In this document: piece after piece, positions 1 through 64,000 of the stretch
Position numbering within the stretch: the stretch's first letter is position 1
How the letters are laid out: every line of letters starts with the position of its first letter
From: Rhodamnia argentea
Taxonomy: Eukaryota; Streptophyta; Magnoliopsida; Myrtales; Myrtaceae
DNA: 64,000 nucleotides
Direction of reading: 5' to 3'
Assembly (NCBI RefSeq): GCF_020921035.1
Contig: NC_063158.1
Location: 26,956,962 to 27,020,961 of the forward strand
Position numbers and translations under genes: made by a program
Notes under the pieces: model-generated
What the model was told of the DNA's origin: nothing
Seen by the model: only the letters and a program-made list of their open reading frames with translations
Databases searched by the model: none

Positions 1-2186
1 ACATAGGACTAACCCGATTCGAGAGAAAATAATAATTAAGATTTCGAATGTGGGCCGTGAGGAGTTCACTCGTTACAATCGGAGCAAGTAAGGACGGCGC
101 GGGATTCTCTTCGCGAACATTGGAAAAATTCGATGGGCCAAATCTTTAGCTGTCCTTTAATAAAACACGGCCGAAGGCCATGCAAATTGCGATCGAGACA
201 AGGACAGAGGAATAAAAAAAAAAAAAAACCATTTGGAGATGATACAGAGGAACTGCCCGCGGGCAGACAACGTCGTCTCCCAAGGCGTTTTCTTAAACCG
301 AGGGCTGCTCTTTTCTGATGACATGCTGACCGGGGCATCCCTCCAAAGGGAATCTTCCGGATAATATTCCGTCCCAAATCGAAATTATTCCGGCGACTTC
401 GATGGGGACGGCTTTGGACTTTACCCTAGTGCACACCCGACTTCAATTGGACCGATCCCTTTCTCCCTTTTGAGGGCTAAACAACTTTTTTTATTTTTTT
501 GGCATGGTACGATAGGACACGGCACGACATAAAACGTCAAAATTCGATTATGAGGCTTATTTATCTCGACAAGCATAAGAGTAATACGTGCTCATCAATG
601 CTGATTTACTACCTTATCGAGCGTTTTCTTCCGTAGTGTGAAACGAGCACGATATGAATAAAGTTATCGTATCTTGATACTTTACATGGAGAAATTACAC
701 TTTTGCTAGTTCAATCATAAATATTTTAATTTTGCCAATTAAGTTATAAATCTTTTGATGTTTTCCTAATTTAGTCCCATCCAATCATTTAACGTAGATA
801 TCAACCGTCCTATGTGACATGGTTGGTGCTAACGCGTATAATTTATTCACTAATTGTCCATGTCGGCATCGGCCGTGCCACATAAGATTGGCGATGTCCA
901 CGTTAAGGCTTTTTCGGGTAAAATTGGTCGGACGTATTCGATTGACAAAACGTGAAAATATTTGGGACTCAATTGCCAAAATTTAAAAAAATGATTTATG
1001 ACTAAATTGTTCCCTATTATATGAGCATGGATTTCAGATCGGGGCTTCATACCCAAGTAACAAAAAGTAGAGCACCTGAGTAATCGGGAAAGTGGGTCAT
1101 AAGTGAAAAAAAAAAAAATCACGTAATTCTCGCGATGCGTTCTCGACGCGGGACTTTCGAATCATGGCGACATATGATTGCCCCCTTTTGAGTGTTGGTC
1201 ATATCGGGTTTGATGTAACAATGTTCATTCAACCTTGTGCCGACGGATAACGGAGGAGGAATCGTGCGGGGCATAGGCAAAGTCACCGTTGAGGGAATAC
1301 ATACACCACAAGAGAGCAACGGGGTCCATCAAAAACATTGTAAAATTGGAATACGATACAAAGGAAATGTTAATCAAAGATGGGAATGTGTCTCATGTGG
1401 CTGGGCTTGACTTGCGATCCGACAAGAGCCATGGGCTTATCTCTCTTGGGTTTGATCCTGAACGCCAATTGGGCCTACGAAATCTCATAAGTTCTATCTC
1501 GATCCAACACCAAGCCCGGCCCCCACCAATGCTCTGTTTCCCTCCTCTCCCCTCTCTCTCTTTCTCATTTCTCGACAAGAAAATTTTCAGATTTTTTCCT
1601 CATTTGTGCCCTCAAATTTCCACTCTCCCTGTTATTATCAATTTTTTTTTTCCATTTCTCAACATTGCATAAAGTGGGCGGGTTAACTTTTGCATGTGTT
1701 CAACCCAAAAAAAATAAAAAATAAAATAAAATAAAATAAAGACATGCGGCCTTATTGATAAAGTGATTGGAAGATGAAGATGTTAGTCGTTAGTATTATA
1801 CTTGAAAGGCATGGCAAAAGTAAAAAAAAAAGTAGTTTCTTTCTTTTTGTGAATACATTAATTTTTTTTTTTTTTTTGCTAGGTGAATAAAATTATTTAG
1901 GGCAGGAGACAAAGTGATAATAATTAAAAGGAAAGGAAATTGCTCCCAATCCCTGAAACTTGGTCTAGTGAGAGGAGCTAGTCCATTTGCGGGCAACACT
2001 TAATACAGATAGGAGTAAAAATCAAAATTTGAGGGGGTAATCTGTAACTTTTAAGAGTTTACGACCTATTGTGAAATGCTTACAAAAGTTTAGGGACTAA
2101 TCTATGATTTTTCAAAGCTGAGGGCTTTTGTAACTTTTCCCCGAAAAGGAATTCCCGGAAGCAAAAAGAGCGGGGGCGAAGAAAGA
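1..2186. other. Intergenic DNA upstream of the SNAPC3/SRD2 gene
   Basis: I recognise no gene here. The stretch holds A- and T-runs, an AAAAT-type repeat near 1709-1740, and one MITE-like repeat (listed separately). The small open frames show no family motif and overlap homopolymers. The promoter and 5' leader of the gene beginning at 2269 should lie in the last few hundred bases. Confidence 0.6.
713..1004. repeat. MITE-like repeat with imperfect terminal inverted repeats
   Basis: The left end (TCATAAATATTTTAATTTTG, then CCAATTAAGT) matches the reverse complement of the right end (TCATAAATCATTTTTTTAAA, then TTTTGGCAATTGAGT). The same family recurs at 34209-34710, where a 9-bp target duplication is visible, and as half-copies near 33000, 42500 and 43700. 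No coding sequence is present. The ends of this copy are approximate. Confidence 0.5.
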
Positions 2187-2217
2187 TCCTCCTCCTCCTC
2201 CTCCTCCTCCTCCTCCT
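2187..2217 (+). repeat. (TCC)n microsatellite in the SNAPC3 5' leader
   Basis: About ten TCC triplets lie 50-80 bp upstream of the ATG at 2269, followed by a short TG-rich run (2241-2262). Pyrimidine-rich leader tracts of this kind are common in plant 5' UTRs. Confidence 0.85.
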
Positions 2218-2268
2218 GCTGCCCCCTCGCCTCCTCTGTGGGTGTATATGTGTGTGTGTGTTGCAGAG

Positions 2269-5200
2269 ATGGCGGAAGAAGGATCAAGCGTGACCTTGAC
2301 CACCGGCAGCACTCAAGAAGAATACTGCAGTGTCGCCATTCCTCGAGGCGGACACCTCTTCGTCCCCAACTTCATCGGCCCTCTCACTCGCGTCCCCGAG
2401 TTCGAAGCTTCTCTCCTTCGCGAGCTCGAGGTCCCGTAGCCCTTCCACGACCACCCTTCGCTCTCCACCCATCGAAGCGATCAATCCTGTTTTCTGTGAT
2501 TACCCCGTTGTTGTTTCTTTTCGCAAGTCTGCGTTGTGATAGTGAATTCTGGCTTCTTTGCAGAAGCTGAAGGCAGAGGTTTCTTGCGGTTCGCAGCAAG
2601 AGTGCGATGAGGATTTATCGTAAGTGAATCGCGCGTCTATGGTAGATTTATGCATTTGGGGAAGCTTGTTTTTGGATGATTTTCGTGGAAGTTCTGTTCT
2701 TCTTCTTCTTCTTCTTCTTCTTTTTATATCGAAAGGCTTGTTCTCATTGAGGAAGAGGTTCGGCTTGGTGCTTGTGCAGTGTGAACGAGCTCAAAGTGTT
2801 CAGTGAGGAAGAATTGGTAGACATGGCTATGAAGGAGGCCTTTCAAGTATGCTGCGCCAGTTTCAGTTTTTGATTTCTTTTTTTTCTGTCCAGTCAACTG
2901 TTTGTATTCGTTACTTGCTCATACGTGGTGGTTGTTTGCAGGATCAGGAACTTCTTGATTGTTCTGAACAGCATCCAGAAGGCCAACCTAATGCTAGGTA
3001 AATTATATCTGTTGGGTCCACATATGTGGATTCTAAGCGAGCTGTTGCGAGAGAATCTTTAGCTGTGCTCATCATCAATATTATGCATCACAAGTTTTTC
3101 TAGTCATTTCTATACCAATGTCATTGCTGTCTGGATCTGCCGAATGCAAACACCCACTTAAACCTCCACATGCCGTTTGATTTAGCGATGATAGATTACC
3201 GAAGATTTTAGTTGTATTAGTTGTTTTGGTTCCTATATGGAGATGGTATTCGGTAAAAGTAGGTTCTTTGAGGCAATTATTCCATCATATTCAAATTCAA
3301 TGCTTGCACTTGTGACTGGGGTGAAAGACAGCCTGCTAGTCCTGTAGCACATAGGGAGCTGCATTTGCTTCCGGGCCTTTTCTGAGGGTGGTGGCAATAT
3401 CAACCTGGTTAATGCCTCCATTGTTTGACCTAGACTCTAGGGACAATACTTCGCTATATCCTTTCCATGAAGAGGGTACTCTTTTTCATTGGATTGCCTT
3501 TTGTTGGGCTATTTTATTCTTTTGAAGTGCCTATCTGGAATTGTTTTAACCTTTGGGTTATTACATTCAGGCATGAAGATGACCGAGGAGCAACAATCCA
3601 AGAACATCCAAATTTAGAGAACTCAGCGAGCCAAGGAGAAGTCTCAAATGCATTAGTGTGCATTAATGGCTTTCATTCTCAAAAAACAGCAAGAACTTGG
3701 AGCACAAGGAACTCCAAGAAAAGAACGAGAAATGAGGAAAACAGTCAAGCTCTTGAAGTACGTCAATTATTTGGCTATTAACTCGCTGAACTTCCAATAA
3801 CTTTGTGTGGGGGTGCGTGTGTGTTACCTTACCTTCTGTTGCTCTGTCTATTAGTTACTTGCACTTTGTTTTTGAGACTCTTTCACTGAACAATTGGTTT
3901 TTGTTGGTCCAAAGTAGCTTATCATTTTTAGACTAATGAAGAAAAAAAATGCAGCTTCCATTTTCTTGTTAAAACTCTGGTGGGTTTGGCTCAAAGATGT
4001 TTGGAAATTGTTAGTGCTCCCTCATCATCTTTTTCTGTATTTAGATCTCCTGGATTAGGCATCTGGGGCTGTATTCCGAGATAGTCACATGTGCGAGACT
4101 GTGAGGTGGGATTTTTTTGGGTAAGAACTGACTTATGTATCGTGCACTATTTGCTTGAATTTGGTTGACTTCAGATATCTGAATGATTGAAGCATCAACT
4201 TGTTCATGGGTGCTTTTTTTTCTCTTTGAATTTTACTGTCCTTCTAGGTATTTCTTCTATTCTTGTCAGAGCCATAAGATTATTAAAATTTGTCATTGTT
4301 GCTTTTTCAGCATAGTTACATGGGAAAAGTGGATGAAATTGTGAAGATCAAACAAAAGCAGGATGAAGACAAGGAAGCAGCAAGGCTGCATTCATTCAAG
4401 TTTGCGACCTATCCTGGAAAATTCTTCTGGTTATGTGTATATTGTCATTTTGCACTTACTATAGAACCTTGTCTGTACTTACCGTAGAACCTTATCTGTC
4501 CAGTGCCATCTGTAAGATTGATGAAGTTGCAGTTCCACCTACGGAGAGAGTTGAGAGGTTGAAATCCTTGAGGTTGACAAACTCTGCAGTAAAGGTTTGC
4601 TCACAACTTGACCATTCCGTTTACTTTTTTAGTTCATTTGCTAAAGGCTACACGCTTCTCGGGCTTCTATTTGTCGATCCTATACTTATGTGCCACTTGA
4701 TACATCACCTTCACTTGTGGTACTGATTACACTCGCTTTCCTAATGCTCTAGTTCCCTCCTTCTCTTTACTATCTATTGGAGTTAACTGTCTATAACTGA
4801 GCTGCTTCACTATTCTCAATCTCCTTTTGAATCTAAAAAAATGTGAACTATGAACAAACTAACAGAAGCTGTCTAGAAGTTTTCCTTTGGATAAATTATA
4901 AAAAAAGCTTATGCTCGGGTTGCTGTTTCAGAATAATGCACGAAATTGAATGAATCTCAGAACATGATGTTTAAGGCTATTCAAAGCTCGACAGTAACAA
5001 AATTTTATAGCTCTGACCATTTGATATTTCTAGGCTAATCGTGATTCTTAGATTCATTTCTCTTCTGATGTGTGCAGGTGAAATCATCAGACCTTCAGGA
5101 AAACATGCCTTTGTTGTGTCCAGAAATTGTTCTTTGTGTGGAGGTTTACCATAACGTGAGGAGATGGATCAAGGTATTATAGCTGTTTATTTGTTTTGTT

Positions 5201-6562
5201 GTAGTGGAAAGTACCATGTTCCCTGACATTTTATTTGATGTTGGGGAATTAAGTTGATCTTTTCATCTGGCTTTTGATTATCCAGTGTGCAGAAATAAAA
5301 TTAGTACTTGGTGTAGTTAATGCAGTGCAAGATAAGTAACAAGAAACTATGGAAGAGCATGGTCACCTGTTTGTTGGGGGTCTTCAGCCTTGCTTGCTTT
5401 TGATAGTTTAACTTGTTAGCGATTTTTTAAAGGACCCTCTTTGGTGAGTCCTTGGTGATATTTACTTTCATCTCATTCACGTCTGAAAAATGCTAGAACA
5501 GGTAGATGCTTTCATGCTGTCATCTTTGAAGGAAGATTTTAAGAGGTTATGTGCTGAGATTGACATTTGACTGGGCTTCAGCTGAAAAAAGAGATCCTAC
5601 CTCAACTAATTTTCCTTCTCTTGTTTGGCTTCTGATGTTATCTTGAAATTGTCTGTAGACACAAGAGTTCTTGGTTCTTGGACGACAATTATTGACGGAA
5701 TTGAGGGACAAGATATATTGCATGACGGACCATATAATGCAGAAAGCTGGAAAGCACGATTCTTCAGGATATTTCTTGATAGAAGTAATAAACTCTTTCG
5801 CCTTGCTAGCTGTCATTATGCGATATATAGTATATGGCTACATGGTGATGATTGTCCGTGTTATGCAGGATTTCTTTTGCAATGATTTGAGGGACCCCGC
5901 TGCTATAGATTACAGCGAACCCATCCTTGAGTGGCTTAGGAATTCAAAGGATGAAGCTCTCAAAAAATGGGAGTGCATCCAAGCTGGTGAGATGGGGCAG
6001 AAGCAGAAGGATGTTGTAGGTGACTCAGCAATCTCCCAGCTGCCTCAATTCAAAGCCGTGGAGATGCAAAAAACGCGGTTTTATGATTTGAAACTTCAAC
6101 TAGGTGCTGGTTATCTTTATTGTCATCAGGTGTGGCGATTGTTTTCCTCATAGTCATCCCACCGTAAAAATTTCTTGATGATGCCCTTACGTTTCTCTTT
6201 TTGTAAACAAACTCATTGTCTGTCTGTTATCTGACCGTCGGATACTGATGCTCTCTCTGGAAAATTACATGGTACAGGGAGATTGCAAGCACACAATTGT
6301 GATTAGAGATATGAGGTTGATTCATCCTGAGGATGTACATAACCGAGCAGCTTATCCTATTGTCACATTTCAGCAGAAAACACGTGCACAAAAATGCTGT
6401 GTGTGTAAGATCTACAGAGCTACAAAGGTAACCCTGGATGATAAATGGGCCAAGGAGAACCCTTGCTACTATTGTGATAATTGCTATTTTTTGCTTCATT
6501 ACTCCAAAGACAGCTCTCTGTTGTATGGTGACTTCTCCGTGTATGATTATCACCATGATTAA
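2269..6562 (+). CDS. SRD2: snRNA-activating protein complex subunit 3 (SNAPC3 / SRD2-like), 11 exons
   Basis: Proposed exons: 2269-2430, 2564-2619, 2780-2846, 2942-2997, 3571-3757, 4311-4399, 4504-4594, 5078-5173, 5659-5784, 5869-6129, 6278-6562. All introns are GT-AG and the phases agree, giving 491 residues. The family is the DNA-binding SNAPc subunit that recognises the upstream element of snRNA promoters in the nucleus; Arabidopsis SRD2 is needed for snRNA transcription. Evidence is the conserved C-terminal half: [20 protein letters not shown], the [20 protein letters not shown] block, and a terminal Cys-rich zinc-binding module (CCVCKIY, then [14 protein letters not shown]). The poorly conserved N-terminal third (about residues 1-200) is acidic and Lys-rich. 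The ATG at 2269 gives a start in a leader with no better candidate. The gene converges with the next gene, 660 bp away. The small exons 6-7 are the least certain part; family assignment is firm. Confidence 0.9.
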
Positions 6563-7222
6563 TAGCACCTACATTTGCAAATCCCTGTTGCTGATCTTGA
6601 ATTCCAATTTCTTTACATGGATGCAGAAACCCATTATATGTTCGAGATTACTCATTACTACAAAATAGTTATCGTTTAGGGCTTGTAACCTTCCACATTT
6701 TCCAGGAACATCTCATGTTATTCAGCCTGCTAACACAGACTATATTTATTACTTGGCCCTTATATGAAAAGCTGATTAGAAACTTGACCAAGATTGCTTC
6801 CCTAAGGGAATATATGCAACTTTTTCTTTCTCAAAGGGCTTCTCGAGTTCTTGGTGATTGGCAAGAATTTTTCATACATGTTACATGACCGACTGTTCAA
6901 CATTTGGCAGTCCCACCAAAGATCATTTCTGCTAAATTTTCTGAGGCTTTGGTGTCCTACATATGTCACAAATTCATATTGTTAGATCATACTAACTGGA
7001 AATCGATCAATATCAGATCGAAATGTTGTTCTTTATACTGAAAACAATATTGCCAATGATAGTTAATTCACATTCTGTAACCGTGCAAATGTTTGGCCCA
7101 TCTTCTAGCCATGAAAGTGTCATGGTAGTCCCAACTCTCAACACTACTATTCCTCCCACCAATGCTCATATCTCTCCCTGCACTATCTGTACTATCTCTT
7201 CTCTCTCCCTTGTCCTCAAGAC
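6563..7222. other. Convergent intergenic spacer (two 3' UTRs)
   Basis: Both flanking genes end into this 660-bp AT-rich stretch, so it should hold both 3' UTRs and polyadenylation signals. I see no further gene or repeat. Confidence 0.6.
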
Positions 7223-10200
7223 TCACCACAGTCTGTCCCGTCCTGATGCATTCATCAGCCCCCCCTCGGCATAGCTATATTCCACATACACATGTTCTTC
7301 CTCACACAACTCCAACAAGATCCTCTTCTCTTCACCGCTTCTCATCTCTCCAAGCCTTATGATCCTGCCATCCTCTCTGATCCTCAGTTGAAGCTCTCTG
7401 ATAACACCGCCCAACAACCTTCCCAAGAAGTCCTCAAATTCGTGCATTGCGAACCCATTCGATGCGCCTAACCCTAACCCCACGTGAAACCGGTGTATGG
7501 GTATTGACATTTCAATGTTAACAGAGTGGTAGGACCTCATTGGACAGTCGGATAGGTGCAATATAGATGATTGCGGGTTCTTGTGAACTCGATCTTCGAG
7601 TATCTTCATTCCTTTCTTGAGCCCTTCAATCGGATCAGCCTGTCCCATGTAGAAAAGGCGATCAATGACTTGTAATGCCGTTCGCTTCCCGTAAGATGTC
7701 ATTCGCCTCAGCGGAAAAACTCTGGCAGCTGCAGATGAATAGGTGACAATGGCTAAGCGGTCGATCGGTCTGAGAGAGAACACCACCAATGCCATGGACT
7801 GCTTAAGGAGCCTAAGGTGCGGGCCATTGGGACTTGCCACGAGGACCAAATCCATTGCTGGCTGGTGTGTGAGCTTCACCGAGAGGTATGCTCTACGCGT
7901 ATGTGAGGTGCACATGTATGGTGTCTGATCTGGGGATGTGAAATGTTTCGGTACTGGTAATTGATGCAGAAACAAGGACGAGCTGCTCAGGTGATGCGAG
8001 GACGTGATTCCACGAGGATGGTGTGATCTTTGTTCACTAACTTGTTGAAACGGGTGTGTGCAGGGACGGAAGCTTGGGTGTGAGGGTGGAACCAGCATGA
8101 GAGAGAACTCTACGTGGGGATAACTGGATGTATGGTCAGGCTCTACCGGGTCATCATCGTCATAACGAGCAGAGCGCAAGAAAGAGCGTCGGTGGACTCG
8201 AAAGGTGGCGATGGAGTCATCTAGGATTTGGAGGATGGGGTCCGTTTGGTTGTAAGAAAGGGAAAAAGGCAGGTTGAGATTGCGGGGAAGCTGAGTCCAG
8301 TGGGCACGGCAAATGGGGCAAGTGACGCTCCCGTGCCGGACATTCGAGGAGATGCAGGTGAAGTGGAACGCGTGAGAGCATTGGGCGGTGAATATGGCCT
8401 GCCCTGGGCTGCTACATGTACTGTAACTCAGAGGGTCCAGGCATATTGCACACAAGTTCTGCAACTGAAAAGGGTCAAACTGAAAGAGTCAGCTTCTTCT
8501 ACACAATCTAAGATCTTCAACTTGAAAATGGTTGATTCATATGAACAGAAAGCTGAAAAGAACTGAAATCGTAAATAGTGCAAAACATGCATCAGCTCTA
8601 TTGATGGTAAACCTATTTATTTTTACTTCTTTATATTGGTTTGATTGCTTTTCTCCTGTTGCTAACTACTTTAGTAGTAAACTTGACACGGATCCGCTGT
8701 GGCACCTCATTGGTGGTGTAGCAGATGAAGCAAGAAATATTCTGTTCAGATGCTGCAAATGCAAGCTAGAATTCCCGAGAACTAGGAAGCAATTCATCCA
8801 CTTTCCTGCAAACTAAAGGCATCGCTCATCTTTGGGATTCCAATGTGTCGACAAATCAAAGTACTTTGTTGCTGAAAATATCAGAGTTCATAATGACTGT
8901 GTTCTCTCCCCAGAAACAGAGCAATCACCATATAATTGCTCAGAGCAATGCGATTATGCTACTGGGGTCCAAATCAATCGATTATATTCTTGGGTTGTGG
9001 GGGTGGCATTCAATCGTGGCTGTTCTAGTGCAATGCAAACCCCACCAGGTTTCATACCATTTGGTAAAAGAAAGGCATGTTCTGAGGCTTTTTTTTGGTG
9101 CATATCTATCTTGTTCAAGAACATATTTGACAGCATGACCCACCCAAAACATGGCAGAGTTTTGTCAATTTCTAGAATTATCATATCACATGTCAAGTGT
9201 GGGTGAGAGTGGTTACGAAAAAGTGGGGGACAACATTCAAAATCGAATCAGTGTTCGAAAAATCTGACGAAGCATTACTGGTGATCCATGCGTGGGACAC
9301 TGCCAGTGGGTCCTAAGTCGTGCATGATTTTGATTTCAGCCTCTCCTTTTAGCTGAAACTGACCAACTCTCTCTAGCTGGTTGGCAAGAGGGAAGATCTA
9401 GAATTCTAGATTGTAACGTTGCATTGGTTTTCTGCATAAGACTGATTAACAAAATATACTTCAATATTATCAAAGTTCAGCCGATATTTACAAGGGTGAA
9501 GAGTGCAGCCTGCAGGCTCTTGTCTTCAAATCAAATTAGAAGATGTCAGAACTTTGGGAAATTAAAATAAAAAAGGGTAAAGGTTGCAAGGAGTATTCAT
9601 AGTTCCCTTTTTTTTTTTTTTTTTTTGTGTGAGCTCCTGGAATTGAAATGAAAATGTTGGAAATTGCACCAATTTGAAAGGGGAACAATAAAGATAAAGC
9701 AGAGAATGTGAAAATGTGAGAGCGGTCAAAATCAAGAGCCATTGGATTCCAAAAGGAAAAATTTAGCGTGTGATCGCTTTTGAGGGTGGATTTATTGAAC
9801 GATTGAGATCTGATGCATTCCAATCCAACGGCAAAAGATTGCGGCGGTTCCGTGCCCGCATGGGAGAATAGACTCAGGCCACTCCTAAATGACTTTTGTA
9901 GCTATAGGTAGACTATACAGAATGAGCCAGAAGCTTCACATATGCTCAACACCCATTAAAAATCAAAAGCTTTTTTCTTTTTTCCCTCGAGCATGCTCTC
10001 GTTTTGGTTTTCCTTTTTCCTATTTCTTCAAGAAATTATGGGAAGAATTCAAGACTGAATCTTTCGTACTTGGAATGAGGGCAATGTGGAAGTGGCTGTT
10101 ACCTTGGAAGTGACATTGCTGGCAGATTCCGTTTCCTCCACGTTTTCTGAGAAATTCTCTCGTTTTCTGAGAGACATAAGTGATGAATTCGAGATCTGCT

Positions 10201-10824
10201 TCGTTATTCAACATCAACAGAAACAGCTATCAAAATCAAGTGTAGTCACGAGAAGCAGAAAGCAAAAGAGAGGGACAAAAATTTGCTTACATGGATTGAA
10301 GAATTACAAGAGCAAAAATTAAGACCGAGAGAAATCAAACAGAGACAGGAAAGGGAGAGGGAGAGAGAGTGAGCAAAAGCAGCAAAGGTGGGGAGGAGTA
10401 TTTTTCAAGAAACAAACGGGTTTTATTCTGTACATCCTGTTATGAGCTTTGAAAGCCAAGCAGCTAGAGAATTTCAGACAAAGAGAATTCCTCCTCCTAA
10501 GAATTGTTGTGGAGGGAACTCTCTAGTCTCTGCTAAAAACAAAATTTGATTAAGAATGCAGTATTTTGCAACTTAAGCAGATGTGCCCCAAAAAAATGAT
10601 CTTTTTGTTGATGACAGAAGGAGAAAGAAATGGAAATATGCAACCCAGACTATAGAGACACAGAGAGACAGACAGAGACAGAGACAGAGACAGAGACATA
10701 CATTGTTGCCAAGAACAGGAGGATCAACAAGAGCTTGTTTACGTGAGAAGGAGGCACATGCTGCAACCACCATCTTCCTCGCAGCTTTTCTCAGTATTGA
10801 GGTTGCTCCTTCTCCAACCCCCAT
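7223..10824 (-). CDS. RING-H2 plus vWA-domain E3 ubiquitin ligase-like protein (WAV3/EDA40 class), 3 exons
   Basis: Proposed coding exons in transcript order: 10824-10702, 10195-10103, 8464-7223; 485 residues, all in phase 0 with GT-AG borders. The last exon opens right after a CAG acceptor, so the frame cannot start there. Residues 77-126 form a RING finger (CAICLDPL, CSHAFHFTCISSNVRHG, CPICRAHW). Residues about 268-417 form a vWA-like domain (MDLVLVASPNGPHLRLLKQS, RLAIVTYSSAAARVFPLRRM, PIEGLKKGMKILEDR). The C-terminal tail resembles the WAV3 family. Family members are E3 ligases; WAV3 affects root gravitropism and auxin responses. Oddities: the canonical DxSxS metal site of vWA is not recognisable, and the protein is shorter than the roughly 700-residue WAV3. 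Exon 1 (MGVGEGATSILRKAARKMVV) is inferred; an alternative is a start at 10177 (MSLRKREN) with a shorter N terminus. The (CTCTGT)n run just inside intron 1 is a simple repeat. Confidence 0.78.
8465..10102 (-). other. Intron 2 of the RING-vWA gene (1.64 kb)
   Basis: The intron runs from a GTAAC donor (10102 side) to a TTTTCAG acceptor (8465 side). Small plus-strand open frames at 8532-9206 show no recognisable domain. A T-run lies near 9609-9626. Nothing else is supported. Confidence 0.6.
10656..10699. repeat. (GACAGA)n microsatellite at the start of intron 1
   Basis: Tandem CAGAGA/GACAGA units directly follow, on the minus strand, the proposed GTATGT donor of the RING-vWA gene. Confidence 0.85.
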
Positions 10825-13506
10825 TTCCTCTTTCTTCAAATTTGGACTCTTCTCTTCTCTTCTACCTTCCTCTGCTCCAAATTGCAACGCAAGTTGCAGT
10901 AAATGTTGTTTCGGAAACAAAAAGCAGAGAAGAAGAAGAAGAAGAAGAAGAAGATGGTGATGATGGTGGCGATGATGATTATGAGGTATGAAACAAAGAT
11001 GGGGGACTTGGGTTTGTGTTTGTGTTTGTGTTTGTATGGAAGTGAGAAAAATGGCAGGGGGAGGCAAATCTCTGCCAAATGCCTGCAAAAGATGGTCAGC
11101 TTCTGTTGCTTTTTTCTATTATTGTCTTCCATCTACACGCCCTTCCTCCCTCATTATTATATTGCACATCATTGTTACTTTATTTATGAAAAAAGGAATA
11201 AACCAAACACTTCCTTTTCTTTTTCCTTTTTCTTTCAAAACAAAACTTGCTTTCTTTGTTTTACTGTTGGAAAAAAACAAAATCTAGCTCCTATTTCAAA
11301 AACTATTTCTCATGCTGTCAATTTCCTGTTTGTAATGGAGTGTCGTAATCCATTTCCTTACATCTGCAGTAAAACAATTCCCTAGAAGCATTCAAGTTCC
11401 TTCCCGTGTCGTTTCAAAATTTTCCAAGTTACTCTTTTTTCTTTTTTTTGCCCTTTAACGATCCCCTTGAACAATGAGTTTCACTTCATTTCAATGCCTC
11501 AGTAAAAATTCATGCTCTCCTTTTAAGTATTTGACAGCTGCAAGATAGAAAGATTAGAGTGAACACAGATTGAATGAGTTGATGACAGATACTTCTTGGG
11601 GCTACATCTAAGTCAAAGAGAAAAGACAGGACATCATCCTGCTGAGCATTAGACTTTAGATATAGGCAGCATATATAAGTCAAAGAAAATATTATTATTC
11701 ACCAAAGATACAGACTTACCATTTTGTATATGTCACACTCTTCTGGTAATGTTGCTAGGCGCTATATATTCACCGTCCTAATACTATTAGACATTAGAGA
11801 TGTGACTTCGAGGAAGTCAAAACCAAGCGCACATTATGTTACATGCAATTTACTAATATTTTGTTATATCCACATAAAATTTGTGTTCGGGACGGGGTAG
11901 AGGATATTCCATAGTCATATGGCGATTTCGCTAAAAGGGAAAGAAGAAAGAAAGAATGGTGCATGAAGTTTTGAATTTGAAGACCTTGACATTTGTTGAA
12001 ATTTGCATATGGAAATGAGCATTACTCAAGTAAATGCAATCAATACATTGTTGCAGGACAAGGGGACCCCAAGGTAAAAAAAAAAAAAAAGGGAGGGCGG
12101 GGGAGGGGGGTGGTTGTGACGTCATCATACATTCAGAGAGAAAATGAGAACTGTGGAGAGTTGGTGTGTGCATATAGTGTGAGGTCTGCCCACACTTACC
12201 AGTCTTTTTCTGGGCCTTAAAAGCTCTGAGTGGGAGGTTGCCTTACATTCTTGATTTGACAACATTGCCTCCCCAATTACAGCTGATACGTATGTGCATT
12301 TATAGTTGTTAAGTGGTGACCTTTGCTTGATATTTATGGCACATTGAACTTAGCATACCCACCCTCCTTAATGATGCCAACTTGTTTCCCAATCTTTATC
12401 GATTTCCTATTTTCTCGAACAACAACCAACAAAAGTTTTCATACGTTGCGTAAAAGAAGTCTCACGAGTAAAAGGGCAAAGAATAGCCTGTATAACATGA
12501 AACCCGAGTTTGGTTGTGTCCAGGATGTCTTTAGCTGGAGATATTTGCATGCATTAATGTAGTCTTTGATGTTTGTTTAAGTCTATTGGCGTATGGAAAT
12601 GTAATTGGTAGTTTATATCTGTTTAAATTAGTGGTTTAGTTTGAACTAAAATCTGTGATGTACCATAAGGAAAACCAAGTATTCAAACTATTACAACTTT
12701 GTTACCACCCTAGTAAATCCACACAGGGTACTTTTTAGTTGATTAAATTCAATCATAAAAATGGGGAAATATGAGACGGAAAGGGGAAAAGCTAAAGGGG
12801 GAAAACAATGGAGACTTGACCGTTGCATTTGAAATTCAAGTCTGGTCTGATCAGCAGGAAGAAGAGACATTCTGGTTCTTTTGTGGCTTTTGGCCTTTTG
12901 GAATGATGCTGCACATAAAGCAACAAGTGGCTTTGCGCCAAATTTACTTTACTTCGGGCCGTTGCACTACGGCTTAACAGTGGAGTGGCATTGGCCTCTT
13001 GCAATCGAAGCGATAGAAGTCTATTGTATAGACTCGTTTTGTTACCGGCACAATTATATGCAATTCAATCACGCTACATGAAATATATTAGCTTAGTCAA
13101 GTAGAAAGATGCTGACCAATTTTTGTGTGTGTATATGCTCATCAGCACACTCAGCAAAAATGCTTCAGCTGATGTTTACGGATATGGGCTAGAATCAGAC
13201 TCTGAAAAAGGCCTACACAAGCATTGTTCCGTTCTTGATGGTGAGTTTTGAAAGATGGAGATGTGAACCAGCCCAATGGAGATGTGAACCTCAGATTGTT
13301 TGTCTCAGTACAACATGACATTATATGAATCAATCATATGAGTTTGAACTTGCAACTTGCGTTGCGTACATTGAACTTGTACCGCTGCTTGTGTTGTTGT
13401 CCCACTTAGCTGCACATCGAACATGTCGATAGCAGTTGCATGATCTGTTATGTTTAGCATTTCGTGGTCAGGATGTGATTGATTTTAGTTTGATGCATAC
13501 TAATCA
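10825..13506. other. Divergent intergenic region, promoter side of the RING-vWA gene
   Basis: The left part should contain the 5' leader and promoter of the minus-strand RING-vWA gene. The rest is AT-rich DNA with homopolymers (for example 12077-12090). Open frames are under 100 residues except low-complexity ones that span the microsatellites. No gene or RNA is recognised. Confidence 0.5.
10927..10954. repeat. (GAA)n microsatellite in the RING-vWA 5' leader
   Basis: About nine GAA triplets (TTC on the transcribed strand) lie about 100 bp upstream of the proposed start codon. A second short repeat, four GTTTGT units, lies at 11011-11036. Confidence 0.85.
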
Positions 13507-13608
13507 GAGTTGAGCCAAGTCTTGATAGCTGATCTGACTCCACATGACACTAAGTTAAGAGTTGAGCCAAGTCTTGATAGCTGATCTGACTCCACATGAC
13601 TAAGTTAA
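13507..13608. repeat. Tandem duplication, 52-bp and 50-bp copies
   Basis: Copy 1 (13507-13558) and copy 2 (13559-13608) both start GAGTTGAGCCAAGTCTTGAT and differ only by one AC dinucleotide near the end (CATGACACTAAG versus CATGACTAAG). They are adjacent, which indicates recent duplication. Confidence 0.92.
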
Positions 13609-15393
13609 GTTTGCGTTTGATGCCATTAGCTAGCTTATATCTACCACTTAAGATGCTGAACATGCACTTAATTATTCTTGGAGAGATAGAGTCAGTTACT
13701 CAAAGACAAACGACAATGATGATGAAAACCCCATCAAACTGTTAACCATATTCTTTTTCAGCTAAAATAGGATTTCCTTCTAATCAACCTGATTAGACAA
13801 CACTAATCATTAGTTTTGAGTAGTTGAGCCATCATCTATCTCACTCTGCATTAAATCTGGGGGAGATCATTCAAATTAAGGCACCATATGAATTTCAAAT
13901 CTGCTGAATCATGCAGGACCCTTGCGCTAAATTAAACTAAACATCTTCCTTTTTCCTGGAAGATTCTGTGAGCAAAATCTATTACAGAAAGGTTGTTGCT
14001 TATAAATGTTAAAAATGGTCTCACCAAATGATTAGAACAGGACAAGTCATTGAGACAAAGTTGCCTAGAAGATAGAGTAGGGCCAATGGAGCTAAAGTCT
14101 AAAGGGCACTGTTCAACAGTATGTGGAATTTGGGGAATCCTGCTCTTCTCCTTTTGACTGACACATGTGAGAGATTTCAAAGATCCTCTCTTCCACATGA
14201 AAAGAAGCAAAAGGTGAAAGATTGATTTGTATCTCTGCATTGGCTTGCCATGTGCCAATCTACAAGGGGAAATTTTGGCTGATTTGCTTGCATAAGATGG
14301 TACTTTTCTTTTCTTGACCAAGTCAAATCCCACTCAAAGGGGACAAGTTTGTAATCTTTCTTGACCATGAGCTCATTAAAAAAGACATACTCAAATACAA
14401 GGCACGCTCTTTTTGCCCTTTGGTTGTTTTCCCATTTTTGCAAAACCCCCTCTTTCTAAAGAGGGTTGATTAGGGTTTTCGGAAATCAGAGACTTGGAAG
14501 ATGAAATATCAAGATTCTTCTGATCAGCAATGAACAACTTTTTCTCTACCTTATAGTATGATTCACAAATCTTTTCCAAGGGTATACCTTTAATCGAGAA
14601 GAGATGTAGACCTAGCTAGTCGCTAGAGACCATAAAATGATGGACAAGTGAGTGAAGGATTTGTGGATGCACATTCGTAATCTCCAGAATGAAGTTGTTG
14701 TCAACTGCACCGACGAGATTGGACCCCAGCTCTCACCTTGTGTCGTCCAGAGAGCAAAGATGTGCACAGCATTTCCTCCATATGATTTCTTGTGTCTCCC
14801 ATTAAGTATACACAAACCCTTGTTGCCTTCTTTTCAATAATACGTTTCTCTCCTCCTCCTAGCTAAGTTACCGGAGGAGTTATGATCATACAAACTAGTA
14901 CTGAAAACATATATATGACTAGTTTTTTCGTGTTTCATAGACTCTTCTAGACTTATGAAATTTTGCATTTTACTCTTTTAAAATGTGTGGAAATTTTTTA
15001 AATGTTTTTTCCTGGATCTATTACCATAATTTTTTTTTCTGTTATCACTGACTGCCCATTAGGGGTGTAAAAAGGAACCATATCTAAATCCGAGCCAAAC
15101 CGAATGGACCCAAACAAAAAAAATTCGAGTCTTTTCGGATTGGGTTTTCCTATTATTTGTGGTAGCAAGTATAAAAAGAGGTTTCAACCGGTTCGATTTC
15201 GAATCATAAACCCAAACTGACCCAAAACACATTATTGAACTTATTTTGGACAAAAAATTATTAGACAAAAAGGTCACACAAACACACAAAAAAAAAAAGC
15301 ACCATATAACCTGACCAAACCGTTTTTGGGTTCAGGTTCTATGCGGATCAGGTCACAAAAATTATAAACCCTTCATGTTGGTGTGGGTAGAAA
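13609..15393. other. Gene-free AT-rich DNA
   Basis: I see no supported gene. The right end (from about 15060) contains a degraded repeat rich in ACCGGTTCGG-like words that abuts the MITE at 15394. Small open frames near 13932-14815 have no recognisable motif. Confidence 0.5.
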
Positions 15394-15769
15394 ATAGGAG
15401 TGACCATTTCCAATCCCACCCTAAAATCTGAACCGAACAGGACCATCGATGCGGTCCGGTTCCTAGGCAATCTAATCATTGGACCGGTCGCATCTTTTTT
15501 GTTGTTGTTGTAATTTTTAGTTATATTTTTCCTGTTAACAACATATTTACTATACCCCCTCTCGTTAATTGCATCGTGCTAAATTTGGAAGTCATATTAA
15601 GCATCATAAGCATATTAACTTTAGGTTTAGGTTTATATTTAAGAGTTTTTTTAAAGAAGTTTATTCGGTTCGGTCCTCTTCCTAGAACTGGAGTCCTCAC
15701 AACCAGACCAAATCAGTCGATCCGATTCGATTTGTTTCCTAATTCAGTTGATCCATTATGATCATCCCC
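15394..15769. mobile_element. hAT-like MITE, 376 bp
   Basis: The ends are imperfect inverted repeats (ATAGGAGTGACCATTTCC; reverse complement of the right end GGGGATGATCATAATGGATC). Flanking 8-mers GGTAGAAA (15386-15393) and GGTAGAGA (15770-15777) match at 7 of 8 bases, the target-duplication size of hAT elements. The interior carries GGTCCGGTTCC-type words and no open frame of note. Confidence 0.6.
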
Positions 15770-16003
15770 GGTAGAGAAGCATTGGGAACCCGGGCCAAAA
15801 CGGCCTGTTGACACGCCAATTGCCAAGGAACCATTGACTTGCGACCCGTTAGCTTGCAATATCAAGAATGGGCCCAAAGCAAGGTTTAATATCTGTAATC
15901 CAATTGGGCCTCTACATCCAATCTCCCCTTTTCTCTACATGCACCAGAAGATCTCATCCTCATCAGACAATATCTCATCCATTTATAAAAGGTAGATGAG
16001 ATA

Positions 16004-16387
16004 ATAACACAAATGATCCATGAATTTTATTTTAATGTACAATATGATCCCTATTTTAATTTATCCAATGTAATCCATGAACTTTACTCCAATATACAAT
16101 GTAATTCTTGAACTTTTAATTTTTTCAATGTGGTTTACTAACTTTTGATATATGTTCGGTTTAGTCCTTGAGCTACATGAAAATGTTCAGACAATATTGA
16201 ACATTTTCATATAGGGACTAAATTGAACACGTATGAAAAGTCCAAGGACCACGTCGAACAATTTAAAATTTCGGGGATGACATTGCATATTAGGTTAAAT
16301 GTCATGAATCATATTGAGCAAATTAAAAGTTCAAGGACAACATTACATATTAGACCAAATTCAGGAACTATTTGTGCCATTTTTCCA
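16004..16387. repeat. Foldback (large inverted-repeat) MITE, about 385 bp
   Basis: Two arms of about 170-190 bp are imperfect reverse complements, both built of phrases such as ACACAAATGATCCATGAA and AATGTGGTTTACTAACTTTT. The centre is a perfect hairpin: TGAAAATGTTC (16178-16188), 10-nt loop, GAACATTTTCA (16199-16209). A related copy lies at 16929-17284. Boundaries are approximate. Confidence 0.7.
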
Positions 16388-16928
16388 AAGGAGAAAGACT
16401 CCTATTGTAGTCTAAGACAACTTACACAACCACAATTAATTTTCACCAAATGATTGTGGTCATTCGATCTACCTTGAACAGTGTATTAACTTATGCACAT
16501 TGAGCAAACCTATCAGAGAAGAATCATGGGACATTCAAGGATTCGAACACGGGTGTCCAATTTGCCATTGTCGGGATATTAATGTCGAATTTCATTAAGC
16601 AGTCAATGGCTTCAAATCCATCAATTCAGTGAGAGGTCAGTATTTTTTTGTTGCAGCACTTGAGGCCCACACAACTCTTCAACCTGTGATGCGTACACAG
16701 TACAACAAAAGATTTTACATACATGTGTGAATAGAGATGACACTCAATACTCCACAATGGTTGGACAATACCCAAATGAAAAATTAAAAGGAGAGGGAGA
16801 GTTATGAGACTCCGAAGTCTCGAAATAAATAAGCCCAACTGAGTAATGGCCCAATGGTCAGGTCAGTGGCCCTAGAGACGATTGCTTTATTAAACTTTGC
16901 GATTCTAGTCCCTACCTCCCACGTCTAC

Positions 16929-17284
16929 GGGATAATGTGATCCTTAAACTTTTAATTTATTTCAATATGATTCCTTAACTTTAGTCCAACATGTAATGTC
17001 ATTCACTGAACTTTTAAATTATTTAATGTGTAGTTTGTGCACTTTTGAACATGTTCAATTTGGTCCCTAGGATTATATGAAAAATGTTCGGTGCTATCCT
17101 CATATAGTCTAGGGACCAAATTGAATATGTACTAAAATTTTATGAATCACATTAAACAAATTAAAATTTTATAGACTAAATTGTAAATTAGGGTAAAGTT
17201 CACGGGTCATGTTGAACAAGTTGAAAGTTCATAAACTACATTATATATTGAATCAAATTTTGGGGATTATTGTGTCATTATCCT
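16929..17284. repeat. Second foldback MITE of the same family
   Basis: Left arm GGATAATGTGATCCTTAAAC pairs with the right end (reverse complement GGATAATGACACAATAATCC). The internal wording matches the foldback at 16004. The centre (TATGAAAAATGTTC ... CATATAGTCTAGG) is more degraded. Confidence 0.65.
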
Positions 17285-17443
17285 TCTTAGTAAATTACAT
17301 GCATTTTTCTATCAAATACAAACTCATCCACCTCTTTCGCTTTGTCTCTCAAATAGACTATGTGTCGTGGCCGCTTGCCGGAGCCACCATAGCTACCACT
17401 ATCGGTGCCAATGTTGGTGTCGTCGTCCTCCCCTAGCTATTAA

Positions 17444-18571
17444 GGGCTTGTTTGGTAACGTTTCTATTCCAAACAAGTGATTCTAATTAGAATCAATTTT
17501 TTTGATTCTGTTCCTGAATGAATTTTAGAGAATCAGAGTGCGTTTGGTAACTGCATAAAATTTTTGTTATCGAAATAGAAACACATTTACGTGTTTGATA
17601 ACTACACAAAATTTCTATTCTGGGAAATCACTTCTCTTCTCCCAATTTGTCATTTAAATCAAATAATTACATAATCACATTTGATGACTTTTCTCAAACC
17701 CCACAATTGCGATCCTCTTGCACCATGACATCTTTTTGGCCAAAATAGAAATGCTTTATATTTGTTCCTTAAAAGGATAGTATGCTAAAATTGTTGTTTT
17801 TTCATGCTTCTCTTGAGCATATATGCATATGCCAAGGATGAAAGATGTGACTCTAATTATCTTTTATTACTCATAATGAATAAAATCCATCTACGCCACA
17901 TAAATAACTTAGTTTTACCTTTGGATACCATACGAATGGTCATTGATGCAACATGGTATTCCAACAACAAATCAGGCAAGGTTTAAGAAAAATCGAAAGG
18001 AAAAATCACCAAAAACAGGATTAGCCAGTTGAATGGACCAATTTCCTACTTTTTGAGATTTTTTTGGAATTTTTGGGATTTTTTGGAACGATTTGCCCAT
18101 GAGGGGCAAAATCATCATTTGGAAGAAATTGAAAGGAAAAATCATTAAAAATAGGATTGGCCAATCAAAATGACCCATCTCCTAATTTTTTAGATTTTTT
18201 TTTGGAATTTTTGGAATTTTTTCTCATTTTTCCAATTTTTTTTATTTTTTTTATGAATTTTATGATTTTTTTTGTCCAAAATTTTTATTAAAAAAAATTA
18301 TCCGGATCGAGTTGGGTTGACTTGCACCCAATCCACACCTCACTAGCGCCCGACAAAAGTGAAAGAAAACTATCGTTGCCTTTTTGATTCTTAAAAGTGT
18401 TCTTTTTTTTTTTTTGGAGAAGCAATTTTTTTTTGTTTCTTATTTTTGATCCAAAAGTGTTCCTGGGAATAGAATCATAATCATAATTTTTTGCGTTATC
18501 AAACATGTTTCTGATTTTTTATTGTTCGAGAGAACATAAATAGAAAAATAGAAACGTTACCAAACATGCCC
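17444..18571. mobile_element. PIF/Harbinger-like non-autonomous element, 1128 bp
   Basis: Ends are GGGCTTGTTTGGTAACGTTT and, reverse-complemented, GGGCATGTTTGGTAACGTTT, each followed by CTAT. They are flanked by TAA on both sides (17441-17443 and 18572-18574), the 3-bp duplication typical of PIF/Harbinger. No transposase frame is present. Inside, a segment of about 85 bp starting GAAAGGAAAAATCACCAAAA is repeated (about 17992-18078 and 18130-18216). Confidence 0.82.
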
Positions 18572-18574
18572 TAA

Positions 18575-20232
18575 GTTGTTGTCTTCCTCACTCTCTTTGT
18601 CTTCCCATCTGAGAGAGAGAGAGAGGAGAGAACCTTGTCAAGAAAATTTTAGAATTTTGATATAAAGTTGGATACGCTCTAGCCTACTAAACCTTGACAA
18701 TGTTAGAATTTTTAAGCTCCAGAATCCAATCATGCAAAGTAGAAACCAAATGACTAAACTTTTCTAAGATTTTTATTAACGAGTGTCCAAGGTCACTAGT
18801 TAAGTAATTAACGAGCGAAAATCTATAACTTTTATTGCACTAATTGTTCTCATCTCATGTACGATAAAAAAATCTATACATTAAATTATCCCCATATTTA
18901 TTTAATAGGTGTCTCGGTAACGCTCAATCGATTTAAATATCTTAATTCAGATCAGGAAAACTGACGAGGTTTCATAGATTTCGAAATAAAGAAGCTGAGC
19001 TGGCATTAAATCCCTGCAACTCCAACTTGGTCCATCCATGCCCATGGTCCAACTCCACCCGACAAGGTACTTAATGATCCCTGAACAGGCTTACCCCCCA
19101 GTCTCTGGGGAATGAACAGCTTGCATTATTTGCTAGGGGCAATCCTGGCCGTGCCTTGTTCTAAAGGACAATTATCCCAAAAATTCTACATCCATTATGC
19201 AACAGTCAATTTATTCTTGAATTTTCAAATTATGTCAATTTATTCCTAAATATTTCAATTGCATCGGTTAGCTCCTACACATTTTGTAAATTTACTAGTT
19301 CGGTCTTGCTATTTTATTTGAATAATGGGCTAGATAGATTGTATTGACAAATCGTTAAAAGATTTAGGACTAAATTAATACAATTATAAAATATATGATT
19401 GAACTAATCACCGCATAATATGTTTAGGACTTTTCGGACAATGATCCCTTTATTCTCAAGCCGTGTTTCAAGCTTGTCTTTTGGGAGCTGTCCTATAACA
19501 TGTTCCACTCTAAGCTTCTCTCCCTTCACATTGTATCTCATTCTTATACATGCCCATTTGATCATTTCTTGCACTTGAGCTTGAACTGGGCCATGAGTCT
19601 ATGACATAAGTTAAGCTATCGCAATATACCGTTATGCATCTGGAAACGCTATGGCCGACGTGATTAATCACGGCAAGATCTCGAGTTCGCCGGGACATGA
19701 AAGGAACCAACATGAGTTCGGCTTTTTTTAGCAATGACATTAGCAATCTTGAGAACCCGAATTCGGTGAGGTTGTTCTCTCGTTCAAAGATCGATATAGC
19801 CCTTGAATCCAAGAGCAAATCGAATGAATGAATAGCTCGTTTTATGTTTGTTTATTAAAAAAACACTTGGAAACAGACTGTAATATCATTTACAATGCGT
19901 TAAATCGATAAGTACGAATTTCACGTGACAAAAGGACCCAACAAAGCTTCACATTTACGACTCCCAGCGACCATATCTTGGGACACTTATCCGGTAATAT
20001 TGGGATATCCCCACTATTCCGAATATTAATCCATTGCAAGTGAGAAACCTCGATTATTAAAAAAAAAAAAAAAACAAAGCTTCACATTTTTCTCATCGAC
20101 GACAGCCACTGGGCCCCACAGATTCACTTGCAGACATAGATATAGACATTCTCACAGTCACGTGACGCCGCCAGCTGGTCCGGTAACGAAGATAGTCCCA
20201 CGGATTGAGTCCACCGGAACAACCCAGCTTCG
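18575..20232. other. Gene-free DNA downstream of inhibitor A0
   Basis: I see a GA-rich repeat near 18609-18632 and an A-run at 20059-20074. A 102-residue minus-strand open frame at 19510-19818 shows no family motif and I do not call it a gene. The last 200 bases should hold the 3' UTR of the minus-strand inhibitor gene. Confidence 0.45.
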
Positions 20233-20772
20233 TCAGGTGAAGAGCTTCGACACGACGGTGCAAATCTCTGAGAGCCGCTTCAGGTCGCGGTTCCTCCCCG
20301 CCATCAGTGGCGCGTACGCGCTGCCCCCGAAGGCCCTGTCGCAGTCTTCGGCCGCATTGGCTCCGCCGCCGGAGTACCCAGCGAGGTCGGAGAAGGTCTC
20401 CGAGTTGAGGTCGTTGTAGGCCGACTCGAACTTGGCAATGGCGGCGGCGTAGTGGCGGCTGCAGGACTGGAGGCTGCTGGTGAGGCCGGGGCTGCGGTCG
20501 GTGAGGCCGGGGCTGCGGAGGAGGCCGGAGATGTGGTCCCGGGTGTGCGTGGCGTTGAGGTAGGCGAGGCCGAAGGAGATGTAGGCGAGGAAGTAGGCGT
20601 CGGCGTTGGGGGTGCGAGGGTCGGAGTAGAGGGCGGCGACGCAGTAGCGGTAGTCGCTGGTCTTGTCGCAGACCCGCTTCACCATCTCCGTCGCTGCGGA
20701 GGAAGGATCGACGGAGAGGGCGATGAAGACGAAGCAGAGAAGAGCGAGGCGTGGAGAGGAAAACGACGTCAT
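20233..20772 (-). CDS. Putative invertase/pectin methylesterase inhibitor A0 (PMEI domain)
   Basis: A single-exon frame of 179 residues. A signal peptide (MTSFSSPRLALLCFVFIALS, cleavage near residues 25-28) precedes a four-helix PMEI-type domain with all four conserved cysteines (RVC, YRYC, LQSC, EDC). Family members are secreted to the apoplast or vacuole and cap invertases or pectin methylesterases; the Platanus Pla a 1 allergen belongs to this group. Sequence alone does not say which enzyme is inhibited. This gene is far more GC-rich than the array genes at 25.5-58 kb. It also carries a tandem duplication giving RSPGLT-DRSPGLT around the middle. A TATA-like box lies about 95 bp upstream. 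Family call is firm; target is unknown. Confidence 0.9.
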   Translation of the reverse strand: MTSFSSPRLALLCFVFIALSVDPSSAATEMVKRVCDKTSDYRYCVAALYSDPRTPNADAYFLAYISFGLAYLNATHTRDHISGLLRSPGLTDRSPGLTSSLQSCSRHYAAAIAKFESAYNDLNSETFSDLAGYSGGGANAAEDCDRAFGGSAYAPLMAGRNRDLKRLSEICTVVSKLFT

Positions 20773-20863
20773 TTCTCGGGGTGTGACTGCGAGGGACGGA
20801 GAAAGAAGTGGAAGGTGTGGTGGTTTTTGAGGGTGAGATGGCTGAAAAGCAAACCTTTTCCTG

Positions 20864-20877
20864 ATTTATATATAAAT
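20864..20877 (-). promoter_or_regulatory. TATA-like box of inhibitor A0
   Basis: ATTTATATATAAAT (palindromic) lies 92-105 bp upstream of the ATG at 20772, a plausible core-promoter distance for a short leader. Confidence 0.55.
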
Positions 20878-22748
20878 AGAAGCTACAAGCTTATGGAATG
20901 CCAGCCCACGTCATTCGTTCAACCGAAAATTTAGGTCTAGGAATGACTTGAAAATTCTTTTCTTTAAAATGATTGCTTATTTCGCTTATGAAACTGAATA
21001 ACCAAAAAATATTTTTATCGTCCATGAAAATTTTTAGACTTAAATTGTTGTTGATAATGAAAACGCATGTTCAACTATATTTCGCTTACGAAAATGAATA
21101 ACCGTTAAATACTTTTATTGTCTATGAAAATATTTAGACATAAATTGTTATTGATAATCGAAATATTACAATCGACTAATTATTTCAAGCAATACGGGCG
21201 ATTATTTCTAAGAAAATAATTTCCTGAATTATTCACTTTGCTCCAAACAAATGGAGCCTGCGGTGCATTTGTTTCGCCAAAAACTTAAGATCGGAAAATG
21301 GATCGGTTATATCGCTTGGAAAAGCTAGTCAACAGAAGATGTTGCAGTTATCAATGACAATTTATAGCTAATTATTTCCTTGGGTGATGAAATATTTTTA
21401 TTCGTTCATCTTTATAAGCGATACAAGCCATCGTTTTTTGATAAATATTTTTCAAACATTGATTGTCCTGTAAAACAAATGCGCCTTGTTTGGTTCCATA
21501 ACCAAATAGAGTAGGATTCTCTTTCAATTATTTGGATTACAAAAGATTAGCATGTTTCTTTTCATGAAATTAGGCAAACAGAAATCCGCCAACCGATAAT
21601 GAACTTTGATGACCCACGACCAACACGAGAGGATGGGGACTGACGGCGGTGGCGGCGATTGGTGGTGGAATGGAATTTTTGGTAGTCTTGTGGCTATGAA
21701 AATGGGGGATGGAATTCCAATCCCAACCACAGCTAGATAATCCAATTCCACATTTTTTGAGGAATTCCATTCCATTGAGAATTCGAATCCGTGCTCTGAA
21801 TTTTCTCTAAGCATGAAAGAAGTGGGGGCATTGGAATCTTATTCCTTGAGGAATCCGATTGTACATTGAATTAAACAAGACCGGTTACATCTCTAGGACG
21901 TCGACCTCATATCTAAGGTCATCGGAGGTCAAGGATGCTGGTCTCAAGGAATGGTGGTGATCCTTACCGATCGTGAACCAAGGGTGCATCGGCGGAAGTG
22001 GTTGGAGAAGGAGCACCATTGCGGGGGCGGCACTATGAATTGGAGAGGAAAATAGGAAATAGAAAGGAGAGAAGGGTGTGATTGGTGTTAGATTTTGATT
22101 TTTTTTTTTCTCTTTCATGTGTTTTATCATGTTCAATCTATATTTAGGTTACATGTTTCTAATTCTATCTATCATCAAGTGAGCATTGCATCATGGGCCG
22201 GTGGTAAGCACAAGAAGAATCAAACCGATCAAAATCCGTGCTTAACATATAAATACCAAGCGATTAGGGGCGTTTCTTTTTCCAATGGATAATTCAGTTT
22301 CATCGATGACAACATAGTCAATTGGAATGTGCGAGACACCCTTAGGGACGGTTTAATTTAAGGTTTTCTCTTTGACACGTTTAATCATTTGTACATTCTT
22401 GTTATTTGATAATTTAGAGGTGCGGACCCAAAGAGATCGAGCTATCTAGCGATCCACGAATGAATCGATTAAGCCCATAGTTTCGATCTGTATAGACAGC
22501 CTCGACTTAGAACAGTTTGCGCCCGGTTTTCATTCCAACATTTCCCTTGAAGACTTCTCACATTTTTTGCTTGGCCGAGGAGGTGCAGACAGAGAATTCT
22601 TTGGATAGGAAGATGTAAATGCTGTCATATACCCAGCGACAACGATCAATGCTCGTCCCGAGTTTAAGCTGATTATTAATCCATGATAAGGCTCATTAAG
22701 AAAGTATAAAAAAGAAAGGAATATTTCAAGTCAAAAGTCCTTTTGTTA
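20878..22748. other. Gene-free DNA with degraded repeat remnants
   Basis: The part at 20940-21270 resembles the PIF-like family seen whole at 43928 (right end CAAACAAATGGAGCC). A second possible element spans about 21487-21882, with CCTTGTTTGGTTCCATAACC at the left and TTAAACAAGACCGGTTAC at the right. Neither has a clear target duplication. No gene is recognised. Confidence 0.4.
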
Positions 22749-23225
22749 GTGGGTGAGTTTGGTTCAGCATTTTCAAGGGGCTTTTAGCTTCCAGAGCCCA
22801 TTGGGAGAATATTGAAGCATTTGGTTCGACTTTAAGCCATCATTTAACCAAATGCTGGCCTTAGAAAAGCTGAAAGCCCAATGCTAGTAGGGATTAGCAT
22901 TGGGCTTTTAGCATTTGGCTAAATGCTAAGAGAATTTTTTTCCTTCCAAAACTAACCTCATCAATTCTCTGTATTTTCGATTTTGCCCTCTTTTTTACTG
23001 TTTATCTTCTTCGTTGGTCCGGCAATGAGTAGGTTTTTTAATCAAAAATTAAAAAATTGCATTCAAAACCCCTTTGAAATGTTGTTTTTACCAAACACCA
23101 TTTAACCCAAAGCCCATTTTCAAATAAGATTTTACCAAATGTAATTAGCATTTCTTAAACCCTTTTAGGTTGAAGGCATTTGCATTTCCTCAAAGCTCAT
23201 TTCAAATGCTGAATCAAACCCATCC
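22749..23225. mobile_element. PIF-like MITE with an internal perfect hairpin
   Basis: The ends read GTGGGTGAGTTTGGTTCAGC and, reverse-complemented, GGATGGGTTTGATTCAGC, flanked by TTA and TAA. The centre holds a perfect 14-bp hairpin: AAAGCCCAATGCTA (22873-22886), 8-nt loop, TAGCATTGGGCTTT (22895-22908). No coding frame is present. Confidence 0.6.
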
Positions 23226-23599
23226 TAAATAGTCGGAATGCTCGAGGCAAGTGAATCATGACATTTTTGGAAGTTAAATGAGAGGCCATCAATGCGACTG
23301 TAACGTCGCTTTTAATGAGTAGTTTCCGGCATTTGTTAGGTGCACCGGTACATAGTATGGCCTACAATCCACCCCTTATATAGTAAGTATGTTTTATTCC
23401 GTACACTGGCAATTTAAGTGCACTCTAGGTATCGATTTCAAGGCGTGTGTTAGTTCCTAATCAAGAACCGGATACCGAACCAGTCGGTTTGGAACCATCG
23501 TGTCTAGTCTTGCTCCCGAGTTTACTAGGAAACTGGCCGGTTTTATGTTTTGGGATAAATTCTTACCATAATATATAAAATTGTACCATTTCACTAAAA

Positions 23600-24080
23600 A
23601 AAACATTTGTTTGTCATGTTGTTATGTTATTTAATTGTGGAAACCCTGGTTTGATTTTTTTTTTTTTTGGTAAGGGTCATGGTTTGATTTTCATGGTTGC
23701 AAAAATGGTTTTTTTTTTCTTTTTTGGTAAAAGAGGCTTCAAAATCGGTTCTAACCTTGAAATCGAGATCCAAACTAGTCCCGAGCGGGTTCTAGTTTTG
23801 CATAATAGGGAACCGAACCGGCTCTCCCTATAACCGACCGTGAATTGATCAGTTCAAACAGGTTAATTTGACCCGGTTCTTGGGTTAAACCGGACGTGTG
23901 ATGCTCACCATTATAGCACACAACTTCACTTTTTATTTTCATTTCATCTCGAGTTTCACTTCGATCTCTTGATCCGCTTTGCATTTGAAAAGCGACGCAT
24001 CGGCCTAGTTTCATTTCATGGTTATACATCCACGTGATCCCATGTGCAATACATCTGATATCGGAAGAAAGTTTAGATCT
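23600..24080 (-). repeat. Inverted copy of the block found downstream of the type A inhibitor genes
   Basis: Read on the minus strand, this stretch aligns with the DNA just 3' of the array genes (compare 35680-36010, 40870-41240, 48640-48990). Shared phrases in the same order include TTTTGGTAAAAGAGGCTTCA, a heavily GGTT/ACCG-containing segment, GTTTCACTTCGATCTCT, and the TTTGAATTCC-like tail. It lies outside the array and in opposite orientation. It may be a dispersed repeat that was carried along by the array duplication. Confidence 0.65.
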
Positions 24081-25340
24081 CAAATGAATTTAATGAAAGA
24101 AAACTAACAAGTATGGCTCTCAAGCTCAGATTGAGAACTCATTTCTCGCCTCCCAGCTGCTACGAAATTCAACAGGTGATGGATGCCTTCCTGTCAATTT
24201 CACTGTCATTGAAAGGCTGTCTCGTTTGATTTCGCATCCAAGCATTTAGTTTCGCCTTCCTGCCCTAGCCTTATCTGGTTTGCGCATTTATTGTGAGAAA
24301 TAATTTCCTAAAAGATATATTTTAAAATTCACTTTCAATTTTTGTTCTGAATTTACTGTCAGTTTAGACTCAAATTTGCCTACGCATCTGAAAATCGCCG
24401 TTGATTTTATCAAGATTATCTACATAGGGGCTAGCTAGAGATTCGTTATCAAAACCCGCGTCTTCACCCCATGTTGATAATTTTGAAAAAAAATCAATGC
24501 CGATGTTTGTACACAGTAGATTTGAAATTAGAGCGCAACTTTATGATTTTTTTTTAACAAAAAAAGTTCGGGACAATATTGGGATTTGACCTAAAGTTAG
24601 ATTTTTTTAGGCCTATTCAATTATGATTCACTCATCCGCAAATGCCAGTAAAATTTGTTTAATCGTAGTCGCTCATGTAAAATGGGTAATTAGGATCATG
24701 AAAACGATTCCATCTCACGGCGGGACTAAAGAGAGAAGGAGGAATAATCATAGGAGTTGGGGTCCAAAAATTTGGAGACCACGCGTAAGATATTCGTTCT
24801 ATATGGGTGTATCAGTGTATGATTTTCGTTTTGACTAAAGGGGTGTCTTATTCAAGGAAAAATAAGCCAAATTTCCATTTCTATCAAAAGTGGAAAATGA
24901 AATGGAATCAATCGAAACTAGGAAACAAAATCATCATTGCCGAAACGATAGATAGAGTTAATCATAATAAATGAAAAAGAAAAGCACGAAATTCACCAAC
25001 ATAAACATAGTTGTTTAGTGGAAAATGGTGAAATTTTTTTTAAAAAAAAATAACTGTATGTGTTTACGAAAATGAATGAACGAAAATTTTAGTTATAAAT
25101 TGTCATCAATAATGAAAATAATTTTTATTAATATATTGTTTCAAAAGCGATGTGATCATTTTTTGACTTTTATTTAGAATCATTCATTTTTCAGCGAAAT
25201 AAATGGAGCTAAGTTAAGCTCAAAAGCTAGTCCCATTTATTCTTGTTAACATGCTGCATGTTGAATTGTCTGCATGTCATTTATAAATTTTCATTGATAA
25301 TGAATGAACGATTCATTGCAGGACAAAATCAGCTTGTCCC
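24081..25340. other. Gene-free DNA at the left edge of the inhibitor array
   Basis: AT-rich with no supported gene. The stretch at about 24990-25215 ends in CAGCGAAATAAATGGAGC, resembling the terminus of the PIF-like family seen whole at 43928, so a degraded copy is likely. Confidence 0.4.
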
Positions 25341-25562
25341 ATAAGGGTCGATGCCCATACAATGGGGGCTTTTCTAGAAATGCTTGAAATAATCTACGTG
25401 TTACATGCTAATGCACGATTCATTGCAGCAAAGGGAGAGTAAAGAAAGGTCACAAATTGGCCTGGTACGATCAATTCAAAGTAGTCCTCAAATATGATTC
25501 AAATTAAGACTAAGCAGGTTGACAAATTTGCTTCAACATTTATTATGGGCATCGACCCTTAT
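25341..25562. repeat. Perfect 19-bp inverted repeat overlapping the stop codon of A1
   Basis: ATAAGGGTCGATGCCCATA (25341-25359) and its exact reverse complement (25544-25562) are separated by 184 bp. The right arm includes the TAA stop of gene A1 (25559-25561), so a transcript could pair its stop region with downstream 3' UTR. There is no obvious target duplication. Confidence 0.85.
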
Positions 25563-26092
25563 GAAAATAAATGTGCAACAGCAACACAAATCTCTGAAAG
25601 CCCCTTGAGATCCCTGTTGTTATCAGTCAAGGGTGATTTTGTCCTGTTAAAGGCTGATTCGCAGTCAACCGCTCGGTCGCCTGCCTTGCTCGCCAAGCCG
25701 GCCAACCCGTCGTAGGTCTCGGAGTCCAAGTCTGTTAAAGCCTCTTGAATTTTTGCGATGGCCGTTACGTAATCTCCGTGGCATTGCTCGAGGTGCTCGT
25801 GCACTGGACTGGTCGAGTTATTGAGCAGCGAAGTTATCTGGAGTTGGGTGCTCGAAGCCTTACGATACGCCAAGCCGAAGGCCACATAGGCTAGTGTGAT
25901 CTCATCAGCGCCTGGCGTGCGCGGATCGGAGTTAAGAGCGTCATTGCAAAATTTGTAATCAGATGCTTGCTTGTAGACCTTGTCAACTAGCCCGGAATCG
26001 GCGATGACGTTCCAGGACCGAGAGATGATTGACGCAAGAAAGATGGAACATGAGAGATTGCAGAAGAGACGAAGAGCATAAGATGTTGCCAT
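25559..26092 (-). CDS. Putative invertase inhibitor A1 (PMEI domain), first cysteine replaced
   Basis: A 177-residue intronless frame starting MATSYALRLFCNLSCSIF, a signal peptide ending near residue 32. The PMEI domain keeps cysteines 2, 3 and 4 (YKFC, LEQC, VDC) but the first is Tyr: LVDKVYKQASDYKFC, where sister genes have a Cys two residues before the QT/QA. In this family C1 pairs with C2 in the N-terminal helical hairpin, so A1 should lack that disulfide and leave C2 free. It is the first unit of the six-unit array. A TATTTAAG box lies about 70 bp upstream, as in the sister genes. The frame is otherwise whole, so it may still be expressed; activity is doubtful. Confidence 0.88.
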   Translation of the reverse strand: MATSYALRLFCNLSCSIFLASIISRSWNVIADSGLVDKVYKQASDYKFCNDALNSDPRTPGADEITLAYVAFGLAYRKASSTQLQITSLLNNSTSPVHEHLEQCHGDYVTAIAKIQEALTDLDSETYDGLAGLASKAGDRAVDCESAFNRTKSPLTDNNRDLKGLSEICVAVAHLFS

Positions 26093-26465
26093 TGTTCTCT
26101 TCTCTCTAATTCAACTTTGTGGAATGGTCGTATTGTGCTAACAGAAGCACAGTTAATCTTTGCTTAAATAGGATCGGGGGATGTAAAATTTCCATGATTA
26201 ACAAGATTGTATCAATTAATTGCAGCTTTATTCTGAAGACTTTGGTTTCCATGGAGGTTTTTGCCACATTTCTTTGGATAGAAAGGATATGAATGAATCC
26301 TCGTTGCATACAATTCCAGAGATTCAATGCATGAGTAATGACCCTGATTTTAATACCAAAAATGAGGTAGGAGTATCTCAGTTACTATATCCAAACATGT
26401 ATCCACCAGCATCAGTCTAGGAAGGAAGACACGGGTGCCTATCAGCTAGTCTTTTGTCAACTAAC

Positions 26466-27067
26466 TAGGGGTGAGCGGTTCCGGGTTATGTATAGGTTCC
26501 ATTTAGAACTTGGAACTTACACGTTAGAACAAGTTTATATATATTTTTAATCTGGAACCTACCATACATAATTTGGAACCTATAACCTACCATGTCACAG
26601 GTTTCAAAGTCGGTTTCAAGGTCTTCTTAGGTTCCACTAGTATTTTTAATTTAACTATTGCAGCGAATCATCACCTTTAATGACCACTAGTTTCTGCTAT
26701 ATTCCATTGACCTAAACTCATATTTAGACACACTAATAAATATAAAATATTAACGAAGTAAAAGTCTTAATCACAAATATTGTTGGAAATGAAAGTCTTA
26801 AACTAGTGGTTCTAGATTACACACACATCATCAGACGCCATGGAATTTCGCATGATCGTACCAAAACATATACTAAGAAAAATGCAAAAACTTGTTACAT
26901 GTTTCAAGTTTTAGGTTCCACCTATCTAGAATCTACCGTCAAAGTAAGTTCTTCAATTTTTGAAATCTGGAACGTACCTTGCATACCTTGGAACCTGAAA
27001 CCGAACATGTTCCCCACCGGTCCGGTTCTAGGTTTCAAGGTAGACCGCGGGACCATGCTCATCCTTG
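26466..27067. mobile_element. hAT-like MITE in unit 1, 602 bp
   Basis: The ends TAGGGGTGAGC and, reverse-complemented, CAAGGATGAGC are flanked by CAACTAAC (26458-26465) and CAACTAAT (27068-27075), an 8-bp duplication with one mismatch. Sister units carry the unfilled site (CTTTTGTCATCTAGTCCATC at about 32590, and equivalents near 45975, 54511 and 58724). The interior is rich in GGAACC/GGTTCC words. No transposase is encoded. Confidence 0.85.
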
Positions 27068-27248
27068 CAACTAATCCATATAAAGTAAGACCATAATCAG
27101 TTGCTATCAAATATAGGCACATTAACATGATAAAGCCAATTCATCAATTGAACGACCTCGAGTTGATTCCGTTTTGACGAAGAACGCCCACCATAGATTA
27201 TTAGTTTAGTCATCAGCGCGGGCGCCCAAGGTGATGGACCGACACTGA

Positions 27249-27793
27249 CTAATCTTTGTGTAGCAAGCACTTTAGTGACTGCAACACATGTTTCCGAGAG
27301 GCCTTTAAGATTCCCATTATTATCAGAAAATGATGAAGGTGGTCTTTTAAAGGCCTGTTTGCAATCGTTCGTGCCTTACTATCAATCATCGCCAAGACGG
27401 CCAATCCAAAGAAGCTCTTGGAGTCCAAGTCAGCTGACACCTCTTCAAGTTTCAAGAGAACCGTCTTATGAACGTTTCGACACTGCTGGATGTGCTTATG
27501 AACGGACGGGTCATTGCCTGGACCAGTGATGTTAGTTAGCGTCGAAGTTGAGTAATCTAGGGTGCTCAAAGAAGCACCATGAACCAAGCCAGAGACAATG
27601 CAGGCCAGTGTGTAGTCATTGGCATCAGGTGCTTGCGGATCAGGATACAGGGGTGTAGTGCAGAATGTGTAGTCGGTTGCTTGCTTGCAGACCATGTTAA
27701 CTAGCTCAGACATGGTCGTGAACTTTTGACGAGAAGGCTGAAGGATGACAAGCGCCAAGAAGACAGAATGTGACACGAACAAGATGCTGTCAT
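27249..27793 (-). pseudogene. Type B inhibitor pseudogene B1
   Basis: Best-preserved type B copy. The mature region reads MSELVNMVCKQATDYTFCTT and onward through HIQQC in one frame. The upstream signal-peptide ATG (27793, MTASCSCHIL) is in another frame. Downstream, the conserved tail (NDCKQAFKRP, then NGNLKGLSETCVAV) lies in a different frame because one C is missing on the plus strand at 27373-27375 compared with copies B5 and B6. It belongs to the PMEI family but is clearly diverged from type A. At least two frame changes make it non-functional. Confidence 0.8.
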
Positions 27794-30210
27794 TGTCTTA
27801 TGTTGCTTTTGAATTATGAAGATGGCTGAGATCCGCTTTTCTGACTCTAACAAATATGAGCAGAATGGCCTCTGCTATAACTTTAGAAACTGGGAGAAAT
27901 GAAATTCGAAGTGCTAACTCTTTAAGATGAATCATTTGAAGCTAGATCGCACAAGGTTTTCTGCGTTATGTTCTCAATCAACAGGTACTTTAAATAACAC
28001 TCGTTTCCTAGTGTGTGATTAGCCTACCATGGAGGCATGAGTCATAACTATTGCCAAACGTACGCTCAAATTCACCACATACGATCAATTCCAGTAACCT
28101 GCCTTTTGTGCTCAGCAATGTAACTCATACAAGGGACAAACATGCTGAAACTATCTCACTATCTTCTATGTCTTTCAATCTTCAAGTTCTTTAACAGACA
28201 TTACCTCGCCGTAACTCATCACAAACTAATTGTCCGATTCAGTAACAACTACGAGCACACTGGGAAGGATTGATAGAGTGATCATCCAGCGTGCGGAAAA
28301 CAATCAAGAAGCAACCTCTGTGGAGATGAAAACCAAAGCTGGCAAAAAAAAGGTGGACAGGCTCGTGAGTGAAATTCATGTGGAATCGGAATGAACCAAT
28401 GTGTGATGAAGTGCGACCAGATGGGCAAGCATGCCGGGTTTTACTTTTCCTTAGGATTTCATGAAGCATTGAAGCACTGAAATCTGACTGTACCATAGAC
28501 AGCAGAATTGGACAGGAAAAATATCTATCATTGAGTGAAATGCAGGCCGGATTGGACAATAAGATGGCTTACACTTGACTTGATGGTCCTGGTATTCTTA
28601 CATTGTTAATTGGATAAGCATCTCTTTGTTGATAGGGGATAAAGAAAAAGTGATATTACAGCAAGCTCGTTTCGTCATTACGCTCTTTTGGAATCAACAT
28701 GCTAGAATGCATCATCAGACCATTCAGGTGGATTAGAAAAGAAGTCGAATGCTAGACATCATCCCGAGCCATAGATATGTCTCATATTCTTAGGATTTGA
28801 GCATCATGTTGCAACGATTCCACAAATGGCTCTAAGTTGATCAACCTGAAAAACGAGGAGATGTCCACATTTTGATTCCAAAATGGACAACTTCTGTCAA
28901 AGGGCATCACGAGCACCAGTTCACTAGACCTGGTTCCCAGCAAGAAGCTCCTATCGAGCCCAGATCAAAAAGTTGCATAGATGGAACTACAACTACTTGA
29001 AAACTAGACAGAATCTCCGCAGCTTGCAATTCTTTCCTGCGAATTTGTCCAAATAGATATGAGAGCTCAAAAAGTGTTGAAGAAATTCCAAACTGCTACA
29101 ACTTGGCATATTTTGTCAATCTCTGTATCTTGTCACACTGTTGGATTGGGAAATAGGTGATGGACCAGCATAATCTCCCTGACAAGACATAGGACGCTTT
29201 GGAGAACAAGCCACAGTAGGAAAAGTATCGAAAAACTCACAGGAGACATGTCTTTGTCAAAGCCCCACTTCCACTTACAATGCAGCAAACTGCATCTATG
29301 TCATGCAATAATTCAGTTCGCTCGCAAAAATTTTCATGAACTCGTATAGTCCGTACCTCTGTGATTCTTTCTATGTCCGGACCGTTGTAGACCAATGCCG
29401 AAATAATTAAAAAAAACTCCAAGGTTTGTGTAGGAGTTAAAACAAATGTGCATGTTAACATAGAGATTATGTTGCCGTGATGGTGTCACTACCTTTTCAC
29501 GACATTAACCATGGCGAACTTTGCATAGTCAATGAAGGCGACAGCAACCAATGACAAGAAGGAGGAGGTTATTTTCAAACCTGAAGTTGACCAACAAAGT
29601 TCCGAATTGGGATGCAAAGGCCTAAAGAAAAAAAAGATTGCCTAGCAATTGAAACCCTTTATCCCCTCAAGCCTTTTGGGATTAATTTTACTCCGATGCT
29701 TTGGGTGTGTATACGCAAAACTCTCTAAAGTGAATGTTATCTGCTTTTCCGACCAAAGAACAAATGGAGTTGACGCATGGTGCCGACACTAAATGCTTGA
29801 ATCCGAAAGCAAGAAAGACAGCCTTTCAAAGGCAGGAAATCGGTCCTAATCTGAGCTAGTGAGCCAGCTATTAGTTTCTTTTTATTAAATGCCTTCGAGA
29901 TCCGAACATACCCATGAAATGAAACTTGGTCCATGCATCACTTTTGGAATGCGAAGCGGATCGAGAGATCAAATTGAAACTCGCGATAAAATGAGAACAA
30001 AGTAAAGTGGTGCACTATAGTGGTGAGAATCAAAACGGCTTTTGAAGCCTCTTTTACATTAAAAAAAAAAAAAGGAAGAAAAAAAAACCAATTTTTGTAC
30101 CCGTGAAAATCAAACCATGGTCTCCATGAACAAACAACATAACAACTCGATAAAAAAAATATTTTATTAGCGAAATGATCAAATTTGGAGATATTATTAT
30201 AAAGATATGG
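27794..30210. other. Duplicated intergenic block, unit 1 to unit 2
   Basis: This 2.4 kb holds the promoter side of B1 and the 3' side of A2. Large parts recur near 34.7-36.1, 39.8-41.2, 46.9-49.0, 55.6-57.8 and 59.8-61.3 kb. Markers are GGGACAAACATGCTG (28133), CTTGACTTGATGGTC (28575), ATGTCTTTGTCAAAGCCCCA (29248) and GCCGACACTAAATGCTTGA (29781). Small frames inside differ between copies and no protein motif is conserved, so I treat it as non-coding duplicated DNA. Confidence 0.65.
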
Positions 30211-30750
30211 TCAGACATTGAGCCACTTTGCAAGAACAACACAAATCACTGAAAGCCCGTAAAGATTGTTGTTGTTATCGGTCAACGGAGATTTTGTTCC
30301 CTTAAAGGCCAATTCGCAGTCCTTCGCTTGGTCGCGCGTCATAGAAGCGAAGTAGCTCAATCTGCCATATGTCTCCCAATCCAAGTCGGTTAAAGCCAGT
30401 GTAGTTTTCACGATGGCCGTTGCATAATCTAGGCGGCATTGCTCAAGGTGCAGGTGCACTGGACCGGTTGAGTTACTTTGCAACGAAGTTATCTGGTCTC
30501 GGGTGCTCGAAGCGTTGCGATTCGCCAAACTGAAGGCGACATAGGCTAGTTTGGCCCCATCAGCGCCCGATGTGCGCGGATCAGAGTTGAGAGCATCCTT
30601 GCAAAACTTGTAATAGGGTGTTGTTTGGTTGCAGATCTGCTCGACTAGCTCGGAATCGGCGGTGACAGCCAAGGATCCAGTGATGATTGAAGCAAGAAAG
30701 GCGAAGATTGTGAGATTGCAGAAGAGAAGAAAAGCATAAGATGTCGCCAT
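30211..30750 (-). CDS. Putative invertase inhibitor A2 (PMEI domain)
   Basis: A 179-residue frame from the ATG at 30750. The frame stays open further upstream, but that part is promoter sequence shared by all units, and MATSYAFLLFCNLTIFAF is the conserved family start. A signal peptide (about 33 residues) precedes SELVEQICNQ. All four PMEI cysteines are present (QIC, YKFC, LEQC, KDC), and there are several N-glycosylation sequons (NQT, NAS, NST). It is expected to be secreted and to inhibit a cell-wall or vacuolar invertase, or a pectin methylesterase. A TATTTAAG box lies 61-72 bp upstream. The C-terminal half is nearly identical to that of the broken gene A5. Looks functional. Confidence 0.9.
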   Translation of the reverse strand: MATSYAFLLFCNLTIFAFLASIITGSLAVTADSELVEQICNQTTPYYKFCKDALNSDPRTSGADGAKLAYVAFSLANRNASSTRDQITSLQSNSTGPVHLHLEQCRLDYATAIVKTTLALTDLDWETYGRLSYFASMTRDQAKDCELAFKGTKSPLTDNNNNLYGLSVICVVLAKWLNV

Positions 30751-30935
30751 CGTTCTCTTTCCCCTTATTGAAAATTTGGGGGAGTGCTTACAGGAGCCCA
30801 ATAAATCCCTGCTTAAATAGGAACCAGAGATGTAAAAATTTTGCAGGATTAACGTGATTGTATTAATTAATTGCAGCTTTATTTTGCGACATGGAGGATT
30901 CTGCAACATAATGAAAGGATAGAAACAGATCCCCA
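30751..30935 (-). promoter_or_regulatory. Conserved proximal promoter of type A inhibitor genes
   Basis: A TATTTAAG core element (30811-30822 region) and an upstream block TTAATTAATTGCAGCTTTAT followed by GCGACATGGAGG and TCTGCAACAT recur at the same spacing above A1 (part), A2, A4, A5 and A6. Conservation is expected from recent duplication, so this marks the promoter but does not prove motif function. Unit 3 has lost the distal part. Confidence 0.6.
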
Positions 30936-30995
30936 ATTTAGTAAATGAATAAGGTCCTTATCATTTACTTTATCTATCCTATATTACTTAATTAA

Positions 30996-32539
30996 GGGCA
31001 AAAAGACACATGGAGTGTCAATATTTGTATATAGGGCTCATTTTAATGCCAATATTTTTTTTATCACTTAAGTGCTAAATCGGAAAAAAAAAAATTACTT
31101 AAGTGCCAATTCCGGCAAAAAACAATTACTTAAGTGCCAATTCCGGCCGGACAATACAAGTGAAATTTTTTATCTTTTAATATTAAGTGAATTTTTCTTT
31201 TTAAAAAAGGCCGTACGCATGGAAAAATAAAAAGCCAAAAATTAAAAATAATTTCCAAGTAATATTGAATTTTTTTAATAAAGCTAAATAACCAAAAAAT
31301 AAGCCAAAAGTTTTAAAAAAAAAAAAAAAAAGAAATTCGAGGTTGCAATGGTGAAGGCTTGCACAATCCTCATTGCTCCACCACCGTTGGCAATGGCCGG
31401 TGAGAGAGGGGGGGGGATGGGCCTGCCGGTAGGGGTCACCGAGCCCCAATCAATAGCCAGCGACCCCCACCGATGGGCGGCGAGGGCTCAACCTCACATA
31501 TTTGGGCAAGGTCGAGCCCCGACGGGGCCGGGGACGCCTGCCTCGCAACTACAGGTCAAGGGCAACCTCACCTAGCAACGGCCAAGATCTGCAAGGTCGA
31601 GCTCTTGCCGGCTACCGGCGTGGGTCGCCGACCACCGGCGGGGGCTCGACGTCCCCCACCGGCCCATCCCCAACACTCAACGGCCATGTCATTTGTTGTG
31701 GGGCGTTGGTGATGACAAGGGTTGTGCAAGCACTTGCCACTCAAACCTTCGAGTTCAATTTTTTCAGCTTATTTTTTAATTTTTTAATATTATGTGGATT
31801 TTTTTAATAAAATTTTTTTTTTTTTTTTTTCTGGTGGCTGGGATCCTCCAACAAGCCATGTAGATGCCATGTAAGATTTCCGGTGATGTTCATTGAAGTT
31901 GACACTCAAATAATAATTTTTTTTAAAAAAATTGACATTTAAGTGATAAAAAAAGGGCTAATACCATGGAAAGCCCCAAACCGGTATACTTGTGACAATT
32001 TTACTTCAAGCTATTTTTTTTGCCACGAAAAATTTCAAATTGGTACACCTATGACAATTTTATCCCAAACTATTTTTTTGACCGCAAAAAACCCTTAATT
32101 GGTACTTTTGTAGCAAAATTACTTTAAACTAATTTTTTGACCAAGAAAAACCCCAAGCTGGTATACACGTAACAAATTTACCTCCATTAAATTGGATTAA
32201 TACCACGAGAAACTCCAAATTAATAAACCTGTGACAAACATATGGTGAAAATTCCAAACTAATACACCCGTGAATTGTCACATGCCATCCAACTTAGCAA
32301 TTTGATGGTTAGATTTAACTAAAATTATTGGAAGGTAAATTTATCACATATGTATCGGTTTGAGATAAATTTATCACGGGTGTACCGGTTTAGCGTTTTT
32401 GGTAGTTAAAAAAATAATTTGGGGTAAATTTCTTACATGTGTACTAATTTAGAGTTTTCCGTTGTATTAATCCTAAAAAAAAAATTGACAACAAAGTGAG
32501 CTCGGTATATAAATATTGACACTTCATATGTCCTTCCCT
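30996..32539. mobile_element. MULE-like element with 9-bp target duplication, 1544 bp including a nested MITE
   Basis: Terminal inverted repeats of about 70 bp match well (left GGGCAAAAAGACACATGG ... AGTGTCAATATTTGTATA; right, reverse-complemented, AGGGAAGGACATATG ... AGTGTCAATATTTATATA). The flanks are CTTAATTAA on both sides (30987-30995 and 32540-32548). Sister units show the empty site (GCTTAATTAAGGTATTAG near 58674). The interior has AT-rich shoulders and a very GC-rich core (31380-31740). Size and core composition fit a non-autonomous Mutator-like element. The core open frames are composition artefacts or captured DNA I could not identify. Confidence 0.85.
31955..32474. mobile_element. 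Nested Mutator-like MITE, about 520 bp
   Basis: It lies inside the right shoulder of the 30996-32539 element. Ends are GGGCTAATACCATGGAAAGC and, reverse-complemented, AGGATTAATACAACGGAAAA. The interior is an imperfect tandem of phrases such as TTGGTACACCTATGACAATT. It interrupts an A-run, so the target duplication cannot be read. A second copy with a clear 9-bp duplication lies at 38231-38701. Confidence 0.75.
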
Positions 32540-33288
32540 CTTAATTAAGGTATCAGTCAAGGAAGGAAGATTTGGGTGCATATCAGCTGGTCTTTTGTCA
32601 TCTAGTCCATCTAAAGTCTTGACCATAATAAAGTTGCTATCTAAGCACATTAAATTTTATAAAAGTCGATCCATCAATTATAAGAACTCGAGTTGATTCC
32701 GTCGTGACAAAGAACGTCAACCATAGGCTATATCAGTTTAGTCACCATCGCATGCACCTAAAGTGATGGACCGACCATGAGTCATTTTGTGTAGCACACA
32801 AGTTACTGATAGCAACACATGTTTTCGGAAGACCTTTGACATCCCTATTACAACCGGTTGCAAAAAGAAGGAAGGAAAAAAAAAAGAGAAAGAAAAGGAA
32901 AAAAAATAATTCAAAAATATAGTAAAATACTATTAAACATTGATGCATCAACGTCGGCCACGTTACGTCAGCCATTTGCAGTCAAAATTAGACGGATTGA
33001 TTGAATTGACATAAATGCAAAATGTCTGAAACTGAATCAATAATTATAATATATTTATAATTTTTTTGGTAATTTTCCTTGTTCTCTAGGGTATCATCGA
33101 TTGTACCATTGTGGCATCAACTATCAGATATACCACATTTTTTCAAACTTCCGTAACCTGCGTTTTATCCTCAGCTGGACGATTCATACAAGGGACAAAC
33201 ATGCTGAAACTTCCTCACCATCCCCTATGTCCTTTAATCTTCAAGTGATATAGCATACATTTCCACGCTGCAATTCGAGATAAACTAA

Positions 33289-33510
33289 AGCTCCATTCGT
33301 TTTGTGAAAAATAACTTTCAGAAAAATATTTTTCGATATTCGGTGAAAAATAAATAAGTTAAGGAAAATACTTTTCACCCATTAAAAAAGTACCTTCAAA
33401 AGTCAAGAAAATGATTTTCTCTATTTCATGTCTTACTAGCAAGTTAATATTTTTCACCCATTAAAAAAGTACCTTCAAAATGATTTCCTCTATTTCATGT
33501 CTTACTAGCA
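33289..33510. repeat. PIF-like fragment followed by a direct duplication
   Basis: 33289-33371 matches the left end of the PIF-like element at 43928, at the same position in the unit (TAAACTAA just before it). It is followed by two copies of a segment starting TTTTCACCCATTAAAAAAGT (33372-33441 and 33451-33510); the second copy lacks about 10 bp. Confidence 0.75.
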
Positions 33511-33523
33511 GATCGTCCTTTTA

Positions 33524-33556
33524 TTGGCAATGATTGCTAGTAGCAATCATTGCCAA
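33524..33556. repeat. Near-perfect 33-bp palindrome inside B2
   Basis: TTGGCAATGATTGCT and AGCAATCATTGCCAA flank AGT. The right arm is genuine inhibitor coding sequence; the left arm is its inverted copy. This suggests fold-back repair or template switching at the rearrangement point. Confidence 0.88.
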
Positions 33557-34208
33557 GTCGGCCAATCCAAAGAAGCCTTTGGAGTCCAAGTCAGCTTAGT
33601 GCCTCTTCAAGTTTCAGCAGAACGGTCTTATAAACGTTTAGACGCTGCTGGATGAGCCGGTGGACGGAAGGGTCCTTGCCCGGACCCGTCATGTTAGTTG
33701 GCGTCAAAGCTGTGTAATCTTGGGTGCTAAACAATGTACGACACACCATGCCAGTGACAATTCAGACGAGTGTATAGTCAACCGCATCAGGTGCCCGCGG
33801 ATCAGTATTCAGATATGTACTGCAGAATGTGTAGTTGGCTGCTTGCATGCAGACCTTGTTGACTAGCTCGGACATGATCGTGACACGAGCAGAAGACAGA
33901 ATGTGATATGAACAAGATGCTGTCGTTGTCTTATGCTGCTTTTTTTTATGAAGATGGCTGAGATCTGCCTTTCAAACTTCAACAAATATGAGCAGAATCA
34001 CCACTGCTAAAACTTCGGAAACTGAGAGAAATGAAATTCACAGTGCTAACACTAAAAAGATGAATTATTTGAAGCTTGATTGCATAAGTTTTTGGCGATA
34101 TGTTCACAATCTATTTTGGTACTTTAAATAGTCTTAACACTCGTTTTCTAGTGTATCATTATCCCACCATGAAGGCATGAGTCATGCCAAACGTATGCTC
34201 AAATTTAT

Positions 34209-34710
34209 CAGGAAAATTACCAAAAAAAATCATAAACATATTATAGTTGTGCAGGTCTAAACCTTTTTTTTTTCCAATTAAGTTCTAAATCTTTTGCTTT
34301 TATGCTAATTCGATCGGTGCCGATGTGGCAATTTTCAATAATATTGGAATATTTTTTTCGATTTTTTTTTCCTTCTCCTTCTTCCTCCAACAGGTGACTA
34401 GCGAGAGGTGAGGGCCAGCGAGGCCGAGGATTGCCATGGATGGGTCTCGTGCTCTCTCTTGGACAATCGAGGCTGGAGGAAGAAGGAGAAGAAAAAAAAA
34501 GTAATTGGAAAAATATTATTAAAAATTATCCACGTCGGTGCCGACAGCTTTACGGCGGTGCTGGTTGGCCAACGCTGGCTAGATATACCGAATTGACACA
34601 AATGTAAAAAGTTTAGATCTTAATTGGCAAAAAGAAAAAGAAAAGCTTGCGACTAAATTGGCACAAATTGCAATAGCTTTAGGACTTTTTTCTTTTTTGG
34701 TAATTTTCTC
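34209..34710. mobile_element. Mutator-like MITE in unit 2, 502 bp
   Basis: Ends CAGGAAAATTACCAAAAAA and, reverse-complemented, GAGAAAATTACCAAAAAA are flanked by CAAATTTAT (34200-34208) and CAAATTTAC (34711-34719), a 9-bp duplication with one mismatch. Unit 1 shows the empty site (GCTCAAATTCACCACATACG near 28067). A short GC-rich core lies at about 34390-34480. Non-coding. Confidence 0.82.
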
Positions 34711-34719
34711 CAAATTTAC

Positions 34720-36176
34720 CACATACAATCAATTCCAGTAACCTGCCTTTTGTGCTCAGCAACGTAACACACGTAAGGGACAAACATGCTGTAACTATCT
34801 CACTTTCTTCTATGTCTTTCACTCTTCAAGTTCTATAACAGACATTACCACGTCGTAACTTATCACAGACTAATTGTCAGATTCAGTAACTACGAGGATA
34901 CTGGAGGATTGATATAGTGATCATCCAATCTGGGGAAAACAATCAAGAAGCAACCCCTGTGGAAATGAAAACCAAAGCTGGTAAAACAAGGTGGACAGGA
35001 TCGTAAGTGAAATTCATGTGGAATCAGAACGATCCAATGTGTAATGAAGTGCGACGGGCAAGTACGTCAGGTTTTTGCTTTTCCACAGGAATTCGTGAAG
35101 CTTTGAAACGCCGGAATCTGACTGTACCATAGACAGTAGAATTGGACAGGAAAAATATATATCATTGAATGGAATGCAGACGGGATTGGTGGACAAGCAC
35201 GGACGGTCTTGCTTCCAAAGAAAAAAATCATGTGAAATGTCACTGTGGAGTGGAAACAAGAAGATGACTTACATTTGACTAGATGGTCATGGTATTCCTT
35301 ACATTGTTAATGGGATAAGCGTCTCTTGGTTGATAGGGGAATAAGAAGAAGAGATATGAAAGCAAGCTCGTTCAGTCTTTATGCTCTTTTAGAATCAACA
35401 TGCTATAATGCATCATCGGACCATCCGAGTTTGACACATGATACCGACACTGAATGCTTGATTCCGAAAGCACAAGAGACAGCTTTTCAATGATGTTTGA
35501 AAGGATGAGGCATCACCTGTTGAATTATCGTAGCAGCTATTCAGAGGCAGGAAATCAGTTCTGAATCTGAGCTGGCGAGTCAGGCCTTAGTTTCTTTTCA
35601 TTAAACGCATTTTTGATCCAAACTTACCTCAGTTATCAGACTTATTGTTTATGAGATTGTGTGGATACATATCCATGCGATGAAACTTGGTCCATGGCTT
35701 TTGGAATGTGAAGCAAATTGAGAGATCGGAGTGAAACTTACGATAAAATGAGAAACAAAGTAAAGCATGTACTATGGGGGTAAGCATTTCCATCCGACAG
35801 CCGGATCGAACCTATTTGGGAGAATTGGTACAATTTTCGAGTCCGCGAACCCAGAATCTGCCCCGGGATAGTTCGATTTCAGGTTCTAAGGCTGAAACAG
35901 GATTTGAAGCCTCGTTTACCAAAAGAAGGGGGAAAAAAAAAACACTTTTCCAACCATAAAAAATCAAACCGTGGTCTCCATGAACAAAGAACATAACAAC
36001 TTGATAAAAAAACTGTTTTATTAGTGAAATTGTGTGATTTTCAGATATTAAAATCAGCCGGTTCCCTAGTAGAACCGTGAACTGGACTAGAGCCAATGGT
36101 TCTAGAATGATCTGTCCTGTTCCCAGTTCTAGGCCAGGAACTGACTGACTCTGAAACCGATACACCTTGTTCTAGG
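34720..36176. other. Duplicated intergenic block, unit 2 to unit 3
   Basis: Shares ordered markers with the 27.8-30.2 kb block but lacks the middle part (the TTGTCAAAGCCCCA segment). It contains GGGACAAACATGCTG (34777), the TTGACTAGATGGTC marker (35275) and the A-gene downstream block (35680-36170). No gene is recognised. Confidence 0.6.
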
Positions 36177-36713
36177 TCAGACTGCGAGCCACTCTGCAAT
36201 AGCAACACAAATCACTGAAAGCCTGTTAAGATCGTTGTTGCTATCAGTCAACGGAGATTTTGTACCCATAAAGGCCGATTCACAGTCCTCCGCTTGGTGG
36301 CCTATCGTAGAAGAAAAGTAGGTCAAGCTGCCATACTTCTCCGAGTCCAAGTCGGTTAAAGCATCTTGAATTGCCGCAATGGCCGTAAAATAATCTCCTT
36401 GGCATTGCTCAAGGTGCTGGTGCACTGGACCGGTCGAATTACTTAGCAGCGAAGTTATATGGTCTTGGGTGCTCGAAGCGTTGCTATACGCCAAGCCGAA
36501 GGCTACATAGGCAAGTGTGACCGCATCAGCACCCGGTGTGCGCAGATCAGAGTCAAGAGCATCCTTACAAAATTTGTAATCTTGTGTTTGGTTGCAGAGC
36601 TCCTCGACTAGCCTGGAATCGGCACCGACGATCGAGGATTCAATGATGATCGACGCGAGAAAGGCGAAGAATGTGAGATTGCGGAAGAGAAGAAGAGCAT
36701 AAGATGTTGCCAT
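36177..36713 (-). CDS. Putative invertase inhibitor A3 (PMEI domain)
   Basis: A 178-residue frame from MATSYALLLFRNLTFFAFLA. The signal peptide ends near residue 32, then SRLVEELCNQTQDYKFC starts the PMEI domain with all four cysteines (ELC, YKFC, LEQC, EDC). It is closest in wording to A1 in the central helices (VTLAYVAFGLAYSNASSTQD; AIQDALTDLDSEKYGSLTYF). The core promoter is kept, but the distal promoter, the type B partner and the next intergenic block are replaced from 36826 on by a fossil copia element. It is the only unit without any type B sequence. Looks functional. Confidence 0.9.
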   Translation of the reverse strand: MATSYALLLFRNLTFFAFLASIIIESSIVGADSRLVEELCNQTQDYKFCKDALDSDLRTPGADAVTLAYVAFGLAYSNASSTQDHITSLLSNSTGPVHQHLEQCQGDYFTAIAAIQDALTDLDSEKYGSLTYFSSTIGHQAEDCESAFMGTKSPLTDSNNDLNRLSVICVAIAEWLAV

Positions 36714-36825
36714 CGTTCTCTTTCCTCTAACTGAAATTTGAATAATGGTTGAATCGTGCTTACAGGAGCCCAGCTAAATCTCTGCTTAAGTAGCAACGAG
36801 AGATGTAAAATTCCCACGATTAACA

Positions 36826-39776
36826 GTGAAAGAAGTGATCCAAAAACTATTAATAAACATTTCCCTTGAGCCTTCATTTCCTTGCAAATTCATGTCAATC
36901 TTTGTTCATTTGCCTTATTGTTACTCATTAGATTGAAGTAGCGTGAACAACTCACGCATATACTCTTGCACACACTCTCCAAAAGCCAACCTACCCTTCT
37001 GCAGAAACAAACGGTGGTGTCAGAATCAGGTCTTTGGTTACTATTGGGTGTTTTTCCTACCCACCTGTTACTAAATTACCCATCCAAATTTTCCGACACC
37101 ACATCCATGGCAAACCTGCTTCATCCTCATTTCTCATTCCCATTTTCAATGGGAATGATTACAACTATTGGCGTATTAAAATAACTATGTTCCTGATGGC
37201 CCAAGATTTATGGGACATCATGGAGAAAGGTTATGAGGCTCCGTGAGACGGTGCAACTGTTAAATATGGCGAATTAGGCTTGGGAGATACTACGAGAAGA
37301 ATTTCAAGGATCGTAAAAGGTACGCACTATTCGGCTTCAAACTCTTAGAACAGAATTTGAGAATTCTAAAATAAAAGTAAATGAAAATGTTCAAGAATAC
37401 TGTGGAATATTAAAAGAACTAGTTAATCAAATGAGATCATGTGGAGATTAAATCACTAGTCAGAGGGTCATATGAAAAATAAGAGTGTCACTTAATAGAA
37501 AATACAGTCCTATTGTTACAACCATAGAAGCAACTAAGGATTTAAAGACTCTATCAGTAAGTGAATTAATTGGCTCTCTCGAAGCACATGAGAAAAGACC
37601 AATGGCGCAAGATGAAGATTTAGTTGAACGTGCATTTCAGTCTAAAATAAACATTTGCTCTCATCTATCTAAAAGTAATGGAAAGAGCTCATGGAAAAAT
37701 AAAAGAGGAGGAGAAATTTCACAAAAGGAAAAATGTCCACTTTATGGTTTTTGCAAGAAAACTAATCATTTAGGGAAAGATTGCCGATTTAGAAGTAAAT
37801 CACAATTTCGCTTTTGTAAAAGATATGGCCACGTATAGAAAGATTGTCGCTTGAAAACAAATTGCCAAGAACTATAATAAAGAAAAGGAAAAAAAAGATA
37901 ATATATTTTATGCAGGCCAAACGGCGAATGATAAGAAAAATGACACTTGGTACATTGATAGGTTGTAGCCATCATATGACATGGGCTGAATCTATATTCC
38001 CCGAAATTGATAAATTGATGAAATCCCAAGTAAAATGGGCAACGGCCTAATAGTCGACGTGAAAGGAAAAAGCACTATCGTTGTTGAAACAAATAAAGGC
38101 CTAAACTATATTCACAATGTATATTTAGTCCCCATTCTTACACAAAATCTCGAGTGTGGGCCAAATTATGCAAAGTGGATATTCTTTATATTTTAGTGGA
38201 GATGCCTGCATTATTAATATAAAAATATTAGGAATAATACCACAAAAAATTTCAAATTGGTACACCTGTGATAAATTTACCCCAAACTAGTATACCCGTG
38301 ATAAATTTACCTTCTATTAGTTTCTGTTAAATTTTGTCGTCAAATTATTGATTTCGATGATAAGTGGCAATTGACGAGTATATTAGTTTGGGATTTTTAC
38401 CTTCTGTTTGTCATAAATGCATCGGTTTGGGATTATTCAATGTATTAACCTAACTTAATGAAAACTAACGAATGGTAAATTTGTCACAATTGTACCGGTT
38501 TAAGAATTTTTGTGGTAAAAAATTAGTTTAGGGGTAAATTTTGTCACAAGAGTACCAATTTGGAGTTTTATTTGGTCAAAAAATTACTTTGGAATAAATT
38601 TATCACGGGTGTATCGGTATAGGATTTTTCATGGTCAAAAAATAATTTAGGATAAATTTGTCATAGGTATACGGGTTTGGGATTTTTCGTGGTATTGACC
38701 CAAAATATTATTGCCTCTATTAAAATGGAGAATAGGAACTTTCCTATTCGATGGAAGTATATTAGGAATATGGCCATGAAAGCTTATCTTGATGAGCCAT
38801 GGCTATGACATCGAAGATTTGGCCACTTCAATTTTGTTGGGATAAAAATTCTCAATCAGAAATACACAATGATAAATTTTCTAGCCATTTTGAAAATTTC
38901 AAATGTTTGTTAAGGCTGCCTCTTTGAAAAACAACAAAGGCGGTCCTTCCCATCTAAAGGTGCATGGAGAGCTGAAAAGCCATTGGAACTAGTTCGTACG
39001 GAAGTCTAAGGTCCAATGACGACTAAAGCCAGTCGGAATAGATTTTTAATTCAATTCATTGACACGAGAATGACATGGGCCTACTTTTTTCGCGAAAGAT
39101 TAGAGATTTTATCTATTTTGAGAAAATTCAAGATCCACGTCAAGAATCAAAGTGGCTGTAGAATCAAAAGTCCTAAGGAGCGACAGATGCACAGAATAAA
39201 ATTCAAGGGAGTTCAACAAGTTCTGTTAAGACGAAGGAGTTCATCATCAATTCGCTGTTGGTTATGCCCCTGAGCAAAATAAAGTAGCTGAAAGAAAGAA
39301 TAGAACCCTCATGGAGATGTCAATCTGTGTTAAAGGAGAAAGGACTTTCAAATTTGTTCTAGGCAAAAGCAGTCTTCACAACTTTATATATCTTAAACAG
39401 GTGTCCAACTAGAGCTATTCAAAATAAAACTCTTGTCGAAACATGGAGCAAACGAAAGCCTTCGGTGAAGCACCTCAAGGTGCTCAGCTATATATGCTAT
39501 GTCTACAATCCTACTCAAAAGAGGAGCAAGCTAGTTGAAAAGACAGAAAATGGAATATTCATCAGCTACAACAACCAATCAAAAGGCCAACGCCTCTACA
39601 ACCTAAGAACTAAGAAGCTCATGATCCGTCGAGGTGTCGAGTTCGAATGCTGCTTGGAACTTGAAGGACTGGAAGATCTAGATTAATTATGCTGCCTTAC
39701 TTGACATACCACCTACACGTGAAGAATCAACAACACAAGAAGAAGGTAAAGCATAGGATTCATCCACTCACGACAT
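36826..39776 (+). mobile_element. Fossil Ty1/copia element (broken), replacing part of unit 3
   Basis: Copia-type gag-pol remnants run on the plus strand. A leader with a TGGTGTCAGAATCAGG primer-site-like sequence lies near 37014, followed by gag (NGNDYNYWRIKITMFLMAQD), a Cys/His region near 37730-37830, and protease/integrase-region remains up to about 39690. It has many breaks, is truncated at both ends and has no matching LTR pair, so it is clearly old. A 471-bp MITE is inserted in it. Unit sequence resumes at about 39777. Confidence 0.75.
38231..38701. mobile_element. Mutator-like MITE nested in the copia fossil, 471 bp
   Basis: Ends GGAATAATACCACAAAAAAT and, reverse-complemented, GGGTCAATACCACGAAAAAT are flanked by a perfect 9-bp duplication, AAAATATTA (38222-38230 and 38702-38710). 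Same family as 31955-32474. Non-coding. Confidence 0.88.
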
Positions 39777-41282
39777 ACACTTGACTTGATGGTCATGGTA
39801 TTCATTACATTGTTAACTGGATAAGCATCTCTTGGTTGATAGGGGATTAAGAAGAAGAGATATTAAAGCAGCTTGTTCCGTCGTTATGCTCTTTTAGAAT
39901 CAACGTGCTAGAATGCATCATCGGATCATTCACATGGATCAGGAAAGAAGTTAAAGAATGTTAGGCATTATGCCTAGCAATAAATATCTCTCTTACCCTT
40001 AGGAATGGAGCATTTTGTTGCAACGATTCCACAAATGGCTCTAAGTTTATCGATCTAAAAAACTAGGAGATGTCCATTCCAAAATGAACAACTTCTGTCA
40101 AAGGGCATCACGAGCACCGGTTCACTAGATCTGGTTCCCAACAAGAAGCTACTGTCGAGCCCAGATCATAACGTCGCATAAACGGAACTGTAATTACTTG
40201 AGAAAGAATCTCCCCAGGTTGCAATCCTTTCTCGCGAATTTGTCCAAATAGATTGGAAGGCCCAAAATGTGTTGAGAAATATCCAAACTGCTAAAACTGA
40301 GCATATTTCATCAATCTCTGTATCTTGTTGCACTGTTGGATTATGAAATAGGTGATGGCCCAGCATAATCTCACCGACAAGACGTATGAAGCTTTGGAGA
40401 ACAAGCCACAGTAGGAAAAATATCAAAAAAACTCACTGGCGACATGTCTTTGTCAAAGCCCCACTTCCACTTACAATGCAGCAAACTACACCTATGTCGT
40501 GCAATAATTCAGTTTGCTCACAGAAATTTGCATGAACTCATATTGTCCATATCTCTGTGATTCTTTCTATGTCCGGACTGATGCAGGCCTACGCCGAAAT
40601 CAGCAAAAAAACTCCAAGGTTTGTATAAGAGTTAAAACAAACGTGCATGTTAATAGAGAGATTATGTCCCCAACCTGGTGTCACTACCTTTTCACGACGT
40701 TAACCATGGCCAACTTTGCATAGTCATTGAACGCGACTACAGCCAATGAAAAGAAAAAGGAGGAGGCTATTTTCAAACCCGAGGTTGGCCCACCCACTGC
40801 AGGAGAGACCAGTCATGAATTTAAGCTAGTGAGGCAGATGTTAGTTTTTTTTTTCATTAAATGCATTCGAGATCCAAACATACCCATTCAATGAAACCTG
40901 GTCCGTGCATCGCTCTCGGAATGGGAAGCGGATCGAGATATCAAAGTGAACCTCGCGATAAAATGAGAACAAAGTCAAGCGTGCACTATATGAGTGAGCA
41001 TCGCCTCTGGTTCAATCCGAGAATCAGATCGAACCTATTTGGGACAAGTGGTACCGTTTCCGAGTCCGCCAACCTAGAATCTACCCGCATGATAGTTCCA
41101 TTCCCAATTCTAAGGCAGAAACGGCATTTGAAGCCTCTTTTACCAAAAAAGGAAAGAATTTTTTTTTTTTGTACCCATAGAAATCAAACCATGGTCTCCA
41201 TGAACAAACAACTTAACAGCTCCACAAACAAATGTTTTATTAGTGAAATTGTGCAATTTTGAGAGATTAAAATAAGATATGG
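39777..41282. other. Duplicated intergenic block, unit 3 to unit 4
   Basis: Contains CTTGACTTGATGGTC (39780), AATAGGTGATGGCCCAGCAT (40348), TGTCTTTGTCAAAGCCCCAC (40446) and the downstream block of type A genes (40860-41240). It starts abruptly at the copia fossil border. No gene recognised. Confidence 0.6.
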
Positions 41283-41837
41283 TCAGACATTGAGCCACTT
41301 TGCAAGAGCAACACAAATCACTGAAAGGCCGTAAAGATCGTTGTTGTTATTAGCCAACGGAGATTTTGTTCCATCAAAGGCCGATTCGCAGTCCTTCGCT
41401 TGTTCGCCTGTCATAGAAGCAAAGTAGGTCAATCTGCCGTAGGTCAATCTGCCATATGTCTTCTGATCCAGGTCAGTTAAAGCCAGAAAAGTTTTCACGA
41501 TGGCCGTTGCGTAATCTAGGTGGCATTGCTCGAGGTGCTGGTGCAACAGACCGGTGGAGTTACTGAGCAGCGAAGTTATCTGGTCTTGGGTGCTCGAAGC
41601 ATTGCGATTTGCCAAATCGAAGGCCACGTAGGCTAGTTTGGCCCCGTCAGCGCCCGGTGTGCGCGGATCAGAGTTGAGAGTGTCCTTGCAAAACTTGTAA
41701 TAGGGCGCTGTTTGGTTGCAGATCCGCTCGACTAGCTCGGAATCAGCGGCGACGAACGAAGATCCAATGGTGATTGACGCAAGAAAGGTGAAGAATGTGA
41801 GATTGCAGAAGAGAAGAAGAGCATATGATGTTGCCAT
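41283..41837 (-). CDS. Putative invertase inhibitor A4 (PMEI domain) with internal 5-residue repeat
   Basis: A 184-residue frame from MATSYALLLFCNLTFFTFLA. The signal peptide ends near residue 33; the PMEI domain keeps all four cysteines (RIC, YKFC, LEQC, KDC). It differs from sister genes by a 15-bp tandem duplication (about 41427-41456) that gives TYGRLTYGRLTYF in the loop/helix before the last cysteine. The frame is kept, so the protein is 5 residues longer than expected. N-glycosylation sequons NQT, NAS and NST are present. Promoter elements match A2. Likely functional, though the added residues could disturb helix packing. Confidence 0.9.
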   Translation of the reverse strand: MATSYALLLFCNLTFFTFLASITIGSSFVAADSELVERICNQTAPYYKFCKDTLNSDPRTPGADGAKLAYVAFDLANRNASSTQDQITSLLSNSTGLLHQHLEQCHLDYATAIVKTFLALTDLDQKTYGRLTYGRLTYFASMTGEQAKDCESAFDGTKSPLANNNNDLYGLSVICVALAKWLNV

Positions 41838-42189
41838 CCTTCTCTTTTCTCTTATCTGAATTTTGGGGGATGGTTGTTGAATCGTGCCTACAGGAGCCCA
41901 GTTAATCCCTGCTTAAATAGGAACCAGAGAAGTAAAATTTTCCAGGATTAACAGGATTGCATTAATTAATTGCAGCTTTATTTTGCGACATGGAGGTTCT
42001 GCAACATCATGAAAGGATAGAAATAGATCCCCATTTTGGTAAATGAATAGGGTCCTATATCATTTACTGTATCAATTAAGGAAGGAAGATTTGGGTGCAT
42101 ATCGGCCAGCCTTTTCACATTAATTTGATAAAAGCAAATTCATCAATTATACGACCTAACCGGATTGGAATCCTAGACAGCTTACCTTC

Positions 42190-42366
42190 CTACTTAGTTG
42201 ACCGACAATGACAAAGGCTTGCGAAACCATAGGTTATATTCGTTTAGACATCATCGCATGCACCTCAAGTGGTGGACCGACAGTGATTCATCCGGTGTAG
42301 CACACGAGTTAGCGACAGCTACTCATGTTTTCGGGAGACCTTTAAGATCCTCATTATTACTGGCAG
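42190..42366 (-). pseudogene. Type B inhibitor remnant B3 (C-terminal tail only)
   Basis: Reads, on the minus strand, NNEDLKGLPKT and then a TGA where sister copies have the Cys codon TGT, followed by VAVANSCATPDESLS. The upstream break (near 42362) is at the same place as in B2 and is followed by the same MITE half, so the truncation predates the duplication of these two blocks. Confidence 0.75.
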
Positions 42367-42389
42367 GAGGAAGAAGGAACAAAAGGAAA

Positions 42390-43775
42390 CAAAAAGAAAA
42401 TATTAATATATAAATTGAAAATATATTAAAATGTTATTAAAAATTAACAAAGCAGCATTGGTGACGCCACTTCAGTAATTTCCAATTAGAATTTGGCGGA
42501 TAGACTGAATTGATACAAATACAAAAGGTTTAAGACTGAATTGACACAATTATAATATATTTATGATTTTTTTTTTTGCAGAAGGACATCGGAATTGCGA
42601 AAGTTTATGTAAGGCACTCACTTTGATGTCAATTTTTTTGAAAAACTATTATTTGAGTGCTAATTTCCGTGAGCTTTGTCAGAAATCTTAAGTAGCAATG
42701 TTTTATTAATAATATAATCCTACGTGGCTTGTCGAAAAATCCTAATCAGTAATAAAAAAAAAGCTAAAAGTTAAAAAAATATTTACAAATTAATAAAATT
42801 TTAAAAAGGCTAAAAAAAAAGAAAAGTTAAAAAAGAGAAAAGAAAATGGAAGCCTTGTAGAGGGTGGGGGATGGCCGACGACCCCTGCGGACTGCAGGCG
42901 AGGGCCTGTAGGCCCTTGCCTAGATTTGGAGAGGGTCGTCGGCCCTTGCCCAGGTCTGGTCGAAGGCTGCTGCTGGCGGGCCTGATGACGAAGTGGGTAG
43001 AAATCGGATTGAAGTAGAGCATGGTTTAGGCATTTCGTCGAACACTTGGTGCGCGAGCTGAATAAATGGAGAGCCAAAAGAAACGCGCACGCGAGAAGCG
43101 AAGCGGAGATGGGAAGAAGCATCGACTGGTGGGGTTCAACCGGCAGTGGCGGTCCGCGGGATGAAATTCGTGTTCTCTGTTGGGAACTCCATCATCTATG
43201 GAGCAGCCAAGGTCTTCAATTTCGTGTCCCAAACAGCAGTGTTCTTCTCGGTCTTGTATTACCTCATTACGGCACAATCCGGAGGGGTTACGGTGCAAGT
43301 AATGGGTATGCTTCCAATGCCAAACTGGGCGAGGATTAGATGTGTCGAATTTTTTGATAAAGAGTTCTTCTGGCAATGACTGAGATTGCTTTCTTGCAAT
43401 GATTTATCACCTGGCTTGTGACCCTTGCCAGCGGTTGGCGGGGCACGCCGGCCACTGGCCGGGGCTGGACGAGCCACGCCGGCCATTGCCAGCGGTGGTA
43501 GGTCGGCGGCTTGGGCTATGCAAGCCCTTGCAGTTCCATCGTTGCCATTTTCTTTTTCTTTTTTCAACTTTATTTATTTATTTGTTTATTTTTTCAATGT
43601 AATTTAGTTTAATAAAAAAAATAAAATACTAAATATTATTAAAATTTTGCCATGTCAGTATCAGCGAGTCAAATGAACTGAATTGACACAAATGTAAAAG
43701 ATTTATGATGCATTGACACAATTAAAATAAATTTATGAGTTTTTTGATAATTTTCCCAACTATCAAATATACCAC
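42390..43775. mobile_element. Composite of MULE-like/MITE sequences carrying captured DNA
   Basis: 42390-42575 and 43625-43765 are right halves of the 34209-type MITE. Between them, from about 42583, is an AT-rich shoulder that matches the terminal repeat of the 30996 element (GGCACTCACTTTGATGTCAA), then GC-rich stretches (42850-43040 and 43395-43540) flanking a non-repetitive segment at 43040-43390. The right terminal repeat of the MULE is not evident, so the composite seems truncated or nested. Confidence 0.6.
43146..43355 (+). pseudogene. Captured fragment of a TMEM245-like transmembrane protein gene
   Basis: The frame reads [20 protein letters not shown], then [20 protein letters not shown], then [20 protein letters not shown] and CVEFFDKE. 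This closely follows the segment of plant TMEM245 (AI-2E-like family) that I recall as AKFVFSIGYSIISGAAEFFN ... VLYYLITSESGGVTEQVMNM. Only about 70 codons of a roughly 650-residue protein are present. It ends at a TGA soon after similarity stops (43377-43379). It lies between GC-rich repeat segments, typical of gene pieces caught by Mutator-like elements. It is not expected to make a working protein. Confidence 0.75.
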
Positions 43776-43927
43776 ATTTTATCAAATTCAGTAACTAGCA
43801 TTTTATCCTCAGCAGGGTAATTCATACGAGGGACAAACGTGCTGTTACTTTCTCACCAGCCTCTTTTTCCTTCACTCTTCTAAGTGCTATGGAAGACATT
43901 TCCACACCGTATCTTGTGATAAACTAA

Positions 43928-44714
43928 GGCTCCGTTCATTTCGCAAAAACAACTTTCAAGAAAATATTTTTCGAATTTTTTGGAGTTTGGCTCACGAAAA
44001 TAAATGAGTTAATAAAAAAAATTTCTACCTATAGAAAAACATTTTGAATTCCTTACCAAAAAAAAAAAAACATTTTGAATAGTGAAGAAAATGATTTCCT
44101 CTTTTTGAAAAGAGAAAAATATTTTTCCTCATCTTTTCTCCGTCCACTCCTTCATATTCCTTTTCTTTATAATTATTTGTTTATTTTTCATTTCTTTTCT
44201 TTCATTTTTTTAATTTTTACTTTTTTTTTTATTGTGTTTCTTCTTACGTCCGTCCCCGGCCACGGCGACGGCCGGCAATCGGCCACAGGCAAGGCACGAC
44301 ATTGAGTCTCCTCGGCCTCAAGCAAGGCTTCACCTTGCTAATTCCGATGACGTCAACCTCGCTTGAGGTCGGCGAGGCTCAAGCTCAACCGTGGTTTGAC
44401 GATAGAAGAAAAAGGTAAAAGGAAAAAAAAAAAAGCAAGAAATTACTAAAATTAAAAGAGAAAAAAATAAAAACATAAAAAATTGAATTAAAAATTAAAA
44501 ATAAAATAAAAACAAATAAAAATATGAAATACAAAATTATTAAAAGGAGTGCAGAGGCGAATGATTTTCCATACTGAACAGTGCAAATATTTATTTTCAA
44601 GGTTTGTTTTTTTTTTTGTTCAAATATTTGCAGGGTTTAAAAACCGGAAAATATTGTCAACTTCCCGAAAAATATTTTCCAAAAACACCTCATTTTCTGT
44701 CAAATGAACGGAGC
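43928..44714. mobile_element. PIF/Harbinger-like MITE, 787 bp
   Basis: Ends GGCTCCGTTCATTTCGC and, reverse-complemented, GCTCCGTTCATTTGACAG are flanked by TAA on both sides (43925-43927 and 44715-44717). The empty site is seen in unit 1 (CACAAACTAATTGTCCG near 28220). A left-end fragment at the same unit position occurs at 33289. A GC-rich core lies at 44245-44400. Non-coding. Confidence 0.82.
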
Positions 44715-44965
44715 TAAGTGTCGTAACAACTACGAGCACACTGTAAACGATTAATAGAGTGATAATCCAACACGAGGGAAAAAAAATTAAGAAGCAACTT
44801 CTCTGGAAAATACAACCAAACCTGGCAAGAAAAAGGGGAATAAGATCGAGAGTGAAGTTCATTTGAAATCGGAATGATCCAATGCGCGTTGAATGAAGTG
44901 CAACGGGCAAGTATCTCGGTTTTTGCCTTTCCTTGGGATTTCATGAATCAGTAAAAGACGAAAAA

Positions 44966-45011
44966 AAATGCGAGATTGCAGTAAGAGAAGAACGGCAAAA
45001 GATGTCGCCAT
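44966..45011 (-). pseudogene. Type A inhibitor remnant (first codons only) with intact promoter block
   Basis: The ATG at 45011 begins MATSFAVLLL, preceded by a type A promoter (TATTTAAG region near 45080, TTGCAGCTTTAT near 45137). Similarity stops at about 44966, where a segment normally found between units begins. This is the stub of a seventh type A gene lost by deletion. Confidence 0.7.
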
Positions 45012-45450
45012 TGTTCTCTTTTCTCTGATTCAACTTGGGGATATGTTGAATTGTGCTTACAGGAGCACAATTAATCTCTGCTTAAATAGGAACAAGAGAT
45101 GTAAATTTCCAGGATTATCAGTGTTGCATCAACTAATTGCAGCTTTATTTGGAACATTTTGATTTCCAAGGAGGAATATGCCACATTATTTTGGATGTAA
45201 GGGATTGGAAAATGCTTTCCTGACAATCTTGTCAAGGACGGTACAATCTCAATCGTAGATTCACACACCACTATCGCGTGTTTTTCATAAAGCAACAATT
45301 GATTGAGAGATCATATGGTTAAAAATCGTTCTAAAGGATTTGAATAAATCACCATTATATATAATCCCAGCGATTCAACGCAAATTGTTATGATCCTGAT
45401 TTTAGTACCAAAAATGAGCTAGGAATATGCTAGTTGCTACACCTGTCCTA

Positions 45451-45912
45451 TGTTGATTAGTGTTAAATATGTCTTGAATTTTATGTACTCGATCCGATTC
45501 ATCACCTAACCCGACATATTTTTTTGTGCAGTCCAAAAGTGGAGAAAAAAATTGAGATTTAGTTTATGACGCGGAGAGTTGGGCCAATATGCCCAACTCG
45601 GAGCAAGCGAATAAATCTCTACAGCGGTACGAACAGATCTCTATGGGGGTTCGGGGGCAACGCTCCCGAGAAATTTTTTTTGGGCTTATTTATACTGCGG
45701 CTAGGGTTTTTTCGTTTAGATTGAGGATTTTTCTTACACGAGAGACCCGTAAGCCATGTGCTTTTGTTCGATCGATAAGATCGACTTTTGTAATCTGTAC
45801 TCTCTTTTATTATAGTAGAATCTTGTTTTGCCTCGCCCGTGGACGTAGGTCACCTTGATCGAACCACGTAAATCCTTGTGTTTTGTGTTTGCTTTTCGCA
45901 TTTGTTACAACA
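45451..45912 (+). mobile_element. Solo LTR of a Ty1/copia-type element (fossil)
   Basis: A 462-bp segment starting TGTTGATTAG and ending TTACAACA has LTR features: a TATA-like stretch, a transcribed-leader-like part, and a CGTGGACGTAGGTCACC tail typical of plant copia LTRs. It lies in a site that is empty in units 5 and 6 (near 54437 and 58640). No internal region and no clear target duplication are seen, so it looks like an old recombined element. Confidence 0.65.
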
Positions 45913-46115
45913 ATCAGCATCGCTTGGTTAAGGTAATCAGTCCACGGAGGAAGATTTTAGGTGCATATCAGCTAGTCTTTTGCCAACAAATCCATCTGCG
46001 TTAAGACGATGGTCAGTTGTTATCTAAGCACCTTAACACGACAAAGCAACTCATCATTTGAAGGACCTCGAGTGGATTCCGTTATGACGAAAAAGGTCAA
46101 CCATAGGCGATTAGT

Positions 46116-46705
46116 TCAATCATCATCGCATGCACCTAAAGTGATGGAATGACAGTGATTTATCTTGTGTAGCAAGGACCTTATTGACTGCAACACATGT
46201 TCCCAAGAGGCCTTCAAGAACCCTATGAGTGTCGGACAATGATGAAGGCCGTCTCCTGAAGGCCTGTTTGCAATTGTCCGTGCCTTACTAGCAATCATCG
46301 CCAAGTCAGCCAATCCAAAGAGGCTCTTGGAGAGCAAGTCAGCTAGTGCCTCTTCAAGTTTCAATAGAACCGGTCTTACAAACGTTTCGACACTGCTGGA
46401 TGTGCTGGTGGACTGACGGGTCCTTGCTCGGACCGGTGATGTTAGTTAGCGTCGAAGATTACACAATCTTGGGCGATCAAAGATGTATGATAAACCAAGC
46501 CACAGACAATGCAGGCCAGTGTGTAGTCATTAGCATCAGGTGCCCGCAGACCGGAATACAGAGGTTCGTGCTTCGTAGTGTAGAATGTGTAGTTGGTTGC
46601 TTGCTTGCCGACGTTGTTGACTACCTCGGACATGGCCATCACGAGCAGACTGACGGATGACAAGCGCAAAGGAGACAGAATGTGACATGAACAAGATGCT
46701 GTCAT
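46116..46705 (-). pseudogene. Type B inhibitor pseudogene B4
   Basis: The most complete type B 5' end: ATG at 46705, MTASCSCHILSPLRLSSVSL, then MSEVVNNVGKQATNYTFYTT. Two conserved cysteines are changed (Gly and Tyr in place of C1 and C2). The frame ends at TAA after DCVIFDAN. The C-terminal part (DLAMIASKARTIANRP) is shifted by the same missing base as in B1 (46282-46284). Clearly dead. Confidence 0.8.
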
Positions 46706-46889
46706 CGTCTTATGTTGCTTTTGGATTATGAAGATGGCTGAGATCTGCTTTTCTAACTTGAACAAATACGAGCAGAATCACCTCTGCCAAAAACTTTGGA
46801 AACTGAGAGAAATGAAATTCACAGTGCTAACACGTTAAGACGAATCATTTGAAGCTAGATTGCACAAGGCTTTCAGCGTTATGTTCTCA

Positions 46890-49019
46890 ATCAATAAGGG
46901 ACAAATATGCTGTAACTACCACACTATCTTCTTTTTCTCACACTCTTCAAGTTCTATAAGACATTACCACGCCGTAACTTATTACGAACTAATTGTCCGA
47001 TTCAGTAACAACTACGAGCACACTGGAAAGGATTAATAGAGTGATCATCCAATGTGGGGAAAACAATCAAGAAGCAACCTCCGTGGAATGAAAACTAAAG
47101 CTGGCAAAAAAAAAAAAAAGGGTGGACAGGATCGTAAGTGAAATTCACGATCGGAACAATCCAATGTGGAATGAGGTGCGACGGGCAAGTATGCTGGGTT
47201 CCTGCTTTTTCTTAGTATTTAATAAAGCATTGAAACACCGAAACCTGACTGTACCATAGACAGCAGAATTGGACAGGAAAAATGTATATCATTGAGTGAA
47301 ATCCAGATGGGATTGGTGGACAAGATCAGACAGCCTTACTTCAAAAGAAAAATTCATGTGAGATTTCACTGTGCAAACAAGAAGATGACCTATACTTGAC
47401 TTGATGGTCATGGTATTCCTTACATTGTTAATTGGATAAGCATCTCTTGGTTGATAGGGGAATCAAGAAAAAGAGATATTAAAGCAAGCTCATTTTGTTG
47501 TTAGGCTTTTTTAGAATCAACATGCTAGAATGCATCATTGGACCATTCAGGTGGATCAGGAAAGGGCATCATGCTGAGCCAGAAAACTAGGAGATGTCCA
47601 CGTTTACTTCCAAAATGAACTTCTGTCAAAGGGCATCATGAGCACCAGTTCACTAGACTTGTACCCTGCAAGAAGCTCCTGTCGAGCCCAGATCAGAACA
47701 TCGCTTAAACGGAACTGCAATTACTTAACAAAGAGACAATCTGCCCAGGTTGCAATTCTTTCTCGCTAATTTGTCCAAATAGATTTGAGAGCTCAAAATG
47801 TGTTGAGAAATTTCCAAACTGCTAAAACTTGGCATATTTTGTCAATCTCTGTATCTTGTTACACTGTTGGACTATGAAATAGGTGATGGACCAGCATAAT
47901 CTCTGTGACAAGATATATGAAGCTTTGGAGAGCAAGCCACAGTAGGAAAAGTATCAAAAACTCACCGGAGACATGTCTTTGTCAAAGCCCCACTTCCACT
48001 TATAATGCAGCAAACTACATCGATGTCACGCAATAATTCAGTTTGCTGGCAAAAATTTCCATGAACTCATAGAGTTCATATCTCTGTGATTCTTTCTTTG
48101 TCCGGGCCGATGCAGGCATATGCCGAAATCATTAAAAAAAACTCCAAGGTTTGTGTAGGAGTTGAAACAAATGTGCATATGAACATAGAGATTATGCCCC
48201 CGTGATAGCGTCACTACCTTTTCACGACATTAACCATGGCGAATTTTGCATAGTCAATGAACGTGACAGCAACCAATGACAAGAAGGAGGAGGAGGAGGA
48301 GGAGGAGGAGGAGTTATTTTCAAACCTGAAGTTGACCCATTGCAATAGAGAGATCAACAAAGTTGCGATTTATTTTACCGATGCTTTGGGTGTGTATTCA
48401 CAAGACTCTCTTAAGTGAATTTTATCTGCTTTTTCCGACCAAAAAACAAATGGAGTTGACGCATGATGCCGGCAATAAATGCTTGAACCCAAAAGCAAAA
48501 GATCCAGCCTTTCAATGATGTTTAACAGGATGAGGCATCACCTGTTGAATTTTCGTAGCAGCTACTCAGAGGTAGGAAATCTGTTTTGAATCTAAGCTTG
48601 TAAGCTAGATGTTAGTTTCTTTTCATTGAAACCTGGTCCTTGCATCGCTCTTGGAATGTGAGGCGGATCGAGATATCAAAGTGAACCTCGCGATAAAATG
48701 AGAACAAAGTCAAGCGTGCACTATATGGGTGAGCATCGCCTCTGGTTCAATCCGAGAACCAGATCGAACCTATTTGGGACAAGTGGCACCGTTTCCGAGT
48801 CCGCCAACCTAGAATCTGCCCACATGATAGGTCCATTCCCAATTCTAAGGCCGAAACGGCATTTGAAGCCTCTTTTACCAAAAAAGGAAATAAAAAAACA
48901 ATTTTTGTACCCATAGAAATCAAACCATGGTCTCCATGAACAAACAACTTAACAGCTCCACAGACAAATGTTTTATTAGTGAAATTGTGCAATTTTGAGA
49001 TATTATTATAAAGATATGG
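46890..49019. other. Duplicated intergenic block, unit 4 to unit 5
   Basis: The fullest copy of the block: GGGACAAATATGCTG (46899), CTTGACTTGATGGTC (47397), AATAGGTGATGGACCAGCAT (47878), ATGTCTTTGTCAAAGCCCCA (47972), and the type A downstream block (48600-48990). The last part is almost identical to the DNA downstream of A4. No gene recognised. Confidence 0.65.
48285..48313. repeat. (GGA)n microsatellite expanded in one unit
   Basis: About nine to ten GGA triplets follow GACAAGAA. The same place in other units has only two or three (29555, 40753, 61271), so expansion followed duplication. Confidence 0.9.
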
Positions 49020-49285
49020 TTAGACATTGAGCCACTTTGCAAGAGCAACACAAATCACTGAAAGCCCGTAAATATTGTTGTTGTTATCAGTCAACGGAGA
49101 TTTGGCTCCCCTAAAGGCCAATTCGCAGTCCTTCGCTTGGTCGCGTGTCATGGAAGCAAAGTAGCTCAATCTGCCATATGTCTCCCAATCCAAGTCGGTT
49201 AAAGCTAGTGTAGTTTTCACAATGGCCGTTGCATAATCTAGGCGGCATTGCTCGAGGTGCGGGTGCACTGGACCGGTCGAGTTAC

Positions 49286-49566
49286 TGTTGGAGCTGTGTC
49301 CCAGTGCTGCTGCTGTTTTTCTTGTTGTTTTAGTTCTTTTTTTTCTATTTTGCAGTCAAGTTTGATTTGTTAGGTAGTTAGTTTGTTAGCTATTTTCTAG
49401 GAAGTGGAACAAGTCAGTTTTTTGCACGTTTGTGTGCAGTTCAAAACAAGTTCCTATTAAGCTTGTACTTGACAGTTTTCAAAGTTAAGGTTTCTAGTCT
49501 TCTATTCCATCTCTCTCTATGCAAGTGCAGAAAATTGTGATAGCTGATCCTTAATCAGCATTAACA
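49286..49566 (+). repeat. 5' LTR of the A5 copia element
   Basis: 281 bp, beginning TGTTGGAGCTGTGTCC and ending CAGCATTAACA. Followed immediately by the primer-binding site at 49568-49579. Confidence 0.95.
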
Positions 49567-52500
49567 GTGGTATCAGAGCTTCTGTGGGATCTTAAGGGAC
49601 TGTGAAGTGAGGGTAAGCGAGCATGCAAACCGTGAAGTAAGGGTAAGCGAGCCCGCAAAGACAAAGCTATGGAGGCGGGATCAAGTGGATTCTCTACAAT
49701 GGCTACTCCGGTCTTTACCGGGGAAAATTATCAAGCTTGGGCTGTCAAGATGACAACATTCTTGGAGGGTCATGATCTATGGGAGGCTGTGGAGAATGAT
49801 TATGAGATTGCTCCGCTTCCAAACAATCCGACCTTGAATCAGATAAAGTTCCATAAAGAGAGAACCACAAGGAAGGCCAAGGCAAAGACTTGCCCGTATC
49901 TTCTTGTCTCACCCCATATCTTCACAAGGATCATGAGATGTGATTCTGCAAAGGCAATATGGGATTGCTTGAAGAATGAATACGAGGGAGATGAGAAGAT
50001 AAGAAGCATGAAGGTGCTGAATCTCTTAAGGGAGTTTGAGAGACAACGGATGAAGGATTCAGAGTCGGTGAAGGAATACTCTGATAGGCTGATTGAGATA
50101 GCTGAAAAGATCGTAGTTTTAGGGACTGACTTGAAGGATGAAAGGCTGGTTCGGAAGATCCTGGTGTCTCTTCCAGAGAAGTTTGAAGCCACCATAGCTT
50201 CTCTGGAAAATACAAGAGATTTAGCCGACATAGAGCTTGCGAAATTGTTAAGTGCCCTACGGGCACAAGAGCAAAGAAGACCGATGAGAAGAGAAGAGCC
50301 TATAGAGGGTGCAATGCAAGCTAAAGTGAAGTTCAATGATGGAGGCAAAGGGAAGAAATGGAATCAGCCCAAAGGAAATGCAGGTGACTCCAAGTTTGTA
50401 GCGAAAGAAGGAAGTTCTAGTGGGTCCGGCAAATGGAAGAAGAACAAGAAGCCTTGTCAACACTGTGGCGGAACTACTCATCGGTCCTTTAGATGCTGGA
50501 GGAGGCCTGATGCTAAGTGCATAAGATGTCACAAGATGGGTCACATGGAAGCAATCCGCAAAGAGAACAATCACCAAGAAGCGGGAGAAGCACAGATAGC
50601 AGTGAATGAGACCGAAGAAGAACGCTTGTTTGTGGCTTCCTATTCTGGTTCTCCCGTTGAGAATGATGCATGGCTGGTGGATAGTGGCTGTACCAATCAT
50701 ATAACTAGCAATTTGAAGCTGTTTAGGAGTCTAGACAAGTCGGTCAGGTCCAAAGTCAGAATTGGCAATGGACAGTATATCGAAGTGCAAGGGAAGGGTA
50801 CAGTGGCTATTGAAGGAAATCGGGATGTGAAGCTGATTAGTGATGTTCTCTTTGTGCCAAAAATAGACCGGAATCCGTTGAGTGTTGGCCAATTAGTTGA
50901 GAGGGGCTATAAAGTGAAGTTTGAAGGAGAGGAATGCCTTATTGATAATGCAGATAGCAAGGAAGTACCGAGAATGCCAATGAAAGACAAGTGCTTCATG
51001 TTCAAGCCACGAGAAATGCAACAAATGGTTTTGAAGTGCAAAGAAGAAAATGCAGAGCTATGGCATAAAAGGCTTGGACATGTTCACTGGAAGAACATGT
51101 TGTTTATGCAGAGGAATAGCTTGCGGATGACTTGCCAAGTTTGGAGGAGGAATTTCCACAAAGGTAGTAACTTGTCTTCTTGGCAAGCAAGCCCGATTTC
51201 CTTTCAAAGGAGGAGGTTGGAGAGCATGTGAGAAGCTGCAATTAGTCCACACAGACTTATGTGGACCTATGTCCGAGTCATCTCTCAATGGTAGCAGGTA
51301 TTTCATTACTTTCACAGATGACATGACTAGAATGAGCTGGATTTACTTTCTGCAAGCCAAGTTTGAAGTTGTTGATGTGTTTGTGAAGTTCAAAGCCTTA
51401 GTTGAGAATCAGAGTGGGAAGAAAATCTAAATGCTCAAGTCTGATAATGGTTCTGAGTATCTTGCTCACAAGTTTAAGTTAAACTGTGAGGAAGCAGGCA
51501 TTATGCAGCATTTCATCGCCCCCTATTCATCTCAACGGAATGGGGTCGGTGAGAGGAAAAACAGAAGCATTATGGAAATGGCCGGATGTATGATGCAGGA
51601 GAAGATGTTACCTAAGAAGTTCTGGTCTGAGGCGGCTAACACTGCAGTGTTCTTGTTGAATAGATTGCCCACAAAGGCCTTAGAGAGGTCAACACCTTTT
51701 GAAGTTTGGTATGGTGTTAAACCTTATGTAAAGAATTTAAAAGTTTTTGGGTGTTTGTGTTATACGCATGTTCCTCGGGTCAAGAGGGACAAGTTGGATC
51801 AAAGAGCCGAGCCTGGAGTATTCATTGGATACAGTCTCCAATCAAAGGCTTACAGGATTTTTCAGCCTATGACGGGGAAGGTGACTGTGAGTAGAGATGT
51901 TGTTTTTCTAGAAGAAGATGAGTGGAATTGGATCGAAGAAAAGAATGCAAGACAGAAGAAATCTGCAGAACAACAACCTACAACAACCGTACAGGTTAAT
52001 GAAGTTGTGAATGGATTAGAAGATACTATGGATGATATGCCAATAAGAGGCACAAGGTCACTTGCTGAAGTTTATGAAAGAAGCAATGTGGTAGTGCTTG
52101 AACCAGCTAACTTTGTGGAAGCTAAGGAGGATCAGAAGTGGATTGCAGCAATGCGGGAGGAGTTGACAATGATTTAGAAAAACCACACATGGGAGCTTGT
52201 TGACGGACCATATGACAAGTGTGATTGGGGTTAAGTGGGTGTTCAAAAAAAAACTTAATCCCGATGGTTCCGTCAATAAACACAAAGCTAGACTAGTTGC
52301 GAAAGGCTATCCTCAGATATGGGGAGTAGATTATTCTGAAACTTTTGCGCCCGTTGCAAGACTTGATACAATCAGGCTACTTTTAGTGTTGCAGCGAGAG
52401 AAGGAGTGGCCTATATTTCAACTAGACGTCAAGTCTGCATTTTCGAATGGAGAGCTCGAAGAGGAGATTTTTGTTGAACAACCTGAAGGCTTCAATGCCA

Positions 52501-53635
52501 AAGGGCAAGAAGAGAAGGTATACAAATTGAGGAAAGCTCGTATGGATCAAGGTGCTCCAAGAGCTTGGTATGGAAAGATAGACAGATATCTCAGGATTTT
52601 GGCTTTGCAAGAAGCTTGAGTGAGTTCACTCTTTATGTCAAGAAGGTGAATCACAGTGTTGTAATTCTGTCACTCTATGTAGATGATTTGTTGGTGACGG
52701 GGAATAATGTGGAACCGATAGAGAGGGTGAAGCAAGGTGCATTTGCAGCTTTTGAGATGTCAGACTTGGGACATATGGCTTATTTTCTAGGTTTGGAAAT
52801 CAAACAAACTTCACATGAGATTTTCATCCGCCAAAAGAAATACATGAAGGAAATTTTGAAGAAGTTTCGGATGGAAGATTGTAGAAGTGTCGGCACTCCT
52901 ATGGTCGTTAAGGAGAAGCCGCAAAAGAATGATGGAACAAGCGATAGATGCTTCAATGTATAGAAGCTTGATTGGATGTCTCATGTATCTCACAGCAACT
53001 AGACCGGACATTCTATTTGTTGTGAGTGTTTTATCCAGGTTCATGAGTAGTCCTAGTCGGTTACATTTGGTCACCGCAAAAAGGGTCTTGAGATACATCA
53101 AAGGAACATTGTTCTTTGGTGTGAAGTTTAGGAAAGGCCAGAAGTTTAAGTTGCGGGGTTTTTCTGATAGTGACCGGGCTGGCTCAGTAGATGACATGAA
53201 GAGTACATCCGGGTACTGTTTCACTCTTGGTTCCGCTTGTTTCTCTTGGTGTTCCAAAAAGCAGGAGATTGTAGCTCAGCCCACTGCAGAGGCTGAGTTT
53301 ATAGCAGCTCTTGCAGCTGCAAATCAAGTTTTGTGGCTGAAGAAGATAATGAAGGATCCGTGGTTGAGTTCTCGTGATTGCATTGAAGTTTATGTGGACA
53401 ATCAGGCTGCTTTAGCAATATCACAGAATCCAGTTTTCCATGGCAAAACCAAGCATTTTAAGATCAAATTCTTCTTTCTACGTGAAGTGCAACAAAGTGG
53501 TGAAGTTAAGTTGGTTTATTGCAAATCAGAAGATCAGCTTGCAGACATGTTCACAAAGCCACTTCAGGTTGAAAGATTTGAGCTGTTAAGGAAGAAAATT
53601 GGAGTTTGCAGCAGCAACTGATCCAAGGAGGAGTT

Positions 53636-53912
53636 TGTTGGAGCTGTGTCCCAGTGCTGCTGCTGTTTTTCTTGTTGTTTTAGTTCTTTTTTTTCTGTTT
53701 TGCAGTCAAGTTTGATTTGTTAGGTAGTTTGTTAGCTATTTTCTAGGAAGTGGAACAAGTCAGTTTTTTGCACGTTTGTGTGCAGTTCAAAACAGGTTCC
53801 TATTAAGCTTGTACTTGACAGTTTTCAAAGTTAAGGTTTCTGGTCTTCTATTCCATCTCTCTCTATGCAAGTGCAGAAAATTGTGATAGCTGATCCTTAA
53901 TCAGCATTAACA
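53636..53912 (+). repeat. 3' LTR of the A5 copia element
   Basis: 277 bp with the same ends as the 5' LTR; it differs by three substitutions and a 4-bp indel. It is preceded by the polypurine tract near 53623-53633. Confidence 0.95.
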
Positions 53913-54622
53913 GTTACTTTGTAGGGCAGTTATCTGGTCTTGGGTGCTCGAAGCGTTGCGATTCGCCAAACTGAAGGCAACATAGGCTAGTTTGGCCCCA
54001 TCAGCGCCCAATGTGCGCGGATCAGAGTTGAGAGCGTCCTTGAAAAACTTGTAATAGGGTGTTGTTTGGTTGCATATCCGCTCCACTAGCTTGGAATCGG
54101 CGGCGACGAGCAAAGATCCAATGGTGATTGCAGAAGAGAAGAAGAGCATAAGATGTTGCCATCGTTCTCTTTTCTCTGATCTGAATTTTGGGGGATGGTT
54201 GTTGAATCGTGCCTACAGGAGCCCTGTTAATCTCTGCTTAAGTAGGAACGAGAGATGTAAAATTCCCAGGTTTAACAGGAATGTATCAATTAATTGCAGC
54301 TTTATTTTTGCGACATGGAGGCTTCTGCAACATAAATTTAAATGGAAAGGATAGAAATAGATTCCCATTATAGTAAATGAATGGGATCCTGATTTTAGTA
54401 CCAAAATGAGCTGGCAAGATGTTGTTTATTATATCTGTCCTATTCTCATCAGCATCACCTAATTAAGGTATTAGTCAAGGAAGGAAGATTTAGGTGCATA
54501 TCAGCGAGTCTTTTGCCATCTACTCGATCTATAGTTAGACCATAGTCAGTTGCTATCTAAGCACATTATATGATAAAGCCAATTCATAAATTACACGAGC
54601 GGGGAGTCGATTCCGTTGTGAC

Positions 54623-55387
54623 TAAAGCCATCAATATGGATCCATGACCCATTTTCTGACCCATGTTTTGGACAAATGGGCTATAAGTTTCTAAAGGGCA
54701 GAGTGAAAATGGGGCCGCAAAGTTAAAACTGAATCAAATAGGTGAAAAATGGGTTACCGCTATTGAACTCATTTTCGAGCCATCATAAATGGGCGTGGCC
54801 TGAAGCTTTCACAAGCACCAGTTGTAAATGTGCCTCGAGTATATTAGTTTATGTCTTTTATTTTTTAATTTTAATTTTTCATAATTACAAGAAAGAAAAA
54901 TAAAGCTAAAAATATAACTATTCAAGAGATGGAATGGAATGTTGCCGACCGCAGTTAGCCGCCTCCGCTAGCAGCCCCCTATCGCCTCCATCCATCGTCG
55001 CCACCAGCAGCCCCCGATTGCCTCCATCCGCTACCCTCGACCACCACCTGCCATCATTTGCCGTCGGACGCCGCCACCAAATTTCGAAGGGAAAAAAGGA
55101 AAATAAAATGTAAAATAAATATAAAATAGAAAGTATTATTTTAAAATAATCTTTTAACAAAAAAATTTTAAAAAAAATTCCCCACATTTGTATTGCATTA
55201 AAGTGTTTTAGCAAATCATTTTTCTTTACAAATTATAAGAAACAAAAATTTCATGATTTGGTTAAGTATAGACATGTTTAAGTAATACGGTTCGGGTCGG
55301 GTATAGGTTGTTAGATTTGTACAGTATGAAAATGAGTCAATACGGGTCAGACCATATTCAACTCATTTAACCTGTTTGACACCTCTA
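54623..55387. mobile_element. hAT-like MITE in unit 5, 765 bp
   Basis: Its right end reverse-complements to TAGAGGTGTCAAACAGGT; the left end TAAAGCCATCAATATGG is a decayed match. Flanks are GTTGTGAC (54615-54622) and GCTATGAC (55388-55395). A sister copy with a perfect duplication sits at the same site in unit 6 (58838-59581). A GCC/ACC-rich core lies at 54940-55080. Confidence 0.8.
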
Positions 55388-55463
55388 GCTATGACGAAGA
55401 ACACCGACAATAGACTATTGGTCTAGTCAGCATCGCATGCCTAAAGTGATGGACCGACAGTGA

Positions 55464-55615
55464 TCAATCTTGTGTGGGAAAGAAGTTAGCGACAGCAACA
55501 CATGTTTCCGAGAGGCAGTAGAGATCCCTATGATTATCGGAAATTAATAAAGGCGTTCTCCTCAAGGCCGATTTGCGATCGCCCGTGCCCTTACCAGCAA
55601 TCGTGGCCAAGTCAG
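55464..55615 (-). pseudogene. Type B inhibitor remnant B5 (C-terminal tail)
   Basis: An in-frame tail DLATIAGKGTGDRKSALRRT ... DLYCLSETCVAVAN up to TGA at 55464. The fourth conserved Cys is Arg (GDR). The upstream part is missing from a breakpoint at about 55615 that B6 shares. Confidence 0.75.
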
Positions 55616-57830
55616 CTCTAAGCTACCACATTTTATCAAATCCAGTCAACTGATATTCGTGCTCAGCAATGCAATTCATACAAGGGACAAACATGCTGCA
55701 ATTGTCTTACTATCTTCTCTGTCTTTCACCCTTCAGGTGCTACAACCAGACATTTCTCCATCGCAACTCTTAACATAATTATTGTCCGATTCGGTAACAA
55801 CTACGGGCACACTGGAAATGATAAATAGAGTGATCATCCAATGCGTGGAAAGAAATCGAGAAGCACCCTCTGGAAATGAAAACAGAAATTGTCAACCAAA
55901 GGTGAACAAGAACGATAGCGAAATTCATTGGGAATCAGAGTGATCCAATGTGCAATGAAGTGCGACAGGCAAACGTACCGGTTTTTGCTTTTTCTTAGGA
56001 TTTCTTGAAGCATTGAAACACCAAAATCTAACCGTACCATTGACAGCAGAATTGGGCATGACGGAATTTAGATGAATGAGCATAATGATGAAGGGATTCA
56101 CGGATAAGATCAGACAGACTTGCTTATTATGAAAACCATGGGATATGTTGCTGAGGAAACAAGAAGATGACTTCACTTGACTTGATGGTAACGGTATTCC
56201 TTACATTGATAATTTGACAAGCATCTCTTGCGTCACTTCAAACTATCTAAGTTTATGTGTCGGAGTATTCAAGCTTTGAAAGATGAGATGGCAATACTTT
56301 CATATGCATCAGCAATGCGAAGTTTGATGTATGACATGGTGGGCATGAGACTAGACGTTGCATAAGCAATGGAAGTTGTGAGTCGATATTTGCAGAACCC
56401 GAGAAGAGAGCATTGGAATCAAGTAAAATGGATATTAAGATATCTAGCAGGTATATCAAATTACGCTCTTTGTTATTGAGTTACATCTATAGAGTTGCAG
56501 AGTTATGTAGATGCAGATCACTTAAGTAATTGAGATAGTGGTAAGAGCACCACTAGATATGTCTTTACAGTTACATGTACATCAGTGAGTTAGACATCTC
56601 AACTATAGAAAGTAGTGGCTCTATGACGATAGAAGCGAAGTACATGGCGATCACAGAAGCCTCCAAGGAAATCATGTTTTTACAAGATTACATGGAGGAG
56701 CTATATCAAAAACAGTCAGTGAGCATACTATGGAGTGATAGTCAAAGTGCAGTACACTTAGCAAAGAATGCAGCTTATCAATCAATGATTAGACATATCA
56801 AGGAACGTTATTACTTCATCAGGCCATAATTAAAAGATAATGAATTAAAGTTACAAAAGATTGATGATCAAAGAATCCAGCTGATATGTTTATCAAAGTA
56901 GTAGATAGAAAGAAGCATGCTTTCTATACTGCTACTATTGTTGTTACTCCATGTTAATTGATGAGGAGTATCGCAGAGGCACAAGCTTCAGTTACTAGTA
57001 TTTTTGAAGTAGATGGATACAAAGTTGCTTGGTGCATCGGCTGTCCAAAGTAGATGGATACAAAGTTGGCTCATTGCAATAGAGAGACTTACAAAGTTGC
57101 AAAGGCCCAAAGAAAAAGAAACCTACCTAGCAATCGGAACCTCTATCCCCTCAAGTCTTTTGGGATTTATTTTACTCCGATGCTTTGGATGTGTGTTCAC
57201 AAAACACTCTTAAGTGAATGTTATCTGCTTTTTCTTGACCAAAGCCATATGGAGTTGACGCATGATGCCGACACTAAATGCTTGCATCACCTGTTGAATT
57301 TTCGTAGCAGCTATTCAGAGGCAGGAAATCAGTCCTGAATCTGAGCTAGTGAGCCAGATGTTAGTTTCTTTTCATTAAATGCATTCGAGATCCAAACATA
57401 CCCGTGCAACGAAACTTGGTCCATGCGTCACTTTTGGAATGTGAATCGGATCGAGAGATTGAAGCGAAACTCGCGATAAATGAGAACAAACTACAGCACT
57501 GACTATAGGGGCGAGCATTGCCTCTGGTTCAATCCGAGAACTAGATTTAACCTATTTTGGGAAGCTGCTACTATTTCCGAGTCCGCAAACATAGAATCTG
57601 CCCGAGGATAGTTCCATTCGCGATTCTAAGGCCGAAACGGCTTTGAAGCCTCTTTCACCAAAAAAGGGAAAAAAAAATTCATACCCATAAAAAATCAAAC
57701 CATGATCTCTCAATATTATGCTTTGAAGAGGACTCGAATCTCCATGCTCCAAGAACCAACAACATGACAACTTGATAAACAAATGTTTTATTAGTGAAGT
57801 TATGCAATTTTTAGGTACAAAAATTCTAGG
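55616..57830. other. Duplicated intergenic block, unit 5 to unit 6, with a copia fragment inside
   Basis: Starts with GGGACAAACATGCTG (55682) and the CTTGACTTGATGGTA marker (56176), is interrupted at 56232-57049 by a copia fragment, and resumes with TTGCAATAGAGAGAC (57075) and the type A downstream block (57300-57780). No gene recognised. Confidence 0.6.
56232..57049 (+). mobile_element. Fossil copia fragment (reverse transcriptase/RNase H part)
   Basis: A plus-strand open stretch reads IEAKYMAITEASKEIMFLQD and SDSQSAVHLAKNAAYQSM, which is copia RNase H. Only the pol end is present, without LTRs, with several breaks. It is unlike the A5 element in sequence, so it is a separate, older copy. 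A 20-bp direct repeat (AGTAGATGGATACAAAGTTG) occurs at 57009 and 57050. Confidence 0.75.
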
Positions 57831-58382
57831 TCAGACAATGAGCTGCTGCGAAATACAAACACAAATCTCTGAAAGCCCGAACAGATTGTTGTTGTTATCA
57901 GTCAATGGAGATTTTGTTCCATTAAAGGCCGATTCGCAGTTCTTCGCTTGCTCCCATGCCGTAGCAGCAAAGGAGGTCAATCTGCCAAATTCCTCCCAAT
58001 CCAAGTCGGTTAAAGCCTCTTCAGTGTTATTTAAGGCTGTTGCATAATCTAGGAGGCATTGCTCGAGGTGCTGGCGCACCGGACCAGTCGAGTTACTTAG
58101 CAGCGAAGTTATCTGGTCTTGGGTGCTCGAAGCGTTGAGATGCGCCAAACCGAAGGCCACATAGGCTAGTATAGTCGCATCAGCACCCGGTGTGCGCCAA
58201 TCAGAGTTGAGAGCGTCCTTGCAAAACTTGTCAGAGGACGTTGCCCGGCTGCAGCTCCGGCCGCACATTCGCTCGACTAGGTCGGAATCGGCGGTGATGA
58301 CCGAGGATCCAATCATGATCGATGCAAGACAGGTGAAGAATGTGAGATTGCAGAAGAGACAAAGAGCATAAGATGTCGCCAT
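57831..58382 (-). CDS. Putative invertase inhibitor A6 (PMEI domain) with added cysteine
   Basis: A 183-residue frame from MATSYALCLFCNLTFFTCLA. The signal peptide ends near residue 33. The PMEI domain keeps four cysteines (RMC, DKFC, LEQC, KNC), but the N-terminal hairpin reads LVERMCGRSCSRATSSDKFC: a few residues are inserted and one extra Cys lies between C1 and C2. That odd cysteine could allow alternative disulfides or a dimer. The rest follows the family (ILAYVAFGLAHLNASSTQDQ; TDLDWEEFGRLTSFAATAWE). The TATA-like core lies at the usual place, and the promoter is nearly identical to that of broken A5. Likely expressed; folding is uncertain. Confidence 0.9.
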   Translation of the reverse strand: MATSYALCLFCNLTFFTCLASIMIGSSVITADSDLVERMCGRSCSRATSSDKFCKDALNSDWRTPGADATILAYVAFGLAHLNASSTQDQITSLLSNSTGPVRQHLEQCLLDYATALNNTEEALTDLDWEEFGRLTSFAATAWEQAKNCESAFNGTKSPLTDNNNNLFGLSEICVCISQQLIV

Positions 58383-58837
58383 CGTTTTCTTTCCTCTATC
58401 TGAACTTGGAGGAATGGTTGAATCATGCTTATAGGAGCCTAGTTAATCTCTGCTTAAGTAGGAACGAGAGATGTAAAATTCCCAGGTTTAACAGGAATGT
58501 ATCAATTAATTGCAGCTTTATTTTGCGACATGGAGGATTCTGCAACATAAATTTAAATGGAAAGGATAGAAATGGATTCCCACTATAGTAAATGAATGGG
58601 ATCCTGATTTTAGTACCAAAATGAGCTGGCAAGATATTGTTTACTATATCTGTACTATACTCATTAGCATCGCTTAATTAAGGTATTAGTCAAGGAAGGA
58701 AGATTTAGGTGCACATCAGCTAGCCTTTTGTCATCTAGTCGATCTATAGCAAGACCATAATCAATTGCTATCTAAGCACATTTATATGGTAAAGCCAATT
58801 CATCAATTATACGAGCTCGAGTTGATTCCGTTGTGAC

Positions 58838-59581
58838 TAGCGCTGTCAATATGAGTATTTGAGCTGACTCATATTTTGTACAAATGGGATCTATACGGAT
58901 CATAAGTTTTTAAAGGGCGGAGTGAAAATGAGCCCAAAAAGTTGAAATTGAATTGGAAGGATGAAAAATGGATTACACATTTGAAACCATTTTCGACCCA
59001 TCAAAAATGGGCGTGACCTGCGGCTTTCGCAAGCACCTGTTGTAAATGGGCCTCAAGTACATTAGTTTATATTTTTTTTATTTTTAATTTCTATTTTTCA
59101 TAAGTAAAAGAAAGAAAGAAAAATAGAGTTAAAAAATATAAGAACTGTCAAGAGGTGGGAGGTCGCCAGCTGCCGTCCGCCGCCGGTCGCCCCCATCGGA
59201 TTTCAAAGGGAAAAAATGAAAAGAAAGTATAAAATAAAATTGTTTTTAACAAATAAAATAGTAAAAAAAGGAAAAGAAAACATAACAAAAAATAAAATAA
59301 AAAATAATTTTTTGAACAAAAAATTCAAGAAAAAGTTCGCTATATTTATATTGCATTAAAGTGTTTTAGCAATATCATCTTTCTTAACAAATTATAAAAA
59401 ATAAATATTCCATGATTCGGTCAAATATAAAAGTTCTTAAGTAATACGAGTCGGGTCGAATATGGGTTGAGTCGGATATGGACCGTTAGATTTGCACTGC
59501 ATAAAAATGGATCAAAATGGATGAAATGGGTCAATATGAGTTGGATCATATTCGACCCGCTCCACCCGTTTGACACCTCTA
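58838..59581. mobile_element. hAT-like MITE in unit 6, 744 bp
   Basis: Ends TAGCGCTGTCAATATGAG and, reverse-complemented, TAGAGGTGTCAAACGGGTGG are flanked by a perfect 8-bp duplication, GTTGTGAC (58830-58837 and 59582-59589). Units 1, 2 and 4 show the empty site (for example CGTTTTGACGAAGAACG near 27170). Same site as the copy at 54623. Non-coding. Confidence 0.88.
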
Positions 59582-59645
59582 GTTGTGACGAAGAACGCCA
59601 ATCATAGGCTATTGGTTTAGTCATCATCGCATGCGCCTAAAGTGA

Positions 59646-59775
59646 TGGACCAACAGCAACACATGTTTCCGAGAGGCCGTAAAGATCCCTATTCTCATAG
59701 GACACTGATGAAGGCGTTCTACTGGAGGCTGGTTTGCAATCGCCGGGCCCTTACCAGTAATCATCGACAAGTCGG
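59646..59775 (-). pseudogene. Type B inhibitor remnant B6 (C-terminal tail, twice truncated)
   Basis: Retains DCKPASSRTPSSVS and DLYGLSETCVAV. The last codons seen in B5 are missing through a deletion between two ACAG repeats. The upstream breakpoint (about 59775) is shared with B5. Confidence 0.7.
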
Positions 59776-61290
59776 CTCAAAGTTACCTCATTTTATCAAA
59801 TCCAGTAACCTGTCCTTCGTGCTCAGCAATGCAATTCATACAAGGGACAAACATGCTGCAACTGTCTTTACTATGATACTATCTCCTGTCTTTCACCCTT
59901 CAAGTGCTACAGCAGACATTTCTAACTCTTAAGACACCTATTGTCCGATTCAGTAACAACTACGAGCACACTGGAAATGATGAAGAGTGATCATCCAATG
60001 CTGGGAAAACAATCGAGAAGCAACCTCTGGAAATGAAAGCCAACCTGGCCATAAAAGGTGAACAAGATCGAAAGTGACATTCATTGGAAATCAGAATGAT
60101 CCAATGTGCAATGAAGTGCGACGGGGCAAATACGCCGGTTTTTGCTTTCCCTTAAAAATTTATGAAGCATTGAAACACTAAAATCTGACCGTATCATATA
60201 CAGCGGAATTGGCCAGGACAAAATATAGATTAATGAGCGTAACGATGAAAGGATTCGTGGACAAGATCAGACAGACTTACTCAAGATGGAAATCATGTCA
60301 TATGTCACAGAGGAAACAAGAAGAAGACTTCACATGACTTGATGGTAACGGTATTCATTACATTGATAATTTGATAAGCATCTCTTCAGTGATGGGAAAA
60401 CAAAAAGAGAGAGAAATCAAAGCAAGCTCATTTCGGCATTACACTCTTTCAAAGTCACATACTAGAATGCATTATCTGAACTTTCAGATGGATCAGGAAA
60501 AGAGTCGAATAATAGTAGGCACTATGCCAAGCCATATGTACGATAGCTCTCACACATTTAGGCATGGAGCATCATGTTGCAACGACTACCCAGATGGCTC
60601 TAAGGTGATCGACCAGATAAACTAGAAGATGTCCACGTCTTGAATCTGGAATGAACAGCTTCTGTCAAAGGGCGTCATAAGCGCCAGTGCACTAGACCTG
60701 ATGCCCCGCAAGCAGCTCCTGTCAAGTCCAGATTAGCACGCCGCACAAACGGAACTGGAATTACTCGAGAAAAGGGACCGAACCACTCTAGATAGCAATT
60801 CTTGCTTGCAAGATCGTCAAAATAGATTGGAGGACTCAAAACGTGTCGTGAAATTTTCAAACTGCTAGAACTCTGCATATTTTGTCAATCTCTGTATCTT
60901 GTTACAATGTTGGATTGTGAAATAGGCGATGCACCAGCATAATCTCTCTGACAAGACATATGAATGAACCCTTGGAGAACAAGCCACCGTAGGAAAAATG
61001 CCAAAAATTTCCTCAGGAGACATGTCTTCGTCAAAGCCCCACTTCACTTGTAATGCAGCAAAACCATATCCGTGCCGTACGATACTTCACTCCGCTCCCA
61101 GAAATGGTCATGAACTCACGTAGTCCATTTCTTTGTGATTACTTCCATGTCCGGACCGATGCAGGCCACGGCAGGATCATTAAAACGCTCCGAGGTTTGT
61201 GTAGGAGTCAAGACAAATGTGCAAGTGAGCATAGAGATTACGTCCCTGCATGCGACTAAACCTCTATGACAAGGAGGAGGTTATTTTAAA
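59776..61290. other. Last copy of the duplicated intergenic block
   Basis: Carries GGGACAAACATGCTG (59842), CTTGATGGTAACGGTATTCA (60339), AATAGGCGATGCACCAGCAT (60921) and CATGTCTTCGTCAAAGCCCC (61020), then similarity to the array ends near 61290. A 67-residue minus-strand frame (60675-60878) and a 60-residue one (60865-61047) are open only in this copy; no motif is recognised. Confidence 0.6.
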
Positions 61291-63158
61291 GATACCCGAG
61301 TGTACAGCGACAAAGACGACATGCCATGAACGACATGTGCAAGAGCTTTGCAGCTTGCTTCAATCAGCCCGAATATGAGGCAACCAACCATGCAGATGCA
61401 AAGTTAATGAAGAAACAATCCCCCATGCGTACAACGGAAGCTATCAAAGACCATTCACCAAATGACCAAACCAAACCAGCAATCCTTCACAACTTCCCGA
61501 ACAACAAAGAGATCCAATTGTCACGACCAGAGGAGCTAATGTTCCGGACAATCCGGCGGCACGGGCAGTGCGACTGTATAGGCACATCCCGCTTGTTCCG
61601 GTCATTTATATCTTAGTAAGTTGCATATACTCAATTTTTCCTTGCCATTCAAAATTTCAAGCCTGACATTAACGTAACTTAAAAAGTGCAACAGGGCATT
61701 TTTACCCAGATATATATACGCAGTAATCTTCTTCTATGGTCAAGTGTATGAGTTTACTTCAAAGAGCACCCGACGTGGCCCTTTGTCGTCTTTCCATTTA
61801 AGTATTAACACAGTTAGTGGACTTTAGGTCATTGAAATTGGTGCGATTCCGGTGCATTAATTTCAAATAGATTCAATAATTCAATAGCAAAATTCACCAA
61901 AATGATGACAGCTGTACACTGCCCCCACCAAACCAACGCTCCAGATTAGCACCCCACTCACCGAACGTTCATCAGTCCACTTAAATTTTCCTTCTCCACA
62001 TAAAGCGAGAATACAATTCAAAAGGAGAAAGGCATGGGGGCCAACCCCCCACTAAAAGAACTGGCCGAAAGGTGGGGGGAGGACCCAAATGATTTGCTTT
62101 GACAACCACCACCACCACCCTCATTCACTCATCTCCATCTCCAACCGTAATTGAAGGGCAAATGACTCCCAGATGATAAATAATGAATAATAGAATACCA
62201 AACATGCAATTTTTTTCAAACACCAAGAACAGGTTTGCATGTGACAAGTCTCAACCAATTAATATTTCATACTCGACCAACCACATGTGGGGTTGCGCAC
62301 TGGCCTCACCCAGATCTCACTCTCAGAGCATCATCACTGCATACCCACATTTGACAGCTATTTCCCTTCCCAACTTCACAGCAAAGCTCACACCTTTCAT
62401 CATCATCCTTACCTAACATCGTATTACACACACACACACATATATAGAACAAATACAAAAGAGCAGAAGAAGGAAACTCCAACAAAGTCCCAAACAAAAG
62501 CTACTCAAAAATCAATACTTTGCTATATATTTCACTAATGGTCGGCAGTGGGCAACAACAAAGGACAAATGATCCACACCGGCTTTACTTTGGTTGGACA
62601 ATGTAAAAGATTCACAACCCTCTTTCTTTGTCCTTTTGAAAGAAGGAATATGTCTGACAGTAAGCTCCCCGTTTAGAACATTCACCCAAAATGGGCACCA
62701 GAACAACCCTTCATCCGTAGGTGAACAAAATGTTATGGTCAGGAACTCAAATAGAAAACCCTACACGTTCAGGCAATAAGTCCATTGGCATGAGCAAACG
62801 AGTCGAATGTCAAGGAGAGGAGAATCACGCTCTTAAAAGATTGACATTGATTCTAATGACACGGCCGGCAAAGGGAAAAAAGAAAAACTGCTAGCTTCAT
62901 TCATTTACAAATTCACCTGCAAATTTTGCTATAAGGAACAGAGCATTGCATAACTCATTCTCGAACCAAATCTACTATGCCCAAAAATGAACCAAGAAAA
63001 AAGAAAAGAAAGGGGAAAACTGAAATGTGTACAGAAAGAATCGGAGAGCGTTAATTCCTGACAAAAAACAAGTGCCTACATGGAGAGTGATGTGGACCTG
63101 TAAGAATAGGTATCTTGATGCTCGGGGAAAGTCACCGACGGGCGAATCCAGAGTTGGT
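61291..63158. other. Gene-free DNA and probable 3' UTR of the GAUT gene
   Basis: A 96-residue plus-strand frame at 61326-61616 has no recognisable domain. CACC and CA repeats lie near 62104-62118 and 62426-62441. The right part should contain the 3' UTR of the minus-strand galacturonosyltransferase gene. Nothing else is supported. Confidence 0.5.
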
Positions 63159-64000
63159 TTATGGATTAATGTTGCACTCCCGCAGATAGACATGATCGTA
63201 ATCAACATACTTTGTCCAATAGTTCCGGTACTTGGGCATGCCAATCTCAAGCCACGGTTTCATGTTGCCGTTGTAGTGAATGACGGCAGCCCGCTCTATC
63301 TCCCTCTGGTTGACATTAGGATTATAACCTAGTCCCAGCACATGCCACGACCGATCAAGTGGATAAGTACGATTCCAGAATGTAATCAAGCCAGGTGGCA
63401 GGGTCCCCAACTTCCACAGTTGTCTATCATGATTCTGCAAAAACAAATGCTTTTCAGTGATTTAAGCATTTCAGGCCTCGTGGACATGATTTAAATTGAC
63501 TGATCGGACAATGAAATTTTCTGCCTGAGGCTATTGCTTTAAAATAGTATCATGAGATAAGCACAATAGTTGAGTTCAAAAAGCATTGACCACCTGATAC
63601 TTTAGTTCCAAATCCGTCCACCATGGTGGGGTATATAAGTAAGTTCGGCATTCTATTCATGCTTTAAAACATGTAGCTTCACTTGTACTAAATAGACTGT
63701 ATGACCAAACAATGAAAGATGTGTTGAACTGAATATAAGAACGTCCCAATGACTACTTACAAGTTTCTGCCAATTGTGGTACACTCCAGTGATGTTTTGC
63801 TTCTTCCATTCCTTCAAGTCAAAGACGTTCATGCCATAGGCCCAGCCACAAGCATGGGGATTGAAATTCTTTGAGATGAGAGGATTAGAGAAATTGAGAT
63901 AGCGATCAAAGCGATGGAAGCTTTCCCCACAAGTCTCCACAGCACCATTGACCTTTCCCTTCAAATTTAGGGACCACAGACCAGTGAGGTCCTTTTGTAC
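63159..64000 (-). CDS. Galacturonosyltransferase, GAUT family (GT8), last two exons, partial
   Basis: Two exons: 63762 to the window end (partial; donor GTAAGT at 63761-63756), and 63434-63159, ending in TAA after LRECNINP. The spliced C terminus reads GWAYGMNVFDLKEWKKQNIT, GVYHNWQKL, then NHDRQLWKLGTLPPGLITFW, RTYPLDRSWHVLGLGYNP and HYNGNMKPWLE. The HxxGxxKPW motif binds the UDP-sugar/metal in family GT8. GAUT enzymes are Golgi type II membrane proteins that extend homogalacturonan from UDP-galacturonic acid. The final residues resemble the GAUT3/GAUT4 type, but I cannot fix the subclass from memory. Everything upstream of these exons lies beyond the window. Confidence 0.92.

What the first reader, a model, noticed from the sequence alone, without database searches (positions are those of the whole stretch)
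42390..43775. Mutator-like composite carrying a captured TMEM245-like gene fragment
About 70 codons at 43146-43355 match plant TMEM245 strongly in wording and lie between GC-rich repeat cores with a MULE-type shoulder on the left. This is the signature of a Pack-MULE. The surrounding non-repetitive segment (43040-43145) may hold a second capture I cannot name.
Basis: partly seen in the sequence, partly recalled or inferred. Interest (0 to 1): 0.75.

Follow-up and report, generated by a model that had tools for sequence, protein, structure and literature searches.

The report
Decayed gene fragment in transposon composite
In a plant genome, a broken piece of what looks like an ordinary membrane-protein gene sits among pieces of old cut-and-paste transposons upstream of a pectin-enzyme-inhibitor gene; this is a familiar kind of transposon gene capture, too damaged to look like a working mobile unit.

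Summary
The fragment had no above-cut-off library match, but neither have the same 66 residues of the comparator, so the name rests on recall. It carries a stop and a frameshift; no other part of the gene was found in the window.

Both flanks are repeat-derived. The left arm and inner right part match an element at 31-32.5 kb; the outer right end belongs to another family, complete at 34.2-34.7 kb. Both whole elements have inverted ends and 10-11-bp target duplications, as Mutator-like elements do. A paralogous locus lacks the insert.

But the composite's ends are not inverted repeats of each other and show no target duplication, so it is not an intact Pack-MULE. Best reading: a Mutator-type element with a captured fragment, inserted upstream of a PMEI gene, that later lost its right end. 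Ordinary; low interest.

The parts
42360..42576 (+). AT-rich right half of a family-E1 Mutator-type element, left part missing; shared with the paralog at 32.8 kb, so probably older than that duplication
   Evidence: aligned in one stretch with the paralog, 42300-42573 to 32794-33067 (73%); the match with the 55-kb paralog ends at 42359
42577..42850 (+). left arm of a family-E2 Mutator-type element
   Evidence: 42581-42639 and 42618-42690 match rc of 32536-32478 and 31946-31872 (78%, 77%); alignment over about 42618-42824 scores 137, maximum of 200 base shuffles 56; outer end scores 66, reached by 0 of 300 shuffles. Limits approximate
42851..42965 (.). GC-rich core, left, with imperfect palindrome 42865-42952
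   Evidence: inverted repeat 72%; GC 0.62-0.65. Right limit approximate
42966..43142 (.). unassigned segment, possible second captured fragment
   Evidence: no match elsewhere in the window; the 10 open frames of 25+ codons that overlap it gave no Pfam match above cut-off (weak rows at E 0.073, 0.23 and 0.27); a minus-strand frame holds a PPR-like string, a lead only
43143..43420 (+). decayed TMEM245-like gene fragment; open to 43376, stop at 43377-43379, frameshifted continuation 43364-43420
   Evidence: bases 43143-43163 are assigned by inference only
43421..43545 (.). GC-rich core, right, similar to the core of E2
   Evidence: 43479-43631 matches rc of 31400-31260, 68%, E=1e-6; alignment score 115, maximum of 200 base shuffles 41
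43546..43640 (+). AT-rich right sub-arm of E2
   Evidence: same alignments as the row above; the one runs on, gapped, to about 43702, so the E2/E1 junction near 43640 is approximate
43641..43756 (+). E1-family right end, in direct orientation to the one at 42504-42573, where an E2 right end is expected
   Evidence: 43677-43745 is 86% identical to 42504-42573, and 43679-43756 is 76% identical to 33002-33078; family alignment
41283..41837 (-). PMEI gene (invertase/pectin methylesterase inhibitor) downstream of the insertion, one of a tandem array
   Evidence: Pfam PF04043 E=1.3e-18; paralogous DNA

Best explanation
A non-coding Mutator-type element of family E2 carried a captured, partial TMEM245-like coding segment between GC-rich cores. 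It inserted about 740 bp upstream of the start codon of a tandemly duplicated PMEI gene, into an older truncated E1-type element. Later its right end was lost and an E1-type right end took its place, probably by recombination in the AT-rich stretch near 43640. The TMEM245-like piece has decayed by stop and frameshift and most likely has no function. Shown: the fragment and its lesions relative to the recalled comparator, the two arm families, the paralog without the insert, and the lack of matching ends. Inferred: the order of events, and that E2 (not a repair event in place) did the capture.
For: Fragment match and frameshift; the comparator is an AI-2E_transport member, E=9.3e-11. E2 homology on both sides of the fragment, collinear and in one orientation. 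E2 at 30998-32539 has inverted ends and an 11-bp exact target duplication; E1 at about 34210-34710 has inverted ends and a 10-11-bp duplication with one mismatch; 0 of 100 shuffles reach their numbers of candidate duplications. The 28-kb paralog shows the site of that E1 insertion without it. The paralog at 32794-33261 has both outer flanks but 50 bp in place of 1183 bp. The fragment is in 1 of the 7 upstream units whose right flank matches at E up to 1e-3, this one included.
Against: No inverted partner for either end was found across the fragment: E2 left end, score 28, reached by 71 of 300 shuffles; E1 right end, 29, reached by 42 of 300. No target duplication at the E2 left end and E1 right end, even with 2 mismatches allowed (0 candidates). 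A scan of many end pairs gave 0 at a strict setting, which the E2 control itself would fail, and 2 at a lax setting against 0 in 12 shuffles; I read one as AT-rich sequence and the other as a product of the direct repeat, which is a judgement. A weak trace of the missing E2 end cannot be excluded (score 42, reached by 2 of 300 shuffles). 'Mutator-type' rests on inverted ends and target duplication; the elements hold no ATG-started ORF of 120 codons and no transposase was sought. The fragment's name rests on a recalled protein. No host genome was available to show other copies.
Confidence: 0.66

Rival explanations
1. Filler DNA: a double-strand break in overlapping E1 and E2 copies at this locus was repaired by template switching, which pasted in a TMEM245 piece and perhaps another piece. 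The composite never moved as a unit.
For: Ends are mismatched and no target duplication was found at them. A gap-filling process is described as the main origin of single-copy captures by TIR elements in animals, and was proposed for Pack-MULEs (PMC8277862, passages).
Against: E2 homology on both sides of the fragment is collinear, as expected of a piece captured inside a whole element; but a piece filled into an E2 in place would look the same.
Confidence: 0.24
2. The captured piece is a functional small gene, or a small-RNA source acting on the parent TMEM245, or a new regulatory region for the PMEI gene.
For: It lies upstream of a PMEI gene; 40% of Pack-MULEs are said to be transcribed (PMC8277862, passage).
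Against: Stop at 43377, frameshift, second stop; 17 of 66 residues differ from the recalled comparator, among them W to S and E to K. No expression data were available.
Confidence: 0.05
3. Capture by another kind of transposon, such as a Helitron, or an LTR-type element using the 70-bp direct repeats as ends.
For: Flanking repeats are direct.
Against: The direct repeats are E1 ends, which occur as inverted ends of a whole element at 34.2-34.7 kb. Helitron ends were not searched for.
Confidence: 0.05

Closest known systems
Pack-MULEs (non-autonomous Mutator-like elements carrying genes or gene fragments)
   Same: Host-gene-like fragment without its full gene, between arms of Mutator-type families, near a gene; GC-rich interior
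   Different: The two ends come from different families, are not inverted repeats of each other, and no target duplication was found
MULEs with tandem or multiple TIRs (PMC3310237; abstract and introduction read)
   Same: More than one end sequence of the same family around a gene fragment
   Different: Here the repeated E1 end lies on both sides in direct orientation and the other end is of another family
Single-copy Pack-TIRs ascribed to gap filling (PMC8277862; passages seen)
   Same: Foreign piece in a TIR element, with no sign of movement as a unit
   Different: Described in animals; breakpoints and parent not testable here

Membership tests
Pack-MULE | Pair of long terminal inverted repeats around the captured piece | tested here: not met
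   neither end has an inverted partner across the fragment (71 of 300 and 42 of 300 base shuffles reach the scores); the E2 and E1 controls are reached by 0 of 300
Pack-MULE | 9-11-bp target-site duplication | tested here: not met
   0 candidates at the composite's ends with up to 2 mismatches; controls E2 29 and E1 20 candidates (0 of 100 shuffles reach them); 0, lax scan of many end pairs: 2, judged AT-rich sequence and direct repeat, though 0 in 12 shuffles
Pack-MULE | Carries a gene or gene fragment of the host | tested here: met
   with a comparator recalled from memory; that the parent is a host gene is inferred
Pack-MULE | Parent gene elsewhere in the genome | not testable with these tools
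   no host genome held; no parent found within the window
Mutator-like element (families E1, E2) | Long inverted ends and 9-11-bp target duplication in whole copies | tested here: met
   E2 30998-32539, E1 34210-34710; one whole copy of each. The ungapped arms found are 62 and 49 bases, shorter than the 100-500 that PMC3310237 calls typical
Mutator-like element (families E1, E2) | Mobilised by a MuDR-type transposase | not tested
   no ATG-started ORF of 120 codons in the elements; no search for a transposase was made
TMEM245 / AI-2E_transport | Match to Pfam PF01594 | tested here: inconclusive
   fragment: no PF01594 match at E up to 10. The 213-residue comparator matches (E=9.3e-11), its first 90 residues weakly (E=0.00031, below cut-off), and the 66 residues that align with the fragment not at all. 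PMC9333335 (passages): human TMEM245 itself matches the model only weakly

The most novel reading that the evidence does not exclude
A chimeric element with an E2 left end and an E1 right end that moves as a unit using two different Mutator-type families' ends, carrying two captured gene pieces (TMEM245-like, and a PPR-like piece on the other strand) into a PMEI promoter.
Probability: 0.04. Interest if true: 0.4.

Novelty: new member of a known kind. Interest (0 to 1): 0.13.

Why it matters
It looks like one more instance of gene-fragment capture by Mutator-type elements, and of how nested elements near tandem genes become chimeric. The tandem PMEI copies give in-window sites without the insert, which makes part of the insertion history readable. 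It opens no new question.

Tried and rejected
Rejected: a full TMEM245 gene or its remains in place; recalled C-terminal and N-terminal parts gave no further significant match in the window. Rejected: LTR-type ends, since the 70-bp direct repeats are E1 ends. Not supported: a PPR-gene capture on the minus strand. The string LAHQVFDEMPKP looked like a PPR repeat, but the window peptides gave 0 Pfam families, while my typed full-repeat control matched PPR models above cut-off and the typed half-repeat control matched them below cut-off. Led nowhere: viral contigs and prokaryote genomes, with the fragment and with the recalled comparator; these scans reach close relatives only. PDB sequences. Paper searches for TMEM245 with plant or transposon, AT5G55960 (that gene name is recalled), Pack-MULE with Eucalyptus (the host genus is only a guess), Pack-MULE with pentatricopeptide or with GC-rich and upstream. 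An E. coli tqsA region was fetched and not used. Helitron ends and transposases were not searched for. The host species was not identified.

Full report
Context. The window (40% GC) carries a tandem array of related genes, mostly on the minus strand. Two of the ORFs were scanned and are PMEI, a plant family (41283-41837 and 20233-20772); the others are judged by DNA similarity. No host genome was held, and none of the collections searched here is a plant collection, so comparison was possible only within the window and with curated libraries.

The gene fragment. One frame is open from 43062 to 43376, 105 codons. Four residues of the comparator are missing between the pieces and only 2 bases lie between them, a net loss of 10 bases. 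The next best match has E=0.68, and a recalled N-terminal part gives nothing better than E=0.61. The comparator is a member of Pfam AI-2E_transport (E=9.3e-11, above the curated cut-off), the domain that PMC9333335 lists for TMEM245 (passages). The fragment alone matched nothing above cut-off in Pfam (one weak lipoprotein row, E=0.23), nothing in NCBIfam and no PDB sequence. As a control, the aligned 66 residues of the comparator match no Pfam family either, so that negative says little. Homology to the comparator is strong, but the comparator is recalled, and I wrote it down after seeing the window's translation.

The surroundings. Self-comparison shows that the upstream region at 32719-33389 is a paralog of the region at 42225-44039. 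It matches the left flank up to 42573/33067 and the right flank from 43757/33118, so 1183 bases here stand against 50 there. The right flank occurs in 7 units of the window at E up to 1e-3, this one included (at 28.1, 33.1, 34.7, 43.8, 46.9, 55.6 and 59.8 kb); the TMEM245-like piece is in 1 of them.

Two repeat families make up the composite. E1 is complete at about 34210-34710: inverted ends and a 10-11-bp target duplication with one mismatch, and the 28-kb paralog shows the site without the element. E2 is complete at 30998-32539, interrupted by a nested element at about 31956-32475: tips 13 of 20 alike, 81% complementary over a 62-base pair of arms, with an exact 11-bp duplication. With up to 2 mismatches and no demand on the ends, the two controls give 29 (E2) and 20 (E1) overlapping candidate duplications, numbers that 0 of 100 shuffles reach. 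Duplications of 9-11 bp distinguish Mutator-like elements from other DNA transposons (PMC3310237, introduction); the same text gives 100-500 bp as the typical end length, while the ungapped arms found here are 62 and 49 bases.

In the composite, about 42618-42824 aligns with the E2 arm (score 137, maximum of 200 base shuffles 56), and the outer end from about 42577 with the E2 tip (score 66, 0 of 300 shuffles). On the other side, 43479-43631 matches E2 core and sub-arm in the same orientation (score 115, maximum of 200 shuffles 41, in an alignment that runs on, gapped, to about 43702). The expected E2 right end scores 42, reached by 2 of 300 shuffles, a weak trace at most. Instead the right border, about 43641-43756, is an E1 right end. 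It is a direct repeat of the E1 end at 42504-42573 (86%), which this locus shares with the 32.8-kb paralog and which is thus probably older than the insertion. These are single-base shuffles, which are lenient for AT-rich sequence.

Test of the Pack-MULE claim. Neither end has an inverted partner across the fragment: 71 of 300 and 42 of 300 shuffles reach the observed scores, while 0 of 300 reach those of the two control elements. At the composite's own ends no target duplication was found with up to 2 mismatches (0 candidates), about the tolerance that PMC3903597 used for rice and maize elements (passages). A wider scan of many end pairs, joining tips and duplications, gave 0 at a strict setting against 0 in 20 shuffles, but the E2 control would fail that setting. 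At the lax tip setting used for the controls it gave 2, against 0 in 12 shuffles: one lies in AT-rich sequence, the other is produced by the direct repeat. I do not take either as a target duplication, though the shuffle count alone does not exclude them. A third element, at 43929-44714, gave 0 candidates in the scan.

The middle segment 42966-43142 has no match in the window. Ten open frames of 25 or more codons overlap it; none has a Pfam match above cut-off, with weak rows at E 0.073 (DUF2448), 0.23 and 0.27. On the minus strand it can be read as [17 protein letters not shown], which resembles a PPR repeat by recall. Pfam gave no match for it, whereas typed PPR controls matched, the half-repeat below cut-off.

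History, inferred: an E1 element inserted and was truncated before the tandem duplication; later an E2 element with the captured piece inserted in the T-rich end of that E1 remnant; then recombination in the AT-rich stretch near 43640 put an E1 end in place of the E2 right end. An alternative is repair of a break with filler pieces. Without other copies from the host genome the two cannot be told apart.

Literature. Searches for TMEM245 with plant (9 papers) or transposon (1 paper), and Pack-MULE with Eucalyptus (4 papers), listed no report of this case by title and abstract start (listings only). A MULE upstream of a gene is described for rice PsbS1 (PMC4178011, listing only).

Noticed in passing
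window 43929-44714: A further TIR element next to the composite: 21-base inverted ends, 86% complementary, starting GCTCCGTTCATTT, with a GC-rich core; its left part is also in the paralog (about 33288-33389). The scan gave no 8-11-bp duplication for it.
   Followed up: partly
window 49279-53914: A Copia-type LTR retrotransposon (gag match) with end repeats of about 290 bp, 97% identical, inserted in the PMEI array.
   Followed up: no
window 31956-32475: A nested element with long imperfect inverted repeats inside the E2 copy; a relative lies at about 38259-38705.
   Followed up: no
window 20233-61246: A long array of PMEI-type genes and upstream regions with repeated partial duplications, useful as a set of sites without inserts for ordering insertions.
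   Followed up: partly
window 42966-43142: Minus-strand frame reading ...[17 protein letters not shown]..., like a PPR repeat but without Pfam support.
   Followed up: yes
window 7223-8098: A 291-codon ORF on the minus strand with a weak VWA-domain match (PF13519, E=9.4e-06, 26.6 bits against a cut-off of 27).
   Followed up: no
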